Below are positions 1-64,000 of a stretch of 64,000 nucleotides of DNA, piece after piece. The translations under genes and the position numbers were made by a program. Origin of the DNA: Fervidicoccaceae archaeon (lineage in GTDB: Archaea > Thermoproteota > Thermoprotei_A > Sulfolobales > Fervidicoccaceae); assembly GCA_038734945.1 (NCBI GenBank), contig JAVYOA010000009.1, forward strand, positions 310,001 through 374,000, given 5' to 3'. Numbering within the stretch: the first letter of the stretch is position 1; each line of letters starts with the position of its first letter. The notes below the pieces were generated by a model that was given only the letters and a program-made list of their open reading frames with translations, had not been told where the DNA came from and did no database searches.

Positions 1-1871
1 GCGGAGGGATCCCCCTTCTTGCAATAATACTTCTAGCATCAATCGTTCAGCTCCTATCTCTTGAGACATTGAAAAGAGGACTGAAAAGTCTGATTGTTGG
101 AACCCCAATTATGGACTCTCTCATCGCTTTATCTTCCACAATTTCCTTCGTTTTTGGATTGTTTTTTTCAATATTGGAGCCATCACCATCTATAAGTCCA
201 GTCCACCCCACCTCATTCTTCGAGGCATCATCGGGAGTCCTCGGCTTTGTCGGTCTAGGAAAATATCTTGAGGGCAGACTCAGATATAGGGCAGCAAGTT
301 ATCTTAGAGAAATTGAGAGAACGATGGAGGGAAAAGCCAGGGTTTTAAGAGATGGAAGCTTGGTTGAAGTCGAAGCGAAGGAGCTTAAACCAAATGACAT
401 AATTGAGGTCAAGAATGGTGAGAAAATTCCTGCTGATGGAATAGTGATAGAGGGAAAGGGCTATGTGAATGAATCAGCCTTCACAGGGGAGAGCTTGCCA
501 GTCTTCAAGACAAGTGAAAGGAGGGATAGTGTATTAGCGGGGACAATGCTGGTGTCTGGTTATATGAAGATTAGAGCAACGAGAGTTGGAAAAGATACCT
601 CCATTTCTCATATAGCGGCAAGTGCGAGGGAGGCACAGCTATACAAGCCCCGCTTTCAGATGATGGCAGATAGAATAGTTGGACGAATGACTTGGGCTGT
701 TATCATAATTGCTCTATCTTCCTTCTTAGCATGGTTCACCTATACACACAATATATCTCTTTCCCTAATTTTTACAGCATCTGTCTTGGCCGTTACTTGT
801 CCTTGCCCCCTTGGTATAGCAATTCCAATGGTTGTTTCCCTTGGTATTTCTAACCTTGCCAGAAAGGGGGTTATCGTAAGAAGGGGAGATGTATTCGAAA
901 GGGCAAAAAATGCCACAATGGTAATCTTTGATAAGACAGGAACGCTTACAAAAGGCAAGCCGAAGGTAGCTAAATTTATTTCTTTGAGCAATCAAAACAA
1001 TATTGATTTTTTATCATATGTTTGCTCCATTGAGAAGAAAAGTGAGCATATTCTGGGAGAGGCAATACTGGAGTTTTGCGCGGCTAAAGGTATAGAAAAA
1101 GCCGACGAACCCTCAGATTTTGAGAACTTTCCTGGTCTCGGAATTGTTTCCAGATTCAACGAGGAAATTTTCGCTGTAGGTAGCATCGAATTGATGAAAA
1201 AGATGGGAGCTCAAATTGAAGAAAGTGTTTATGATGAGGTGAGCAGAATAGGAAGAAATGGTGGTACCCCTATACTTGTATATCACAATGGCAGAGTTTG
1301 GGGGATATTCGAAATACATGATGAGCTTAGAGAGGAGGCAAAGGAGATTGTGGATTTCTTCAAGAAAAGGGGATTGAAGGTTGGAATTGCTAGTGGAGAT
1401 GTGGAAGAGAGCGTGAAGAATATAACTGAAAAAGTCGGTGCTGATTTTTTCAGAGCATCCCTAAGGCCTGAGGATAAGGCAGATCTCATTAGGGAGATGG
1501 AGAGTAAAGGGGAGAAAGCGGTCTTTGTTGGCGATGGAGTCAATGATGCAGTGGCTCTGGGGGCATCATTTCTCGGCATTTCCACAAGCAAGGCAGCAGA
1601 TATTGCGAAAGAAGCAGGAGACGTGGTTCTCGCTTCTGATGGCCTCAATGGACTGAAGGAACTATTCATTGTGAGCAACAAAGTTCTGAAGGGAGCCAAG
1701 GAAAATTTGATTTGGGCTTTTCTCTACAATGGAGTGCTAATTCCAGTTGCATCAGGCCTTCTCTATCCTTTCTTCGGCATCATTCTTATGCCCCACTTTG
1801 CTGCTCTTAGCATGGTTCTCAGCGATATAACCGTAATACTTAATTCATTTAGGGTTCTCACTGTGGGTTAA
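1..1871 (+). CDS. copA: Copper-type P1B heavy-metal ATPase, 5' end outside the window
   Basis: Membrane pump that couples ATP hydrolysis to export of a soft metal, most likely Cu(I). The reading frame is open to the left edge (in-frame codons from base 3), so the N-terminus, any metal-binding domain and the first helices lie outside. Seen in order: actuator TGES (about base 490), CPC in transmembrane helix 6 (about 798), phosphorylation motif DKTGTLTKG (about 930), GDGVND hinge (about 1533), then YN in helix 7 and MxxS plus NS in helix 8, the set that defines Cu(I)-type pumps. The usual HP dipeptide of P1B ATPases reads HI here (SEHILGEAI, about 1041), and CPC is followed by PLG rather than ALG. 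The gene converges with the operon on its right with 47 bases between. Class assignment is firm; Cu(I) specificity is inferred from the helix motifs. Confidence 0.93.
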   Translation, partial: GGIPLLAIILLASIVQLLSLETLKRGLKSLIVGTPIMDSLIALSSTISFVFGLFFSILEPSPSISPVHPTSFFEASSGVLGFVGLGKYLEGRLRYRAASYLREIERTMEGKARVLRDGSLVEVEAKELKPNDIIEVKNGEKIPADGIVIEGKGYVNESAFTGESLPVFKTSERRDSVLAGTMLVSGYMKIRATRVGKDTSISHIAASAREAQLYKPRFQMMADRIVGRMTWAVIIIALSSFLAWFTYTHNISLSLIFTASVLAVTCPCPLGIAIPMVVSLGISNLARKGVIVRRGDVFERAKNATMVIFDKTGTLTKGKPKVAKFISLSNQNNIDFLSYVCSIEKKSEHILGEAILEFCAAKGIEKADEPSDFENFPGLGIVSRFNEEIFAVGSIELMKKMGAQIEESVYDEVSRIGRNGGTPILVYHNGRVWGIFEIHDELREEAKEIVDFFKKRGLKVGIASGDVEESVKNITEKVGADFFRASLRPEDKADLIREMESKGEKAVFVGDGVNDAVALGASFLGISTSKAADIAKEAGDVVLASDGLNGLKELFIVSNKVLKGAKENLIWAFLYNGVLIPVASGLLYPFFGIILMPHFAALSMVLSDITVILNSFRVLTVG

Positions 1872-1918
1872 CCTTGTAGGTTTTTCAACGCTCTTGAATA
1901 ATTAGGAGTCGCAAGCCT

Positions 1919-2437
1919 CTAGAGGGATATACTTCTGTACCTTCTTATTGATGCTATGAAGCACATTGAAATCGTGAATATATTGAGACCTATAACTATG
2001 GGCGTTAATCTTATCCCCCATGGTGTATAATTTAAGATTAAGCCAATTAATGGTACAATTGCAAGACTTAGCCCAATAGAAAGGGCTAGCTCCTCAAGTG
2101 GTGAGAGCTCATCGGGTTTGTAGAGTGCTTGAATTAATGTGTAGCCTGGCAGGAATAAAACAGTAATTGAACCAAGCAAATATCGCAGAGGTAATAAAAG
2201 AGGAAAATCTTGTGTTATATAAATGAGTCCAATTGTGAGAAAATTAATTATCAAAACAGCATATATCCAAAGAGAATAATCCAACCTAAGTAGATATTGG
2301 GGAAAAGATTTTGGGGGATTTGGATCCTCTATAACTAAATCTCCACTAATATTCTTTTTATACAAATCCAAGATTTCATTCAATTTTCTCCATATTTTTT
2401 TCTCTTTAACCATATCTTCCAGAGTATTACTCGTCAT
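1919..2437 (-). CDS. DUF1616 N-terminal membrane half as a separate protein
   Basis: Integral membrane protein whose core is the N-terminal half of the DUF1616 family: LPGYTLIQALYKPDELSPLE, then a helix and LNYTPWGIRLTPIV, preceded by a cytoplasmic segment of about 65 residues. It has roughly five hydrophobic segments and ends in a short basic tail. In the usual family member this half is followed in the same chain by a helix and an outer domain; here that second half is encoded by the gene immediately upstream. I chose the ATG at 2437 because GGTGAT lies just before it; an in-frame ATG at 2452 overlaps the upstream stop and is possible. Last gene of the operon. Function of DUF1616 is unknown; the family is found in archaeal envelope clusters. 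Confidence 0.8.
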   Translation of the reverse strand: MTSNTLEDMVKEKKIWRKLNEILDLYKKNISGDLVIEDPNPPKSFPQYLLRLDYSLWIYAVLIINFLTIGLIYITQDFPLLLPLRYLLGSITVLFLPGYTLIQALYKPDELSPLEELALSIGLSLAIVPLIGLILNYTPWGIRLTPIVIGLNIFTISMCFIASIRRYRSISL

Positions 2438-2445
2438 AGCATTGA

Positions 2446-2931
2446 TCACCATGCCCCTATGCTTGTAACATTTAATCTGAGAAAGACGTATATCCCAGTA
2501 TAATTCCATTCATTCAAAGTGCTATTGAATATATATAGCTCAAAAACCAGTGTCTGATTAATCCATGGTTCATTGAAAACAACTTCCACCGGAATCGTGG
2601 CGTTGCATTCGTTGCAGAGAACGATATATTTAGTTAAAACTGGAGGAACATCAAGAGAAGTTCCATTGATTGGTATTTGACCATTTCCTATTTTACCTTG
2701 AATCATAAACAAGGCTGTATATCCCATGTAGTTTGCTAAATATAGATTCAATTTAACTTTCTCTCCAACAAAAACTTCTCTAGGATAATCTCCAATCTTA
2801 GCATCTTCTCCTAATAGGCCAAGAGATGCAAATCTCTCGGAACTTCTGGGTATTATCATTGCTACAGATAGAACTGAACCTACTATTGTCACAGCTAATA
2901 TTACAGCGAAAACCTCTTCATCAAGCCTCAT
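2446..2931 (-). CDS. DUF1616 C-terminal half: one helix plus outer domain
   Basis: Protein of about 160 residues with one N-terminal transmembrane helix and an outer beta-rich domain. Family marks: a helix ending in MIIPRSSERFASLGLL, then GDYPREVFVGEKVKLNLYLAN, which match the C-terminal half of DUF1616 proteins. Several N-x-S/T sites support an outside location. The ATG at 2931 follows GGAGGG and lies 11 bases inside the upstream gene. Gene order is odd: the half that is C-terminal in fused homologues comes first here, and the N-terminal half follows. A simple frameshift cannot explain that order. The two proteins probably form one complex (inference). Confidence 0.8.
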   Translation of the reverse strand: MRLDEEVFAVILAVTIVGSVLSVAMIIPRSSERFASLGLLGEDAKIGDYPREVFVGEKVKLNLYLANYMGYTALFMIQGKIGNGQIPINGTSLDVPPVLTKYIVLCNECNATIPVEVVFNEPWINQTLVFELYIFNSTLNEWNYTGIYVFLRLNVTSIGAW

Positions 2932-5290
2932 ACAGTCTTCCCTCCAAATATGTTTTTTCAATATAGGCTGGCCTATATCCATGCTCAACCAAGCTTTGGG
3001 CTATGATGTTATACTTCAAACTTAAAGAGTTCGAATTAATGATAAAGAATTGAGAACCCCTCGAAACTCCCTGGTTTTCCAGTTCTTTGACTAATGCATC
3101 TGCCTGCATCCTGTAATATTCAATAAGGTCCTTGAAGACTTTTGTATTTACTTCTGAGCTTATACTTATGCTTTTTTTAGGCCAACTCTCATAATCGAAT
3201 AGTGCCTCCACTTTTTCCGCTTTGATAATGGATTCTAAAGCTGCTAGAACTTCAATGCTTCGACCCTTCACCAAATAAAATCCTGTTCTGGGTACTTTAA
3301 GAAATAATACCTTTGATGATTTATCGCTTAGAATAGCACTATATGTTGCCTCTATAATCATATCTAACTCAACTTGGTTTGGAGCAGTCCAGTCTGCTAT
3401 AACAACAGTAGCATGATTCAGCTCGGAGATGGGGGTCGAAGCATACTCTTTGATAATTAGTTCTCCCATACTGGCACTTTTTTTCCAGTGTATATTCCTC
3501 GGAGAGTCTCCAGGGATATATTCTCTTACTCCAGCGTAATCCCCACGAAATGATTTACCTACTAATTTCTCATAAACATCGAAAACACTATGAGGAAAGC
3601 TCCAATTAAAGGTCCATGAACCACCTTTCCTGCTAATATTCAGCTCTCTAAATGAAGTAAAAAGTATGTAAGGAGCTCCAATTTCATTGATGTATTTCTC
3701 TAGAATGGCTCTAGCTTTTTTTCCAATTAAGCTTCTCTTAGGAATGATCCTAATTGTTGCATTTACAGGTCTAAATACCAATGTTGCTAGTCCCCTTTTA
3801 CCCCTAAGCTTTATGCCGACAACATATCTCTGCAACCCTGCATGTTCAGGTCTAAACGCCAAATCAACTTTAGCAGAATCGAGGATATCTAAGCTTCTAA
3901 CAAGCTTATTATTCAAGTACAAATATGCTTTTGCTTCTCCTCGCCCCCGTATGTTCATTTCGATTTTACCGGTATCCCCAAGATATATACTGAATGGCGC
4001 ATTAACCAATTCAACATTGAATACTGATAATTCAACATATTCAATAAAGACCGAAACAATTAACATAAATATAATAGCTATACCTGGTATGACAGTTACT
4101 GGTTCGAGAATATATATAGGAAAATAAATTAGAACTGCTCCCATTATATCGACAAATGGATTCTCTATATTGCTAATATTTGATAAATATTCCAGGAATA
4201 TAAGTATAGCTAGGAAAAAAATTATGACACCTATTAGAAAATTCAAATTAGAATTCAAATACAAATATAGAATGTTGAAGGATAATCCCAAAATAAATCT
4301 ATAGAAATTCCTAGCAAGAAAATACAGGGGAAGAAAAACTAAAAAAAGCGCAAAGTAGTAATTGCCAATTGTAAAGATACTATATAAGATTAATAAGGCA
4401 AATACAAGCTCAACTGCTGCTAGTAGTTTCCTATTTTCACTTTTTTCTCTAACTGATTTGCCTAGAACCAAAGCGCCTATTGTTGACAAGAAGGTCATCA
4501 TTAAAGCAACATAGGGGGTTATTCTTCCAGTTAGCTCTAGTACCTTTAAATACTCCAATAGATTTCCTGACAAAAAAGATTGATCTATAAAAACTTTTTT
4601 GCCCTTCAGCAGATTGTCTAAAAAGTTATTATTATAATTAATTATTGAATTCACAATTAGTCCATTTGCAGCAATGACATATAATTCCCCCTTCCCAATG
4701 CTATATCTTGCACCGATGATAAATGACCCGATGGGCTCATTCAAATCCCAGTAACCATTTCCATTGAGATCAACATATGAATAATTGCTGGTAGCTATGA
4801 TAGGCTCTCCTTGCTTTACATTGAATAGAAACGGTTCATAGATCGATACATTTGAATTATATATACTGCTTAAAGCAACCACTAATTTAGGGGTTCCTTT
4901 ATTTAAAACTGGATCGTAAACATGATAGTCAGAGACATAGTCTTTAATACCTAAACCGTTCAGAATACTATTGATAAACTGACCATTACCAGTGATTGCT
5001 ACCTCTCCACCATTCTCTATGAATATCTTCAATTTCTCTAGATCTACAGTTTTTGATTGATTTATTCCATTAACCAGCAAAATTGTATTATTTGAATTGA
5101 TTTTTGCCAGCTCATTGTAATCTAGCATTACAAGAGGTTTGTATTCCGCATAAAATCTAGATAGACCAAGATTCCCGTTATTTAATATGCTGTAATCGAT
5201 GTTGGAAGGCATAGTTAGCAATAATACAAGAAAGATAAGTACACCAATCAGTAGTGAAATTGTCAGAATGATACGCTTATTCTCAATCAA
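2921..5290 (-). CDS. DUF4350-like / DUF58 fusion membrane protein
   Basis: Large membrane protein (789 residues). N-terminal helix, then an outer domain opening with SILNNGNLGLSRFY, typical of DUF4350; a block of six or more helices near residues 260-410; a beta-rich segment; then a DUF58 domain from about residue 575 with REYIPGDSPRNIHWKKSA. DUF58 proteins have a von Willebrand-like fold and work with MoxR AAA ATPases; a MoxR gene lies in this operon. TTG start at 5290 overlaps the upstream stop; GAGAGGG touches the TTG directly, so the ribosome site is poorly spaced. The fusion of DUF4350 and DUF58 in one chain puts an outer sensor-like domain and the cytoplasmic MoxR partner in one protein. 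Role in envelope assembly is inferred from the family. Confidence 0.8.
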   Translation of the reverse strand: MIENKRIILTISLLIGVLIFLVLLLTMPSNIDYSILNNGNLGLSRFYAEYKPLVMLDYNELAKINSNNTILLVNGINQSKTVDLEKLKIFIENGGEVAITGNGQFINSILNGLGIKDYVSDYHVYDPVLNKGTPKLVVALSSIYNSNVSIYEPFLFNVKQGEPIIATSNYSYVDLNGNGYWDLNEPIGSFIIGARYSIGKGELYVIAANGLIVNSIINYNNNFLDNLLKGKKVFIDQSFLSGNLLEYLKVLELTGRITPYVALMMTFLSTIGALVLGKSVREKSENRKLLAAVELVFALLILYSIFTIGNYYFALFLVFLPLYFLARNFYRFILGLSFNILYLYLNSNLNFLIGVIIFFLAILIFLEYLSNISNIENPFVDIMGAVLIYFPIYILEPVTVIPGIAIIFMLIVSVFIEYVELSVFNVELVNAPFSIYLGDTGKIEMNIRGRGEAKAYLYLNNKLVRSLDILDSAKVDLAFRPEHAGLQRYVVGIKLRGKRGLATLVFRPVNATIRIIPKRSLIGKKARAILEKYINEIGAPYILFTSFRELNISRKGGSWTFNWSFPHSVFDVYEKLVGKSFRGDYAGVREYIPGDSPRNIHWKKSASMGELIIKEYASTPISELNHATVVIADWTAPNQVELDMIIEATYSAILSDKSSKVLFLKVPRTGFYLVKGRSIEVLAALESIIKAEKVEALFDYESWPKKSISISSEVNTKVFKDLIEYYRMQADALVKELENQGVSRGSQFFIINSNSLSLKYNIIAQSLVEHGYRPAYIEKTYLEGRLYEA

Positions 5291-7061
5291 CCCTCTCAGC
5301 CTCTTCAGCTATCTCATTGGCTATTTTGTCGGCCTCTTCATCGGCTGGTTTGTCACCAGAGTACAGATCTCTTTCAACTATGGTAAGAAGCCTCCACATT
5401 GCTTCAGACAAAATACTCTTCGATATAACCCTCCTGTAGTGCTCTCTCAGAGTTTCATAGTAATCAGGCTGTTGTAAGCGGAGTTTATTCAATAAATTGT
5501 AGTAAATGTTTACTAGCCTCGATTTAATACTGTACTTGATTCTATGTTTTGATGGAGCGCTTGCTGCTTTTGATCCTTGATTTGCTTTTGTCTTTTTAGC
5601 GCTTATATCAAAAGGTGGTATTATAAGAAATTCACTTCTAATATAATTGATTAATAGTATTGAGGCTATTATAAATGCTAATAAAAAGGAAACATTAACA
5701 TACATTATTTCTTTATGTAAAATTAATATTTGTGTTCCATATTCATTAACGAAGTAAACATCCATTTTCAAAATACTGGGAAAAAGTGAGAAAAAAGGTA
5801 TACCAATTTCATCTATGCTGTTATTTAGTGTCGAATTCAGGATTTCTTTATTGTTCACATATATTATTAAATCAACATCTTTATTCTCATAATTGACCAC
5901 TGTTACTGGAAGGGAACTTCGCCAACCAAAAACTATTAGAGGAGTCTGGACTTCTATATTCGGACTTTTAACTGCTACTGTGAAAGACTTCTCAATAGAA
6001 TATTGCACTGTAGTAGATGTGCTGCTAATGACAACCTTTAATTGGTTGATTCCAATTTTGAATAAAGTTGAGTTAAATGGGATAATGTATGTGTTAGCTC
6101 CAAGCAGAATACTCGTGTTTAGTACTTCAACATTATTTATTGACATTGTTACGTTGTATGTATTATCTGATTTCAAAGTTATTGATAAGTTATCTCCAAA
6201 GTTTATTGCCGGTTGAACTTCTACTGATACATTCGGATATCCATAGACAACCTCGAAAAGCTTAGTATAGCTCAAATTAAGATTATGAAAACTATACGTG
6301 ACCACTAAGGCCAGTTGGACAAGGTTTTCCACTACCAAGTCTTTCACTTCATTCAAATATGGTACTCTATAGGTAACAATACAACCGGTACTTCCACACG
6401 CGCTCCGATCTAGATCACTTAATTTTTTGAAAGTTGGCCAATGATCCACCTGGACTTTCAATATATTGACACCATCAACGAGAGGTGTTATATTTATGAC
6501 AAGGCTTTCACCTGGTTGAAATACCTTCTTAGGGATATCTACATTTACTAATTCCGGACCCTTTAGCATATTCAGTATGGATTGATATATGTTGGGATAT
6601 ATAGTGTTCACGAGCATGCCAACCAAATAGAGATCTTCGTTCTTCAATCGATTTGCTACATCTCTGGTAATTGAGCATGAAGCTAAGTAATTCACATAGG
6701 TATTAAGCGTAGTGTTAAAAACATCTCTGGTGTTAATTAGGGTTCTCAGCAATGTCAAAGCAGATTCATTGGTGTAGGCACCTTCTCTGAGATTTTCCAA
6801 TAAATTGAAATAATCTAAGAATGCTGTGTAAATTTTACTGTGAGGAGTTGAGATTTCACTTGGTAAGCCCATGTTCAATGCATCTTGAGCTAGCGCAAGT
6901 CCAGAAGAAATGTTATAGTTAACAGCATAATTCAACTCAAGGTTCAATAATTTAAGCAGATAACCGCAGTCAATATTTGTTTGCTCTTGAGATATTGCTA
7001 CATATGGGGATGATACAATAAAAAAGGTTAAAATTAGCAGAGAAGCAGCATTCTTGTTCAT
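5283..7061 (-). CDS. Secreted-domain membrane protein with DUF4129-like tail
   Basis: 592 residues. N-terminal signal sequence ending near VAISQ, a long outer region with repeated beta-rich segments and many N-x-S/T sites (about residues 25-445), one transmembrane helix near 450-475, and a basic cytoplasmic tail ending in a DUF4129-like helical segment (DYYETLREHYRRVISKSI) and an acidic C-terminus. DUF4129 tails accompany MoxR/DUF58 systems in bacteria and archaea. ATG at 7061 shares one base with the upstream stop (TAATG); GAGGTG lies about 11 bases before it. Its end overlaps the DUF58 gene by 8 bases. No enzymatic motif is visible, and there is no transglutaminase domain. Confidence 0.7.
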   Translation of the reverse strand: MNKNAASLLILTFFIVSSPYVAISQEQTNIDCGYLLKLLNLELNYAVNYNISSGLALAQDALNMGLPSEISTPHSKIYTAFLDYFNLLENLREGAYTNESALTLLRTLINTRDVFNTTLNTYVNYLASCSITRDVANRLKNEDLYLVGMLVNTIYPNIYQSILNMLKGPELVNVDIPKKVFQPGESLVINITPLVDGVNILKVQVDHWPTFKKLSDLDRSACGSTGCIVTYRVPYLNEVKDLVVENLVQLALVVTYSFHNLNLSYTKLFEVVYGYPNVSVEVQPAINFGDNLSITLKSDNTYNVTMSINNVEVLNTSILLGANTYIIPFNSTLFKIGINQLKVVISSTSTTVQYSIEKSFTVAVKSPNIEVQTPLIVFGWRSSLPVTVVNYENKDVDLIIYVNNKEILNSTLNNSIDEIGIPFFSLFPSILKMDVYFVNEYGTQILILHKEIMYVNVSFLLAFIIASILLINYIRSEFLIIPPFDISAKKTKANQGSKAASAPSKHRIKYSIKSRLVNIYYNLLNKLRLQQPDYYETLREHYRRVISKSILSEAMWRLLTIVERDLYSGDKPADEEADKIANEIAEEAERVD

Positions 7062-7312
7062 TACTTTGAGAGCACCTCAAGGACTCTATAACTAATCATT
7101 ATAGCGAATATTAACAGGAGAACTATTTGGAGAATCCTTCCTGGCAATCCAGGATTTCTAAACGGTTTAACAATAGCATAAGTTATATAAAATATCAGAA
7201 TATTTACCGAGACATAAGCATCTACTCGAGTTTCATTCAGTAAAAAGAGAGAAGCGTTCAAAATGGAGGTCAATATAACGTAGGTCATCAAAAAAACATC
7301 AACTCGTCTCAT
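7061..7312 (-). CDS. Small three-helix membrane protein, unknown
   Basis: About 83 residues with three predicted transmembrane helices and a short loop containing PFRNPGLPGR. No family recognised. I chose the ATG at 7312 because GAGGTC lies about ten bases before it; the next in-frame ATG, at 7336, has no ribosome site. It overlaps the end of the upstream gene by 14 bases and its stop shares one base with the next start, so it is translated within the chain of overlapping genes of this operon. It may be a structural subunit of the same membrane complex (inference from context only). Confidence 0.65.
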   Translation of the reverse strand: MRRVDVFLMTYVILTSILNASLFLLNETRVDAYVSVNILIFYITYAIVKPFRNPGLPGRILQIVLLLIFAIMISYRVLEVLSK

Positions 7313-7997
7313 CACGTTCCAAGACCTCAAACTCATATGTTGCTTGGTCTATATTGATTGATTTGTTCTTCAACAATAAATTTTTGTCAGTTAGTCTGTT
7401 TAAAATTATCATCATCAAAAATGTTACGGGATCCAAGGGATATTTGTAAAAATCTAAAATTCTCTTATCTATCTCTACAAGAGATATTTTGATTGTTTTA
7501 TTAGAATATTCAACTCTCACTCTTTTAGATACTGGGAACTCCTCAGTAAGTAATTCGCCAAGTTCTGCTTCAATAGCATGCCCACTATCTTCATTAAGTT
7601 TCTCTATATCGTTCATCAAATCATCGACAGGTATAGCTAGATATGGGAGGTTTTTGTTAAATCCTAAACCTGCTTCAAGATGATTGAAATCTTTGCTATT
7701 AGTGAGAACCAAGAAGATTTTATCATCTTTTTTAACCAGTGCCGGCATTGCTTCAAGAAGTTCAAATTCCTCTATAGTGAGAGTAGCATATCTTGTTAGG
7801 ATATTAGAATAGTTTAGGAGAACATTAGATAATCCTTCTTTGGTTGAGAAACTTATTGCTATTATTACTAAACCTAAAATCACATTTGAAGCAAATAAGC
7901 CTACCAAGCTAGAACTATTAATCAGCAGTCCATATAGTGCGAGTAAAGCTGAAATTAAGGTAATATTTAAACCAAGGACAAAGTATTTCAGATCCAT
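7299..7997 (-). CDS. Membrane-anchored protein of unknown function
   Basis: 232 residues: two N-terminal transmembrane helices (about residues 5-25 and 30-50) and a soluble C-terminal domain of about 175 residues that should lie in the cytoplasm. I recognise no family or catalytic motif. The soluble part begins after SFSTKEGLSNVLLNY and ends in an acidic tail. ATG at 7997 overlaps the end of the upstream gene by 10 bases. Position between the MoxR gene and the DUF4129 gene suggests a subunit of the same assembly. Confidence 0.65.
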   Translation of the reverse strand: MDLKYFVLGLNITLISALLALYGLLINSSSLVGLFASNVILGLVIIAISFSTKEGLSNVLLNYSNILTRYATLTIEEFELLEAMPALVKKDDKIFLVLTNSKDFNHLEAGLGFNKNLPYLAIPVDDLMNDIEKLNEDSGHAIEAELGELLTEEFPVSKRVRVEYSNKTIKISLVEIDKRILDFYKYPLDPVTFLMMIILNRLTDKNLLLKNKSINIDQATYEFEVLERDETS

Positions 7998-8641
7998 GGT
8001 TTTAACCCATAGACCATTGGCTTGAACATTATATCTAAACCTGTAATTAGATGCCCTTTATAAATTGACACATTTTTCAGGATGAATAGTAATATGTTGT
8101 ACAGACACGCTAAAATTCCTACAAAATACATTGGCGAAGTGTATAGAGCGGTTGCAGACAACGTTCTAGCTAGTATTGTTTCCTTTCTATCTCCCTCTTC
8201 TATTAATTGAGATGAGGATAAATCCAAAATACCAAGCAAACTATATTTGAGAGGATATTCTATTCCGACAACGAATCCAATATATACACCAATTATTGTT
8301 GCTAATGGTATATATAATGACAAGTAGTTTATTTTCTTTTTAATTAAGCCCCCAATAAATAAAGCTAGCAATGAGGCCGAAATGAAAATATCTACAAGGT
8401 TAACTAAGTTGAATATATTAAGTATCAAAAAAACAATATTCAGAGTTAAATTAAATCCAAGGACTAAGTTTAACCCAGCCAGGATTTTCGTTCTGAGTAC
8501 AGTAACTAAATTAAATAATATCAAAGCATATGACAAATATACCAAAAGGAATGTAGAAGGATGCAAAATTAATCTGTATAAAGAGTTAATAACTAAAATC
8601 ATAACTATCAGAACAATGCTTAATAGAAATTTCTTCTCCAA
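7988..8641 (-). CDS. Polytopic membrane protein, unknown
   Basis: About 217 residues, almost entirely hydrophobic with six or seven predicted helices and a charged loop (EEGDRKETILAR) that precedes the last two. No family recognised. TTG at 8641 is preferred because GAGGTG, which contains the stop of the MoxR gene, lies six bases before it; a GTG at 8650 within that motif is the alternative. Part of the same overlapping operon. Confidence 0.65.
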   Translation of the reverse strand: MEKKFLLSIVLIVMILVINSLYRLILHPSTFLLVYLSYALILFNLVTVLRTKILAGLNLVLGFNLTLNIVFLILNIFNLVNLVDIFISASLLALFIGGLIKKKINYLSLYIPLATIIGVYIGFVVGIEYPLKYSLLGILDLSSSQLIEEGDRKETILARTLSATALYTSPMYFVGILACLYNILLFILKNVSIYKGHLITGLDIMFKPMVYGLKPWI

Positions 8642-8646
8642 CGTAT

Positions 8647-9597
8647 TCACCTCGGAACAGCTACTTTGCGAAGCGCCTCTTCAACCAGGGAATTACCAGT
8701 ATAACCCTCAGACTCGTACTCAGCTTTGATTTTGACTCTATGAGCAATGACTGGAACGGCAACCTTCTTTATATCGTCTGGTATAACATAGTTTCTATTG
8801 TCCATCAATGCTATTACTCTGCTGAGTCTCAACAAATCAACTGTAGCTCTATGAGATGGACCATATTCAACCCTTTCATCACTCCTTAAATTCGAAACTA
8901 TCGCAACACTGTATTCCTTAATATTTTTCTCAACATACACTAACCTGTGTATTGAGTTAACAACATCAACAACTTCAACTAGTGTAGTAACTGTGTCAAC
9001 GGGTAGATTCATAATTATGTCAGCTTTATCAATTATTTCCAATTCTTCATCGAACTTGTTATATGTGCTCAGTACATTAGCGGAGAACCTATCCACAAGC
9101 GTCTCCATAACCTGAAAGGCTCCCCTAGCCATAGGAAATGGAATAGAGGTAGCTATCACGAGAAAAGGCTTCTGGAGCTGATATGTTTCGCCATCAACTG
9201 TGACCTGCTTTTCCTGCATTGCTTCGAGCAAGGCTGACTGGGATCTAGTAGATATTCGATTTAGCTCATCAATAAATAATATATTTGAAAAAACTGGTCC
9301 TGGGATATACACTTTTGTACCATCTAACCTGTAAACATGAAATCCTATTATATCACTTGGCAACACATCTGGGTGTCCTTGTATACGTTTATATTTACCT
9401 CCAATGACCTTCGCAAGAAGTTTTGCTAACAGGGTTTTGCCTGTGCCAGGATAGCCCTCAATCAATAAATGTCCTCCAGAAAACAGTGTTGCCACAGCTA
9501 ATTCCACTAGCTCTTTTTTCCCGACATAGGCCTTTGATATTTCTTTGAGTATGTTATTTACAATCTCTCTCGCTTGTTCGAAATTCATATCGTTCAT
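8647..9597 (-). CDS. moxR: MoxR-family AAA+ ATPase
   Basis: Cytoplasmic AAA+ ATPase (316 residues). Walker A GYPGTGKT near residue 48, Walker B LLFIDELNR near 106, followed by SQSALLEAMQEKQV and sensor motif IATSIPFP, all characteristic of MoxR. MoxR proteins act as chaperone-like ATPases with VWA or DUF58 partners, and the DUF58 protein is four genes further on. ATG at 9597 follows GGTGA with seven bases between. Length is normal for the family. The target of the chaperone is unknown; the neighbours point to a membrane or surface complex. Confidence 0.93.
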   Translation of the reverse strand: MNDMNFEQAREIVNNILKEISKAYVGKKELVELAVATLFSGGHLLIEGYPGTGKTLLAKLLAKVIGGKYKRIQGHPDVLPSDIIGFHVYRLDGTKVYIPGPVFSNILFIDELNRISTRSQSALLEAMQEKQVTVDGETYQLQKPFLVIATSIPFPMARGAFQVMETLVDRFSANVLSTYNKFDEELEIIDKADIIMNLPVDTVTTLVEVVDVVNSIHRLVYVEKNIKEYSVAIVSNLRSDERVEYGPSHRATVDLLRLSRVIALMDNRNYVIPDDIKKVAVPVIAHRVKIKAEYESEGYTGNSLVEEALRKVAVPR

Positions 9598-9604
9598 TCA
9601 TTTA

Positions 9605-11140
9605 TCACCGTTCCAAAATATGTCTAATAGCTTTGCGCAAGGGATCTATTGATAAGTAGGAAAGTAACAAGAATATAAACACGTAGAGCAATGTAACTAG
9701 CGTTTTGAATTTATCGAAAAACTGTGGAAAAAGCTCACTATTACCGAGGTTGTTCAGAGCATTATTAAAAGAATTAAAAAAATTCCATGTGTTGTTGTCC
9801 AAATTTGCCATTAATGTGATTTCACCATAAAACTCCATATTACTCGAATCATTATAAATTAGCTTTGTTTTAATTAGCCTCTGAAGTACTAATTTTTCTT
9901 CGCCTGACCCCTCTACAATATAGTAATATACCCTTCCATAATTATCCTGGTTGCTCCATTCCTGCTTAATTATATAATTCTCAAGTTCAAGAATCGTTTT
10001 TGCATCATACAATTTATTTGGAGTTCTGGACAAGCTCAATATCCCCTTATATACATTGGAACCATTTCCTGCACTAAACTCGCTCAAAATAGCGTCTTCA
10101 ATCCCATCGTTATATATATACGAATATTCATTTACTGTAATAATTCCGATCTTTTCAAATATGATTGCCGTGGAATTATTCATGAACTGTTCCTCGCCGC
10201 TTAATCTAACTTCTATTCCACTGTTCAATGGTGAATTAATGAGAAAAGTTTGTGTTATGATAATGAGCGAGATTAAGGAAGCGAAAACAATAACTATAGA
10301 TAAAATAAATGATAATAAATTATCCTTTTCATCAATTTTCTCTCCGAGATAAGAGAACTTAATTATTTTTCGATTAATTATCAGAACCAGAAGAACGGAG
10401 ACAAGTGAGTAAATTAAAGTCGACGATAGCATTTTTCCCAAAATTCCCATTTCTACATTTTGAATGTAAAGAACTGTTCTAATTAAATCTCCAGCGAATC
10501 CTATAACTGTTGCCATTATCAACAAAGCAGTAATGCGTAAGATATTTCTGTAGCTGATTTTTTCATTGTACATGACAGCTATAACTATTGGAGTAACTGA
10601 TAGTACCGAGCCAATTAGCGATAACCCAGGACTCAGGAGCAATAAATTCAATGTGCTGAATTTGGTAATTGATATAAAAAAGCTAAGAAATACCCCTGAA
10701 ATTGATGGAGGTATAGGAACTGTACATAGAAGAATCAATAGGACTGCTATCATTTGAACTATATTTTTAAAGTCGAATATTAGGGCAATCATCGCAAATA
10801 CAAACAGTATGAAGCTTATACCATCGTACTGTAAAAGGTATTGCTCATTGCTATAGCCCATTTGATAAAAAATTAAAGCTAATAGAGAAAGCACTATGAA
10901 CAAAAGAATTCTGCTAACCCTAATTCTTGATGAAACCCCAATTCTACTCAGTATATGAAATATAGATAAATAAGCAGTGAAGTAGCATACAATGAGATAG
11001 CTTTCGGTAAAGCTGAGAAATATAAATCTAAAATATGACGAATAGGTCTGTAAAACATATTGTAAAATTCCTCCAGCATATATTGCTAAAGCTGTTAGAG
11101 CTAACAATTGTTGGGCCGATTTTTTATTTGCGAAAGCCAA
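9605..11140 (-). CDS. Polytopic membrane protein resembling exosortase/archaeosortase, no catalytic Cys seen
   Basis: 511 residues. The first two thirds are hydrophobic (about ten helices), then an outer domain of about 150 residues rich in N-x-S/T sites, then a final helix and a basic tail. The helical part has an exosortase-like layout: TVPIPPSISGVF before one helix pair, and GFAGDLIRTVLY where exosortases have their N-x-L-R-I segment. At the place where the catalytic CSG motif should stand, about 43 residues before that Arg, I find SVLSVTPIVI with no Cys. It could be a degenerate sortase homologue or an unrelated membrane protein. TTG start at 11140 follows AGAGGT. First gene of the operon; the 212-base AT-rich gap before it must hold the promoter. 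Confidence 0.6.
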   Translation of the reverse strand: MAFANKKSAQQLLALTALAIYAGGILQYVLQTYSSYFRFIFLSFTESYLIVCYFTAYLSIFHILSRIGVSSRIRVSRILLFIVLSLLALIFYQMGYSNEQYLLQYDGISFILFVFAMIALIFDFKNIVQMIAVLLILLCTVPIPPSISGVFLSFFISITKFSTLNLLLLSPGLSLIGSVLSVTPIVIAVMYNEKISYRNILRITALLIMATVIGFAGDLIRTVLYIQNVEMGILGKMLSSTLIYSLVSVLLVLIINRKIIKFSYLGEKIDEKDNLLSFILSIVIVFASLISLIIITQTFLINSPLNSGIEVRLSGEEQFMNNSTAIIFEKIGIITVNEYSYIYNDGIEDAILSEFSAGNGSNVYKGILSLSRTPNKLYDAKTILELENYIIKQEWSNQDNYGRVYYYIVEGSGEEKLVLQRLIKTKLIYNDSSNMEFYGEITLMANLDNNTWNFFNSFNNALNNLGNSELFPQFFDKFKTLVTLLYVFIFLLLSYLSIDPLRKAIRHILER

Positions 11141-11352
11141 GATTGATATACCTCTAACTTCTGATGCTTTTTGATTAAATACTTAATAAAATGTTGATTA
11201 TACAAATGTTTTAAAATGTAATTTAATATCAGAAAAATATAAAGCTATTAATGTTTTTAATAACAATGAAAAGAATCTGTTAAAATATCCTATTCATTTT
11301 GCCATAAGTCTCTAACAGCTAAGTTTTTTTATGAGAAGTTTATAAAATTACC

Positions 11353-12276
11353 TTACTTTTGTTCCATTCTCTGAAGAATTAGTTTTCTAATTCTTAATTC
11401 CATTCTCTTCAGATAGAGAGTTAGAATCCCTAGCAACATTGCGTTGAATCCCGCAGATGTGAGAACTAAAGCAGCTATTCCTTTAATGAAATAGTTTACT
11501 CCTTCAAAAATATAATGATATGTTACATATAGTCCTAGAGCTATTCCAGGTAACAATAGTGAACTTGCTATCATTAACATGAAAAATATTGGATTGTATC
11601 TCCATGTCATCTTAACTAAATCCATAGCTATGTGGAATCCATCGAGAACTTTCAGCTTCTTTTTACCTATTCTCGGTCTATATTCAATTGGTATTTCACA
11701 TATTTCAAGAGAGTTTCCTGCTATATGTGAAGCAATTTCAATTTCTATGCCAAAACCTCTCGTTTCGTACAATATATCTTTTAGCTGATTTATATTTACT
11801 AAATAAATGCCCGATAGCACATCTCGCAATCTCGTTCCGTATAAAATATTGAACATTTCTGTGATTATTTTATTACCTATTCTGTTTATAAACGGTATAT
11901 TCTCTCTTCCCCGAACTCTAGCTCCTATAACTTCAACGCAGTTCTTTCTTTGTGCAGTTTCCAGCAAATAAGGAATGTATTTAGCTGGATATGTATAATC
12001 ACCATCCATAACTATAGCGTATTTTGTATCAGCTAGGCTCAATCCCTTTTTTACAGCATCAGCTTTTCCTTTCCCATCTTGGTATATGATTCGTACTTCC
12101 AAGTCTTTTGCTATCTTATCTGTTCCATCTGTGCTACGTCCATCCACAATTATTATGTTATTTTTAGGGATCCCCACTTCAAACAATTCTTTTAGAACCA
12201 GGCCTATACTTTCTTTTTCATTTAATGTTGGTATAATTACCGTTAATTGTGACAAATCAAAATTAATGTTTATCAC
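11353..12276 (-). CDS. Family 2 glycosyltransferase, dolichol-phosphate-sugar synthase type
   Basis: 307 residues. GT-A domain with VIIPTLNEKESI at the start, IIIVDGRSTDGT, and the metal-binding MDGDYTYP near residue 91, followed by SGIYLVN and RPRIGKKKLKVLDG, which fit the DPM1/DolP branch. Two C-terminal transmembrane helices (about 225-250 and 260-285). It would transfer a sugar from a nucleotide donor to a lipid phosphate at the inner membrane face, feeding glycosylation of surface proteins. The neighbouring operon encodes several outer domains with many N-x-S/T sites. GTG start at 12276 without a clear ribosome site. Donor sugar cannot be read from sequence. Confidence 0.85.
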   Translation of the reverse strand: MININFDLSQLTVIIPTLNEKESIGLVLKELFEVGIPKNNIIIVDGRSTDGTDKIAKDLEVRIIYQDGKGKADAVKKGLSLADTKYAIVMDGDYTYPAKYIPYLLETAQRKNCVEVIGARVRGRENIPFINRIGNKIITEMFNILYGTRLRDVLSGIYLVNINQLKDILYETRGFGIEIEIASHIAGNSLEICEIPIEYRPRIGKKKLKVLDGFHIAMDLVKMTWRYNPIFFMLMIASSLLLPGIALGLYVTYHYIFEGVNYFIKGIAALVLTSAGFNAMLLGILTLYLKRMELRIRKLILQRMEQK

Positions 12277-12318
12277 CCTGGTCCTTCAGTGAAATAGTTA
12301 ATAGGAGCTGAACTATTA

Positions 12319-12771
12319 ATGAATATTAAAAGAAAGATAAGAATATATTCATTAATACTGCTAATTGTTACAATGTTAGGGAACGCTGTTGTCATATCTT
12401 CATCTGCAAACTCTGAGAATTACCTTCAGCACATTGAATCAATCGTTGTTAAATTAGAAAAAGCTAGTGAAGAAGGTCTGAATACCAGCAAAGTGGAACA
12501 ATATTTAAACAATGCTTTGAGTCTTTTAAGCAATGGAAATCTTACTACCATTGAGGAAAATTGGGTCAATAATAATTTAACCCTGGCTGATGAAGAATTG
12601 AATTCACTAACTAGTAATCTAAATTCATATGTGTTTTGGAAAAACGTAAAACTTATCCTGACTATAGGATTAATTGCTTCGATTCCTATTTTAACTTACT
12701 TATTTCTTCCCAGAATATGGGCTTACGCGTGGTTTAAAACAAGGAGAAAATGGATTGTCAAGAAAAAGTAA
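12319..12771 (+). CDS. Small secreted-domain protein with C-terminal membrane anchor
   Basis: 150 residues: signal sequence or anchor to about residue 30, a helical outer segment with several N-x-S/T sites (30-105), a transmembrane helix near 110-130 and a basic cytoplasmic tail (LPRIWAYAWFKTRRKW). Divergent from the glycosyltransferase with only 42 bases between. AGGAG precedes the ATG. No named family. It may assist glycosylation or envelope assembly, but that rests on position alone. Confidence 0.65.
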   Translation: MNIKRKIRIYSLILLIVTMLGNAVVISSSANSENYLQHIESIVVKLEKASEEGLNTSKVEQYLNNALSLLSNGNLTTIEENWVNNNLTLADEELNSLTSNLNSYVFWKNVKLILTIGLIASIPILTYLFLPRIWAYAWFKTRRKWIVKKK

Positions 12772-13141
12772 TTCTTTTTCTTATAAGTTTACTTATCGCA
12801 AAGCACATAAAACTATTAAGGATTATCTTGTCGTTTTCAATATGATGCAATCCTCTAAATGAAAAATAATAATAGTATTAAAAATTCTAAGTTTCATACC
12901 AATCTAAAAAATCTGTTGAAATTATTTCGCCCTAATAGAGCAGCGATATTTCTATGCTCATGAAGAATATTCGCAGATACTATCAAGGTTCTTGTCTAAT
13001 ATGCTAATTTCTTTTGAGTTTAAAGGGGTAAAAGCCGTGAAAATTAGAGTTCAGCTAAATTATAGTGATCAAAGCCTTTTAATCCAAAAATCCGTGCTTC
13101 TCGAGTAAAAGGAAGTTAGCTATTAATTTGAATGAAGTACG
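12772..13141. other. Gene-free AT-rich stretch next to tRNA-Arg
   Basis: 370 bases with no convincing gene on either strand. It is very AT-rich (13 G+C in 60 bases at 12841-12900). I looked for a C/D box RNA, a copy of the tRNA 3' end that would mark an integration site, and an integrase remnant, and saw none. The stretch separates the low-GC operon block from the 3' end of tRNA-Arg. Confidence 0.6.
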
Positions 13142-13217
13142 CGGGCCCGCCGGGATTTGAACCCGGGATCTCCGGCTCCGGAGGCCGGTGCCTTAATCCT
13201 GGCTGGGCTACGGGCCC
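13142..13217 (-). tRNA. tRNA-Arg (anticodon CCG)
   Basis: Cloverleaf read on the minus strand: acceptor GGGCCCG with CGGGCCC, D arm with AGCCAGGAUUA, anticodon stem CCGGC/GCCGG with loop CUCCGGA giving anticodon CCG (reads CGG), T arm CCGGG-UUCAAAU-CCCGG, discriminator G. No intron, and CCA is not encoded. The first ten bases overlap the end of thiI: the thiI stop TAG is made of tRNA positions 8-10. A TATA-like AAATAATAG lies about 25 bases before the 5' end, inside thiI, so the tRNA may have its own promoter. Confidence 0.97.
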
Positions 13218-14389
13218 TGCATGCAGAGCTCACTTCTTTCTATTATTTCTGCATTATTGATGACTTCTCCTTTTATCTCGTCTCTCAACCGAAGTTCCTC
13301 ATATATTTCAGATAGCCTTTTCGGATCAACCGAAGTGCTAGCCTTTGTTCCTGAGATAGCACAGAACTCTGGCATCATGCTACTGTGCTCGTAAGTTCCA
13401 ATCTTTCTAGCTAAGTCAATTATTTCAACCTTGTCCATACCTATAAGAGGCCTGAGAACTGGAATACTGACAAACTGCTCTGTAGCAAATAAGTTGTCCA
13501 GGGTCTGACTTGAGACCTGTGCAAGGCTCTCTCCAGTAACTATTGCTTTTGCCTTCTCTCTCTCAGCAATAATTTCTCCCCCCATGTACATTGAAGCCTT
13601 CAGAGCAACCGTCCTAAAACCCTCAGGAAATTTATCCAGATATGGGAATATCCATCTATGTTCAATAATGAAAACTTTGGAATTGTAGCCATATCCCCAA
13701 TTGCAGAGTAGCTTTCTCACAGTCTTCAGAAAGACCTCCTTTTGAAGCTTTCCTCCTATGTTGAAGAAAACAATGTCCGCTTTTGCACCTCTTCTCATAA
13801 TCATCCAAGCAGCAACAGGAGAATCAAACCCCCCAGAAACCAGAGCAATTACCTTTCCATCCGTTCCAAGAGGTAGGCCTCCAGGTCCCCTTATATTTTC
13901 GGCATAAACTAGAAAGATACCTCCTCTTGCCTCAGTCCAGATACTAACTTCAGGGTTCTCCAGATCTACCTTTTTAGCGCCTCTCCTTAGAAGCTCAGAG
14001 CCGAGCTCTCTTTCGATGTCTTTGCTATTGAACCTCTCCTCATATGCCCTCCTGCCCCTCACCATAAATATCTTTCCTTTCACATCCTCTTCGACAATAT
14101 TAGCAACCTTTGAAACAAGATCTCTCAAATCGCTATATTCTCCCCTATGGGCTCTGCTCACCCCTGTAACTCCAAATACTCTTGAAATCACTTCTGCCTC
14201 TCTCCCATCTTCGGATATTCCATCAACAATGATCCTTCCTGGATGCACTTTTACTTTAGCATCCATGAAGCCGTTTTCCTTCAGAGCTGTCTCTATATTT
14301 TTAGCCAGAATCGTCTGCATCCTCCTTCTCGCTATTTTTCCCTTTATGCCAATTTCTCCGAATTTAACCAGTATAACATTGAATTTCAA
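13208..14389 (-). CDS. thiI: tRNA 4-thiouridine synthetase / ThiI family
   Basis: 393 residues, cytoplasmic. N-terminal ferredoxin-like and THUMP RNA-binding domains, then a PP-loop ATP-pyrophosphatase domain with ALVSGGFDSPVAAW near residue 181 and a conserved Cys in PEFCAISG near 346. No C-terminal rhodanese domain, as usual for archaea. The enzyme adenylates U8 of tRNA for sulfur insertion, and may also serve in thiazole supply. The last codons run into the following tRNA-Arg gene and stop at its U8-A9-G10. ATG start at 14389. Confidence 0.93.
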   Translation of the reverse strand: MKFNVILVKFGEIGIKGKIARRRMQTILAKNIETALKENGFMDAKVKVHPGRIIVDGISEDGREAEVISRVFGVTGVSRAHRGEYSDLRDLVSKVANIVEEDVKGKIFMVRGRRAYEERFNSKDIERELGSELLRRGAKKVDLENPEVSIWTEARGGIFLVYAENIRGPGGLPLGTDGKVIALVSGGFDSPVAAWMIMRRGAKADIVFFNIGGKLQKEVFLKTVRKLLCNWGYGYNSKVFIIEHRWIFPYLDKFPEGFRTVALKASMYMGGEIIAEREKAKAIVTGESLAQVSSQTLDNLFATEQFVSIPVLRPLIGMDKVEIIDLARKIGTYEHSSMMPEFCAISGTKASTSVDPKRLSEIYEELRLRDEIKGEVINNAEIIERSELCMQGP

Positions 14390-14528
14390 GTTCTTACCCT
14401 CTATATGTGAAAATAAATAGCCAAGCTAATAAACCGAAATATTTTCTTCGTTTGAGATAGAATTTAAGAGAAAAAGTTACTTTAACTTAAAAACTTCTCC
14501 TCTTTATGACGGAGATGATGAGGTAAGG

Positions 14529-14536
14529 CTTATAAG
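14529..14536 (+). promoter_or_regulatory. TATA box of the structured leader/ncRNA
   Basis: CTTATAAG, centred near 14533. An archaeal start site would fall about 25 bases on, near 14557-14561, a few bases before the first paired segment of the RNA described next. Not proven experimentally. Confidence 0.5.
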
Positions 14537-14556
14537 CTCTATATTCTCTAGCATGT

Positions 14557-14722
14557 ATCGAGAAAACATTTCCCCGAGCTCTGCATTATGCAGGGTAGGG
14601 GCAATGCTTTCATACCTGGGGCAGAGCTTAAACCCAGCTCCAACTGGGAATGCAGCTCTAAGCCCCCCAAGGAACCCTGCACTTTAGTGCGGGAAGGAAA
14701 TCAGCTCAGTGGGGGAAATGAT
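14557..14722 (+). ncRNA. Structured GC-rich RNA: candidate translational switch or independent ncRNA
   Basis: About 165 bases at roughly 55% G+C (83 of 150 counted in 14571-14720), far above the neighbours. Perfect or near-perfect helices seen by eye: P1 CATTTCCCC 14567-14575 with GGGGAAATG 14712-14720; P2 14578-14584 with 14590-14596; P3 GGGGCAGAGCT 14618-14628 with AGCTCT 14654-14659 and GCCCC 14662-14666 (AA bulge), holding CCCAG/CTGGG 14633-14637/14644-14648; P4 CCC-GCAC 14675-14682 with GTGC-GGG 14687-14693. The CCCC of P1 can instead pair with GGGG 14598-14601 and extend P2, so two folds exclude each other. P1 buries GGGGG 14711-14715, the only good ribosome site before the TTG at 14723. 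No known archaeal riboswitch, RNase P or SRP RNA motif recognised. Confidence 0.6.
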
Positions 14723-15286
14723 TTGGAGCCAAGCAAAGATAAATCGGTGGCCCTTATAATAGTAGTGGGAACAGCCTCTCTCTTGCTCCTTCTTGGCCTT
14801 ATTGTAACTGCTTCACAGGTCGTCTGCCCCAGCTATATGCCTCTTTATTCGCAACCAGGATTGAAGCTTGTTTATAACATTACTATAAATCAAGGTGATT
14901 ACAAGCAGGAGGAGATGAGAATCGAAACCGTACTGGCTAGAAGTCTTGGAAACTACAGTGTTAACGTATCTGTCTACAACTTGACAAGTGGAATTGGACC
15001 TGCCACTGCAATATACAATGGTAACTTGACCTTCAGAATTGCTGAGGGACTGGGAATGGAGGAGCTAAACTTAGTGGATACAATGCTCCCCATTGGCATG
15101 CGAGAATTTACGGTTTCTGGAATAACTTTTATTGGTATAAGGTACTACGATCCCTCCAGTGGAGTTATAATTACAGCCGACCCAAATACTGGAATTATTC
15201 TGAGCATAGAATATTCAGGGCTTGGAATGTATTACTCTGCTAATCTTATCCAAATAGAAGAGGGGAACTCCTGCCATGCCTGGTAA
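14723..15286 (+). CDS. Membrane-anchored outer protein, unknown
   Basis: With the TTG at 14723 the protein is 187 residues: a short cytoplasmic end (LEPSKDKS), one transmembrane helix (about 9-32), and an outer domain with several N-x-S/T sites. No family recognised. An in-frame ATG at 14588 would add 45 residues, but that extension is coded by the folded GC-rich RNA, has odd composition (many Cys, Pro, Ser, Gly) and lacks a ribosome site, whereas GGGGG stands seven bases before the TTG. The last 11 bases overlap the acylphosphatase start, so the two genes are co-transcribed and share the leader. Confidence 0.6.
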   Translation: MEPSKDKSVALIIVVGTASLLLLLGLIVTASQVVCPSYMPLYSQPGLKLVYNITINQGDYKQEEMRIETVLARSLGNYSVNVSVYNLTSGIGPATAIYNGNLTFRIAEGLGMEELNLVDTMLPIGMREFTVSGITFIGIRYYDPSSGVIITADPNTGIILSIEYSGLGMYYSANLIQIEEGNSCHAW

Positions 15287-15569
15287 AGCGAGAGTTCACA
15301 TCAGAGTTTATGGCAGAGTTCAAGGTGTTTTCTTCAGAGCCTTCGTTAAGTCTCATGCGGATAGGCTTGGAATAACAGGATGGGTAAAAAATGTTGAGGA
15401 TGGAAGTGTGGAAATTGTAGCAGAGGGGGAAGAGGACAAGTTGAAGGAGCTCATAGGCGAAGTTAGGAGAGGTCCTCCTTTAGCATTCGTTGAGAAAATT
15501 GAGGTAGATTGGGAAGATTATAGAGGAGAGTTTCATGACTTTCAAATTAAAAGGAGGCATGAATTCTGA
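15276..15569 (+). CDS. acyP: Acylphosphatase
   Basis: 97-residue cytoplasmic enzyme that hydrolyses acyl phosphates. Complete family pattern: GRVQGVFFRAF with catalytic Arg21, and GWVKNVEDGSVEIVAEG with catalytic Asn39. ATG preceded by GAGGGG inside the end of the upstream gene. Normal length; archaeal thermophiles usually carry one such gene. Confidence 0.95.
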   Translation: MPGKARVHIRVYGRVQGVFFRAFVKSHADRLGITGWVKNVEDGSVEIVAEGEEDKLKELIGEVRRGPPLAFVEKIEVDWEDYRGEFHDFQIKRRHEF

Positions 15570-15596
15570 TATTCGTTTTCAATCATTCGCACGCTC

Positions 15597-15821
15597 TTAT
15601 CTAATCTTACAACAAAACCCCAAGCTTGCACATGGAGGCGAATTGTTTAATTTTAAATGTCCAAAATTCAAGTGAATTTTGATTCCTCTCATGCTGAACG
15701 GGATCAATGTAATGTATTTGCCATGCTTCAGAAAGGAATACGACAGGGATTTAAATGCATGTATTAATATAACTTATTTGCTAGAATCCCCTCGCTGCAG
15801 CGAGGGATAGTTCACATGAAG
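15597..15821 (+). repeat. Intergenic element copy A (second copy inverted at 57058-57276)
   Basis: This 225-base stretch aligns end to end with the minus strand of 57276-57058. A core of 32 bases is identical (15707-15738 and 57137-57168), and flanking blocks match with few gaps: TTATCTAATCT at the start, ATTTTAAAT, then GGATTTAAA-GCATG-ATTAATATA, and GTTCACATGAAG at the end. Overall identity looks near 70%. It holds no reading frame shared by both copies. Terminal inverted repeats are not clear. It could be a promoter with a small RNA, a regulatory module or a decayed mobile element. Both copies lie between genes and read toward the next gene on the same strand. Confidence 0.7.
15789..15806. 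promoter_or_regulatory. 18-base perfect palindrome
   Basis: CCCTCGCTGCAGCGAGGG, a perfect inverted repeat, lies about 30 bases after the TATA-like ATTAATATA at 15763-15771, so it would sit at or just after the transcription start of the MscS-like gene. It could be an operator or a hairpin at the 5' end of the RNA. The corresponding place in copy B of the element is only partly palindromic. Confidence 0.5.
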
Positions 15822-15855
15822 AACGGATAAAATTAATTGCAAGGAGGTAAGATTG

Positions 15856-16488
15856 TTGCCAATACCACCATCAATATATAACATTTTAGGAATAGTTGGG
15901 ATTTCCGTTGTAATATTCGTCATCGGAATAATCATAGGGAAAGCGCTTGGGTGGGCAATTAGAAACCTGATAGAGAAGATTGGGATGAATGAGTGGATAG
16001 AGAAGTTCGCAATAGGGAGAGCAATTGCTAAATCTGGCTACAAGCCAAGCGATTTCTTTGGGAAAATAGCTTCTTGGACAGTCTATGCTACTACAGTAGT
16101 CCTCGCACTATACACTACAACCTCCTTCTTGGATCTTGCTGAGGCTAGCATATTGCTGAGAACGATTCTCGTAGTCTACATTGGAGGATTCGTCAAGGCC
16201 TTCCTAATAATCATCACAGGATTTCTTCTCGTAGATTCCTTTATTGGATACCTCTACAAGAGCTCACAGGTTGAGTCAGAGCTAGAATTTCTTGGTCCTA
16301 TAGCAGAGTATCTTAGGATTCTTTTGTACATAATAACAGTAGTATTCGCGCTGGAGCAAGGAGGAATACAAATAGCTTTCCTGAGCAGCATGCTATCACC
16401 AATTCTTTGGGGCATAACTCTGGTTATGGTTATAGTTATACTGGCTCGTTCTCTCTCGAAGCATTTCAAATGCAGCGCTCCTCAATAG
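15856..16488 (+). CDS. MscS-related conserved-helix membrane protein
   Basis: About 210 residues with five or six helices. The pattern of paired helices with Gly-rich faces and the segment near LIEKIGMNEWIEKFAIGRAI fits the conserved transmembrane helix repeat (PF05552) found in small mechanosensitive-channel relatives; there is no cytoplasmic MscS beta domain. GGAGGT at 15843-15848 fits the second of two adjacent TTG codons (15856). A role in osmotic response is inferred from the family. Confidence 0.65.
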   Translation: MPIPPSIYNILGIVGISVVIFVIGIIIGKALGWAIRNLIEKIGMNEWIEKFAIGRAIAKSGYKPSDFFGKIASWTVYATTVVLALYTTTSFLDLAEASILLRTILVVYIGGFVKAFLIIITGFLLVDSFIGYLYKSSQVESELEFLGPIAEYLRILLYIITVVFALEQGGIQIAFLSSMLSPILWGITLVMVIVILARSLSKHFKCSAPQ

Positions 16489-16614
16489 CTCTCAACTTTT
16501 GCTTTATTCTAAAAATGCCTCTAACCACGAAGCCCGATGCTTCTCCATAAACAATGATAACATAAATTTCATTATTAGAATAAAACAATTTTATCTCCCC
16601 TTTGAAAGAAGCCT

Positions 16615-17355
16615 ATGGTAATTACCATGAAATTTGAAGGAATTACATTTGATCTTTGGTATACGCTTATCTATGAGACTGAGGAAGAAGAGAAAAAGTA
16701 CCTAAGCATGAGGATAAAAGCTATAGAAAAAGGCCTAGAGGAACTAGGAATCAGCGTAGACGAAAATGCATTAACGAAGAGCTTTCTACACCTAGGGAAG
16801 TTTTCCCTATCAATTCGCTTCGATAGATTCATAAAACTAATAATTTCTTCTCTCGGTCTGTCTCTCTCTGCAAAAGACATCGAGACTATAGGAAGGATCT
16901 ACCTAAGCGAAATAGAGAAATACAGCTTTAAGCTGGGTCCTAGCGTTCCTGATATTTTAAGTGAGCTGAAGAAGATTGGAATGAAAATAGCAATCATCAG
17001 CAACACCTCAATTCCCGAGGTTGTTCTCTGGAAGATTCTCGACAAGCCAGGCATATCTCAATATGTGGATGCTATCATTTCTTCCTCTGATTTGGAGGTG
17101 GAGAAGCCAAATCCATTGATATTCGAGATCGCTCAAAAAAGGCTAGGTGTAGATGCCAGCAGGGCTCTTCACATCGGGGATTCCTGCATTGAGGATTACC
17201 TGGGAGCTCTTTCAGCAGGACAGAAAGCAGCACTTTACACAGGGCTCTATATTCACAGAAGGGAAAAGATTCCCCACGAACTTTGTCTAATGAACAGGAC
17301 TCCAGTAATCGAAAGGCTTACAGTTGAAGATATTTTCCTCAATAATGGACTCTGA
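16615..17355 (+). CDS. HAD-superfamily hydrolase
   Basis: 246-residue soluble phosphatase-like enzyme. Motif I FDLWYTL with nucleophile Asp13 (W replaces the general-acid Asp two positions on, as in haloacid-dehalogenase-like members), motif II IISNTS, motif III Lys in EKPNP, and motif IV HIGDSCIEDYLGA. A helical cap lies between motifs I and II. No ribosome site is visible; a TATA-like CAATTTTATC about 25 bases upstream makes the ATG at 16615 a likely leaderless start. An in-frame ATG at 16627 is the alternative. Substrate unknown. Confidence 0.88.
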   Translation: MVITMKFEGITFDLWYTLIYETEEEEKKYLSMRIKAIEKGLEELGISVDENALTKSFLHLGKFSLSIRFDRFIKLIISSLGLSLSAKDIETIGRIYLSEIEKYSFKLGPSVPDILSELKKIGMKIAIISNTSIPEVVLWKILDKPGISQYVDAIISSSDLEVEKPNPLIFEIAQKRLGVDASRALHIGDSCIEDYLGALSAGQKAALYTGLYIHRREKIPHELCLMNRTPVIERLTVEDIFLNNGL

Positions 17356-17414
17356 AAAGAGAAAATTAATATAAAATAATACAAAAAAAGAGAAAACAAC
17401 ACCATTTCCTTCTC

Positions 17415-18764
17415 CTATTTTCCTCTATTCAGCAACCTGTATACAATACTTATTATCGCGATTACAATCAAACCAGAGGGCACGGTCACCTCTATTCCCG
17501 GAGTTACTATCGTTGAGATCAGCACTCCCATCAAAGCCATCAAACCCAGCAGAGATTTAAGTGGAATTCCTCTCTTCCTGAAATTCAGTGAAAACGATAT
17601 ATGTGATGCTAGTATTGCCATCCACGTGAATATTCCGCCGAATGCTGCAACTCCAAAAACTATTAAGTAAGACAATGAGGAACCAAAGCTGTAAGATAGA
17701 ACTGTTGTCACAACCACTCCTACCATTGATGCTGCTAGTGCATTGAACGGAGATCTGAACCTGTTGAGCTTTCCAAGAAACGAAGGAGCTAGACCTCCTC
17801 TAGCTAAAGAGAAGAGCATTCTCGAAGTTAAATAGAGGTTCGTGTTTGCTCCAGAAAGAGCAGCAGTCAGTATAACAAAGTTCACTAAAGAAGCTGCTGC
17901 TGGTATGTTGACTTTATTGAAAACGAGAACAAATGGACTTTCAGTTAAACCAGCAGAGCCCTCTGGAACCAAATTGACGATTGCTATTATAGATGAAACA
18001 TAGAGAAATGTCAGCAAGATGACCACTGCCCTCAATGCCCTCGGCGAATCTTTTTCCGGATTTCTAGCTTCTCCAGAAGTTACTCCGACAACTTCAACTC
18101 CGATGAAAGAGTAGATAGCAACTACTGTTGCTAGCCAGATACCTGTGAATCCTCTTTGCGAAATGTCCTGGAAAAATGGAGTGGTTGAAATGAGACCAAA
18201 CTCTGACGGATGTAGCAGTATGTATGAGCCAATAATAATGAATAAAAGAATAACTGATACCTTTATCGTTGAAAGAGCATATTCAACTGCCCCCAAGACA
18301 TTGACGCTAATAGAGTTCAGCAAGAAAAGCATTGCTCCAAATATTACTATCCAGATCACTGGGCTGACTTCATGAAACCAGTAACTCATATAAATAGATG
18401 CTGCTGCGAGATCTGCTCCTATTGCAAAGGCTTCAGCGAACCAATACATAAATTTCACAAGAAAGCCCAGATACCTGCTGATGAAAATTTCGGCGTGGTT
18501 GCCAAAAGCTCCAGGACTTGGAAACAGCTTGGTCATCTCTGCTAAGGCGGTCCCGACCGAATATGCTATTAGAGCTCCCAGCACGTATGAGACAGCTGTT
18601 CCTGAACCTGCCAATTTTATGGCGAAACCGCTTCCCAAAAATAGCCCAGTACCTATAGCCGATCCTATTGCCATCATTATCATTTGCCCTTGGGAAAAAG
18701 CTCTTTTAAGCCCCTTTTCCCTATCCTCAATGCCCTTTCTAATTGATTCTATATCCTTTCCCAT
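17415..18764 (-). CDS. APC-family amino-acid permease
   Basis: About 449 residues with twelve predicted helices. N-terminal cytoplasmic segment, then IGSAIGTGLFLGSG in helix 1, the substrate-binding signature of amino-acid/polyamine/organocation transporters. ATG at 18764 follows GGTGA with five bases between; a TTG four codons earlier is less likely. Converges with the HAD gene. Amino-acid uptake is the expected role; the exact substrate is not readable. Confidence 0.88.
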   Translation of the reverse strand: MGKDIESIRKGIEDREKGLKRAFSQGQMIMMAIGSAIGTGLFLGSGFAIKLAGSGTAVSYVLGALIAYSVGTALAEMTKLFPSPGAFGNHAEIFISRYLGFLVKFMYWFAEAFAIGADLAAASIYMSYWFHEVSPVIWIVIFGAMLFLLNSISVNVLGAVEYALSTIKVSVILLFIIIGSYILLHPSEFGLISTTPFFQDISQRGFTGIWLATVVAIYSFIGVEVVGVTSGEARNPEKDSPRALRAVVILLTFLYVSSIIAIVNLVPEGSAGLTESPFVLVFNKVNIPAAASLVNFVILTAALSGANTNLYLTSRMLFSLARGGLAPSFLGKLNRFRSPFNALAASMVGVVVTTVLSYSFGSSLSYLIVFGVAAFGGIFTWMAILASHISFSLNFRKRGIPLKSLLGLMALMGVLISTIVTPGIEVTVPSGLIVIAIISIVYRLLNRGK

Positions 18765-18799
18765 GGATTTCACCAAATATAATTATTATATATATTTTT

Positions 18800-20701
18800 T
18801 TAAGAAAAGAGCTCTATTTTTCTTCTTTTCAAATCCTCAACGACATCCGCAAGTCCTAGCCTAAGCAGTGTGCTCTCTCTCGGTATTCCGGTATTCACAT
18901 CCCAATTTCTTGCTGCGTAGTATTCATCAAGCATTCTCTCAAGTTCAATAACTTGTCCCTTTGACTTTCCTACCTTCATTGGTTCTTTCAAAAAGCGAGA
19001 TGGAAGTGAATCGTCCTTTCTCCTTATACCCTCTCTGACTAAATATGCTCTTTCCAAATTCACAATTCTCTCTCCTGTTTCTTCAATTTCTCTTGGGCTC
19101 AGGGAAATTCCAGTAACTGCTGTGAACAGTTCGGAAATTTTCTCATAGTTGAGAATGTTCATGTTCTCAGCTAGATTTTTGCATACTTCCAGTGAATCAA
19201 CTAGCGCACAGATGTTCTCATAGTAAGCAACCAATCTTCCCTTTCCTCTTATTCCAAGACGAATTGTTGCCTCCGGTTCTCCAAACATCTCCATTCCGAT
19301 TTTTGGATCATCACTCAGCTCAATGAATGGCTCAGATCTGAGATGGTCAGCTCCTCTGCTGGCGACTGCAAACCCGAGACCATAGCCCTTCAACGCTCTA
19401 GGATCTGCTTGTATCATCTCAAGTCTCTTTACGTGGAATGCGAGCTCCATTCCTTTTCTCAATTTCTCAGCAGCTTTGACTACCCCTTCAGAGAGTAATT
19501 TTCCAAAACCATCTTTCTTTGCTATCTGTTTTATCAACTCGATTACTGCTTCCATGTTTCCCCAATTGAGCCTGAGGCCATCAGTATCAGCTAAGCTTAT
19601 GAGCCCCCTTTCGTATAGCTCCATTGCCCACGAGATGACTTCACTTGTCGTGATTACATCCATTCCAAGCTCATTGAGGAGATCAACTGCAGCTAGAGCT
19701 TTCTCCAGATCTCTATTTCCTATTCTAACAGTCATCCCAGCCAGAGCTTCATATTCCAGCCCTTCATTCACAACAATCTCACCGTCTTTATGATAGACAT
19801 AGACTCTACTGCATGGAACAACACATGAAAAGCAACCCCTGACCTTTACATTGTGCTTTACAGCTAATTTTTCACCGCTTACATCATAGGCGAAATCAAC
19901 CTCACCGCGAGAAAAGTGATATGCGGGAAGCATGCCTATTCTGTTTCCAGCAAGGAGAATTCTAGTTGTTCCCATTATTCTTCTTGGCCAGAACTGCTCA
20001 TGAGAAAATACTTCTTTTTCTATTTCATCAACAATTTTCTCGAACTTATTTTGATCGGCAACCTCAACATATCCATCTCCTCTAACTGCTACGGCCTTGA
20101 CATTCTTCGATGCCATAAGGGTTCCCATCCCGGTTCTTGCTGCAGGCCTGACTCTGTTGAAGAATACTCCTCCAAAGAGAACACCGTTTTCAGATGCAGG
20201 GCCCACTATGCCTACTTGAACTCTATGATCTCCAATTTCACGTATAATTTCATCGAGAGCTTTAGATACGGTTTTCCCCCAAATTCCTTCAGCGTCTCTA
20301 AATTCAACAGACTTTTCCGTTATGTATAAGTATATTGGCTTTCTGCTCTTTCCCTCCAATATTATCTGGTCAAAGCCAGCATATTTCATCTCAGCCCCAA
20401 AATGTCCTCCAGCATTTGAATCCCCAAGGATTCCAGTAAGCGGCGATTTTCCACTCACATTCACTCTCGCTCCAAGAGGAAATCCTGTTCCAGCTATGGG
20501 ACCAGTTGATATCATCAGTTTATTATCAGGGCTCAAGGGATGTACTTCTGGAGGAACCTCATCGTACAACTTTCTTATGTTAAATCCTCTTCCTCCGATA
20601 TATCCAGCCGCTAGTTCTTTTGTAACTTCCTCGAACTTTACTTCTCTCCTCTCTAGATTAATTCTCAATATTCTGCCAGCATATCCATATAGCTTAGACA
20701 T
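18800..20701 (-). CDS. aor: Aldehyde ferredoxin oxidoreductase, tungsten type
   Basis: 633 residues, cytoplasmic. Oxidises aldehydes to carboxylates with ferredoxin as acceptor, using a tungstopterin and one [4Fe-4S] cluster. Cluster ligands Cys290, Cys293 and Cys297 (GCFSCVVPCSRV) and a fourth Cys near 510 (SLEVCKN) are in place; the N-terminal pterin domain has GYIGGRGFN and TGPIAGTGFP. ATG preceded by GGGGGA inside the end of the ferredoxin-like gene. Pairing with a polyferredoxin subunit suggests a two-subunit member rather than the classical homodimer. In amino-acid fermenters it removes aldehydes made by side reactions of 2-oxoacid oxidoreductases. Confidence 0.95.
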   Translation of the reverse strand: MSKLYGYAGRILRINLERREVKFEEVTKELAAGYIGGRGFNIRKLYDEVPPEVHPLSPDNKLMISTGPIAGTGFPLGARVNVSGKSPLTGILGDSNAGGHFGAEMKYAGFDQIILEGKSRKPIYLYITEKSVEFRDAEGIWGKTVSKALDEIIREIGDHRVQVGIVGPASENGVLFGGVFFNRVRPAARTGMGTLMASKNVKAVAVRGDGYVEVADQNKFEKIVDEIEKEVFSHEQFWPRRIMGTTRILLAGNRIGMLPAYHFSRGEVDFAYDVSGEKLAVKHNVKVRGCFSCVVPCSRVYVYHKDGEIVVNEGLEYEALAGMTVRIGNRDLEKALAAVDLLNELGMDVITTSEVISWAMELYERGLISLADTDGLRLNWGNMEAVIELIKQIAKKDGFGKLLSEGVVKAAEKLRKGMELAFHVKRLEMIQADPRALKGYGLGFAVASRGADHLRSEPFIELSDDPKIGMEMFGEPEATIRLGIRGKGRLVAYYENICALVDSLEVCKNLAENMNILNYEKISELFTAVTGISLSPREIEETGERIVNLERAYLVREGIRRKDDSLPSRFLKEPMKVGKSKGQVIELERMLDEYYAARNWDVNTGIPRESTLLRLGLADVVEDLKRRKIELFS

Positions 20702-21209
20702 CTCTTATCCCCCACTTGCTCCTTAATCTTAAACCTGCTGCTAGGGCAGTTGCATAATCTTTCCCAAGCTCATGCTTCTGTGGCTTCTCAATCTGTTGAT
20801 CCCTGCTTGTTAAAAAGAGAGCACCCGTTGGGCATCTTTTCACACATTCTGGCTGACCTCCACATAAATCACAGAGAAGAGGTTTCAATTTCAGAGGATT
20901 CATTGATAAGTAGCCATACGGACAAGCGTCTATGCATGAACCGCAGCCAATGCAGAGAAACTCATCAAGCTTAACTTTCTTTTCTTTTTCATCGAAATAT
21001 AGAGCCTTGGTTGGACAGCTTTTTGAGCAAGGAGCATCTTCACAGTTCTGACAAATCAATGGAAAGTCAATTTCTCTCAGATCATCTTTGATTATTTTTA
21101 TTCTAGAGAAAGTTGATGAGAAGAATCCTTCATGTTTAAAGGAACACCAGAGCTCACAATATTTGCATCCAGAGCATTTAGAAAAATCAACTTCTAAGCG
21201 AAGTCCCAT
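20694..21209 (-). CDS. Four-cluster ferredoxin subunit, AOR partner
   Basis: 171 residues with sixteen Cys arranged for four [4Fe-4S] clusters: CSGCKYCELWC, CQNCEDAPCSKSCP, CIGCGSCIDACP and CDLCGGQPECVKRCP. This is the DMSO-reductase-type electron-transfer subunit fold. It overlaps the AOR start by 8 bases, so the two are co-translated and it most likely passes electrons from the tungsten enzyme onward. GGTGAT about eleven bases before the ATG. Confidence 0.92.
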   Translation of the reverse strand: MGLRLEVDFSKCSGCKYCELWCSFKHEGFFSSTFSRIKIIKDDLREIDFPLICQNCEDAPCSKSCPTKALYFDEKEKKVKLDEFLCIGCGSCIDACPYGYLSMNPLKLKPLLCDLCGGQPECVKRCPTGALFLTSRDQQIEKPQKHELGKDYATALAAGLRLRSKWGIRDV

Positions 21210-21331
21210 TGGCTCATGGTATCACCACAGGATTTGTGTATTTGAAAAAATTTGCTATTTATATTTTTTGAAACTGAAAGCGTTGCCTTTTTCAAGGTTT
21301 TTAGGAAGCCAAAAAATTTAATTATTAAAAA

Positions 21332-22105
21332 TTATACGGCTAAATCCCTGGCTATGATCTCAGCAACCTTTTTTCCCGACAGTAGCATAGAGCTGAAAAT
21401 TGGGCCCATTCTATAGAGACCGTATAGCTCGGCAACTGACATACCACAGGCATATAGGCCATCAATCACTTTACCTGTTTTCTCAACGACCTCTTTCTCT
21501 GATTTTTCTGCATATGCGGATGACTCTCCCTTCAGAGTGATTCCAAAATTGGGGTTTTTCTTTACGAGAGCTCTGATCACTTCAGCACCGTGTCCTGTAG
21601 CGTCTACTGTTGCTCTAGCTGGAATGAATATTGGATCAACATGCAAACTACTCATTTCCACTGCTGTCCAAATGGTAACTACCCCATGCACAGAGGGAGG
21701 GTTATCCCTCACGATGACATCTTCCACAGAAGTTCCCAATAATATTCTTGCTCCAGAATCCAGCACACCGTTTGCAAGTCTTATCATCAATTCCACAGCA
21801 TCCACAACTAGAAGTCCAGAATCCTCAATCTTCTTGTATTTAATTTCAAAATCCTCCAAGATATCTTTGGCCAGGCTGTTCAAAACCACCTTGTGAAAAA
21901 GATTTCCTCCACCTCCAATACCTCCTCCCACGCTCAATCTCCTCTCTATGAGGAGAACTTTGATCTTCTTCTCAGCAAGATATTTTGCTGCCGCCATTCC
22001 TGATGGTCCTGCCCCAACAACTATCACATCTACCCCTTTGGAGAAGGTGATCCAGTCCTCAAGCGAATCTCTCAATATCGAAGCTGTAATGAGGGATTCC
22101 AACAT
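21332..22105 (-). CDS. thi4: THI4-type thiazole synthase, sulfide-dependent form
   Basis: 257 residues. Makes the adenylated thiazole precursor of thiamine from NAD and glycine. Dinucleotide-binding GAGPSGMAAA at residues 31-40, then GGGIGGGGNLF and the C-terminal GMSVAELYGLYRMGPIF. At the position of the sacrificial Cys of yeast Thi4 there is His155 (SSLHVDP), which marks the catalytic, sulfide-using archaeal form. GGAGGT precedes the ATG. No other thiamine gene is nearby, apart from thiI at 13 kb. Confidence 0.93.
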   Translation of the reverse strand: MLESLITASILRDSLEDWITFSKGVDVIVVGAGPSGMAAAKYLAEKKIKVLLIERRLSVGGGIGGGGNLFHKVVLNSLAKDILEDFEIKYKKIEDSGLLVVDAVELMIRLANGVLDSGARILLGTSVEDVIVRDNPPSVHGVVTIWTAVEMSSLHVDPIFIPARATVDATGHGAEVIRALVKKNPNFGITLKGESSAYAEKSEKEVVEKTGKVIDGLYACGMSVAELYGLYRMGPIFSSMLLSGKKVAEIIARDLAV

Positions 22106-22180
22106 AGTATTTAACCTCCTCTACTACAAGCAAGTTAAAAACAGTAATATTTAAAAATTATTATTGTAATTATTAACAGG

Positions 22181-22639
22181 TTATTGCTTCTTCTCAGAAA
22201 TCATTTCCCTTACTATTGAGAGGATTTCTGCTGCATGACCCCTAGGCTTAACCCCGATTTTTCTCCAAACTAACTTACCTTCCTGATCGAAAATGAACGT
22301 GCTTCTAATGATCCCTTCTTTTTCACCGCTCTTTTTTCCCCAAGCACCAAGTTTTCGTATCACACTTCCATCTCTGTCAGTTAGCAAAGGGACATTCAAA
22401 CCATGCTTTTCCTTGAATTTTTTATGTGAAGAGGGCGAATCCATGCTTATTCCATAAACCTGTACGTTTAGTTCAACGAACTTTGATAATATTTCAGAAA
22501 ATTCTTTTGCCTCAGCAGTACATCCAGGTGTGTTATCCTTTGGATATACATATAGAACAGTCCATTTTCCTTTTAATAAGTCCTTCAATTTAATTTCCTT
22601 TCCATCTTCTCCAACTAAACTGGCATCCAAGATCTCCAT
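22181..22639 (-). CDS. bcp: Peroxiredoxin, BCP type, single Cys
   Basis: About 152 residues. Thioredoxin-fold peroxidase with peroxidatic Cys40 in YPKDNTPGC. The resolving Cys five residues on, found in many BCP proteins, is absent (CTAEAK) and no other Cys is seen, so reduction must use an outside thiol. Start at ATG 22639 follows GAGG; an ATG at 22654 would add five residues. Defence against peroxides. Confidence 0.92.
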   Translation of the reverse strand: MEILDASLVGEDGKEIKLKDLLKGKWTVLYVYPKDNTPGCTAEAKEFSEILSKFVELNVQVYGISMDSPSSHKKFKEKHGLNVPLLTDRDGSVIRKLGAWGKKSGEKEGIIRSTFIFDQEGKLVWRKIGVKPRGHAAEILSIVREMISEKKQ

Positions 22640-22690
22640 AGCGCTCTTCCTCATATCTATAATTTTTGATAAAAATTAATAAAAGAAAAG

Positions 22691-22698
22691 TTTAAATG
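22691..22698 (+). promoter_or_regulatory. TATA box of the BMP transporter operon
   Basis: TTTAAATG preceded by a purine-rich AAAAGAAAAG that would serve as the BRE. The start site would lie near 22717, leaving a leader of about 25 bases with GGAGGT. Confidence 0.5.
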
Positions 22699-22742
22699 TA
22701 ATTTCTCATTAGAATCAACTAAAAACCCGGAGGTCATTTTAA

Positions 22743-24059
22743 ATGAGAACTGTCTCAACAGCAATAGTAGGAGCTATTGTTGTTATAGTAATAGCAGTTG
22801 CAATTTTGGGAATTTACTTGGCAGAAAGAGGCGGAGCTCCTTCTGCAACTACTACAGTACCAGCAACTACAACATCCCCACCTAAAACTACAACCAATCT
22901 CTCTAGGAACAGTATCTGCATTGTTTATGACGTTGGCGGGAGAGGAGATCTAAGCTTCAATGACATGGCATATCTGGGGGCAAGCAGAGCTGCAAAGGAC
23001 TTTGGTCTTAAGCTTGTGGAGGCTCAGAGCACTTCCCAAAACGATTACCTACCAAATCTCAATACAATGGCCCAAAGCGGAAGTTGCTTGGTAATTGTAG
23101 CAGTTGGCTTCTTGATGGCTGATGCTGTTAATCAGACAGCTGCCCAATATCCTAATCAGAACTTCGCAATAATTGATGCAGTTGTCCCGCAACCAAATGT
23201 TCTGAGCGTAACATTCAAGGAGGAGGAAGGCAGCGCGCTAGCTGGAGCACTAGCTGCCATGATAGCCCACTACTATAACTATTCATCCGTTGGTGTGGTG
23301 CTGGGGATGGAGATTCCAGTTCTCTATAAATTCGAGGCAGGATATTACTGGGGAATAAGGTATGGGGAGCAGCTCTATCAGCAATACACAGGTCAAAATG
23401 TAACTCCCCTCAATGTGCTTTGGACATATACCGGATCTTTCAATGATCCAGCAAAGGGAAAAACAGCAACACAGGCTCAGCTTGCTCAGGGTGCTGGAAT
23501 AGTCTACAACGTAGCAGGAGCAACAGGTCTGGGCATATTCGATGCGGTTGAAGAGTACAACATGCAGAGAGGAAGAACCATGGGACCACCTTTTGCCATT
23601 GGAGTTGACAGCGACCAGGATTGGATAAAGCCAGGCTACATTATAGCAAGCGTAGAAAAGAGAGTCGATATAGGAGTATACGATGCAGTCCAGAGAGCGT
23701 TGAGCTTTTATTCAGGGAACATTTCCAAGTATGGAGGACAATTAGTGCTGGGGCTGAACGAGGGAGGAGTTGCTCTTAGCTCCCTCGACGATCTCAATAC
23801 GTTCCTTCAGATAGCTGTGCAGGCTGGAAAGACTGTAAACCAGACGCAGATCTTCCAGAAGGTTGGCAGCATGAGAAACTCCATACCTCAGTGGATATGG
23901 CAGGCAGTTGCCAATCTGACCAACACGCTCAAGGTGAATCAAAACATCTCTGCTTATGGGCTGAAATTCTCCGATATTGAATCGCTAATAGTGAACAATG
24001 CTCTTGATTCAGCAAAAATTAAAGATATACGAGCGAAGCTTGGAGTTCCAACTGGATAA
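22743..24059 (+). CDS. BMP-family substrate-binding protein
   Basis: 438 residues, held outside the cell by an N-terminal helix, followed by a Thr/Pro/Ser-rich linker (residues 35-55) typical of archaeal binding proteins. The binding domain begins ICIVYDVGGRGDLSFNDMA, the signature of the BMP (nucleoside-binding) family, with the later FAIGVDSDQDWI. GGAGGT precedes the ATG. It heads an operon with a double ATPase and two permeases. Known members bind nucleosides or related compounds; the fucose-isomerase-like gene downstream may hint at another ligand. Confidence 0.92.
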   Translation: MRTVSTAIVGAIVVIVIAVAILGIYLAERGGAPSATTTVPATTTSPPKTTTNLSRNSICIVYDVGGRGDLSFNDMAYLGASRAAKDFGLKLVEAQSTSQNDYLPNLNTMAQSGSCLVIVAVGFLMADAVNQTAAQYPNQNFAIIDAVVPQPNVLSVTFKEEEGSALAGALAAMIAHYYNYSSVGVVLGMEIPVLYKFEAGYYWGIRYGEQLYQQYTGQNVTPLNVLWTYTGSFNDPAKGKTATQAQLAQGAGIVYNVAGATGLGIFDAVEEYNMQRGRTMGPPFAIGVDSDQDWIKPGYIIASVEKRVDIGVYDAVQRALSFYSGNISKYGGQLVLGLNEGGVALSSLDDLNTFLQIAVQAGKTVNQTQIFQKVGSMRNSIPQWIWQAVANLTNTLKVNQNISAYGLKFSDIESLIVNNALDSAKIKDIRAKLGVPTG

Positions 24060-24066
24060 TTTTTTT
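24060..24066 (+). terminator. T-run between binding protein and ATPase genes
   Basis: Seven T directly after the stop of the binding-protein gene, an archaeal-type termination signal. Ten bases later AT-rich TATA-like runs (CTTTAAAAG, GTTTTAAAAACC) could restart transcription before the ATPase gene. Together they would make binding protein in excess over transporter. Inference. Confidence 0.4.
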
Positions 24067-24118
24067 AACACATTTCTTTAAAAGTTTTAAAAACCCTTTT
24101 TTGAAGGTGTCAGATATC

Positions 24119-25645
24119 ATGTCAAGCCAAGAAGAGAACGCTATTGAAATGCTGAACATAACGAAGGTTTATCCTGATGGTGTAGTAGCACTGAATGATG
24201 TTTCACTCACGATAAAAAAGGGAGAAATTCACGGAATTTTAGGAGAAAACGGCGCAGGAAAGACAACACTGATGAGAATATTGTACGGAAACATAAGGCC
24301 AACAAGGGGAAAAATAAAGATAAACGGAGAAGAGGTGAGCTTCAAAAGCAGTGCTGATGCGATAAAAAAGGGAATAGGCATGGTTCATCAGCATCCAGCA
24401 CTGGTTCCGGTTTTTACTGCAAGGGAAAACATATTTCTGGGCATTCCATCCAGACAGAAAGGTGAAGATAGATTAAAGGAACTCATTGAAACCACAGGGC
24501 TCAAAGTCCCGTTGGAGGAGAGAGTTGAGGATCTCTCTCTAGGGATAGCCCAAAGGATCGAGATTCTCAAGGTGCTCTACAGGGGGGCAGATATACTCAT
24601 TCTAGACGAGCCCACAACAAACATGACCAGCGAAGAAGTTAGAGAATTCTTTGTAAGCCTTCGAAACTTGAAAAAGATGGGTAAAACAATTCTCTTCATA
24701 TCTCACAAGCTAAAGGAAGTTTTGGAGATAACCGATAGGATCACTGTTCTTAGGAGGGGAAAAGTCAGTGGCAATTTGGAGACAGTTAGAGCAACTCCCG
24801 AGGAGCTTGCCAGGCTAATGGTAGGAAGAGAAGTTTTTCTCAAAATAGAGAAGCCTATCATTGCTCCGGGAGAGACTGTCCTGCAAGTTAGCGATCTCTG
24901 GGTGAGAAGATGGGACAAATCTTGGGCAGTGAAGGGAGTAGCATTTGAAGTAAAGAAAGGGGAAATATTCGGAATAGCAGGAGTTGAGGGCAACGGACAG
25001 AGCGAGCTAGTAGAAGCAATAACTGGCCTGAGAAAGCCAGAGAAAGGGAAGATCATTCTGAAAGGGAAAGAAGTTACAAATTTTTCTCCATCATCACTCT
25101 ATGAAATGGGAATGGCACATATACCTGAGGATAGACAGAGAACCGGTCTCATTCTTGACATGAGTGTATGGGAGAACTCTATCCTTGGAATGCACAAGAA
25201 AAGAAGATTTGTCAATTCTCTCAAAATATTCAATAGCAGAGCAATTTACAATTATGTTGAGGAGCTTATCAAGCGATATGAAATAGTTGTCTCGAGACTA
25301 GACACTCCTGTTCGGAGACTAAGTGGAGGGAACCAGCAGAAAGTAGTTGTCAGCAGAGAGCTATCGAAGGATCCTGAACTAATAATAGCAGCACAACCTA
25401 CTAGAGGACTAGATGTAGGAGCGACTGAGTATATTAGAAGACTGCTCGTTGATCTTAAAACAAAGGGAAAAGCAGTTCTACTCGTATCAAGTGATATAGA
25501 TGAGATCATGGAACTCAGCGACAGAGTGGCAGTTATGTACGATGGAGAGTTCATGGGTATAGCGGAGACATTCTCTCTCAATGAGAGAGAGATAGGAATG
25601 ATGATGGGAGGATATAGGTTGAGTGAAATAATGAGAGGGGGCTGA
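24119..25645 (+). CDS. ABC transporter ATPase with two nucleotide-binding domains
   Basis: About 508 residues with two fused ABC domains, the layout of BMP/nucleoside and sugar importers. First domain: Walker A GENGAGKTT, Walker B LILDEPTTN, signature DLSLGIAQR, weaker than the usual LSGGQ. Second domain: GVEGNGQSE in place of a strict Walker A, signature RLSGGNQQK, and IIAAQPTRGLD. This asymmetry is normal for the family. ATG at 24119 lies nine bases after AAGGTG. Confidence 0.93.
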   Translation: MSSQEENAIEMLNITKVYPDGVVALNDVSLTIKKGEIHGILGENGAGKTTLMRILYGNIRPTRGKIKINGEEVSFKSSADAIKKGIGMVHQHPALVPVFTARENIFLGIPSRQKGEDRLKELIETTGLKVPLEERVEDLSLGIAQRIEILKVLYRGADILILDEPTTNMTSEEVREFFVSLRNLKKMGKTILFISHKLKEVLEITDRITVLRRGKVSGNLETVRATPEELARLMVGREVFLKIEKPIIAPGETVLQVSDLWVRRWDKSWAVKGVAFEVKKGEIFGIAGVEGNGQSELVEAITGLRKPEKGKIILKGKEVTNFSPSSLYEMGMAHIPEDRQRTGLILDMSVWENSILGMHKKRRFVNSLKIFNSRAIYNYVEELIKRYEIVVSRLDTPVRRLSGGNQQKVVVSRELSKDPELIIAAQPTRGLDVGATEYIRRLLVDLKTKGKAVLLVSSDIDEIMELSDRVAVMYDGEFMGIAETFSLNEREIGMMMGGYRLSEIMRGG

Positions 25646-25650
25646 TAAAC

Positions 25651-26712
25651 TTGAACACTCTATCAAGGATAAAGGAAAAATATGGAGAAAGCATTGTTGG
25701 CTTTCTAGAAGTAACACTGGCTGCTGCTATTGGGCTTGGGGCTTCTGCTGTTCTAATTAGGGCAGGTGGTTACAGCCCCGCCGATGCTTTTTACTACCTT
25801 TTCAGAGGATCTTTCGGCTCTCTCTATAGCTTATATACAACTTTGAGCTATTCCATTCCTCTTATGCTCACAGGCCTCGCCTTCGCTGTTAGTGTTAGGG
25901 CTGGACTTTTTAACATTGGGGCAGAGGGACAAGTGTATATATCTGCTTTAGGAGCGATAATAGCGGCATCAATAGCCATGCCATCCTACCTCTACCTTCC
26001 AATGGAATTCTTAATAGGGATTTTACTAGCAGTGCTCTGGTCATTGGCAGCTGGAGCATTGAAGGTCTGGAAGGGAGTAAACGAGGTAGTTTCTACAATA
26101 ATGCTCAACTGGATAGCATTCTGGATTGTCGAGTACGCTAGAGCGAACATTTACTATGATCCCCTTTCTCCAGACAGAACCATTAGAATACCACTCGCAG
26201 GAAGATTGCCTCTCCTTGTTGCTAATACATCACTCTATTCAGGAATAATAATTTCAATAGGGGTAGTGGTTGTCATGTACATTATAATGTGGAAAACAGC
26301 AGTGGGCTATGAGATTAGAGCAGTTGGACTGAATCTTTTTGCCTCAAAATATGGAGGTATAAAGACATCGTTGGTTGCTTTGGAGGCATTTGCTATAAGC
26401 GGTTTGCTGAGTGGATTAGCAGGAGTTATGGAGACAATTGGTAGACCGCCCACATATGCAATTGTGACTGGGCTCACAAATCTCGTCAATTTGGGTTTCA
26501 ATGGGATAGCCGTATCATTGATTGGAAGAAACAATCCCATAGGCATAATTCCAGCATCCATATTTATTGGAGCTCTAACTGCGGGAGCAACATCGATGCA
26601 GATATTTGCTGGCGTTCCGCTTGAAATGGTTCAAGCTGTTCAAGGAATTATTGTAATAGTTCTAGCAATTCCTGGACTCATAAGAATTTTGAAATCTTAC
26701 ATAAAGAGGTGA
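25651..26712 (+). CDS. BMP-type ABC permease 1
   Basis: 353 residues, nine or ten helices. Conserved FNIGAEGQVYISALGA and a long loop after VNEVVSTIMLNW mark the first permease of BMP/nucleoside importers. TTG start behind a GGGGG motif just after the ATPase stop. Pairs with the next permease to form the channel. Confidence 0.92.
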   Translation: MNTLSRIKEKYGESIVGFLEVTLAAAIGLGASAVLIRAGGYSPADAFYYLFRGSFGSLYSLYTTLSYSIPLMLTGLAFAVSVRAGLFNIGAEGQVYISALGAIIAASIAMPSYLYLPMEFLIGILLAVLWSLAAGALKVWKGVNEVVSTIMLNWIAFWIVEYARANIYYDPLSPDRTIRIPLAGRLPLLVANTSLYSGIIISIGVVVVMYIIMWKTAVGYEIRAVGLNLFASKYGGIKTSLVALEAFAISGLLSGLAGVMETIGRPPTYAIVTGLTNLVNLGFNGIAVSLIGRNNPIGIIPASIFIGALTAGATSMQIFAGVPLEMVQAVQGIIVIVLAIPGLIRILKSYIKR

Positions 26713-26720
26713 AGGAGACA

Positions 26721-27611
26721 ATGGATTCATCTATGATAGCAAACATCCTTATTCAGACAGCATATGCTTCAACCCCCCTCCTCCTCGCCTCTACGGGGGA
26801 GATACTTTCAGAGAGGGCAGGAATTGTGAATATAGGATTGGAGGGAATAATGCTCCTCTCAGCCTTCATAGGAGTGGTAGTTGGGGATGGTCTCAAGAAC
26901 CCTTTGGCTGGAATCTTGGCTGCCGTAGCTTTGGGAGCCCTAATTGGGCTCATGCACGGATTCATAACAGCCTACTTAAAGGGGGATCACATTGTCAGTG
27001 GCTTGGGGATAAACCTCTTTGCCTTGGGCTTCGTGCCGTATGGCATCTATGCTGTTTGGGGAGTGAGGGGCTATTACAATCCCAGCACTCAGGCTAAGGT
27101 TCCGAGCGTCTTTGGTGTCTCTCCAATATTCATAAGCAGCATCATCATCGTTTTCCTAGTTTACTATTTGCTGTTTCATACGCGCTTTGGACTTTCTCTG
27201 AGGTCTTGCGGTGAGGATCCCCGCTCAGCCGATGCTTCTGGGATAAGAGTCGAGAGAATGCAGTTGCTGGCAGCGGTCATAGGATCATCTCTCTCTGGCC
27301 TGGCAGGTGTTTTCATGTCCTTAGATTGGCTCACTACCATAACTAAAGATCTTCCTGCTGGGAGAGGATTCATAGCTCTCGCAATCGTTAATTTTGCCAA
27401 TTGGAATCCACTGCTCGGGTTGCTTGGCAGTTATCTCTTCGGGTTCTTCTGGGTAATCATAGAGTGGCTCAAAATATCAGCACTGAAACAGATCATTCCT
27501 GTAACTCTTCTGAATATAATCCCGTATGTGGCAACCTTGGCTGTAACAGCAGGAGTCCTGGGAAGATCTAGACCCCCCAAATATGCAGGAGTCCCATATA
27601 AGAAGGAGTGA
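26721..27611 (+). CDS. BMP-type ABC permease 2
   Basis: About 296 residues, eight or nine helices. VNIGLEGIMLLSAF and LSGLAGVFMSL are characteristic of the second permease in these systems. ATG at 26721 follows AGGAG; the GTG four codons earlier overlaps the upstream stop and is less likely. Same operon as the two genes before it. Confidence 0.92.
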   Translation: MDSSMIANILIQTAYASTPLLLASTGEILSERAGIVNIGLEGIMLLSAFIGVVVGDGLKNPLAGILAAVALGALIGLMHGFITAYLKGDHIVSGLGINLFALGFVPYGIYAVWGVRGYYNPSTQAKVPSVFGVSPIFISSIIIVFLVYYLLFHTRFGLSLRSCGEDPRSADASGIRVERMQLLAAVIGSSLSGLAGVFMSLDWLTTITKDLPAGRGFIALAIVNFANWNPLLGLLGSYLFGFFWVIIEWLKISALKQIIPVTLLNIIPYVATLAVTAGVLGRSRPPKYAGVPYKKE

Positions 27612-27617
27612 TGAGAA

Positions 27618-28847
27618 ATGAACGAAGAGAACGATATATGTTTAATTATAGCTACCTCTGTACTTGGTCTTGAACTAGGGAAAAAATTTGCCAAGGAAAT
27701 CCAGGAGAAGCTCTCTGGTATGAAAGATGAGATAAAATTCATTGGAGTAATTAGCAAAAAGGAAGAGATTCCCCAGAGCTGTTCTTCTTCAATAGTTCTT
27801 GTCGCTACTGGTGGTACGGAAGATGTAATAGTGAATATTGGAAACATGAGCAAAAATCTCCATTTATTCTATCATGACTCCTTCAATAGCCTTCCAGCAA
27901 CTCTGGAATCTGTGGCTCTTCTCAGGCAAATGGGAAAGGAGCCGCATCTTCATAAGTATGATGGACCAGACTCGCTTCTACGAATGGTGGATGCATTAGA
28001 AAGGGCAAAGAGAGGAATTGAAAAGCTGAAGAGCTGCAGGCTAGGCGTAGTAGGAGGAGTAAGTGATTGGCTAGTATACAGCAGGGTAAATCCCTCTGAT
28101 GTGAAAAGGAAATTGGGCTCGGAGATCGTGGAGATCCCGCTTCAAGAATTGCTCGAACTTATGGATAACATTGATGCACAGCAAGACATGAATGAAATAA
28201 CGAAAAAAGCCCGGAAGATAGAGGTGAGCCGCGAGGAAATTAGCAAGGCGCTGAGGGTTCATGGAGCTCTTCTGGAGATCGCTAAAAAATATAATTTATG
28301 TGGCTTGACAGTTAAATGCTTCGATTTAATACTAGCGAAGAGAACTACAGCTTGTCTCTCTATGTCGCTGATGAACACAAAAGTATTTCCGGCAGCATGC
28401 GAGGGCGATGTGCCGCTCCTCATATCCATGGCTCTTGGAGAGTTCGTGACAGAACGTCCAGCATTCATGGGAAATCCTGCTATACTGAAAAAAGGAGAGA
28501 TATTGATTGCTCACTGTACTGCTCCTCTTATTTCTTCTTTCAAACTGACAACTCACTTCGAATCTAACCTTGGAGTTGGAATAAGTGTTGATTATCCATA
28601 TGGAGAAGCTGTCACAATTTACAGAATTGATTCTGGGCTGGAAAAAATCAGGATTGGCAAAGGAAGAATAAAGGAATGGAAATGGAGAGAAGATCTCTGC
28701 AGGACTCAGGTTCTGATAGAGATGGAAAATGCAGAAAAAATCCTGAAAAAAAGCATTGGAAATCATTACGCTCTAATTATAGGAGATTGGGTGGAAGAGC
28801 TCTCCGCTGCAGGAGAGCTCCTTGGATTGAATGTGGAAACGATCTAA
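27618..28847 (+). CDS. L-fucose/L-arabinose-isomerase-like protein
   Basis: 409 residues. The C-terminal half shows FucI/AraA family features: FPAACEGDVPLLISMAL, which carries an acidic metal ligand, then IAHCTAPL. The N-terminal half is a Rossmann-like domain. Such enzymes interconvert aldoses and ketoses with Mn2+. Starts seven bases after the permease and belongs to that operon, so the imported compound may feed this step. The substrate is not known, and an archaeal clade with another reaction is possible. Confidence 0.72.
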   Translation: MNEENDICLIIATSVLGLELGKKFAKEIQEKLSGMKDEIKFIGVISKKEEIPQSCSSSIVLVATGGTEDVIVNIGNMSKNLHLFYHDSFNSLPATLESVALLRQMGKEPHLHKYDGPDSLLRMVDALERAKRGIEKLKSCRLGVVGGVSDWLVYSRVNPSDVKRKLGSEIVEIPLQELLELMDNIDAQQDMNEITKKARKIEVSREEISKALRVHGALLEIAKKYNLCGLTVKCFDLILAKRTTACLSMSLMNTKVFPAACEGDVPLLISMALGEFVTERPAFMGNPAILKKGEILIAHCTAPLISSFKLTTHFESNLGVGISVDYPYGEAVTIYRIDSGLEKIRIGKGRIKEWKWREDLCRTQVLIEMENAEKILKKSIGNHYALIIGDWVEELSAAGELLGLNVETI

Positions 28848-28919
28848 TTTTTCATCGATTTTTACTCTGGACATAACTTAAAGAAAAATCAGTGAAGCTC
28901 ATAGGACAAAATCAATAAA

Positions 28920-28930
28920 TATTTATATAA
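28920..28930 (+). promoter_or_regulatory. TATA box close to the dehydrogenase start
   Basis: Strong TATA sequence TATTTATATAA. The start site expected about 25 bases on is near 28950, at the GTG (28945) or TTG (28957), so the transcript is probably leaderless or nearly so. No ribosome site is seen. Confidence 0.5.
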
Positions 28931-28944
28931 AGAAGCTTCAGACG

Positions 28945-29943
28945 GTGCCTAGTTCCTTGAACGTAGCAGTAGTTAGGTCTCCCAAGCTAGAGCTATTCGG
29001 AATTTTTACAGATGCCATTGAAAAGCTCAAGGAAATTTCCAATGTTGTTGAGATCTATGGCTCAGACAATGAAGCAGACCTAGCAGAACAGCTGCGCGGC
29101 TACTCTGTGGCAATTACAGAACCAATGCTTCCTAAATTTGGAAAAAAATTTTTTGAGCTTAATGATGATATAAAGATGATTTTTGTTCATGGAAGAGGAT
29201 ACGATAACGTGGATGTTTCCGCAGCGAGAAAAAAGGGGATTATTGTAGCAAGAGTTCCTGGTTGGTGCGAGAACGAAGCAGTCGCCGAACATGCTTTAGC
29301 TCTCTTATTGGAAGGAGTAAAAATGCTGTGGAAAGCTCGCATTTGGGTTTCGAGCGGAGAGTGGAAGAGGGTTGGTGAAAGCGGCGGCTTCTTCTTCTCT
29401 AAGAGCATAAGAGGAATGAAAATAGGAATCATAGGATATGGATATATAGGAAAGAGATTTGCAGAAATCTTGAAGGGAGGATTCGGCACAAGCGTCTTAG
29501 TATATGATCCCTATGTTCCTTCTCAGAAGATTCTTGATGAGGGTTTTCAGCCCTTTGTCGATCTCCACGAAATGCTAAGAGAGGTTGATGCAGTTTCTAT
29601 TCATGCCGAACTAACAGAGGAAACTTATCACATGATTGGACGGAAGGAGATTGAGGAAATGAAAGATAAAGTAATCCTGATAAACACAGCAAGAGGAGCA
29701 ATAATAGACACAGAGGCGCTCATACATGGATTAAAAATTGGAAAAATTGGCTTTGCTGGCTTGGATGTAATTGAGGGAGAACCTATAGGTAGCGATCATC
29801 CTCTGCTATCTTTTCCAAACGTCCTAATAACTCCGCATGTAGCTTATGCTACAAATGAAGCTATAAAATGCATGGACTATTCCACAGTTGATGCGGTAAA
29901 ATCTTTCATTGAAGGAAAAGCAATCTTAGAGCAAATATTTTAA
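28945..29943 (+). CDS. D-isomer-specific 2-hydroxyacid dehydrogenase
   Basis: 332 residues, NAD(P)-dependent reduction of a 2-oxoacid. Nucleotide-binding GIIGYGYIGKRF, catalytic Arg in NTARGA, Glu in IEGEP and His in ITPHVAYA are all present in family order. GTG at 28945 or TTG at 28957 is the start; neither has a ribosome site, in keeping with the nearby TATA box. Substrate could be a glyoxylate- or phosphoglycerate-like oxoacid; the gene neighbourhood suggests a sugar-acid route. Confidence 0.88.
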   Translation: MPSSLNVAVVRSPKLELFGIFTDAIEKLKEISNVVEIYGSDNEADLAEQLRGYSVAITEPMLPKFGKKFFELNDDIKMIFVHGRGYDNVDVSAARKKGIIVARVPGWCENEAVAEHALALLLEGVKMLWKARIWVSSGEWKRVGESGGFFFSKSIRGMKIGIIGYGYIGKRFAEILKGGFGTSVLVYDPYVPSQKILDEGFQPFVDLHEMLREVDAVSIHAELTEETYHMIGRKEIEEMKDKVILINTARGAIIDTEALIHGLKIGKIGFAGLDVIEGEPIGSDHPLLSFPNVLITPHVAYATNEAIKCMDYSTVDAVKSFIEGKAILEQIF

Positions 29944-30007
29944 CACCATGCTACTCCATTAAAGCAATAGTTGAACCGTATTCTTTCAATGTTCTTCGAC
30001 TAAACTG

Positions 30008-30904
30008 TTATACAGTTACCTCATAGATAGGGCACATCATCTCTTTTCCATAAAAGGATCTTATGCTCTCTTCTCCCTCTATGATCTTTCCCTCTAATTC
30101 TCCTGAAGCAGCTACAATTTTTCCATTCTTTAATATGACTCTTAGCTTTCCAGCAGAGGACTTGCAGTTCATTAGCAGAAATGAGGATGAGGATTTGCTC
30201 TGCTCGGCAATTCTTCTCAGTAAATCCTCGCTTATTATATCTATTTCCATCCCCACTGACTTTGATTTCCCAAGAAGGCCAGTGAGAAATGCTGGATCAC
30301 CTAATTTTTTGGAGAGGTTCTCGTCAAAATCGAATAGCGAGGATTTTTCCCCTAATATCCTCTTTTCCTCGACTGATGGTGCCTGAGGGGTTTCAATTTT
30401 TTCTCTTTGCTTTTCCTGAGCAGGAGGTAGAGAGATGACCTGCTTTGGTAAGGATATCATAGATGGAAGCTGTGATTCTACATTTTTTCCCAGGGAATCC
30501 AAGAACTCGATTGCCTTCTTCGTCAAGCTGCTTTCATTGGGGGAAGTATATGACAGCTCTATTCTCAAATCGGTAAATGAGCCAGTTGGGATAATCTCAA
30601 ATGTAATTTTTAAGTCAACCTTCGTTTTATATCTTATTATGCCCACTCCAACAGAAGTTTCTCCCGAGGCAGAAAATGTTACAAGAAAGTAATCCTTTCC
30701 AAGCTCCTTGCTTTCTACAATTCCATTTATATTTCCCTCAAAATCAAAACCACTCATCTTGAACTGTATCACTTCTCTGTCTCTCTTTTCAATTTTTAAC
30801 TTCGCAGGAATAATCTTCAGAAGATTATCAGGATTTTTTAGCGTCTCATATATTGAGCGTGAAGGGTAGCTCATCTTCAGAGAAATAGCCCTTGTGACTG
30901 TCAC
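30008..30904 (-). CDS. SRPBCC-like protein with extra C-terminal domain
   Basis: 298 residues. N-terminal 150 residues resemble the SRPBCC/CoxG lipid-binding fold: YPSRSIYETLKNPDNLLKII at the front and a series of beta strands. A Pro/Glu/Lys-rich linker follows (about 155-185), then a second compact domain with KLRVILKNGKIVAASGE. No catalytic residues recognised. GTG at 30904 with GGGGG some eleven bases before. Lies alone, divergent from the GlcD-like gene. Confidence 0.6.
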   Translation of the reverse strand: MTVTRAISLKMSYPSRSIYETLKNPDNLLKIIPAKLKIEKRDREVIQFKMSGFDFEGNINGIVESKELGKDYFLVTFSASGETSVGVGIIRYKTKVDLKITFEIIPTGSFTDLRIELSYTSPNESSLTKKAIEFLDSLGKNVESQLPSMISLPKQVISLPPAQEKQREKIETPQAPSVEEKRILGEKSSLFDFDENLSKKLGDPAFLTGLLGKSKSVGMEIDIISEDLLRRIAEQSKSSSSFLLMNCKSSAGKLRVILKNGKIVAASGELEGKIIEGEESIRSFYGKEMMCPIYEVTV

Positions 30905-30984
30905 TGATTGTTCAACCCCCTTTTAAATCATTTTCCTAAGTCCTTCTAATTAAAGATTTTTAATAGTATTACCAAATCATAGTT

Positions 30985-32367
30985 GTGGAGAAAATGATTC
31001 ACGAAATAGCTAAGGAATTAGAGCGCATAGTTGGGGAAAGATGGCTAAGCAAAGATCCAAGAGCCATTGAACCCTATCTGTATGACAGAACCCAATCCGC
31101 TGTTAGACCAAAGGCATCAGAAAATGTTATTGTGGTTAAGCCAGGAAGCATAGAGGAAGTAGCCAGAGTTGTTAGTGTGGCTCACGAAGCTTCTATACCT
31201 ATATATCCGAGAGGAGGAGGAACCGGACTAACAGGAGGTGCTGTTCCTACTAAGCCAGGAATAATAATCTCTCTTGAGAGGCTCAACAGAATAATAATTG
31301 AAAAGGAGAACATGGTAGCTGATGTTGAAGCTGGAGCAACGCTGGGCTCGCTAATTAGTGAGGCTGAGAAAAATGGTCTATTCTTTCCACCTCATCCTGG
31401 AGATGAGGGGGCTCAAATAGGTGGCTTGATTGCTTGTAATGCAGGAGGTTCAAGAGCAGTTAGGCATGGAACTATGAGAAACTTTGTGCTCGGGCTTCAA
31501 GTTGTTCTTCCCAATGGAGAAATCGCCACGATAGGAGGGAAAACGCCTAAGAACAACATGGCAACTAACTTCTATCATCTCTTTATAGGTAGCGAGGGGA
31601 CACTTGGAATAATAGTGCGTGCTTGGATAAGGCTGTACCCGAAGCCTAAAAATTCTGCAACGATTCTCGTACCGTATAGAAATGCCTATGATGCTATCGA
31701 TTCTGCAATGAAACTTCTCTGGGAGGGCTATGTTCCCCTATCTCTCGAGCTTGTTGATTCGGATTCTCTGAGGAAAACAGCAGAATATTTGAGAATAGAA
31801 TGGAGATATGGTAATGGAGATTTCTATTTGATGTTGGTTCTAGTTGAGCCCACTATAGAAATGCTATATACTGAGCTGGAAGGGATTGCTAAGATATTAG
31901 AGGAAAAAGCATCAGGTGAGCCAATATTAGCGGAGAGAGATGATGAGCAGAAGGAGATCCTTAAGATAAGGAGCGAAGTTTATTCTGCTTATGAGAACGA
32001 AATGTTTGAGGGACTAGATGTCTCTGTCCCCCTGGGAGAACTGACAAGATTTGTCCGATTCATTGAAGATTTGGAGAAGAAATACAACGTGAGAATTCCC
32101 CTCCTTGCACATTTGGGTGATGGGACATTTCACCCAGATCTTCTCTACAGTGGATTGGATGAGGCATCTTTGGAAAGAATGAGAGATGAAATATATGATG
32201 CTGTAATTTCGATGGGAGGCAGCATAACCGGAGAGCATGGCATAGGCTATACGAGAAGACGCTACGCGGAAAAATATCTCAATGATAACTTGAAAAAGCT
32301 AATTAAAAAAGTGAAGAGTGCTATTGATGATAAGGGAATAATGAACCCAGAAAAGTATATTCCATAA
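30985..32367 (+). CDS. FAD-linked oxidase, GlcD / D-lactate dehydrogenase type
   Basis: 460 residues. PCMH-type FAD-binding domain with PRGGGTGLTGGAVP and HPGDEGAQIGGLIACNAGG, then the FAD-oxidase C-terminal domain with LAHLGDGTFHPDL and GSITGEHGIGYTRRRY carrying the conserved His residues. It oxidises a 2-hydroxyacid such as glycolate or D-lactate. The GTG at 30985 stands about 26 bases after TTTTTAATAG and is probably leaderless; an ATG nine bases on is the alternative. A D-2-hydroxyacid dehydrogenase just upstream may supply or use the same acids. Confidence 0.9.
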   Translation: MEKMIHEIAKELERIVGERWLSKDPRAIEPYLYDRTQSAVRPKASENVIVVKPGSIEEVARVVSVAHEASIPIYPRGGGTGLTGGAVPTKPGIIISLERLNRIIIEKENMVADVEAGATLGSLISEAEKNGLFFPPHPGDEGAQIGGLIACNAGGSRAVRHGTMRNFVLGLQVVLPNGEIATIGGKTPKNNMATNFYHLFIGSEGTLGIIVRAWIRLYPKPKNSATILVPYRNAYDAIDSAMKLLWEGYVPLSLELVDSDSLRKTAEYLRIEWRYGNGDFYLMLVLVEPTIEMLYTELEGIAKILEEKASGEPILAERDDEQKEILKIRSEVYSAYENEMFEGLDVSVPLGELTRFVRFIEDLEKKYNVRIPLLAHLGDGTFHPDLLYSGLDEASLERMRDEIYDAVISMGGSITGEHGIGYTRRRYAEKYLNDNLKKLIKKVKSAIDDKGIMNPEKYIP

Positions 32368-32375
32368 AAAAAAGA

Positions 32376-33038
32376 TTATTTTGTGAATATTTCAAGTCCA
32401 GGTATGCTGAGCCTCCTTTCCATAAATCTGAAGAAAATAGTTAGAGCACTTATCATTGTCAGATAAACAGCTGCCAGCGTGGAAAAAGTCTCAACAGGTC
32501 TGAAATAGAGAGAATTGAAAGTCTTTGTTACTGCAAACATCTCTGGAACTCCGACAACGAAGGCGAGAGATGAATACTGCACTAGGTATATCAACTCATT
32601 TGATATACCGAGAAAAGCTCTCCTCACTGCTTGTGGAAGAATTATGTACAGAATTTCTTGAGTGTTGGACATTCCTAGGGACTTAGCTGCTAGAGATTGC
32701 CCAATATCTATTGATCTTATGGCTCCTCTTACATACTCAGACTGGTAGGAACCAGAGCAAAGGATGAAACCTATCACCGCAGTCCAGAATGGGGGAATAT
32801 AAATCCCAAAGTCAGAAAGTCCGAAGAAAAGGATCAAGAGCGTCACGAGAACTGGGAAGCCTCTGAATGTGATGACAATGCCTGATGCTATTCCCCGAAT
32901 CAGCCAATTTCCATAAACTCTTGCTGCACCCAAGGCAATTCCCAAAAGCACACTTACGGGCATGGAGATAGCTAGAATCTCCAGCGTAACAATTATTCCT
33001 CTGGCAAGAGTGCTCAGAAATGCAGACCAGAAATCCAT
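32376..33038 (-). CDS. Polar amino-acid ABC permease (HisM type), second
   Basis: 220 residues, about five helices. Ends of the permease signature are clear: SYQSEYVRGAIRSIDIGQ and AAKSLGMSNTQEILYIILPQ (EAA loop). Last gene of a four-gene amino-acid importer. It converges with the GlcD-like gene with only eight bases between. Confidence 0.9.
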   Translation of the reverse strand: MDFWSAFLSTLARGIIVTLEILAISMPVSVLLGIALGAARVYGNWLIRGIASGIVITFRGFPVLVTLLILFFGLSDFGIYIPPFWTAVIGFILCSGSYQSEYVRGAIRSIDIGQSLAAKSLGMSNTQEILYIILPQAVRRAFLGISNELIYLVQYSSLAFVVGVPEMFAVTKTFNSLYFRPVETFSTLAAVYLTMISALTIFFRFMERRLSIPGLEIFTK

Positions 33039-33044
33039 AATCCA

Positions 33045-33800
33045 TCACTTCGCTTTTCTGTATATCGAAGCAAAATACTTCTTAACAATCTCGTGTTTTG
33101 GATTGGAAATGATCTCCTCGGGTAAGCCCTTCTCCACAATTTTTCCATTGTACATGAAAATCAATTCATTGGCTACCTCGAGAGCAAAATGAAGCTCATG
33201 CGTTACTATTAGGCTGGTCATTCCAGAGTTTGACAGCTCTTTTATCACTTGGAGGACTTCCCCAACCAGTGCTGGATCGAGAGCAGAAGTCGGCTCATCG
33301 TAGAGTATTATGGATGGCTCCATTGCTAGAGCCCTTGCGATAGCAACCCTCTGCTTTTCTCCGCCTGAAATTTGAGCAGGATATTTGTTCCAAAGCTCTC
33401 TTCCTATGTGGACCTTTTCCAGAGACCTTGAGGCAATCATGAATGCTTCCTTTTCTGGCAATTTCTTGACTTTCTGCGGCCCGATCATCACGTTCTTCAA
33501 AACAGTTAGGTGGTTGAATAGATTGAACTCCTGAAACACAAAGCCGATTCTTTGCCTCATCCTGTTTATGTCTATATCAGGATCTGTCAGCTCCACTCCT
33601 TCAAGCCATATTCTTCCTGAGTCCGGTACAGTTAGGAGGTTTATGCATCTCAATAAGGTGCTCTTTCCAACACCACTGGGACCTAATATGACCTTGGTCC
33701 TTCCTCTTTCAACTTCTAGGCTGACGCCATCTAGAACAACCTTGTTCCCATAGCTTTTCCTCAGGTTATCCACAATCAGTACAGCCTTGCTATCCGGCAA
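33045..33800 (-). CDS. glnQ: Polar amino-acid ABC ATPase
   Basis: About 251 residues. Walker A GPSGVGKST, signature ISGGEKQRVAIARALA, Walker B ILYDEPTSALD and switch His in VTHELHFA fit the GlnQ/HisP subfamily. The TTG at 33800 is preferred because GGGGGG lies just before it at the end of the permease gene; a longer frame from 33842 would simply reread permease coding bases. Confidence 0.93.
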   Translation of the reverse strand: MPDSKAVLIVDNLRKSYGNKVVLDGVSLEVERGRTKVILGPSGVGKSTLLRCINLLTVPDSGRIWLEGVELTDPDIDINRMRQRIGFVFQEFNLFNHLTVLKNVMIGPQKVKKLPEKEAFMIASRSLEKVHIGRELWNKYPAQISGGEKQRVAIARALAMEPSIILYDEPTSALDPALVGEVLQVIKELSNSGMTSLIVTHELHFALEVANELIFMYNGKIVEKGLPEEIISNPKHEIVKKYFASIYRKAK

Positions 33801-33801
33801 T

Positions 33802-34485
33802 CTACTTCCCCCCAACCAACCCAGGTATTTGAACCCTCTCATAGAGAATATTGAACACTTTCGTACCGCCGTATGTCAGAAATATGAAAAGGATCCCTGC
33901 TATAAGGTAGGGAATGAAATATGAGCCTATTGATATTGTAACATATCTAGTTCTCGTGAGAATCTCCACAACACCGAGGGCGAAGCATATGGAGGAGTCC
34001 TTAAGCATTATAGCATATTGATTTGTCCATCCTGGTATTGCTATTCGTAGAGCCTGGGGGAGAATTATGGTGCGAACGGCTTCCCATCTTCCCATCCCTA
34101 GCGATCTGGCAGCAAGCATCTGTCCTGGATCCACAGCTTCTAGGGCTGCTCTAAAAATCATGCTCTGATACGCCCCATCCCTCGTTCCCAGAGCTAATAT
34201 GCTGGTTGTCATAGCTGAAAGCTTTATACCAAAAACGATTGGAAATATGCCCCAGTAATAGAGAAACAAGAGAACAATCAGTGGAATTCCTCTGTATATC
34301 CAAACATAGGTATCAACAATAGTCTTCGCCACTTTTCCTCCATATACCCTGAAAATAGCGGTAGGCAAACCTATGGCAAATCCTAGCAATAGACCTCCTC
34401 CTACTAGAGCGAGAGTCCAAAGCACCCCCTCCAGCATGTATGGAAGATAGCTCTCGAGGAGGCCCAGCGATACCAATATGTTCAC
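33802..34485 (-). CDS. Polar amino-acid ABC permease, first
   Basis: 227 residues, about five helices. GAYQSMIFRAALEAVDPGQ and AARSLGMGRWEAVRTIILPQ form the family EAA loop. ATG preceded by GAGGTG two bases after the binding-protein stop. Likely forms a heterodimer with the permease at the other end of the operon. Confidence 0.92.
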   Translation of the reverse strand: MNILVSLGLLESYLPYMLEGVLWTLALVGGGLLLGFAIGLPTAIFRVYGGKVAKTIVDTYVWIYRGIPLIVLLFLYYWGIFPIVFGIKLSAMTTSILALGTRDGAYQSMIFRAALEAVDPGQMLAARSLGMGRWEAVRTIILPQALRIAIPGWTNQYAIMLKDSSICFALGVVEILTRTRYVTISIGSYFIPYLIAGILFIFLTYGGTKVFNILYERVQIPGLVGGK

Positions 34486-34486
34486 C

Positions 34487-35362
34487 TCACTTCAAATTCC
34501 ATTTCTCCAACAATTGATCCCACATAGGACTGGACATAAGTTCCGAGAGGGCAGCATTTATCTGGTTTCTCAGCCATATATCTCCCGGCCTTGTTGCTAC
34601 GGCATAGCTCTCATATGACCCCAAAGTTGAAACTACCCTGAGCTTTGCTGCTGCATCTGGATGAGTTCTCAGATAAGGTTCAAAGAAAGCAGAATCTGTT
34701 ATCATTGCTATAGCAGTTCCTTTCAGAACAGCTTCTGTAGCAGCAGTATAGGAATCTAGCCCTAATTTCTGGAAGCGATATCCCTCATTGAGCAATTTTG
34801 TGGCCCATTCGTCAGAAGTGGCACCGAGCTCAACTGCTATGGGCTGACCTGAATTCAATATTTGTTCCAGTGACAAATTAACATCACTTCTAGTGACAAC
34901 CTCGTGAATATATGAATAGTATGGAATGGAGAACCATACTTGTTGAGAACGTTGAGCAGTTATTGTCATTCCAGACATGATAACGTCTATGTCCCCATTT
35001 ACCAGAGCAGTCACAATTGTTGACCAATCCCACGGCTTGAAGACCAAGGTCCAATTGTATTTCTGAGCTATCCACTTCATCACATCGACATCAAAGCCAG
35101 CAGCAGTTCCATTTGGCAGAATATATGTAAATGGCGGATAGTTGGCGTCAAACCCATAAATTATAGTGACTGTCTGATTTGGAGGAGGTGGATTGGTGAA
35201 TTTGCTTTTCTGGATAGCACAGATTTGCGAAGGAGACACCGAAGGGGGAGAAGGCTTCGCCAGCCAGCCTACAGCGAATCCAACAATGAGACCAAGGATC
35301 AGCAGTCCTACTAACAAATAAACTGCGGTTCCTTTTTTCTTTGGGACTGTTTGTTCACCCAC
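34487..35362 (-). CDS. Amino-acid substrate-binding protein
   Basis: 291 residues. N-terminal membrane anchor (about residues 12-35) and a family 3 solute-binding domain with GFDANYPPFTYILPNGTAAG, then FDVDVMKWIAQKYN and GDIDVIMSGMTIT. GTG at 35362 follows GGGTGA. First gene of the importer operon; the 220 bases before it are AT-rich and hold no gene I can support. Specificity for a polar amino acid is inferred. Confidence 0.92.
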   Translation of the reverse strand: MGEQTVPKKKGTAVYLLVGLLILGLIVGFAVGWLAKPSPPSVSPSQICAIQKSKFTNPPPPNQTVTIIYGFDANYPPFTYILPNGTAAGFDVDVMKWIAQKYNWTLVFKPWDWSTIVTALVNGDIDVIMSGMTITAQRSQQVWFSIPYYSYIHEVVTRSDVNLSLEQILNSGQPIAVELGATSDEWATKLLNEGYRFQKLGLDSYTAATEAVLKGTAIAMITDSAFFEPYLRTHPDAAAKLRVVSTLGSYESYAVATRPGDIWLRNQINAALSELMSSPMWDQLLEKWNLK

Positions 35363-35583
35363 TTTTCAGTTCACCCTTAGTAAATTGTTTAATTTGAATA
35401 TATTTAAATATAGCTTAAGATATTTTTTTCTAAAAAAATTGAATAATTTAAAAATATTTTTAGAAAAGGTGTTTTTTTCTTTCGAATCCTCAGTGCTCTG
35501 AAATTTTTTCTGCACGTATGCATATGAAGCAAAATAGAAATTCAGAGAAATTGATCTCTTGCTAATTGAAAGCAAAGATCCTT

Positions 35584-36225
35584 CTAAATCAATCGTCGAG
35601 GTGAATAGGCATCGCCGATCCCTTTAAGTGATTTTCCAAAAATATATGCTTTTCTTGAGCTCTCTACAGCTTTTTGATTTCTGAGAACTAATTCAATGGC
35701 TGTCATTGCATGGGAGTCATCAAAGATCTTTGAAATTTCAACAAATGCACCGAGGATTGAAGCATTTATGGCTCTGGAGCTACCTGAAATTTCCCTCACT
35801 TCCTTTGGATCTATTAAGACAGCTCTCTCTCCAGAATAGCTTAAGATTCTCCTTAGAAGAAGTGAAGAATCAATTTTTTCCTTCGAGGGAAGCAGTGATG
35901 CTGATACAGGAGGTCTGAAGTCATATGATAATATAATCCATCCTAGCAACGTATCGAGATATTCAAGGTTTCTAGCACACTCAATTATTTCTAAACAAAG
36001 CATGTAATTAGCCTCGTTCTTATGGAAAATTGGAGAATATACTTTTTCACCTATCCCAACCCTGACGAAGCTTTTTACACTGCCGAACCTCTGTGCCATT
36101 CCAAGAGTCTCACCTGTAGCGATGCTATATCCCGCTAGTCTTGAAGCCTCAGCTATCATTCTCGAGAGCGATAGCCCTCCTTGTCCGCCAACTGAGGATA
36201 TAAGGATGTTAATCTTTCTTCCCAA
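35584..36225 (-). CDS. iorB: Indolepyruvate ferredoxin oxidoreductase, beta subunit
   Basis: About 213 residues. Gamma-type domain of 2-oxoacid oxidoreductases with ISSVGGQGGLSLSRMIAEA at the front and GETLGMAQRFGSVKSFVRVG. Together with IorA it decarboxylates aryl pyruvates to aryl-acyl-CoA, reducing ferredoxin. TTG at 36225 lies six bases after AGAGGTG; its start overlaps the end of iorA. Confidence 0.9.
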   Translation of the reverse strand: MGRKINILISSVGGQGGLSLSRMIAEASRLAGYSIATGETLGMAQRFGSVKSFVRVGIGEKVYSPIFHKNEANYMLCLEIIECARNLEYLDTLLGWIILSYDFRPPVSASLLPSKEKIDSSLLLRRILSYSGERAVLIDPKEVREISGSSRAINASILGAFVEISKIFDDSHAMTAIELVLRNQKAVESSRKAYIFGKSLKGIGDAYSPRRLI

Positions 36226-38086
36226 CAGAATCACCTCTCACTATGGCCTTTGTAGGACAATATCTAGCGCACAGTGCGCACCCGTAGCAGTCTTCTTCAA
36301 AGATACTCACTTTTCCCTTTTCGTTGACATAAAGCGCTGGGCATCCCGTTGCTCTTAAGCATGCAAGGCAACCAGTACACTTATCTTCTATTACTGTGTA
36401 ATATGCGGGCCTGCCTTTTCTTCTCGCTTCAAGAATTGCGCAGGGAGCTCTTGAGATAATCACCTTCACTCCTCTCTTATTTATTGAATCAGCAACAGCC
36501 TTCACCATACTATCCAGATCATATGGGTCAACTATTTTCAGCTCATCCACTCCAATGCCCTGAACTATTTCCTCTATCTTTACTTCCTTAACATCTCTGC
36601 CAGTCTCGGTTTTTGTCCAGGAGGGAGTGGCTTGATGACCGGTCATTGCTACCACTTGATTGTCAAGAATTACGACCAGCATATCAACTCTCTTGTTAAC
36701 AGCTTCTATTAGCGGTTGAATTCCTGTATGAAAGAAAGTGGAGTCTCCTATCGTAGCGACTACAGGCTTTTCAAAGCCGCTTAATTTCAGGCCCATTGCC
36801 ATCGATATACTAGCTCCCATGCTATGCTCTGTCCAAATAGCACTCAGAGGAGGATAAGCACTCAAAGCGTAGCATCCAATATCGCCAAATATTGGTATGT
36901 CCTTTCTGCTGAAGCCAGCTCTTGCTATGCCTCCAAGAATCCCTAGATATGAGTTTCTGTGAGGGCATCCAGGGCAAAGCGGTGGCGGTCTTGGAGGCAC
37001 CTCGATAGGTACAGCTGAGTCCAGGCTTCTGTCTTTCACATTCTGACCTCCCAGTAACAGATTTCGCAGCTTTTCTAAATCCAGCTCCCCTTCTTTGGGA
37101 AGGTGCCCACTATCTTTGCCAATAATTCTGGTGGAAAATCCAAATGTCAATAGTTCCGATCTGAGAAAAGTTTCTAAAAACGGATCCAGCTCCTCCACAA
37201 CAATAGTTTCCTTACAGCCTCTCAATGCTTTTCGCAGAAAATCCCTGGGAAAAGGATAAAGAAGACCTAGCTTCAAGATCCTGAATTTTTCTCCGCTTTC
37301 TATTTTATTCAATAGAAATTCTTTTACATACTGATAGCCTATTCCCTCAGTAATTATGCATTTTTCTCCATTTCCCTCAACTCTATTGAGCGAGAAGCTC
37401 TCAGCTAGCTTTTCAAACTCAACAAGCCTCTCGTTAAGCCATCTATGCCTTTCAAGATTCCATGTCATGCCCGCCCTGATGAATCTTTGGGGGTCCTTTT
37501 TAAAAGATCTGAATTTTCTAGGTTCGGAAATTTTTCCTAGAACAACCTCTCCTATAGCATGATTCACCCTCGTGGTTGTTCTTAAAATAACCGGAAGCTG
37601 TACTCTCTCGCTCAATTCCAATCCTATAACTGTATAGTCCTTAGCCTCCTGAGGATTTGATGGAGAAATTAGAGGAAGCTTTGCTAGAGGACCATACCAT
37701 CTACTATCCTGCTCTGTTTGTGTTGTGATGGGCCCCGGATCATCAGCCACCAGTATAAGAAGTCCTCCATCTACTCCAGAGTATGAGGCTGAAAGGAGGG
37801 GATCAGATGCAATATTCAGCCCAGGCCCCTTCATGGTGACAAGACTCCTTGCACCTCCTATGGAGGCTCCTATACCTATCTCCAGCGCAACCTTTTCATT
37901 AACTGCCCATTCTGCATAAATTTCTGCTCCAAACTCCTGGAGAGTCATTATAACTTCACTGGAAGGGGTTCCTGGATAGCCGACAGCTATCCATACTCCT
38001 CCCTCCAGAGCACCTCTAGCTATAGCTTCATTTCCCATCAAAGCAATTTTTTCCCCATCTTTTGCTTTAAGAGGATTCATCTCCAT
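36209..38086 (-). CDS. iorA: Indolepyruvate ferredoxin oxidoreductase, alpha subunit
   Basis: 625 residues, cytoplasmic. Pyrimidine-binding domain, then the TPP-binding domain (GDIGCYAL, ATIGDSTFFHTGIQPL), ending in two [4Fe-4S] motifs CTGCLACLRATGCP and CYGCALCARYCP. Uses tryptophan-, phenylalanine- and tyrosine-derived oxoacids. ATG behind GGGGGA. It sits between the ADP-forming synthetase subunit, which recovers ATP from the product, and iorB. Confidence 0.94.
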   Translation of the reverse strand: MEMNPLKAKDGEKIALMGNEAIARGALEGGVWIAVGYPGTPSSEVIMTLQEFGAEIYAEWAVNEKVALEIGIGASIGGARSLVTMKGPGLNIASDPLLSASYSGVDGGLLILVADDPGPITTQTEQDSRWYGPLAKLPLISPSNPQEAKDYTVIGLELSERVQLPVILRTTTRVNHAIGEVVLGKISEPRKFRSFKKDPQRFIRAGMTWNLERHRWLNERLVEFEKLAESFSLNRVEGNGEKCIITEGIGYQYVKEFLLNKIESGEKFRILKLGLLYPFPRDFLRKALRGCKETIVVEELDPFLETFLRSELLTFGFSTRIIGKDSGHLPKEGELDLEKLRNLLLGGQNVKDRSLDSAVPIEVPPRPPPLCPGCPHRNSYLGILGGIARAGFSRKDIPIFGDIGCYALSAYPPLSAIWTEHSMGASISMAMGLKLSGFEKPVVATIGDSTFFHTGIQPLIEAVNKRVDMLVVILDNQVVAMTGHQATPSWTKTETGRDVKEVKIEEIVQGIGVDELKIVDPYDLDSMVKAVADSINKRGVKVIISRAPCAILEARRKGRPAYYTVIEDKCTGCLACLRATGCPALYVNEKGKVSIFEEDCYGCALCARYCPTKAIVRGDSVGKKD

Positions 38087-39422
38087 CTTTATTCCCCCTA
38101 TTCATCCACAGTGCATGTATCGCCTTTGAAAGGATTGCAGAAGTAGAAACTACTGGAATAACTGAGGAAACACTCTCAATGATTTCAACGCTTCCAGCCC
38201 CAGCGAACATTCCAATTGTTGGAAGGGAAAAGTCTTTCGCCCTCTTCTTGATTGCTTCTGAAATCTTTTCTGGCTTTTCGGATGCTGTTGGAACATAGAT
38301 GAGCACAGAGAGGTTAAACTCTTCAGGCAACCTGTTATTGCTCAGAACTTCAAGGATATCATCTATGTAGGCATCTCCTCCTAGGTCCAAAGGATTGCCT
38401 TGCTTGACCTTCCCTCCGTACTTCTGTGGAAGTATTTCAATGGAAGGAATTTTCACCTTTATTCCAAGCTCATCCATCAGGGAAACTGAGATCACCCCAA
38501 CCCCTCCAGAATTGGTAATTATAATTGGCTTGGGTTCGTCAGCAATCCTGATTCTCCGCATTACCTCACAAACTTCCACAACTTCATCCAAATCACTTGC
38601 TAAATATCCCCCTGCCTGTCTTACAGCTGCCTTGAATAGAGAGTAGTCGGTTGCAATTCCTCCAGTATGTGACCTAGCTGCTTTTTCACTTGCTTCCCCT
38701 CTTCCACCCTTCAGAACGCAAAGCGGTTTTCCTCTTTTTCTCAAAGTGCTAGCAACATCAATGAATTTTCTACCATTTTTCAACCATTCTATGTATGCTA
38801 TAACGGCTTCAGTATTATCATCATCAATAGCGTATTCAAGAGCATCTTCTACGCTAATATCAGCGGAATTTCCAAGACTGAAGAAGAATGATACACCTGA
38901 AGAGAGTAAAGAAAGACGAGAAAGTACAACACCCCCCACGGCGCCGCTTTGCGCTACAATCCCAACTTTTCCTGTACTAGGAGGAACCTCGATGCTTGCG
39001 TGCAGCTTATACTTGCTGAGCGTTATTCCAGCAGAGTTTGGTCCTATAATTCTCATCCTTTCTCTAAATTCTTCTTTCAGATTCTCACTAATTTCGGCGT
39101 TCGATGTTATTACTACCGCCAGTTTAGCTCCGATCTCAGCGGATTCTTCTAGGACTTTTCCAACATCCTTTTCCGGAATAGCAATCACAACAATATCTGG
39201 AATAGAGGGAAGGTCAAGAAGAGATGGAAAAGCCCTATATCCATGAATGGAACTGTATTTAGGATTTACAAGAAAAATATCTCCATTAAACCCCCAATCA
39301 ACTATATTCCTCAGTATTATGTTTCCTATTTTCCCTTCTATCGGCGTGGCACCAACTATAGCTACAGAGTTTACTTTTTTCACAGCATCGCGGAGCAGCA
39401 GCATCTGAACAATCAACCTCAT
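38067..39422 (-). CDS. acdA: ADP-forming acyl-CoA synthetase, alpha subunit
   Basis: About 451 residues. CoA-binding domain with VAIVGATPIEGKIGN, two flavodoxin-like domains, and the phosphorylated His near residue 252 (ARSHTGGIATDY). It turns acyl-CoA, ADP and phosphate into acid, CoA and ATP. The ATP-grasp beta subunit is not in this window, so it must be encoded elsewhere. Start uncertain: ATG 39422 has a TATA-like GTTAAATTG about 25 bases before it and may be leaderless; ATG 39404 follows GAGGT. Together with iorAB it forms an amino-acid fermentation operon. Confidence 0.9.
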   Translation of the reverse strand: MRLIVQMLLLRDAVKKVNSVAIVGATPIEGKIGNIILRNIVDWGFNGDIFLVNPKYSSIHGYRAFPSLLDLPSIPDIVVIAIPEKDVGKVLEESAEIGAKLAVVITSNAEISENLKEEFRERMRIIGPNSAGITLSKYKLHASIEVPPSTGKVGIVAQSGAVGGVVLSRLSLLSSGVSFFFSLGNSADISVEDALEYAIDDDNTEAVIAYIEWLKNGRKFIDVASTLRKRGKPLCVLKGGRGEASEKAARSHTGGIATDYSLFKAAVRQAGGYLASDLDEVVEVCEVMRRIRIADEPKPIIITNSGGVGVISVSLMDELGIKVKIPSIEILPQKYGGKVKQGNPLDLGGDAYIDDILEVLSNNRLPEEFNLSVLIYVPTASEKPEKISEAIKKRAKDFSLPTIGMFAGAGSVEIIESVSSVIPVVSTSAILSKAIHALWMNRGNKDGDESS

Positions 39423-39571
39423 TGAAAAGCAAATAAACAATTTAACATTAATTATGCTTAATTATTAACATTACTCAAATACACTTAGTGCTCCTCAATT
39501 ACGTACTTCGATATTTACGGCAAATCTCAAAAAATTTTAGGAAAAACAATCCTCAATTTGAAGATCTTCCC

Positions 39572-39596
39572 CATGTTTCATAAAATGGTAAACATG
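39572..39596. promoter_or_regulatory. Inverted repeat between divergent acdA and phoU-like genes
   Basis: CATGTTT, eleven bases, AAACATG. It lies about 150 bases before the acdA start and 95 before the AbrB-PhoU start, in the only shared promoter region. It may be an operator for one or both; nothing proves this. Confidence 0.35.
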
Positions 39597-39689
39597 AAGT
39601 CCGACTATCAAAAATATTTAGAAATAATAAGTTTTTAAAGGAAAATTTATCTTTTTCCTATTTATATATAGTTCTTGAGGTACTTTCAC

Positions 39690-40715
39690 ATGTACAGAAG
39701 AAAAGTTCAGATGGTTGGTGGTTCCACATATGTGGTTAGCATACCGAAGCAATGGGCTGAAGAGATGGGAATAGAGGAGGGGAGCGATGTAGGAATAGAA
39801 AAACTGGCAGATGGCTCCCTGAAAATTTTTCCTGTCTCTGGGAAGAGACCTGAACCTCCAGCTCCAAAGCTCTATTTTTCATGTATTGAGAGCGACGAAG
39901 TAATGTCTAGAGCTATACTGGCACACTATCTCGGAGGAGCTAAAGAGATTAAGATAATAGCGAAAGATGTGGAGTGCAAGGAAAGAATACTCAAGGTAAT
40001 CTCATTTCTAAAGAGCAAAGTTCTAGGTCTCGAGGTTATCGAGGAAACTTCCAGTGAGGTAACCTTGGGGGTCATTCTTGATTTTAAATTTTCAAATTTA
40101 TCATCAGCTCAACAGAAAATGCTCAAAACTATCTGCTCCATGGTTGATGATATAGTAAGGGCTGTTTCAGAAAGCAATCCGGGAATATTGAGCGATATCT
40201 ATAAGAGAGACGATCTTTTAGATAGGCTCTACTTATATTCGATTAGATACATAACAGCCATAGCTTCTTCTTCTGAGACAGAGGATAGAATAATGCCACA
40301 CCTCCTTCCTCACTACGCTCTCATAATGAAATCCCTCGAGCGAATTGGAGATCATGTTTCGGCAATAGCAAAGAATCTTGTAGAGTCCCTCAATAGAAAT
40401 GAAATAGAAAAGCATCATTTAGAGCAGCTCATTTCATTTTTAACCCAGACAAAGGCGCTTCTAGATCAAATTTCACTGCTCGCCCAGAAATTTGATTATT
40501 CATTGTTAGTAAAAGCAACCGAGCTGGCAATCTCTCTCCTGAGAAAGGAAGCTGAGCTAAGAAGAAGCATTGATAAGCCAATGATTTACTACAGCTATAT
40601 TGTTGAGAGTTGCAGAAGGATAGCTGCTTACTCCATAGACGTTCTCGAAAGCATTCTAGATGTAGCAGCACTTATCCGTAAGGATCTAGGTTCGATTCAG
40701 AATGAAGTAAAATGA
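39690..40715 (+). CDS. phoU: AbrB-PhoU family regulator
   Basis: About 341 residues. N-terminal SpoVT/AbrB DNA-binding domain (GGSTYVVSIPKQWAEEMGI) joined to helical PhoU repeats with the metal-ligand motif SLERIGDHVSAIAKNL. Archaeal proteins of this make regulate phosphate uptake by binding DNA directly. ATG at 39690 lies eight bases after GAGGT; a TATATATA run ends just 20 bases before and a second TATA-like run lies near 39632. No phosphate transporter is in this window. Confidence 0.88.
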   Translation: MYRRKVQMVGGSTYVVSIPKQWAEEMGIEEGSDVGIEKLADGSLKIFPVSGKRPEPPAPKLYFSCIESDEVMSRAILAHYLGGAKEIKIIAKDVECKERILKVISFLKSKVLGLEVIEETSSEVTLGVILDFKFSNLSSAQQKMLKTICSMVDDIVRAVSESNPGILSDIYKRDDLLDRLYLYSIRYITAIASSSETEDRIMPHLLPHYALIMKSLERIGDHVSAIAKNLVESLNRNEIEKHHLEQLISFLTQTKALLDQISLLAQKFDYSLLVKATELAISLLRKEAELRRSIDKPMIYYSYIVESCRRIAAYSIDVLESILDVAALIRKDLGSIQNEVK

Positions 40716-40763
40716 AATAATGGGAGGGAAAGTTCTTTACAAGCAACGAAGGTGCTAACAACT

Positions 40764-41777
40764 ATGAGCAGGAGAGAGGAAAAAATTCCATCTCTAATAT
40801 TAGGTTTTGGCAATGTTGGTAGGGAGCTCATACTCCGCGATGAACTCTGGAATCTAACCGATGTGAGAGGTGTTGTTGTAAGTAAGGGGGGAATTAGGAT
40901 AAGAGGAAAAGACGATGCAAAATTGCTCATAGATGCTGTTCGTACAGCAAGAAAACTAAATGAACTTCCTAACTTCTCTACCGACATTTCATATCAGAGC
41001 TTTATAGACGAACTTTATCCACGTGGTGTGGCCTTTATTGCTATCCCTCCATCCTATAAGACAGGAGAGCCGAACATTTCCATTGTTTTAGATCTGCTTA
41101 AACAGGGAATTTCAGTCATAACAGCAGATAAAACACCATTAGCCCTTGCCTATTCGGAGATAATGGAGACATCGATAAAAAAAGGAGCATACATAGGATT
41201 CAGAGCCACCGTAGCGGCAGGGATTCCTCTAACAGATTTGGCTAGAGGAGTTTTTGGAAGAGATATTGAGACAATGCTTGCAATTCTCAATGCAAGCACA
41301 AACTTCATCTTGACTCAAGTAGAAGAAGGTCTCAGCTGGAGTGAAGCAATATCGAAAGCGGAGGCTGAAAAACTGCTCGAGCCAGACCCAAAAATTGACA
41401 TAGAGGGGTGGGATCCAGCAGCAAAGCTCGTTATACTCTCAAACATCCTTGGACAAAACATAAAATTTGAAGATGTAGAAAGGATTCCTCTTTTCAGCAT
41501 TTCAGAGAGCGATGTAAGAAAAGCTCTGCTGAGAAAAATGAGATATAAATATATTGCCTCTCTCTCCTTTAAAGAAAAGGAGGCCAAGATTCAGCCTGTT
41601 TTGCTCTCACAGGAAAATCCTCTGTCCAGAGTTTCGGGTAACTACAATGCTATGATGCTAAAGCTCGAGGAAAAGGAGTACATATATGCAGAGGGGCCAG
41701 CAGGTCCTGCCTGGAGAACTGCTAGAGTTATGATCACCGATTTATTTGAGCTTCTTCGCTATTCATCATCTCATTGA
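40764..41777 (+). CDS. hom: Homoserine dehydrogenase
   Basis: About 337 residues. NAD(P)-binding LILGFGNVGRELI at the front, catalytic Lys in TADKTPLA, and GWDPAAKLVILSN with the substrate-binding Asp. Converts aspartate semialdehyde to homoserine for threonine and methionine synthesis. No aspartokinase fusion and no ACT domain. ATG at 40764 follows AGGTG by nine bases. The last 44 bases overlap, tail to tail, the regulator on the other strand. Confidence 0.92.
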   Translation: MSRREEKIPSLILGFGNVGRELILRDELWNLTDVRGVVVSKGGIRIRGKDDAKLLIDAVRTARKLNELPNFSTDISYQSFIDELYPRGVAFIAIPPSYKTGEPNISIVLDLLKQGISVITADKTPLALAYSEIMETSIKKGAYIGFRATVAAGIPLTDLARGVFGRDIETMLAILNASTNFILTQVEEGLSWSEAISKAEAEKLLEPDPKIDIEGWDPAAKLVILSNILGQNIKFEDVERIPLFSISESDVRKALLRKMRYKYIASLSFKEKEAKIQPVLLSQENPLSRVSGNYNAMMLKLEEKEYIYAEGPAGPAWRTARVMITDLFELLRYSSSH

Positions 41778-42159
41778 AAGGGATATATTGAACACTTATT
41801 TTTCCAAGTTTTTTCAATTCTGTGTGAAGGCTGGCTATGGTTTTTGAAGACCCCTTAAGCGATGCCAACAGCACACACTTTCCATAAGAGTGAATATGAG
41901 TATTGAATGTTACTATTTCACTGAACTTTTCCATTATTTTCTCAACTTCACTTCCCCTCTCCCAACTGCTTGGCCAGATTGCAATAATTATTCCTTCGCA
42001 GTTATGCTCAGACAAATAATGCATGTGGGAGTTTATGCCTTGTTGTACAGTATCTTGTATAAAGGAGGATCTAGTTACTTTGAGTACAGTGCAAATTGAA
42101 TCGAGCTTTTCAGCTAAATCTTCGCTTAGACTTATACCAAACCTTCTTTTCCTGGCCAT
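41734..42159 (-). CDS. NikR-like ribbon-helix-helix metalloregulator
   Basis: 141 residues. N-terminal ribbon-helix-helix DNA-binding domain (RRFGISLSEDLAEKLD) and a C-terminal ACT-like domain with candidate metal ligands His88, His90 and Cys95 (THIHSYGKC). This is the NikR layout, but spacing from the second His to the Cys differs by one from E. coli NikR as I recall it. Begins one base after the stop of the metal permease, with AAGGTG, and so is the last gene of that operon. It probably senses the metal imported by the neighbours. Confidence 0.85.
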   Translation of the reverse strand: MARKRRFGISLSEDLAEKLDSICTVLKVTRSSFIQDTVQQGINSHMHYLSEHNCEGIIIAIWPSSWERGSEVEKIMEKFSEIVTFNTHIHSYGKCVLLASLKGSSKTIASLHTELKKLGKISVQYIPFNEMMNSEEAQINR

Positions 42160-42160
42160 T

Positions 42161-43042
42161 TCATTTCACCTTTTTCATTAAAACCAATAAAACATATATT
42201 ATCATCATAATTATCCCTGTAATGCCTGCTGGAGATAGATTCAGAGCTATTCCAGCAACAAGTCCAATAGATGCGGAGAGAAGGCTCATTCCCAAAGCCA
42301 TGCTAACTGCTTCATTGCTCCTTTCTGCGGCAATGGAGGCAATGGCTCCAGGAATCAAAATGAATATGTGTGTCAATATGAATCCTATTACCTTCATAAA
42401 TGAAGCACTAACGACGGCCAGGAGCAAGTAAAAGACGTAATCATGAAGGTAAACATTTATGCCAGAAAGCCAAGATTCACGACCAAGCAGCCCTATCAAT
42501 ATATTCTCTCTATAGCTGTAGAAAAATGCAATCAACGTGAAGGCTAGCGATGCGAGTGATATGTAGGCATCCGCTGTGGTTGAAAGGAAAGGATCCCCAA
42601 GTATTTCAGATGTGATGCTCTTTGCTACATAGAAGTGGTTTACCAGATAATAGAGGACAGTGACAGTGAGGGACGCCGTCATTCCTACAAAGATAGATGT
42701 TACCTTGTTTGGGTCAGCCCCACTGTGGATCACGTAGCCAACAGCTAGTATAAGAGCTGTGTTGATCAAAAGGCTCCAAACAAAAGAGCTTCCTCCCATT
42801 ATGAAGGATATGAGCATAGCAAAGCTTGCTGAGAAAAGAGCTGAATGCGGAATTGATCCTGCTAGAAAATACAAATTCCTTGCCGCTATTAAAGTGCTTA
42901 GCACAGCGAAGGAAATTGCTGAGGAAAGGAGAACTACTATCCACACTAAGCTTATCATGCTGGGAAAAATCAACTTAAAAATGAAAGGTATAGCAGTAGA
43001 AACTGTAATTGACAACGCTGTGAAGAGCTTTAGGCGTCTCAA
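42161..43042 (-). CDS. znuB: Metal ABC permease, ZnuB/MntB type
   Basis: 293 residues, eight or nine helices. Family marks: SIPHSALFSASFA, and GFILTHIFILIPGAIA near residue 225. TTG start shares four bases with the binding-protein stop (TTGA), preceded by AGGGG. Forms the channel for Zn, Mn or Fe with the binding protein upstream and the ATPase encoded divergently. Confidence 0.9.
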   Translation of the reverse strand: MRRLKLFTALSITVSTAIPFIFKLIFPSMISLVWIVVLLSSAISFAVLSTLIAARNLYFLAGSIPHSALFSASFAMLISFIMGGSSFVWSLLINTALILAVGYVIHSGADPNKVTSIFVGMTASLTVTVLYYLVNHFYVAKSITSEILGDPFLSTTADAYISLASLAFTLIAFFYSYRENILIGLLGRESWLSGINVYLHDYVFYLLLAVVSASFMKVIGFILTHIFILIPGAIASIAAERSNEAVSMALGMSLLSASIGLVAGIALNLSPAGITGIIMMIIYVLLVLMKKVK

Positions 43043-44043
43043 TGTTTTCCCCTTCTATATAGGATTATTCCCACCATAACAATCAATATAACCATAACTA
43101 TGGGAATATAATACGCAGCGATGTCTCCGCTTCCACTAACTGTAGCAGTCTCTCCTCCCGAACTAAATATCTCCTTCGTTATAAGCTGCAGAGAGTCCAA
43201 TATGCTCAAGTTTCCCGAAGTAGTGGGAACATAGATTATCTTTGCTCCATATTTCTGTGCCAAATTTACTAGAGTTGCATCGACGTTAGAATAGGGGGTC
43301 CAGGAGCCGGTGCTTTGTGAGTAGGTTGCTGCAACTATTGCATACTTTGCAGTTCCATTGGAAAGATATTCCTCAACAGCATTGATGTCCTTTGGCTGAA
43401 CACCCACGTCTTCATCAACAAGCACGAATCTAACTATTTTTATTCCAGTCCACTCCACAGCATATTGCACTTCTGGGCTGGAAGCAACAGCATAACCTGA
43501 TGCTCTGCCTTCGTACTCACTCAGCAATTGATTTATTTGCTGCCTCACTTTGTTATATTCAGCATTGAAGACAGCAGACATATTCGGATACATTTCGTCC
43601 AAGGTTTGTGTAAGATTCGCTATAAAAAGAAGGTAATTCCTTGGATCATAGACAGGCATATGAGGATTCCAAATCCCATTATTTGGATTGATTTCATACT
43701 GAATTCCATTTATTTGCGGTATAACTAGGTACTTAGCCTTTATCTCTCCGCTTTTAATCATGGAATCTATCTGATTTTCCATATATGTGTGCAGAGTGCT
43801 GATTATTAGCGATGATGACTTCAAGCTTTCTGCATCCGATGGAGATAGCTGATAATCATGAGGGTCAACGCCAGGTTTCACGAGCGATACTACCTCAATA
43901 CTACCATTCACAATTCTTTCCACATCTCCCTGGAGAATAGGAAATGTCACGACTATCTTCTCTCCTTGGCCTGAACTAGTCAAAGTTGAAGGAACTAGCA
44001 AGAATAGTGATAGCAATATAAGAAAAATCAGCCCACTCTTCAT
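43039..44043 (-). CDS. znuA: Metal-binding protein, ZnuA/MntC type, with C-terminal anchor
   Basis: 334 residues. Signal sequence, cluster A-1 type binding domain with His ligands in GVDPHDYQLSP and in NPHMPVYDPRN, an acidic late motif (VDEDVGVQP), and a C-terminal transmembrane helix (about 305-328) that tethers it, an archaeal habit. ATG preceded by GAGGTG. Heads the minus-strand part of the metal importer. Confidence 0.9.
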   Translation of the reverse strand: MKSGLIFLILLSLFLLVPSTLTSSGQGEKIVVTFPILQGDVERIVNGSIEVVSLVKPGVDPHDYQLSPSDAESLKSSSLIISTLHTYMENQIDSMIKSGEIKAKYLVIPQINGIQYEINPNNGIWNPHMPVYDPRNYLLFIANLTQTLDEMYPNMSAVFNAEYNKVRQQINQLLSEYEGRASGYAVASSPEVQYAVEWTGIKIVRFVLVDEDVGVQPKDINAVEEYLSNGTAKYAIVAATYSQSTGSWTPYSNVDATLVNLAQKYGAKIIYVPTTSGNLSILDSLQLITKEIFSSGGETATVSGSGDIAAYYIPIVMVILIVMVGIILYRRGKH

Positions 44044-44077
44044 GCTGACACCTCTAATGTTAATATTTCGAAAAGGT

Positions 44078-44092
44078 TAATAAATGTGCACT
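44078..44092. promoter_or_regulatory. Shared TATA region of the divergent metal-import genes
   Basis: TTAATAAAT (plus) and TTTATTAACC (minus) overlap in the 85 bases between the two ATG codons. Expected start sites are near 44106 on the plus strand and 44060 on the minus strand. Confidence 0.45.
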
Positions 44093-44100
44093 TCTTAATG

Positions 44101-44129
44101 TTTTTTGTGCTGGAGGTGTGCACAAAAAA
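44101..44129. promoter_or_regulatory. Inverted repeat over the ATPase start: candidate metalloregulator operator
   Basis: TTTTTTGTGC at 44101-44110 and GCACAAAAAA at 44120-44129, a perfect ten-base inverted repeat with a nine-base spacer that holds GGAGGTG, the ribosome site. The right arm ends on the A of the start codon. It overlaps the expected transcription start, so a repressor bound here would block initiation; as RNA it would form a hairpin with the ribosome site in the loop. A further TGTGCAC stands near 44085, between the two TATA boxes. Confidence 0.6.
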
Positions 44130-44920
44130 TGAAAGCTGAGACGTCAATCTCGGTAACGGGGTTAACTATCTCCTACAATGGAGAAAGCATTATTGAGAAC
44201 ATGACATTTGGTTATAGAGGAACTGGAATTATACAAATAATAGGACCAAATGGAGCTGGAAAGAGCACATTACTAAGAGGAATTTTGGGGCTAGTCAAAC
44301 CGAAAAAGGGAAAGGTTGAAATTAATGGGATAGATATTACAGGAAAATCTGTTCTAGCTTCTAAGTATATATCATTTGTTCCTCAATTGACAATCTCTGA
44401 AAAGAACATAGTTTTCCCAATATCTGCAAGGGAGCTCCTCAGCTTTGAGCTAAAAGCATCAGGACAGAAGTTTGACAAGAAGACCGAAGAAGAAGTAATC
44501 AGAATGAGCGCCGAAATAGTTGGACTTAGCGAACGTGAGCTAGATAAAGATATAAGATCATTCAGTGGAGGACAAAAGCAAAAGGTATTTATAGCTAGAG
44601 CAATTCTTCACGATAGACCCATACTCATTCTCGATGAGCCTCTTTCCTCAATAGATCCAAGTACTAGGGAAGAGCTAGCGAAGAAAATTATAGATTTTTC
44701 CAACAAAAAGCTAATTCTAATAACAAGCCACGACCCAGCTGTGTTCATGGAAAAAACAAGCAGGCTTCTCATTCTGAATAGGAAGACATACTTCTTCGGT
44801 GAACCCAGCGAGGTAATGAGAGAAGAAGTACTTGAAAAAGTCTATGGTAAGATGTTAACAAAGCTTGGCACACATGTGCATATTTTCGATGATAGCTGCG
44901 CTCACATACAGCAGAAGTAG
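44129..44920 (+). CDS. znuC: Metal ABC ATPase, ZnuC type
   Basis: About 263 residues. Walker A GPNGAGKST, signature SFSGGQKQKVFIARAI, Walker B ILDEPLSSID and switch His in TSHDPAVF. ATG at 44129 lies ten bases after GGAGGTG; a TTG eight codons earlier would fall at the expected transcript start and is unlikely. The C-terminus carries a His/Cys-bearing tail (THVHIFDDSCAHI), possibly a metal site. It is transcribed away from its permease and binding protein. Confidence 0.93.
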   Translation: MKAETSISVTGLTISYNGESIIENMTFGYRGTGIIQIIGPNGAGKSTLLRGILGLVKPKKGKVEINGIDITGKSVLASKYISFVPQLTISEKNIVFPISARELLSFELKASGQKFDKKTEEEVIRMSAEIVGLSERELDKDIRSFSGGQKQKVFIARAILHDRPILILDEPLSSIDPSTREELAKKIIDFSNKKLILITSHDPAVFMEKTSRLLILNRKTYFFGEPSEVMREEVLEKVYGKMLTKLGTHVHIFDDSCAHIQQK

Positions 44921-44994
44921 TTGAAAACAAGGGTCTTATAAATCCCGTATTCTCAAAAATTAAGTGTCCAATTATGCCAAAGGAAGGTGTGCCT

Positions 44995-47718
44995 ATGATA
45001 GCTACAGCAGATGAGAGAGAATATGCCCTGAATTTCTTCAGAGAAAATGGCTTTATAAGAAAAAAATGCAAGGAATGTGGAACTTATTTTTGGACGCTCA
45101 ATCCAGAACTTGATACTTGCCAGGACGCTCCCTGCGTTGAGTACTTCTTCCACAAAATTCCTGTAAGGAGACCCCTAAGCGTAGGAGAAGCTAGAGAGAC
45201 CTTTCTAAAATTCTTTGAAAAGAAAGGACATGAAATAATACCTCCAAGACCGGTAGTTGCTAGATGGAGGGAGGATCTTTATCTCACAATTGCCAGTATT
45301 GTTGTCTTTCAGCCACATGTGACAAGCGGTATTGTGCCGCCTCCAGCAAATCCTCTAGTTATTAGTCAGCCCTGCATTAGGCTAGAGGACATAGACAACG
45401 TTGGTCTTACTATGGGGAGGCATCTTACCCTATTTGAGATGGGAGGACATCATGCATTTAACGAGAGAGAAGGAAGAAAGATTTACTGGAAAGATGAAAC
45501 AGTTGCTTATTCTTTCGAATTCTTCACCAGGGAGATAGGCATTCCCCCAGAGCTTCTTGTCTATAAGGAGTCCTGGTGGACAGGAGGTGGCAACGCTGGA
45601 CCAAGCTTCGAGGTCACGGTAGGTGGGCTGGAACCAGCTACACTTGTTTTCATGCAGTACAAAACAACAAACGGAGGATTGGAGAGGATCCCCCTGGAAA
45701 TTGTGGATACAGGTTATGGGATTGAGAGGATAGCATGGCTCACTAGAAAGACTCCAACAGCTTTTATGGCAATTTATGGAAGCTTAGTGGATGAATTCAG
45801 AAAAAAACTAAATTTAGATAAACCAAACGAGAATTTCCTGTGGGCGTCGTTTAGAAGGGCTGGCCTTCTCGACCCTTCGAACAGAATGAGCATCTCATCG
45901 TTTATAGAATCCATTGCACGTGAGAGCGGACTAAGCACAAATGATGCGAAAAAGGTCCTGGAGAACGAGGTTAAGCTATATACACTCCTAGATCATAGCA
46001 AGACAATTTCCTATATGCTTGCAGACGGCATAGTTCCATCCAATCAAGGTGAAGGGTACCTAGCGAGACTAGTTATAAGGAGAGCCCTAAAAACTCTATA
46101 TCTTATAGATCCTTCGTTGAGCATAGTCGATTTTATTGAGAAGCAAATACAGTTCTGGAGTGCGGATTACCCAAGGCTAAAGGAAAATATGCTTTATATA
46201 CTGAAAGTGGTGGAGATAGAGGAAGAGAGGTTCAAGCAGCTAATAAGGGAGAAGCTCTCAAAGTCTATTGAGATAGCGTCATCTTCACCCACATTTGAAA
46301 CATTCGAGAAAATATACAAGGAATCAGGCATTCCTCCAGATATAATTGTGTCAGAAGCTGGAAAAAGAGGAATATCTCTACCTCTTCCATTTGACTTTTA
46401 TTCTAAAATAGCCAGGAGCTCCTCTTCAACCAGTCTTGGAAAAAAGAGCGATGCTGAATCTATTCCGGAATGGGTAGCAGATCTTCCTCCTACTGAACTA
46501 TTGTTTCACAAGGATCCCTATCTAAGAAAAACTAAGGCAAGAGTGCTCAGAGTGAACGGAAGGGAAATTGTCCTGGATAAGACTATTTTCTACCCAACAG
46601 GTGGAGGACAAGCAAGCGATACAGGAAAAATAACTGCAGATGGGAGAAGCTTCAGAGTAACAGGAGCGCAAAAATTTGGGAATATTGTGGTCCACAGGCT
46701 AGAGAATACAGTATCAATAGAAGAAGGAAAGGAAGTTGAGCTTGAAATAGATTGGGAGAGAAGGTTTGCAAATATGAGGCATCATACAGCCACTCACATT
46801 CTTCTTGGTACAATGAAGAAGATTCTTGGAAGTCATGTTTGGCAGGCAGGAGCTGAGAAGACCCCAGAGAAGGGAAGGCTGGATATTACTCACTACGAAC
46901 TTCCAAGCGAGGAGACTGTAAGGCTCATAGAAAAAGAGGCTAATAGAATAATAGAAGAGAGAATGCCTGTGAATACCTATGTATTGGATAGAAATGAAGC
47001 CGAAAGAAAGTATGGATTCTCAATATATCAAGGCGGAGTTCCTCTTCAGAGAGAAATAAGGATTGTCGAGATACCTGGGTTAGATGTAGAAGCCTGCTTC
47101 GGAACTCATCTCTCCAACACATCAGAAGTAGGCGGAATAAAAATAACAAGCGTCTCAAAGCTGCAGGATGGAATAGTGAGATTCGAGTATGTAGCCGGAA
47201 CTAGGCTGGTTGACTATGCCGGAGAGCTATTGAGCACAATGGAAGATGTCGCTTCAATGTTCAACGTCAAGACGTTTCAGCTCAAAGAAAGATCAAGGGT
47301 TATCGCTAGCGAACTATCTGAATACAAGGAATTGATATCCTCATATAGAAAACTAGTGGGGAAGCTCATAGAGAAAGCACTGGATAATAACTTCAGAAGC
47401 TTTGGAGGGGCCAGACTAGTTATCTTTGAGGTCCTCGTAAGAGATTCTGAGGGATTAAGCGAAATTCTCAAAGAAATAGTTGACAAAATACCAGAAGCAG
47501 CAATAGTTCTCATAAGTGAAGGTAAGAACATCGAAATTAGCCTTGGAAAAATTGCATCCCAAGAACTAGATGCAGGAAGAATAGCAGAATTGCTTAAACA
47601 GCAATATGGAGGTAGAGGAGGAGGTAGAAGAGAACATGCATTCATCAAAGTGGATCAACCCGTCAAGGTTGATGAGATTTGGAAAGTCCTAGAGAATGGA
47701 TTGAACCCAAGAAAGTAA
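44995..47718 (+). CDS. alaS: Alanyl-tRNA synthetase
   Basis: About 907 residues. Archaeal form with N-terminal class II catalytic domain (FFRENGFIRKKCKECG, TSGIVPPPANPL), the editing domain with HHTATHILL and the zinc-binding CFGTHLSN, and a C-terminal C-Ala domain ending in a Gly/Arg-rich stretch. Attaches alanine to tRNA-Ala. ATG at 44995 follows AAGGTG; an ATG seven codons upstream lacks a ribosome site. No intein or frameshift seen. Confidence 0.96.
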   Translation: MIATADEREYALNFFRENGFIRKKCKECGTYFWTLNPELDTCQDAPCVEYFFHKIPVRRPLSVGEARETFLKFFEKKGHEIIPPRPVVARWREDLYLTIASIVVFQPHVTSGIVPPPANPLVISQPCIRLEDIDNVGLTMGRHLTLFEMGGHHAFNEREGRKIYWKDETVAYSFEFFTREIGIPPELLVYKESWWTGGGNAGPSFEVTVGGLEPATLVFMQYKTTNGGLERIPLEIVDTGYGIERIAWLTRKTPTAFMAIYGSLVDEFRKKLNLDKPNENFLWASFRRAGLLDPSNRMSISSFIESIARESGLSTNDAKKVLENEVKLYTLLDHSKTISYMLADGIVPSNQGEGYLARLVIRRALKTLYLIDPSLSIVDFIEKQIQFWSADYPRLKENMLYILKVVEIEEERFKQLIREKLSKSIEIASSSPTFETFEKIYKESGIPPDIIVSEAGKRGISLPLPFDFYSKIARSSSSTSLGKKSDAESIPEWVADLPPTELLFHKDPYLRKTKARVLRVNGREIVLDKTIFYPTGGGQASDTGKITADGRSFRVTGAQKFGNIVVHRLENTVSIEEGKEVELEIDWERRFANMRHHTATHILLGTMKKILGSHVWQAGAEKTPEKGRLDITHYELPSEETVRLIEKEANRIIEERMPVNTYVLDRNEAERKYGFSIYQGGVPLQREIRIVEIPGLDVEACFGTHLSNTSEVGGIKITSVSKLQDGIVRFEYVAGTRLVDYAGELLSTMEDVASMFNVKTFQLKERSRVIASELSEYKELISSYRKLVGKLIEKALDNNFRSFGGARLVIFEVLVRDSEGLSEILKEIVDKIPEAAIVLISEGKNIEISLGKIASQELDAGRIAELLKQQYGGRGGGRREHAFIKVDQPVKVDEIWKVLENGLNPRK

Positions 47719-48401
47719 TTGAAGCAGCTAGACTATACCGTCATATGCTTGATTTAGGTTTCTCCCCTCATCATTCAATTTTAGCTGTTGAGTCAAAGAA
47801 GCAGCTGAACTCTATTGAAAAGCAGCTGCTGATTAGATGCGTTGATTCCAGGGAGGAAAGCGAAAAAATACTCAAAAAAATTGTTTCTCTGGAAGAAATT
47901 CAGGGGAAAACGTTAGCCATGGACTTTTACAATGTTATAACTACAATTGCTGAAGCCCTTGAAGGTCATTTGGTTTTTAGATGCACAGATGGATTAGTAA
48001 GAGACATAGCAAGCGCGTTGGGGAGATCCAAAAAAAGTGAAGAAATTATTATTGAAGCTATAGAGGAAATAAAGAAAGTCATAGCTTATGCTAAACCAAG
48101 CAAGCTGTACTTAGTTATGGACAAACAAATTTCATTTAGCGCGGAGAGGATAAGATCTGCTAGAGAAGTTCTCTCTCAAGCTGTTGATACGGAGGGTATT
48201 TTGTCGGAATCTGCTGATTCTGAGCTCATTCGTCTATCGAGAATGGAAATTATAGCCTCTAGCAGTGATGGCCTCATAGCAAGAAATGTTTCTAAGATAT
48301 TCGATATCCCTCAACAAGTTCTTGTTCGTAGAAAAATATTTGGCAAGAACGCAATTGATATGAACGCTCTACTCTACATAGAAGAAATAAGCCATTTTTG
48401 A
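47679..48401 (+). CDS. DUF434 / DUF5616 protein
   Basis: 240 residues. N-terminal DUF434 segment (ARLYRHMLDLGFSP, QLLIRCVDSREE) followed by a PIN-like DUF5616 domain: TLAMDFYNVITTIAEAL with an Asp, CTDGLVRDIAS, and YLVMDKQISFS. The acidic residues resemble a nuclease site. TTG start lies 40 bases inside the end of alaS. Archaea-wide family of unknown role; an RNA-processing enzyme is a reasonable guess. Confidence 0.82.
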   Translation: MESPREWIEPKKVIEAARLYRHMLDLGFSPHHSILAVESKKQLNSIEKQLLIRCVDSREESEKILKKIVSLEEIQGKTLAMDFYNVITTIAEALEGHLVFRCTDGLVRDIASALGRSKKSEEIIIEAIEEIKKVIAYAKPSKLYLVMDKQISFSAERIRSAREVLSQAVDTEGILSESADSELIRLSRMEIIASSSDGLIARNVSKIFDIPQQVLVRRKIFGKNAIDMNALLYIEEISHF

Positions 48402-48458
48402 ATCAGCAATTAACTGGATAAAAACATTAAAAAACCGAAATAGATTATTCTATAAACA

Positions 48459-48559
48459 GGGCCCGTAGCCTAGCCAGGATAGGGCGCCGGCCTTCTAAGC
48501 ACTTGCTAGAAGGGTTCGGGGAAAGCCGGTGGTCCGGGGTTCAAATCCCCGCGGGCCCG
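48459..48559 (+). tRNA. tRNA-Arg (anticodon UCU) with 26-base intron
   Basis: Acceptor GGGCCCG/CGGGCCC, D stem GCCU/GGGC, anticodon stem CCGGC/GCCGG, T arm CGGGG-UUCAAAU-CCCCG, discriminator G; mature length 75. Anticodon bases are 48494-48496 (TCT). A 26-base intron at about 48498-48523 follows position 37, the usual archaeal place; CCTTCTA of the exon can pair with TAGAAGG of the intron to form the central helix of a bulge-helix-bulge. The exact cut is ambiguous by two bases because of an A run. CCA is not encoded. Confidence 0.96.
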
Positions 48560-48692
48560 CTCTTTTCTTTTTCTCAACTTCAAACAATGAAATAAATCAG
48601 CATGAGCAAACTCAAAAAACCAGAACTTGAAAAATTATTATTGGTCTGCAAAATGAAATTTTATTGATAGATGGAGCAGCTTCTTTGAGAGC

Positions 48693-49739
48693 TTATGGTC
48701 CAAAGAGTGCTCCTAGCCCACTTGCCAGCTCTTCCTCACTGAGCTCCTTCTTCTCTTCCTCTTCAGCCTTCTCTTCCTTCTTCTCCTCCTTTGGTTTCTG
48801 CTCTGCAGCTGGCTGTGCTGGAGCTACTGCTGCAGCTACAGGCTCGATGCCTATTTCTTTAGCTTTCTCTCCCATAGCTGCAACTAGAACATTTGCCCTT
48901 CTCACAGCAGCAGAGATGACAGCCTCTGCTGTTTCAGGTGTGATGAAAGCTGACTCAGCAGCAATCGACAGAGCTCTCCTATATGCTTTTGCTATGGATA
49001 TTTTCAGGACTTCTGGCTCAGGATAAGCTATTTCTGAAGCAAAATTGATTGCCAAAGAGTAAGCCAGAGCTATTTCTTGTGCATACTTATCTACATCCAG
49101 CTTGAGCTGCTCTTCTTCTAAAACCATCCCATTTTCTAGAACGAACTCTATTTTTACCCCCACTTCTCCAGGAAATATTCCAAGCCTCTGAAGCATTGAA
49201 GCGAGGTCCTCACTTATTATATCTCCTGGTTTTGCGAGAACTGTTCTCTTTGCTATCCAAATTGTTCCGCCTTGAACCTTTGTGGGTATCCTGAGCTTTC
49301 CAAATGCGCTCAGCAGAGGCCCCGGAGGCAGCTTTGTATCCATTGGCTCGACAGCTATTTCCTTTTCTACCTTCATGCCTGCCTTTGCTGGAGCAGGTAG
49401 CTTTATTCTGCTTATGGAACTATATAGTAGGAAGGGATTTAGCTTGGAGAAGATAAAGATCTTTTGTCCTCTTACTCTTCTTTCGAGTTCCTCAAGTCCC
49501 TTTACTCCAGAGAGTTTCGCAGCCAGTAGGAACAGATTATTCTTAGTGCTCCTAATAACAATTTTTCCTCTATATTTTTTACTTATGAAGAACTTAACTT
49601 TCTGCAACAGATCCGCTGGAAGTGAGCTTGCATCGATAGCAGCAATGACTGGATACTCATTTATGAGCTTGATGAGCTCCTCGACTTCCTTTTTCTTGCT
49701 TTCCGGTATTTCCTTTCTTTTCTGCAGTAATCTCAACAC
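48693..49739 (-). CDS. rpl10: Ribosomal protein uL10 (P0)
   Basis: 348 residues. Archaeal P0 with rRNA-binding N-terminal domain, helical stalk spine that binds L12 dimers, and acidic C-terminal tail ending GLGALFGP. GTG start behind GAGGTG. Last gene of the SecE-Spt5-L11-L1-L10 operon. The L12 (P1) gene that usually follows in archaea is missing here; a tRNA gene and alaS-region genes on the other strand lie downstream instead. Confidence 0.96.
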   Translation of the reverse strand: MLRLLQKRKEIPESKKKEVEELIKLINEYPVIAAIDASSLPADLLQKVKFFISKKYRGKIVIRSTKNNLFLLAAKLSGVKGLEELERRVRGQKIFIFSKLNPFLLYSSISRIKLPAPAKAGMKVEKEIAVEPMDTKLPPGPLLSAFGKLRIPTKVQGGTIWIAKRTVLAKPGDIISEDLASMLQRLGIFPGEVGVKIEFVLENGMVLEEEQLKLDVDKYAQEIALAYSLAINFASEIAYPEPEVLKISIAKAYRRALSIAAESAFITPETAEAVISAAVRRANVLVAAMGEKAKEIGIEPVAAAVAPAQPAAEQKPKEEKKEEKAEEEEKKELSEEELASGLGALFGP

Positions 49740-49742
49740 TTT

Positions 49743-50402
49743 TCACCTCATTTTAACTTTAATTGGAGAGCTCATAGTTTTCTTGAAATAAATTGCCGAG
49801 ACATTGGAGAGAGACTTCAGTTTATTTTCAATAGCACTTAATACAGCTAAAGCATTTTCCCTAAGCTCTTCTGGTGTATTGTCTTCGCTCCCAATTCTCA
49901 CTTGGATCTGAGGCTGATCTTTTATTCTAACTATTGCAAGTCTTTTATATCTCTCAAGCAGGGACGACAAATCTACTCTGGGGGGTAGGGGGAGGGGAGC
50001 TTTCCCTCTTGGTCCAAGAACAGGACCAAGAACTCTACCCGTCAAAGCCATGAGATCTGTCTGTACTAAAACCACATCGCATACTCTTGCCAGCTTCTTA
50101 GCCTTCTTCTTATCTTTTCCCAGTTCATCAAGCAACTGCTTATCTATAACATTCTTTACATTTAAATTCTTTGCCTGCACCGCTAGATCTCCGTCAGCTA
50201 CGATGCATATTTCCGGGTCCTTCTTTGGAGAGTATGGAAGGAAAACTTGCTCCCTAATTTTGAATTCAGGCTTTTTCGGATCTATATCCTTGAATACTAC
50301 TATCATTTCTATGCTTTGTTTGAACTTCCTTTTCTGTCCCTTGCTGAGCAAATCTTTGATTGCCTCATCGAGCTTCGAGGAAAGTGCAACTGCCTGCGAC
50401 AT
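49743..50402 (-). CDS. rpl1: Ribosomal protein uL1
   Basis: About 219 residues, normal for archaea. LMALTGRVLGPVLGPRGKAP and PPRVDLSSLLERYK are the family core. Binds 23S rRNA at the L1 stalk and in archaea often represses its own operon by binding a copy of the rRNA site in the mRNA. ATG at 50402 follows GGTGAT; a GTG three codons earlier lies inside that motif. Confidence 0.96.
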   Translation of the reverse strand: MSQAVALSSKLDEAIKDLLSKGQKRKFKQSIEMIVVFKDIDPKKPEFKIREQVFLPYSPKKDPEICIVADGDLAVQAKNLNVKNVIDKQLLDELGKDKKKAKKLARVCDVVLVQTDLMALTGRVLGPVLGPRGKAPLPLPPRVDLSSLLERYKRLAIVRIKDQPQIQVRIGSEDNTPEELRENALAVLSAIENKLKSLSNVSAIYFKKTMSSPIKVKMR

Positions 50403-50460
50403 TCTAATCACCAGCTTATTAGCTCAATCCATATGAGTTTTCTCAGTTAAAAAACCCTGC

Positions 50461-50967
50461 TTATGCCTCCTCATATTCCTTAGCGTATTTATCCAACACC
50501 GAATCATAAGCTCCACTCTGAATTTCCCTCACAACATCCTTTGGATCCTTTCCATTAATCGTTAATCCTATGCTTTTAGCAGTCCCCAGCAAAGACTTTA
50601 CTGCACTCTTTATGGTCTTTGCCTTCAGCTCATCCTTCAAAGCAATAGCTATTTCTGCTAGCGATTCAATGCTCAGATCCCCAACTTTCTTGTGGCCCGG
50701 ATCTCCACTTGGCTCCTTTGCTCCAGCCTTCCATAGCAAGACATCAGAAACGGGCGGAGGAATTACTTCCACGAGATAGTCTCTGCTCTTCGTGTATATG
50801 TATATTCTCACCTTTACTTCCTTGCCCTTTAACCTTGTGAGCTTTATATTGAGATCGTTCAGCACCTTATTCGGATCGATCCCATAATTTTTCACTTCTT
50901 CAACGTCTTTACTTTTTACTTCCCCATTGGGAAGCACCAGATTAAGGATCTTCACTTCTTCACTCAT
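50461..50967 (-). CDS. rpl11: Ribosomal protein uL11
   Basis: 168 residues. Contains VLPNGEV at the N-terminal end in place of the usual long GGKA stretch, VEVIPPPVSDVLLWKAGA and the C-terminal rRNA-binding domain (KSLLGTAKSIGLTINGKDP). ATG overlaps the Spt5 stop and is preceded by GGGGAG. Part of the GTPase-associated centre. Confidence 0.95.
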   Translation of the reverse strand: MSEEVKILNLVLPNGEVKSKDVEEVKNYGIDPNKVLNDLNIKLTRLKGKEVKVRIYIYTKSRDYLVEVIPPPVSDVLLWKAGAKEPSGDPGHKKVGDLSIESLAEIAIALKDELKAKTIKSAVKSLLGTAKSIGLTINGKDPKDVVREIQSGAYDSVLDKYAKEYEEA

Positions 50968-51445
50968 AGCTACTCCCCTTCTTGATAGGCTTTACATAAT
51001 CTCCGCTTACTGTTATTTTCAGAGGATAGGCAGACTCAAGTATATTGAGAACGAGCTCTTTCTTCTCCCTATCTACCTGAACCACTTGTGCCTTTATACC
51101 CTGGAGGGGCCCAGCTATCACTTCCACCATATCTCCAGGATTTAGCCCTTCGATAACCTCCTTTGGCTTTATAGCCCTCTCAACATCTTCTAAACTAAGA
51201 ATTCCCTGAACTCTCTTGCCAACATTTGGAAGATCTCTTGTTGCTAGGTCAACAATGCTGCTCTTTTGTGCCTCTATTATTATGTATCCCTTCATCTCCG
51301 GCTGTATTATGATTGAATACACATCCAAATTTTGTGATCTCACTCTCTTTTCAATAAGCATTGCTACATTTTGCTCCTGCCTAGCCTTCGTTTTAACTAA
51401 AAAAAATGATGATTTTTGCCTTTTACCTTCCTCCGTTTCGCTCAC
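50960..51445 (-). CDS. spt5: Transcription elongation factor Spt5
   Basis: 161 residues. NGN domain (SSFFLVKTKARQEQNVAMLI) followed by a KOW domain (LNPGDMVEVIAGPLQGIKA). Binds RNA polymerase with Spt4, whose gene is at 62.2 kb, and promotes elongation. GTG start behind GGAGG. Standard archaeal position between secE and rpl11. Confidence 0.95.
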   Translation of the reverse strand: MSETEEGKRQKSSFFLVKTKARQEQNVAMLIEKRVRSQNLDVYSIIIQPEMKGYIIIEAQKSSIVDLATRDLPNVGKRVQGILSLEDVERAIKPKEVIEGLNPGDMVEVIAGPLQGIKAQVVQVDREKKELVLNILESAYPLKITVSGDYVKPIKKGSSYE

Positions 51446-51449
51446 AGTA

Positions 51450-51656
51450 TCATCCTCCCCTTATTGCTGGAAACACAACAGTGACTAGTATGTGGATTAT
51501 GTAAGCTATTGACCCCACTAAAGTGAATCCTAGGAGGTTTAGCCTCAACAGCAGCTTGAACTCCTCACTATCCGGCTTTCTGGACAGCTTCAGTATTCTC
51601 CTCCACATTGCCAGCATATCTTTTATTTTTCTGCTTAGCCCCTCCTCCTCACTCAT
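51450..51656 (-). CDS. secE: Preprotein translocase subunit SecE (Sec61 gamma)
   Basis: 68 residues: amphipathic helix with WRRILKLSRKPDSEEF, then one transmembrane helix to the C-terminus. Essential clamp of the SecY channel. ATG behind GGAG. Its TATA-like CTCTATAACT stands just after the 3' end of tRNA-Glu, which lies directly upstream on the same strand. Confidence 0.94.
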   Translation of the reverse strand: MSEEEGLSRKIKDMLAMWRRILKLSRKPDSEEFKLLLRLNLLGFTLVGSIAYIIHILVTVVFPAIRGG

Positions 51657-51702
51657 CTTTCTCCTCTCATATCTATTTTGAAGCCCGCGCCAGTTATAGA
51701 GG

Positions 51703-51777
51703 TGCCGCGGCCGGGATTTGAACCCGGGTCACGGGCTCGAAAGGCCCGCATACTTGACCGGGCTATACTACCGCGGC
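51703..51777 (-). tRNA. tRNA-Glu (anticodon UUC)
   Basis: 75 bases. Acceptor GCCGCGG/CCGCGGC, D stem GUAU/GUAU, anticodon stem CGGGC/GCCCG with loop CUUUCGA giving UUC, T arm CCGGG-UUCAAAU-CCCGG, discriminator A. No intron; CCA not encoded. Confidence 0.97.
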
Positions 51778-51800
51778 TCGCTCTAAACTTTCCGTAATAG

Positions 51801-51810
51801 GGTTTATAAT
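51801..51810 (-). promoter_or_regulatory. TATA box of tRNA-Glu
   Basis: ATTATAAACC on the minus strand, centred 29 bases before the tRNA 5' end, the distance expected for an archaeal tRNA promoter. Confidence 0.55.
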
Positions 51811-51900
51811 AGTTTATTTTTCAACTGAACTGCTCAACATTCTTTGCAAGAAGACTGGACTTCTTTAACAATTTCTCATTAGCATGAAACTGCTGTTATT

Positions 51901-52212
51901 CTACTTCTTATGGAAGCGGACACTCCTGAGATATGTTAGAGCTTTGTACATCATCATTATGAGAACTATTTGAGATAGATCAATCAACATTGTTGAATAT
52001 CCCCCCTTACTTTCCAATATGAACAGAGGATAAATTGAGAGCTTCGTTCCAAACGATTCTATATAAACATAAAAGGATGCAGCAAAGATTGCTCCAACTG
52101 CAATAGTGAGAAAAACCATTTTCTTCTTCATTTTTGGATTATCCGAATCCATGAGGACTAAGGCGAGAAAGAAGAAGAAAAGGAATGCGAGAATAGCCTG
52201 AACCAGCGCCAT
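51901..52212 (-). CDS. Small membrane protein, unknown
   Basis: 103 residues with three hydrophobic helices and a basic C-terminus (YLRSVRFHKK). I recognise no family. It lies between tRNA-Gly and tRNA-Glu on the same strand, alone. Start ATG at 52212 has no strong ribosome site (GGGGG lies about nine bases before). Confidence 0.65.
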   Translation of the reverse strand: MALVQAILAFLFFFFLALVLMDSDNPKMKKKMVFLTIAVGAIFAASFYVYIESFGTKLSIYPLFILESKGGYSTMLIDLSQIVLIMMMYKALTYLRSVRFHKK

Positions 52213-52243
52213 TCATACCCCCTGCTCATTCAAATTTTTTAGG

Positions 52244-52319
52244 TGCGGCGGCCGGGATTTGAACCCGGGATCACCGGCTTGGGAGGCCGACGTCCTAGTC
52301 CAGGCTAGACGACCGCCGC
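52244..52319 (-). tRNA. tRNA-Gly (anticodon CCC)
   Basis: 76 bases. Acceptor GCGGCGG/CCGCCGC, D stem GUCU/GGAC, anticodon stem UCGGC/GCCGG with loop CUCCCAA giving CCC, T arm CCGGG-UUCAAAU-CCCGG, discriminator A. No intron; CCA not encoded. A TATA-like AAATTTATT lies about 25 bases upstream. Confidence 0.97.
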
Positions 52320-52528
52320 ATATTTTTCAATCTTGGAATAAATTTTGAAAATTGCCTTTTAAGCTTTTAACACTTTTTGAATGTTTAGAAAGCACACATG
52401 CTAAAACACTTTGGGAAGGTCTAAGCTATTCCTTTGAGGCTCAGCATTTCCGGCTATCTTCACAGCATAGCTCGAGAGACCCTCTTTTCATCATAGCCTC
52501 CTTACGACTAGGTTCTTGCTTTCCATGG

Positions 52529-52963
52529 TTATATATCAACTGTAAACTTTATCTTCCATAGGTCATTATCCTTTACTATGCTCATAAGAGAGTATGTTAC
52601 AGCCTTCACATGCGTTCTCTGCTCGTGCTTTTTCGGATCGAAGATTTCACCCTTTAGTTCTGCTTCAAGGTAAAAATCATTATCCAGTACAAGCTTCTCT
52701 ATCTTTGCCCTCTTCATGAGGAATCTCTGGGAATCAAATAGAAATAAGATTTCTTCAATCCATCTGTAAAGCAAGTTTTCGAGATCGAAGCCAGCTACAA
52801 TTATCCTCTTTTCATCCTTTTCATTCAGCGAGCTTCTATCAACCATAATCTCTGTTACTCCCTCTGCTGCGCATTCAAAAGCCCTCTCAAGAGTTTTTCC
52901 CCAGGCCAGAACTATGACATCTGCAGTATGCTCCTCATAATCGAAGCACCTCTCCCCCTGCAT
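52529..52963 (-). CDS. Archease
   Basis: 144 residues. Family marks FDYEEHTADV at the front with the metal-binding Asp, AAEGVTEIM, and TYSLMSIVKDNDLWK at the end. Archease helps the RNA ligase RtcB load guanylate and turn over, so it serves tRNA splicing, which fits the intron-containing tRNA-Arg 4 kb away. ATG behind GGGGGG. Confidence 0.93.
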   Translation of the reverse strand: MQGERCFDYEEHTADVIVLAWGKTLERAFECAAEGVTEIMVDRSSLNEKDEKRIIVAGFDLENLLYRWIEEILFLFDSQRFLMKRAKIEKLVLDNDFYLEAELKGEIFDPKKHEQRTHVKAVTYSLMSIVKDNDLWKIKFTVDI

Positions 52964-53009
52964 CTGAGACCCCCCGAATAATAATTAGACCCTCCAGATT
53001 AAAATTGAT

Positions 53010-53690
53010 TCAACTTAAGTTTTCCAGAAAGCAGAGCAATCTACTCGTTACTATCCATGCATCCAACTTCATTCCTTCATAGAAAGCTACTTTTTCTCTT
53101 GAAATTGAGAAGACTTTGCTAGAAAAATCACCTCTAGGAAATCCTCCAATACCAAAAGCATACGGAGGAAACTTATACTTTTTAAGCTCATTTTTTGGCA
53201 AATCTCTTCCCTTTTCATGCAGAAGAACTAGCATTTCAACTCCAATATCCTTCAGAAAATCTTCCAAGTTCATACCTTGTTTGAGGCTTAGCAATGGGTA
53301 GCTAGGAGAGGGAACGGTACCTTTCATAAACAGCTGTTGAATCAGACCTACAAATTGAAAATAATTTTTTGGAATTCGTGCATCTTCCCTCACATCTATT
53401 ATATTTCCATTCCTAGTATGCACATATACCTTGAGCTTACCCTTCAAATTCAATGGTGAGTACTGCGTCGCCAATAGGAATTGATGCACTATATCCGGCC
53501 TTCCCCTATTCATTGATATTCCAAAACGTTTCATCTCTCTGTGAAAAACACTGACATCCAACAAAAGAAACTCAGGAGGTATTCCATATCTCTTCGATAA
53601 TGCCTTTGCCTTCTTTGTCTTTATCAGCTTTCCAGGAAGTGTTTCTAGAGAGCTTTCCAATAACAGCAACACATATTTCTCCTTTTCCAT
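53010..53690 (-). CDS. nep1: rRNA pseudouridine N1-methyltransferase Nep1/Emg1
   Basis: 226 residues. SPOUT fold enzyme that methylates a pseudouridine in 16S rRNA and helps small-subunit assembly. NRGRPDIVHQFLL at residues 61-73 is the substrate-binding signature, and the C-terminal knot has AFGIGGFPRGDF. Likely transcribed with archease 46 bases downstream. Confidence 0.93.
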   Translation of the reverse strand: MEKEKYVLLLLESSLETLPGKLIKTKKAKALSKRYGIPPEFLLLDVSVFHREMKRFGISMNRGRPDIVHQFLLATQYSPLNLKGKLKVYVHTRNGNIIDVREDARIPKNYFQFVGLIQQLFMKGTVPSPSYPLLSLKQGMNLEDFLKDIGVEMLVLLHEKGRDLPKNELKKYKFPPYAFGIGGFPRGDFSSKVFSISREKVAFYEGMKLDAWIVTSRLLCFLENLS

Positions 53691-53858
53691 ACAACGGAAC
53701 AGCCTCTGCCTGAATTTTCATTTTAGGAGACTCTCTAAAATATCATAGTATATCGAAAATTTGTTAATTATTTGAGAAAACGACATAATCAAAAATAACA
53801 TTCTATTATTAATTTTCAAAGATCTTTTTAACTGGTCTAAAAAAATAAAGACCTTTTG

Positions 53859-54767
53859 ATGGTGAGGATTATGGAATGTGAGCCATCGATTATAGTACAC
53901 GGTGGGGCAGGAAGATGGAGTCTAATCTCTTCTGATAGATTGGAAAAAGCAAGAAGGGTGCTATTCGAGTCTGCCCAATATGGTTTCAATAGATTGAGCA
54001 TGGGATCTTCTGCAGTTGAAGCTGTAGTGGAGGCTATTTCGTACCTAGAAGATTCGGGAGAATTCAATGCTGGAAGGGGATCAGTTTTCAATGCTGATGG
54101 CTACATTGAGATGGATGCCGGAGTAATGGACGGAAAAAAGTTCGACGCAGGTGCAGTTGCAGCTCTGAGGGGAATAGCTAATCCAATAAGAGTGGCTCTC
54201 TTGGTCATGAAAAAAACTCCTCACGTTATCCTCTCTGGTGAAGGGGCTAGAAAATTTGCACTCGAAAATGGATTTAAAGAGGAGAGCGATCTTCTCAAAC
54301 GAGCTATTATATCAAATGTTTCAATGGAGAGGGCAAAATGGCGAAGCGACACTGTTGGAGCAGTCGCGATAGATTCCAATTGTGGAACTGCTGCTGGAGC
54401 TAGCACTGGAGGCATATCTGGAAAGCTACCTGGTAGGATAGGAGACACTCCAATACCTGGAGCAGGATTCTTCGCTAATCACTTTGCTGCAGCAGCTTCG
54501 ACCGGAATCGGAGAACTTATAACTCTTCTTGGCATTTCCAGAGCAGTTGTCGAGGAGGCCACTTTGCTTGGGTCAATTAACATTTCTGGAAGGACGCTCC
54601 TGCAATACGTCAACAGCAGATTCAAGAGTGAAACATTTGGCTTGATAGGATTAGATATCCTGGGAAACTATTTAGCAATATACAACACGGAATCCATGCC
54701 ATTTGCTCTGTTTAAAAAATCAATGAAAGAGCCTATTATTGGAGGATTCCCACGTTCTTCAATTTAG
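53859..54767 (+). CDS. Isoaspartyl peptidase / L-asparaginase, Ntn-hydrolase type
   Basis: About 302 residues. Made as a precursor that cuts itself before Thr165 (SDTVGAVAID), the new catalytic N-terminus. VHGGAGRW at the front, then GGISGKLPGRIGDTPIPGAG and ASTGIGE are complete family motifs. The ATG at 53859 is about 30 bases after TTTTTAACTG and lacks a ribosome site, so it is likely leaderless. The last 32 bases overlap the YhbY-like gene on the other strand. Releases aspartate from asparagine or isoaspartyl dipeptides. Confidence 0.92.
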   Translation: MVRIMECEPSIIVHGGAGRWSLISSDRLEKARRVLFESAQYGFNRLSMGSSAVEAVVEAISYLEDSGEFNAGRGSVFNADGYIEMDAGVMDGKKFDAGAVAALRGIANPIRVALLVMKKTPHVILSGEGARKFALENGFKEESDLLKRAIISNVSMERAKWRSDTVGAVAIDSNCGTAAGASTGGISGKLPGRIGDTPIPGAGFFANHFAAAASTGIGELITLLGISRAVVEEATLLGSINISGRTLLQYVNSRFKSETFGLIGLDILGNYLAIYNTESMPFALFKKSMKEPIIGGFPRSSI

Positions 54768-54993
54768 CGGATCTGAGAACAAATGTATGACCTCTTATCT
54801 CAACTAGCTCTGCTCCACAGAGCGAAGCAATTTGTTCTGCAATTTCCCTTCTGTTTTTTCCCTGTTCTAGCAGATTTCTATTTATCCTAACTTTAATTTC
54901 TTTCTCAATTTCCAACCTTCTCTTTATCTCATTGATTATGCCTTCCGTTATTCCACCTTTTCCTACTCTTACTTCATTTTTTCCCATATTCAT
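54736..54993 (-). CDS. YhbY/CRM-domain RNA-binding protein
   Basis: About 85 residues, one CRM domain: RVGKGGITEGIINEI with the GxxG-like loop, then IKVRINRN and ELVEIRGHTFVLRS. Such proteins bind pre-ribosomal RNA. ATG 54993 shares ATGA with the upstream stop; ATG 54987 follows GAGGG by seven bases and may be used instead. Confidence 0.88.
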   Translation of the reverse strand: MNMGKNEVRVGKGGITEGIINEIKRRLEIEKEIKVRINRNLLEQGKNRREIAEQIASLCGAELVEIRGHTFVLRSAKLKNVGILQ

Positions 54994-55289
54994 TCCCTCA
55001 ACATCTTTTTTCTGTACCAGCCGCAGACTAAGCATTTTATACCTAAATAAGCTATCTTTCCCTTGGAATGTATTCTATATCTGCCCGTTCTGCCTGGAAT
55101 TAATATCGAGCCGCATTTTCGACATATGAAGATTGATCTGCTTCTGTCAAATCTTACATTAAGCTTCCGTGAAAGCATCAAAACATTCATTCCAAGCGTC
55201 CTTTCATCGATATCTTTGTTCTTCAGGGCAATAATTATTGATTTGTCAAAGGCCCTATAAACTTCAGCTTTTCTTCTCTCATTTCTCAA
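54990..55289 (-). CDS. rnp4: Ribonuclease P protein component 4
   Basis: 99 residues. Rpr2/Rpp21 family with zinc ligands CRKCG and CLVCG and the segment LIPGRTGRYRIHSKGK. Part of archaeal RNase P with Rnp1-3, needed for 5' maturation of tRNAs. TTG start at 55289 overlaps the ftsY stop (TTGA). Confidence 0.92.
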   Translation of the reverse strand: MRNERRKAEVYRAFDKSIIIALKNKDIDERTLGMNVLMLSRKLNVRFDRSRSIFICRKCGSILIPGRTGRYRIHSKGKIAYLGIKCLVCGWYRKKMLRE

Positions 55290-56227
55290 CTACCATCGCC
55301 GCCAAGCAATGTTGAAATCAACCATTCTCTGCTGAAAGGCCTCAGATCCTCATATTTTTGACCTGTACCTACATAGAATATTGGCTTGCCAGTCTCCATG
55401 GCTATACTCAGGGCACTACCCCCTTTAGTGTCAGCATCTGCCTTTGTAAGTATAAATCCATCGACACCAATCTCTCTATCATAAGTAATAGACTGCTCAA
55501 CGGCATCGTTTCCTGTCAGCGAATCCACAACCAGCAATTTGAGATCCGGGTTAACTACTCTCACTACTTTTTTCAATTCCTCGATTAAGTCTCTGTCTAT
55601 ATGCATTCTACCCGCTGTATCCAAGAGGATCAGGCAAAGATTCCTCTTTTTAGCATAAACTATTGAATCAAATCCAACTGATGCTGAATCGCTACCATAT
55701 TTAGCTTTGATTATTGGAACTCCCAACCTATTTGCGTGAGTCTCAAGTTGCTCCTGCGATCCGGCCCTAAATGTATCTCCAGCAACTATGAGCGGAGTCA
55801 TTCCCCTCTTTTTGACCATATATGCTATTTTTGCTATGCTTGTAGTCTTTCCAACACCATTGACTCCCATGAAGACAACAACGAAAGGTTCCTTCCTTTC
55901 TTCGCATTTTTGAAATGCTGCGTTAACAAGGTCGAAGTTTGATTCTCTTACTTCTTCCATGATGATATTTTTAAGGGAATCCCTCACAATTTTCCCAAAA
56001 TCTTCCCCCTTTTTAACTCTCTTTCCAAGAAGTTGAGATCTCAATCTTTCAACTATTTTTTCTGCTGTCTGGTATGCCACATCATTTTGAACAAGTTCAA
56101 TTAAAAGAGAATCAAGAGGCTCTTCTAGATCTTTCTCGGTAATTTCTCTAGTTCCAACTCTGGTAGATACATTCTCTATAAACTTCGAAAAGGTATTCTT
56201 GAGCGCATTGAACATTCTTAGCTTCAC
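55286..56227 (-). CDS. ftsY: Signal recognition particle receptor FtsY
   Basis: 313 residues. Helical N domain, then the G domain with GVNGVGKTTSIAKIAY, AGDTFRAGSQEQL, LLDTAGR and TKADAD, plus GTGQKYEDLRPF at the end. Docks SRP at the membrane. No long acidic A domain, as usual in archaea. GTG start behind GGAG. Confidence 0.95.
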   Translation of the reverse strand: MKLRMFNALKNTFSKFIENVSTRVGTREITEKDLEEPLDSLLIELVQNDVAYQTAEKIVERLRSQLLGKRVKKGEDFGKIVRDSLKNIIMEEVRESNFDLVNAAFQKCEERKEPFVVVFMGVNGVGKTTSIAKIAYMVKKRGMTPLIVAGDTFRAGSQEQLETHANRLGVPIIKAKYGSDSASVGFDSIVYAKKRNLCLILLDTAGRMHIDRDLIEELKKVVRVVNPDLKLLVVDSLTGNDAVEQSITYDREIGVDGFILTKADADTKGGSALSIAMETGKPIFYVGTGQKYEDLRPFSREWLISTLLGGDGS

Positions 56228-56235
56228 ACAGTCTC

Positions 56236-56667
56236 CTACTTCTGTGAGGCGAGTGAATATACAAGAGCCTGCAAACGCTGATACTCCTTTGTTCTGTATT
56301 CCAGCTCTTTTGCTACTCTCTCTATTTCACTCTTCAAAGTCTGTTCCCTATCTTCGAGCAGTTTAACAGCATCTCCAAAAGAATCCTCAACATATATTCC
56401 TAGTCCCAGATGAACTATTGCTGCAGGTGCTACTTCTCCTCTGAACCTAACTAGCGAGTTTCCATGCTTATCAATGGATATCAGCATTTCCCCCTGCGTT
56501 CCAGACTGCAATTTCTTTATCCCCTCAATGGCAGTTCTTGTTTCTATAAGCCTCTCGTTTAGATCCTCAATTATCTCTCTCAGCCCTGCTATGTATTTTT
56601 CTAGCCTATCTATTGTTTGCAGTAGTGCACTTGCATCAATCTGCACTTTTTCGCTCAAGCGCTCCAC
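56236..56667 (-). CDS. pfdA: Prefoldin alpha subunit
   Basis: 143 residues: two long coiled-coil helices around a beta-hairpin segment with VRFRGEVAPAAIVHLGLGIYVE. Forms the jellyfish hexamer with the beta subunit and hands clients to the thermosome. Start is GTG 56667, or TTG 56658 which has GGGTGG at a better distance and overlaps the L18a stop. Confidence 0.93.
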   Translation of the reverse strand: MERLSEKVQIDASALLQTIDRLEKYIAGLREIIEDLNERLIETRTAIEGIKKLQSGTQGEMLISIDKHGNSLVRFRGEVAPAAIVHLGLGIYVEDSFGDAVKLLEDREQTLKSEIERVAKELEYRTKEYQRLQALVYSLASQK

Positions 56668-56903
56668 CCTTTCAGCTCGAGAAGCTCTAAAGTATTCTTG
56701 CTCATTGGTTCCTCAGTTTCCTTTATTTCTTCAATCTTTATGTGATATCTCTTCAGTTTATGCTTGCTCCCAAGGATAGAATACACTTTTTCCTTTACAT
56801 CTTTTTCCGAAATTCCTGTAACTTCCAACATGAAAGGTTGCTCTTTCGGGAAATGGTCATGTGATAACAGCATTTTTCCCTTTACAATGAAGATTTTGGG
56901 CAT
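56655..56903 (-). CDS. rplX: Ribosomal protein eL20 (L18a, LX)
   Basis: About 82 residues. LX/L18a fold with KIFIVKGKMLL and FMLEVTGISEKDV. ATG at 56903 lies ten bases after GAGGAGG. Heads the L18a-prefoldin-FtsY-RNaseP4-YhbY operon; the L39e, L31e and eIF6 genes that often precede it in archaea are absent here. Confidence 0.9.
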   Translation of the reverse strand: MPKIFIVKGKMLLSHDHFPKEQPFMLEVTGISEKDVKEKVYSILGSKHKLKRYHIKIEEIKETEEPMSKNTLELLELKGWSA

Positions 56904-56942
56904 CTGTGCTTTTCCTCCTCTAGCTATTACCTTTCTGCGCAA

Positions 56943-57057
56943 ATTTTCATATTGAAGATAAGGTTATTAAACCTGTCTGAGTCTGGTCAAACTTTCTGCT
57001 AAACAGCAAATTCGCTATTTTGTTCAGTATTTTGCTAAGAGGAGCAATCACAGATAG
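56943..57057 (-). promoter_or_regulatory. L18a operon promoter region
   Basis: Non-coding bases between L18a and element copy B. On the minus strand GTTTAATAAC at 56972-56963 is a fair TATA box; the start would fall near 56942 and leave a leader of about 40 bases with GAGGAGG. I see nothing else definite in this stretch. Confidence 0.45.
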
Positions 57058-57276
57058 CTTCATGTGAACTCCTTCCTATAGCGAGAATATTCCAGCACTT
57101 GAGCTATATTAATTCATGCTTTTAAATCCTGCTGTGTTCCTTTCTGAAGCATGGCAAATACATTACATAGATGCTGCTATGCGCGAAAGCATCATAATAC
57201 ATTTGAATATAGCAGATTTAAAATCAACACAATTTGTCTCCTTTCTAAGCATGGGTCTCCTTGCGAGATTAGATAA
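57058..57276 (-). repeat. Intergenic element copy B (inverted relative to copy A)
   Basis: Minus-strand sequence that aligns with 15597-15821 over its full length, with 32 identical bases at 57137-57168. It begins on the last codons of infB (TTATCTAATCT contains the infB stop) and ends in GTTCACATGAAG about 150 bases before the L18a start. The hairpin of copy A is only partly kept (TTCTCGCTATAGGAAGG). A 41-codon frame on the plus strand over this copy is broken after six codons in copy A, so coding is unlikely. Confidence 0.7.
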
Positions 57277-59068
57277 ATGCATATAATGGATCAGTCTTTC
57301 TCTTTATCTTAATAATTTCGTTGAGTATCTGGAGAGAGTCTTCGCTAATATAGCTCTTTAGCTCTGTCAGCAGCATTCTAGCATGCTGGTCTGGAACATC
57401 AGTATACATGATATCACCCTCGTTGATGTGCCTACCAACTACGACATTCCCCTTTATTGAAAGGGCAATCTGCATTCCAACCCTTGCTTCCTTTATAGAT
57501 TGCCCTCTATCCTGTAATTGATTGACAACACCAACCTTCTTTCCATCCTCAGTCATTAATGGTGCTCCGGGCCTGAGAATTCCACCCAACACTTCTATTC
57601 CAACTATTGCTGGATCACTTCTTCTGAAAATGAAACCTGGAAGGATTCTAACCTTAGCTGGCCATACAAGGGATTCAAGCTTTCTTTCTACTTCTTTTCT
57701 TTTTAGCTCATTCCTCCAGTTAAAGTAATCTTCCAACAGTCTGTAAATTACATTATTAAGCATGATATGAATTCCAGCCCTTTCTGCTTCTTCTTTTGCT
57801 TCAGGGAGAACCTTCACATTGAATCCCAAGATCACTCCCAGGCTTTCATCTTCCTGTTTAGAAATTGATGCTTCCACAACATCTCTCTTCGAGATTGAGC
57901 CAACATCAGCCAATCTAACTGGTATTTTTTCTCTTCTCAGCGCCTCAACAAGTGCCTCCAAGGATCCCAATGCATCCGCCTTTGCGATTACCCCAGACCT
58001 ATCGGTTTTAACCTTGACACTTTCGATGTCCTCAATGATTTTCCTCTTTATTTCTTCGATATTCTGATCTTCTCCTACGACCAGTATGGGGCTTCCAGCA
58101 AGCGACTTCTCCAAATCCGGAGCAACTATTTTGACTCCGCTCGAAGCATATACTTCATCCACATTCATGAACTTGTCCTCCGGAGATCTGATTTCCTGGA
58201 GAGGTTTGGGCATCAAAATTGCTCTAACCTTTGTTACAATTACTCCATCCACTCCTCCAAGAACTACAGTATCTCCCCTCCTAAGAACCCCATCATAAAT
58301 TATGCAGTCAACTGTATGTCCCAGCCCACTTACTTCCTTGACTTCCAGAACTACCCCCTTTGCTGGACCAGCAGCAAAAGTTAATCTATCCTTCAGGTAT
58401 TGCTGAGCAAGTCCAGCTAGAACAGCTAAAAGTTCAGCTATCCCCTCTCCTGTTCTTGCCGAGACTGGAACTATGCTTACCGTTCTAGTAAAGTCCCTTA
58501 TTCTGTCGAATCTATCGCTGTTAAAGCCATATTTTCCCAGTTCACCCATCAAATAATATATTTTCTCATCGAGGGCATCTCTAACATGCTGTGATTGTTT
58601 TTGATAAGAGAAGATAAAGGGCTCATTAGGGTAGCTCTTCCACCCCGATATCTTGTCTATCTTGTTGGCAGCAACTAAAAAGGGGACCCTTCTCGATTTT
58701 ATGAGCTGCAGAGATTCGATTGTCTGCTCTTTAAACCCTTCAATAATGTCAACTACAAGTATCGCAAAATCAGCGATCTCTCCACCCCTCCTTCTCATAT
58801 TCATGAAGAGCTCATGTCCTGGAGTATCGATAAAGAGAAGACCAGGAATTTTGAGCTTAACTGGAAACATCTTCTTCAGCGGAGAAGCTATTTCCTCTAT
58901 TACTCTCGATGGAACAATGCTTGCACCTACATGCTGAGTAATTTCGCCCGGCTCTCTCTTGGCTACACTCGTCCCCCTTATCTTGTCGAGAAGAGTAGTT
59001 TTTCCATGATCAACATGTCCCATGACGACTACAATTGGCTGTCTCAGCGGCTTTTCAGCCTTCTCCAT
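57269..59068 (-). CDS. infB: Translation initiation factor aIF5B (IF-2 type)
   Basis: About 599 residues. GTPase that joins ribosomal subunits. G1 GHVDHGKTT, G3 DTPGHE and G4 NKID are present, then domains II-IV with MLNNVIYRLLEDYFNW and a C-terminal helix. No intein at the usual P-loop site. ATG at 59068 follows GGAGA. Its 3' end runs into repeat copy B. Divergent from rps6e. Confidence 0.95.
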   Translation of the reverse strand: MEKAEKPLRQPIVVVMGHVDHGKTTLLDKIRGTSVAKREPGEITQHVGASIVPSRVIEEIASPLKKMFPVKLKIPGLLFIDTPGHELFMNMRRRGGEIADFAILVVDIIEGFKEQTIESLQLIKSRRVPFLVAANKIDKISGWKSYPNEPFIFSYQKQSQHVRDALDEKIYYLMGELGKYGFNSDRFDRIRDFTRTVSIVPVSARTGEGIAELLAVLAGLAQQYLKDRLTFAAGPAKGVVLEVKEVSGLGHTVDCIIYDGVLRRGDTVVLGGVDGVIVTKVRAILMPKPLQEIRSPEDKFMNVDEVYASSGVKIVAPDLEKSLAGSPILVVGEDQNIEEIKRKIIEDIESVKVKTDRSGVIAKADALGSLEALVEALRREKIPVRLADVGSISKRDVVEASISKQEDESLGVILGFNVKVLPEAKEEAERAGIHIMLNNVIYRLLEDYFNWRNELKRKEVERKLESLVWPAKVRILPGFIFRRSDPAIVGIEVLGGILRPGAPLMTEDGKKVGVVNQLQDRGQSIKEARVGMQIALSIKGNVVVGRHINEGDIMYTDVPDQHARMLLTELKSYISEDSLQILNEIIKIKRKTDPLYAFI

Positions 59069-59201
59069 GATAATCTCCAAGAAAAGCATCTGTGAATAGC
59101 CTTAAAAACAATATCTTTTATAACCATTCAAAGATAAACAGATTTGAATATCCGGGAATGAACCGCACCGCGGGAATTCTGGATGAGAGGGAGAATATTC
59201 C

Positions 59202-59858
59202 ATGCCAGAGTTCAAGCTAATAGTTTCGGATAGATTTCAATCAACACAAAAGATAAAGGTAAAAGTAATAGGGGATGAAAAAATTCCCCTAAGCAAGGAG
59301 CAAAAGGAAGGTAGAAGGCTCCCCACCTGCGAGATATCAAAAGCGCTGGCTGAAAAACTAAACATCGAAGATGGCGTATTGGCTTTGAGATTAGTGAAGG
59401 AAGGAAGCAAAGAGGTGAAAATGCACCTGAAGCCAGTAATAAAAGAGGGTATCGAGGAAAACACAGTGAAAGTACCTCAGGACTTACTGGCTGAAAAAGT
59501 TGGAGAGCTAGAAGCAGAGGGAGAAGCATTCAGATCTAGAGCATTTCAGCTCACTCTAGATGAGCTAACTAGCAGAAGGCTAGTGGGAATGAAAATAGGA
59601 GACGAGATAGATGCTACGATAATTGGATTGAATGGAAAACTAGTTATTAGAGGAGGAAGTGACAACAGCGGCTTTCCTATGAGGGCCGATGTCCCGGGAA
59701 CTGTGAAGAAAAAACTTCTTCTGTCAGGGCCGCCAGGATACCATCCAAGGAACAGAGGAGAGAGAAGAAGAAAGATAGTGAGAGGAAACACTATTGATGA
59801 CAGCATAGTACAGATAAATGTTGTGCTAGTGAGAGAAAAGGAGGCAAAGGAAAGATAG
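59202..59858 (+). CDS. rps6e: Ribosomal protein eS6
   Basis: 218 residues. FKLIVSDRF at the front and GGSDNSGFPMRADVPG with RRRKIVRGNTIDDSIVQINV at the end are the family core. About 90 residues are inserted between the first strands and the core, which is known for crenarchaeal eS6 and supports the assignment of this genome. ATG behind GAGGG. First gene of a six-gene cluster for translation and transcription. Confidence 0.93.
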   Translation: MPEFKLIVSDRFQSTQKIKVKVIGDEKIPLSKEQKEGRRLPTCEISKALAEKLNIEDGVLALRLVKEGSKEVKMHLKPVIKEGIEENTVKVPQDLLAEKVGELEAEGEAFRSRAFQLTLDELTSRRLVGMKIGDEIDATIIGLNGKLVIRGGSDNSGFPMRADVPGTVKKKLLLSGPPGYHPRNRGERRRKIVRGNTIDDSIVQINVVLVREKEAKER

Positions 59859-59878
59859 CCTCCGGAAAGTGATAGCAA

Positions 59879-61117
59879 ATGAGCTATGCAGAAAAAAAGC
59901 AACCAGAGGTGAACATTGGAACAGCTGGGCATGTAGATCATGGAAAAACTACCCTAGTATCAGCTCTAACTGGAATATGGACCTCTAGGCACAGTGAAGA
60001 ACTGAAGAGAGGGATGACCATAAAGCTAGGATATGCTGATGGAGCAGTATACAAATGCAGCAACATCCCCTTTCCGGAAGCCTATCAACCTTTCCCTGAG
60101 TGTCCAGAAGGAAGTACTCCTGAGCTTCTTAGAAGAGTTTCATATGTTGATGCGCCTGGTCACGAAATTCTCATGGCCACCATGCTAACAGGAGCTGCTA
60201 TAATGGATGGAGTTCTTCTAGTTATAGCTGCCAACGAGAGGGTTCCACAACCTCAGACAGCAGAGCACTTTGCCGCTCTTGGCGTTATAGGTCAAAAGAA
60301 CATAATAATCGTTCAAAATAAGGTCGATGTTGTGCCTCCAGAAAAGGCGAAGGAAAACTACAGAGAGATAAAGAAAATGATAGAAGGGACATGGGCCGAA
60401 AGGGCCCCCATTATACCAGTTTCCGCGTTGAAGAAGGGAAACATCGATGTTCTAATGGCAGCAATACAGAAATATATTCCAACGCCTCAGAGGGACCTAT
60501 CAAAACCTCCCCTGATGCATGTTGTTAGAAGTTTCGATGCCAACAGGCCGGGAACTCCCCCAGAAAAAATGGTTGGAGGTATAGTTGGTGGAACACTTCT
60601 ACAAGGAAAACTGAGCGTTGGTGACGAAATAGTCATACTTCCTGGAATAAAAGTCAAAAAAGCTGGAGGAAAAGAGGATTATGAGCCAATGATAACCAAG
60701 GTTGTTAGCCTCAGGTTCGGAGAGACGAGCGTTGATACTGCTCTCCCAGGAGGATTGCTAGCTATTGGAACACAACTTGATCCATCTCTCACTAAAGGAG
60801 ATTCTCTTGTTGGGAGCGTAGTAACTAAGGCTGGAATTGAGCTTCCTGTAGTCAGCGAAGTTGAGGTAGAGTATCATCTCTTCGAGAGGGTTGTTGGTCT
60901 AAGAGAAATGACCACTGTTAAGCCAATTCAAATAAGAGAGCCACTTATGCTCACAGTTGGAACATCTGTCACTCTGGGAAGCGTTAGTAGAGTTTCCTCT
61001 TCAACATTTACAATTTCCCTCAGGAAGCCCATTGTGGCTCTTCCAAACAGCAGGGTAGCTTTCAGTAGACAAGTACTTGGAAGATGGAGGCTCATAGGAT
61101 GGGGAACGATAAAATAA
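59879..61117 (+). CDS. eif2g: Translation initiation factor aIF2 gamma
   Basis: 412 residues. GTPase core of the factor that brings Met-tRNAi to the ribosome: G1 GTAGHVDHGKTTL, the zinc-knuckle remnant (only CSNIPFP and ECPEG Cys are seen), G3 DAPGHE, G4 NKVD. ATG at 59879 comes 20 bases after rps6e. aIF2 alpha and beta are not in this window. Confidence 0.95.
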   Translation: MSYAEKKQPEVNIGTAGHVDHGKTTLVSALTGIWTSRHSEELKRGMTIKLGYADGAVYKCSNIPFPEAYQPFPECPEGSTPELLRRVSYVDAPGHEILMATMLTGAAIMDGVLLVIAANERVPQPQTAEHFAALGVIGQKNIIIVQNKVDVVPPEKAKENYREIKKMIEGTWAERAPIIPVSALKKGNIDVLMAAIQKYIPTPQRDLSKPPLMHVVRSFDANRPGTPPEKMVGGIVGGTLLQGKLSVGDEIVILPGIKVKKAGGKEDYEPMITKVVSLRFGETSVDTALPGGLLAIGTQLDPSLTKGDSLVGSVVTKAGIELPVVSEVEVEYHLFERVVGLREMTTVKPIQIREPLMLTVGTSVTLGSVSRVSSSTFTISLRKPIVALPNSRVAFSRQVLGRWRLIGWGTIK

Positions 61118-61530
61118 ACACCAAACTGTTTGTTATTCTCGACTCAAACGCCCTTTTACAGATTTATAGGGGAGTTTCTATTTTCGATCAAATCGAGGAA
61201 ACCCTTGACATATCGCCTGTATATATTTGTCCTGATGCTGTATTGAATGAACTGAAGAAAATATCGGAGAAAGAAGGAGAAATATCTAGAGCAGCAAAAT
61301 TGGCAATCGAGTACGCAAATAACGCATGCGTTCCCTATATAACAGGAGAAAAGAGCGGAGACAGGGCAATTCTCAAAGCTTCGATAGAGCTTTCATCAGA
61401 AGGAAAAACAGTAATTGTATCTACAAGCGACAGAAAGCTTCGCAGTAAGTTGCGTTCAATGGGAATAAAAACAGCTTATTACAGAGAAACTCAACATCGC
61501 TTTGAGGTGGAAGCAAGGGATGTCCTATAG
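61099..61530 (+). CDS. PIN-domain endonuclease, Fcf1/Utp24 type
   Basis: About 143 residues. PIN fold with Asp in VILDSNALLQIY, a Glu in NELKKISE and Asp in GDRAILKAS and STSDRKLRSKLR, the four acidic residues of the active site. Position after aIF2 gamma is typical of the archaeal rRNA-processing PIN protein. ATG at 61099 follows GGAGG and overlaps the end of aIF2 gamma. Confidence 0.88.
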   Translation: MGNDKINTKLFVILDSNALLQIYRGVSIFDQIEETLDISPVYICPDAVLNELKKISEKEGEISRAAKLAIEYANNACVPYITGEKSGDRAILKASIELSSEGKTVIVSTSDRKLRSKLRSMGIKTAYYRETQHRFEVEARDVL

Positions 61531-61612
61531 GGAGAGGAAGAATTTTAAGTCTTCCTTTGAAACATGGCATTTGGGCTCATTATGGGAGGAAGAAAAGTAC
61601 AGGTGATGCGCA

Positions 61613-62152
61613 TTGTTCATGGTTTCTAGGATAAAGGAAATAATAAGATTACCTCCGGAGCGACTGAATGAGAACTTGGATGAAGTTGCGAGGAACATCT
61701 TGAACTCACAATATTCCGGCACCTATGATGAGCGTCTCGGAATCATTATAGGGGTCTATGATGTTTCTGCTGAACCAATCGGCAAAATTCTTCACGGTGA
61801 TGGAGGTTCTTATCATTGGGTTGAGGCAAGCGTCCTTTCCATAAAACCTCAAATGAATGAAGTGGTTCTGGGAACAGTTTACTCTGTAAGAGACTTTGGA
61901 ATATTCGTATCTATAGGTCCAATAGATGGATTCATACATAAATCACAGCTATCCGATGAATTCGTTGAATATGACTCAAGTAGACAAGCATTCATATTGA
62001 AGCAGAGCAACAGAATAATTGAGAAAGGAGACATAGTAAGAGCTAGGGTAGTAGCGTTTGGCTACAATTTGGAGAGGAAGGAGCTCAGGCTACAATTAAC
62101 AATGAGACAGCCATACCTAGGAAAAATATCCATTAGAAGAAGGAGTGATTGA
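61613..62152 (+). CDS. rpoE: RNA polymerase subunit RpoE' (Rpb7)
   Basis: 179 residues. N-terminal RNP-like domain (IKEIIRLPPERL) and a C-terminal S1/OB domain with LGTVYSVRDFGIFVSIGPIDGFIHKSQL. Forms the polymerase stalk with RpoF. TTG at 61613 stands behind GGTGAT. Followed by spt4 one base after its stop. Confidence 0.94.
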   Translation: MFMVSRIKEIIRLPPERLNENLDEVARNILNSQYSGTYDERLGIIIGVYDVSAEPIGKILHGDGGSYHWVEASVLSIKPQMNEVVLGTVYSVRDFGIFVSIGPIDGFIHKSQLSDEFVEYDSSRQAFILKQSNRIIEKGDIVRARVVAFGYNLERKELRLQLTMRQPYLGKISIRRRSD

Positions 62153-62153
62153 A

Positions 62154-62363
62154 ATGCCGAACAGATCAAAGGCAGTTTATAAAGCATGCGTGAGATGCAA
62201 GTTGCTTGTAGATCCGAAAGTTGAGGTATGTCCCAATTGCGGTTCTAAAGAGTTCAGTAATGACTGGGAGGGAATGATTATAGTAATAGATCCGGAAAAA
62301 AGCGCCGTTGCTCATATAATTGGAACCAGAGTGCCAGGAAGATATGCCATAAAAGTAAGGTGA
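62154..62363 (+). CDS. spt4: Transcription elongation factor Spt4 (RpoE'')
   Basis: About 69 residues with a zinc ribbon CVRCKLLVD...CPNCGS and the Spt5-binding face (DPEKSAVAHIIG). ATG at 62154 follows AAGGAGTG. Partner Spt5 is encoded at 51 kb. Confidence 0.94.
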   Translation: MPNRSKAVYKACVRCKLLVDPKVEVCPNCGSKEFSNDWEGMIIVIDPEKSAVAHIIGTRVPGRYAIKVR

Positions 62364-62917
62364 ATATAAATTTGCCTCTTATTCTCAGCAGAGGAGACTT
62401 GAGGGAGATCCTATCTCACCCCGTTTCTCCTGTGTCAAGAGAGAAAGCATTCAGAGCAATAATTGAGAGCTTAGGTAGAAGGAGAGTGATTACTGTAGGT
62501 GATGTAGTAACTTTTGAGTACATAAGAATCAAGAACGCACCACCCCTCATCGGATTCATTGATGGATTCACAAAGAGAGATATTGAGACAGAAACGAGCC
62601 TTGAAGAGGAGTTTGAGGACCACATTGAGATATCGAACCAGAGAGGAGAGGTTGATCTGGAGTTAATTGAAGATGCGCTGAGTCAAATATCAATAAACTT
62701 TCAACAGGGAGTTTCAACTTTGGTTTTTGTGAAGGGGGAAGAGGATTTGCTCTCTCTAGCAACCCCTCTTTTCTTTTCATCACCAGACTCTGTCCTCATC
62801 TATGGTCAGCCGAACATGGGAGCAGTAGTCCTTCAGCTCTACTATCCAATGAGAGAATATTTGACATCTCTTCTCTCCTTTCTCTCTCCCTCGATAGGAA
62901 GAGAAATCAGCGTCTGA
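62360..62917 (+). CDS. GTP-dependent dephospho-CoA kinase (DUF359)
   Basis: 185 residues. Last step of archaeal CoA synthesis, using GTP. Family marks: GDVVTFEYIR, LIGFIDGFTKRD with the key Asp, GEEDLLSLA, and SVLIYGQPNMGAVVL. GTG start shares GTGA with the spt4 stop. The S24e and S27ae genes often found after it in archaea are absent; a convergent GTPase gene comes next. Confidence 0.92.
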   Translation: MNINLPLILSRGDLREILSHPVSPVSREKAFRAIIESLGRRRVITVGDVVTFEYIRIKNAPPLIGFIDGFTKRDIETETSLEEEFEDHIEISNQRGEVDLELIEDALSQISINFQQGVSTLVFVKGEEDLLSLATPLFFSSPDSVLIYGQPNMGAVVLQLYYPMREYLTSLLSFLSPSIGREISV

Positions 62918-62920
62918 TTC

Positions 62921-64000
62921 CTAGAGGGATGATACAATTTTCAATACTGCTCCATTGTGGAGTTTTGAATCTGCTCCCAATCTCTGCTTGGTTTTCACAT
63001 CAATAGCATATATGAATCCTTTCTCCAGGTCAGAATGGATCATTCCTGCTACACTCCTTGCAGTCGAGCCGAAATCCACCAGTAATGCATCTGGAAGAAT
63101 TCTTCCCTCTTTATCAGTCAACTTATTCTGATCCTCAACTGGATAGACAACAATTTTTTTCAGCACATCAAAAACCAAAGAGTTGAGGCTCTGTTGAACT
63201 CCAGTTCCACCATAGACGTTGAAAACCCTTTCCTGTATGTATTTCAAAGCATTTTGCTGGGCCTTAGTAATTTTCGAGGCATCTATTACCTCGAACTTTG
63301 AATCTCCAGGTATGTAATCTATAATTCCAGCTTTAGCAGCCCTCCTCAAAGCGAGTTCAGCTTCACCGCTAACAGGAAATACCTTATCATTTGGGAACGC
63401 TTCTTTCAATCTTCGTATATTTTCCATCGATTGGGGTATATCGGCTTTGTTTGCCACTATAACATGGGGTTTAGCACTTTTCCTCAGCTCTCTTGCAAAT
63501 GCTACAAAGTCTTCTTGCTTCCACATAGAGGGTCTCTTGCTCTCCAAGCCACTTTTTCCAAGAGCATCAAGCACAGCAGCACGCTTCACAGATAATCCAG
63601 AAATTTTCTCATAAAGTGCCTCTTGAACATCCTTTCTTCCAGTTTCTACAGCAACTGAAAATTTTTGCCAGTCCGATGAAATTATTCTAGCTAGCCACAT
63701 GTCAATCTCGAATAATATATCCTTAACTTCTTTGACCGGATCATTGGTTCCCGGGGGGACTGGATTTCCGCTCTCATCAGTTGAGCCAGATGCATCAACT
63801 ACGAGCAAAAAAGCATCAGCCCTTCTGAGATCGTCCATGAACTTATTTCCGAGCCCCCTTCCCATATATGCGCCTGGAATGAGTCCAGCTACATCAGTTA
63901 ATTCAACGGGAACGAATCTGTTGCCCTTTGTGCAATATCCGCTTCTTGGGTTGCAGCTTGGAAGAGAAAACTCAACATGAGGACAATTAACTCTTACGTA
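62921..64000 (-). CDS. YchF/Obg-family GTPase, N-terminus outside the window
   Basis: C-terminal 360 residues. The frame is open to the right edge: DVAGLIPGAYMGRGLGN (G3 region) is in frame before the ATG at 63865, so the true start lies beyond base 64000. G4 is IVANKAD near 63455, followed by a helical insert and a C-terminal TGS domain (VEDQNKLTDKEGRILPDALL). Ribosome-associated NTPase. Converges with the CoA-kinase gene with three bases between. Confidence 0.93.
   Translation of the reverse strand, partial: YVRVNCPHVEFSLPSCNPRSGYCTKGNRFVPVELTDVAGLIPGAYMGRGLGNKFMDDLRRADAFLLVVDASGSTDESGNPVPPGTNDPVKEVKDILFEIDMWLARIISSDWQKFSVAVETGRKDVQEALYEKISGLSVKRAAVLDALGKSGLESKRPSMWKQEDFVAFARELRKSAKPHVIVANKADIPQSMENIRRLKEAFPNDKVFPVSGEAELALRRAAKAGIIDYIPGDSKFEVIDASKITKAQQNALKYIQERVFNVYGGTGVQQSLNSLVFDVLKKIVVYPVEDQNKLTDKEGRILPDALLVDFGSTARSVAGMIHSDLEKGFIYAIDVKTKQRLGADSKLHNGAVLKIVSSL

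Follow-up and report, generated by a model that had tools for sequence, protein, structure and literature searches.

Within the 64,000-nucleotide stretch of Fervidicoccaceae DNA analysed here (the window), an element of about 220 bases appears twice, and the question it raises is which of the three readings offered by the initial annotation applies: a family of small RNA genes, a mobile regulatory module or a decayed non-autonomous element. The element belongs to a known kind of mobile DNA, of which it is one more case, and is neither a new RNA gene nor a new regulatory module. Very probably it arose from a tnpB-bearing IS200/IS605-type transposon by internal deletion and is no longer autonomous.

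Copy 1 (15597-15821, + strand) and copy 2 (57058-57276, − strand) align end to end with 76% identity over 226 columns (blastn, E of about 1e-36), close to the ~70% first estimated by eye for this inverted pair, and their local alignment score of 219 compares with 37 at most in 300 shuffles. The homology has sharp limits, setting in at TTATCTAATCT and breaking off after GTTCACATGAAG; the presumed termini of the element are CTAATCT on the left and GATAGTTCAC on the right. A search of the genome and its relatives returned a third copy in the same genome (G000:C2:328773-328940, − strand), from which the left ~50 bases are missing, and no further copies in 213 other genomes of the order. Pairwise identity among the three copies ranges from 73 to 85%, and the 32-base core reported for the first two is identical in the third as well. 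The copies within the window and the core are as follows.

15601-15815, + strand: copy 1 of the miniature element, 215 bp, CTAATCT...GTTCAC, delimited by its homology boundaries with copy 2
57064-57272, − strand: copy 2 of the miniature element, 209 bp, between the genes for IF2 and ribosomal protein LX
15707-15738, + strand: the 32-base core ATGTAATGTATTTGCCATGCTTCAGAAAGGAA, identical in all three copies

Copy 1 is flanked by an acylphosphatase gene and the gene of a predicted membrane protein (15853-16488). Copy 3 has a gene for an M20 peptidase on one side and a divergent gene for a membrane protein on the other; these flanking genes are arranged differently in a related genome (G002), indicating a rearrangement breakpoint near the element. 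Other candidate matches were set aside: an exact pattern search of a genome collection gave two unrelated bacterial matches attributable to chance, a weak match near IF2 in G036 (E 0.009, 40 genomes searched) is most likely fortuitous as well, and a viral origin was rejected after three exact pattern scans of viral contigs yielded zero matches.

The run of invariant bases across the three copies is non-random (p of about 1e-5). Since the part of copy 3 left of the core resembles copy 2 and the part right of it resembles copy 1, in each case over 61 identical bases, past recombination between copies may be part of the cause of this clustering. The invariance of the core exceeds what would be expected from simple decay, and it counts against reading the element as an IS605 remnant.

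The initial annotation had denied the copies a shared coding frame, which proved wrong: copies 1 and 3 share an open frame through the core, and in copy 2 the same frame is broken by a one-base deletion shortly after the core.

15676-15810, + strand: degenerate C-terminal reading frame of TnpB, ILIPLMLNGINVMYLPCFRKEYDRDLNACINITYLLESPRCSEG followed by a stop codon (PF07282, TnpB-tail HMM, motif search)

Translated across the core, this frame gives MYLPCFRKEYDRDLNACI(N/K)I... in copies 1 and 3, the shape of the zinc-ribbon end of TnpB (C..CGFE.DRD.NA..NI), and the degenerate tail includes ...EYDRDLNACINI...; the CxxC pairs of the zinc ribbon are gone. A whole-genome scan with PF07282 listed copy 1 (325727-325771 of contig 9, window 15727-15771) at 11.6 bits, and PF07282 was the sole family listed when the copy 1 translation was compared with Pfam (E 0.11, below the Pfam cut-off). 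Pfam gave no match for copy 3. NCBIfam gave none for copy 1, an outcome in keeping with decay of the tail. With an HMM built from 13 TnpB tails of related loci, the copies of the present element being left out, the best score among 1811 reading frames went to copy 1 (E 4e-4) and the next best to copy 3 (E 0.09). A motif of the DRDxNAxxNI type occurs once in the six frames of the window and in 0 of 200 shuffled windows. The remnant frame of copy 1 amounts to 44 amino acids, and the element itself (209-215 bp) is too short to encode a transposase.

The same frame accounts for the TATA-like block that had been described in both copies. This block, GATTTAAATGCATGTATTAATATA, is the codon run GAT TTA AAT GCA TGT ATT AAT ATA, which specifies DLNACINI of the TnpB tail, and it exposes a trap for annotation, in that TnpB-tail codons (GAT TTA AAT GCA ... 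ATT AAT ATA) resemble archaeal TATA boxes. It also counts against a small non-coding RNA gene family with its own TATA box and with hairpins at the 5' and 3' ends. Such a family would be consistent with the invariant core, with TTTTAAAT lying ~27 bases upstream of the 5' hairpin, and with two hairpin pairs that have changed on both sides. The predicted folding energy, however, is no better than that of shuffled sequences (z of -1.1, +1.2 and +0.8 for the three copies), Rfam gave no match at the element at either gathering or relaxed thresholds, the 213 other genomes of the order hold no relative, and genomes of the same genus lack the element at the orthologous sites. An H/ACA reading, based on ACA at the 3' end, was rejected, the 3' end being a transposon right end and the fold not significant, and a C/D box reading found no conserved boxes by eye. 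A small RNA gene family is therefore highly improbable, and with it the candidate RNA family is struck from the list.

The right end of the element also points to a transposon.

15804-15815, + strand: right end GGGATAGTTCAC, a 12-mer that also terminates a TnpB-tail element in a genome of the same genus (G001:C77)
15789-15806, + strand: near-terminal palindrome CCCTCGCTG/CAGCGAGGG, 9 bases before the right end

Copy 1 terminates in the palindrome (CCCTCGCTGCAGCGAGGG) followed by GGGATAGTTCAC. G001, a genome of the same genus, has an element in which a palindrome (9-bp stem) and ...GGGATAGTTCAC likewise come after a TnpB tail that is degenerate, INRDYNASLNIL (NCBIfam guided_TnpB, E 2.8e-6), and the homology between this element and its sister copy (82% identity over 328 columns) stops exactly at ...TCAC. 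Because it is also the terminus of a TnpB-tail miniature element in that genome, GGGATAGTTCAC reads as a transposon right end. Eight genomes together contain six occurrences of the 12-mer GGRATAGTTCAC; three belong to these elements, and the other three (in G002, G004 and G005) fall within open frames of the ordinary kind and were discarded as element ends. The reversed pattern, used as a control, had no matches in the eight genomes. The right palindrome has 9-base arms in copy 1 and is eroded in copies 2 and 3. A palindrome at the left end is at best weak, consisting by eye of a TCTC/GAGA pair in copy 2 only, and no terminal inverted repeat pairs the two ends of the element. Just beyond the presumed right end, copies 1 and 2 have ATGAAG in common (15816-15821, 57058-57063), which may be a coincidence, an extended target preference or the sign of a misplaced boundary.

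Comparison with related genomes shows the sites without the element. In G001 and G002 the element is missing from the orthologous junction between the acylphosphatase and membrane-protein genes, which is ~200 bp shorter there, and in G001 it is also missing from the orthologous IF2/LX junction.

15597-15600, + strand: presumed target TTAT to the left of copy 1, where the homology between copies 1 and 2 begins
57273-57276, − strand: presumed target TTAT to the left of copy 2
57269-57272, − strand: CTAA, the first four bases of copy 2, giving the last base of the final IF2 codon (ATC) and the stop codon TAA

The description of both copies as intergenic holds for copy 1 and only in part for copy 2, in which CTAA supplies the last base of the final IF2 codon and its stop. 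The IF2 gene now ends TTT ATC TAA, with both of these parts derived from the element. When the flanks of copy 2 are joined after TTAT and before ATGAAG they read ...GCATTTAT|ATGAAG..., giving GCA TTT ATA TGA and an IF2 protein that ends in YAFI before a TGA stop. The ends of IF2 in relatives are close to this restored one, reading FV-stop (GCT TTT GTA TGA in G004, for example). The predicted IF2 protein is unaltered, and copy 2 provides a clean case of an essential gene hit by an insertion precisely at its stop codon. The sequences on either side of copies 1 and 2 show no target duplication. Insertion 3' of a short target and without duplication is the IS200/IS605 mode (PMC8612924), which the missing duplication and the short TTAT fit; TTAT as the target is presumed from two copies only, and the miniature elements of G001 are preceded by TAC.

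All three copies point toward the next gene, as had been noted for the first two, and this orientation speaks for a mobile promoter or regulatory module that now drives downstream genes. By eye, the stretch from copy 1 or copy 3 to the gene downstream of it has no clear TATA box, where G002 has one, and in copy 2 the box CCATGCTTnAGAAAGGA is repeated upstream. Recurrence of this box is, however, limited to copy 2, and the idea that a TF box is duplicated internally ahead of each TATA was rejected, being significant in that copy only (p 0.004). Elsewhere in the genome the box occurs at chance level only, so that a regulon reading by pattern search was dropped; the LX gene retains its own promoter-like TTTAATAACC, common to G001; and the downstream genes have no function in common. 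A regulatory module is accordingly very unlikely. The TATA-like block that prompted the earlier proposal is a codon run of the TnpB tail; a by-product promoter effect is a possible role for copies 1 and 3.

The third earlier suggestion, a decayed non-autonomous element, is the one that the sharp ends, the empty orthologous sites, the TnpB-tail remnant and the transposon right end support. We propose that most of the interior was lost from a tnpB-bearing transposon of the IS605 type, so that what remained would have been a short left part, a remnant of the TnpB zinc-ribbon tail and a right end with the near-terminal palindrome and terminal GTTCAC. The deletion would be older than the spread of the element, because copies 1 and 2 have the same deletion at two sites. 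The short derivative was probably moved in trans by TnpA, presumably of the Y1 type, and would have inserted beside the short target TTAT without duplicating it; its copies appear to have decayed after mobilisation and to be inactive at present. Possible helpers in trans are two complete-looking IS200/IS605 elements of the same genome (G000:C2:417733-419261 and G000:C6:347-1875), each with a Y1 TnpA and a TnpB of ~445 aa; where their DNA aligns, the two are 83% identical. The ends of both are unlike the element's own, and a reading of the element as a miniature form of the two was rejected. No autonomous full-length parent with the ends of the element was found, a point against the proposal, as are the degenerate TnpB tail, the weak left palindrome and the ATGAAG shared beyond the right end.

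Elements of this kind are known from other lineages. The palindrome-associated transposable elements (PATEs) of Haloquadratum have no inverted repeats, carry near-terminal palindromes, produce no target duplication and encode no transposase (PMC3119063). Like HqIRS71 of Haloquadratum walsbyi (PMC3119063), the present element is archaeal, IS605-derived and transposase-free, and like PATEs in general it lacks inverted terminal repeats and target duplication; it differs from HqIRS71 in belonging to a different archaeal lineage, in having three copies only, 73-85% identical, and in its unclear left palindrome. A PATE-like element of ~271 nt in Halanaerobium hydrogeniformans joins 28 nt of the left end to the final 58 nt of tnpB, with the right end behind them (PMC7290912), an architecture nearly identical to that described here, although that element is bacterial, single-copy and has recognisable parents, whereas none was found for the present one. 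PATE-like status fits; formal membership of the PATEs is incomplete, given the weak left palindrome and the lack of a parent with the same ends.

Separate miniature elements were observed in relatives. G001 has a pair of ~325 bp (L097:1051-1370 and L100:714-1037; 82% identical) that combine a TnpB tail with a palindrome and with a right end similar to the present one. G004 has a pair of 350 bp, 98.9% identical, in different contexts (L099, G004:C1:1013657-1014006, and L098, G004:C1:1053554-1053903, both on the − strand), with the TnpB-like tail HDRDVIGAINI, which points to a separate, recently mobile miniature family. These elements resemble the present one in their TnpB zinc-ribbon tail, short left part and sharp ends, but their interiors cannot be aligned with it by blastn, and they represent separate families. 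Several miniature TnpB-tail families are thus indicated in this archaeal family, which bears on the question of guide RNAs that outlive their nuclease genes.

The part retained in these elements raises the possibility that a guide RNA (omega RNA or reRNA) is still encoded by the miniature element, that TnpB uses this RNA in trans and that the element has been kept for that reason. The reRNA is derived from the tnpB 3' end and the right end (PMC8612924), and just this source region is what the element keeps, the zinc-ribbon tail, degenerate and below curated cut-offs, adjoining the right end. The genome contains intact-looking TnpB genes, and the other miniature elements of two relatives keep the same part. 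Against this stand the lack of significant RNA structure, differences of 15-27% between the copies with indels in the right-end hairpin, and the failure to find a matching TnpB; we regard retention as a guide RNA gene as most improbable. A broader version, in which miniature IS605 derivatives of the family repeatedly keep the tnpB 3' end and right end because this part encodes a guide RNA, with TnpB in trans cutting element-free sites and so preserving the miniature copies, is likewise a very remote prospect. The preferred reading thus remains that of a decaying, internally deleted IS200/IS605-type derivative.

Elsewhere in the window, a 101-base Rfam tRNA match at 48459-48559 (+ strand), which ARAGORN did not report, is probably an intron-containing tRNA gene.
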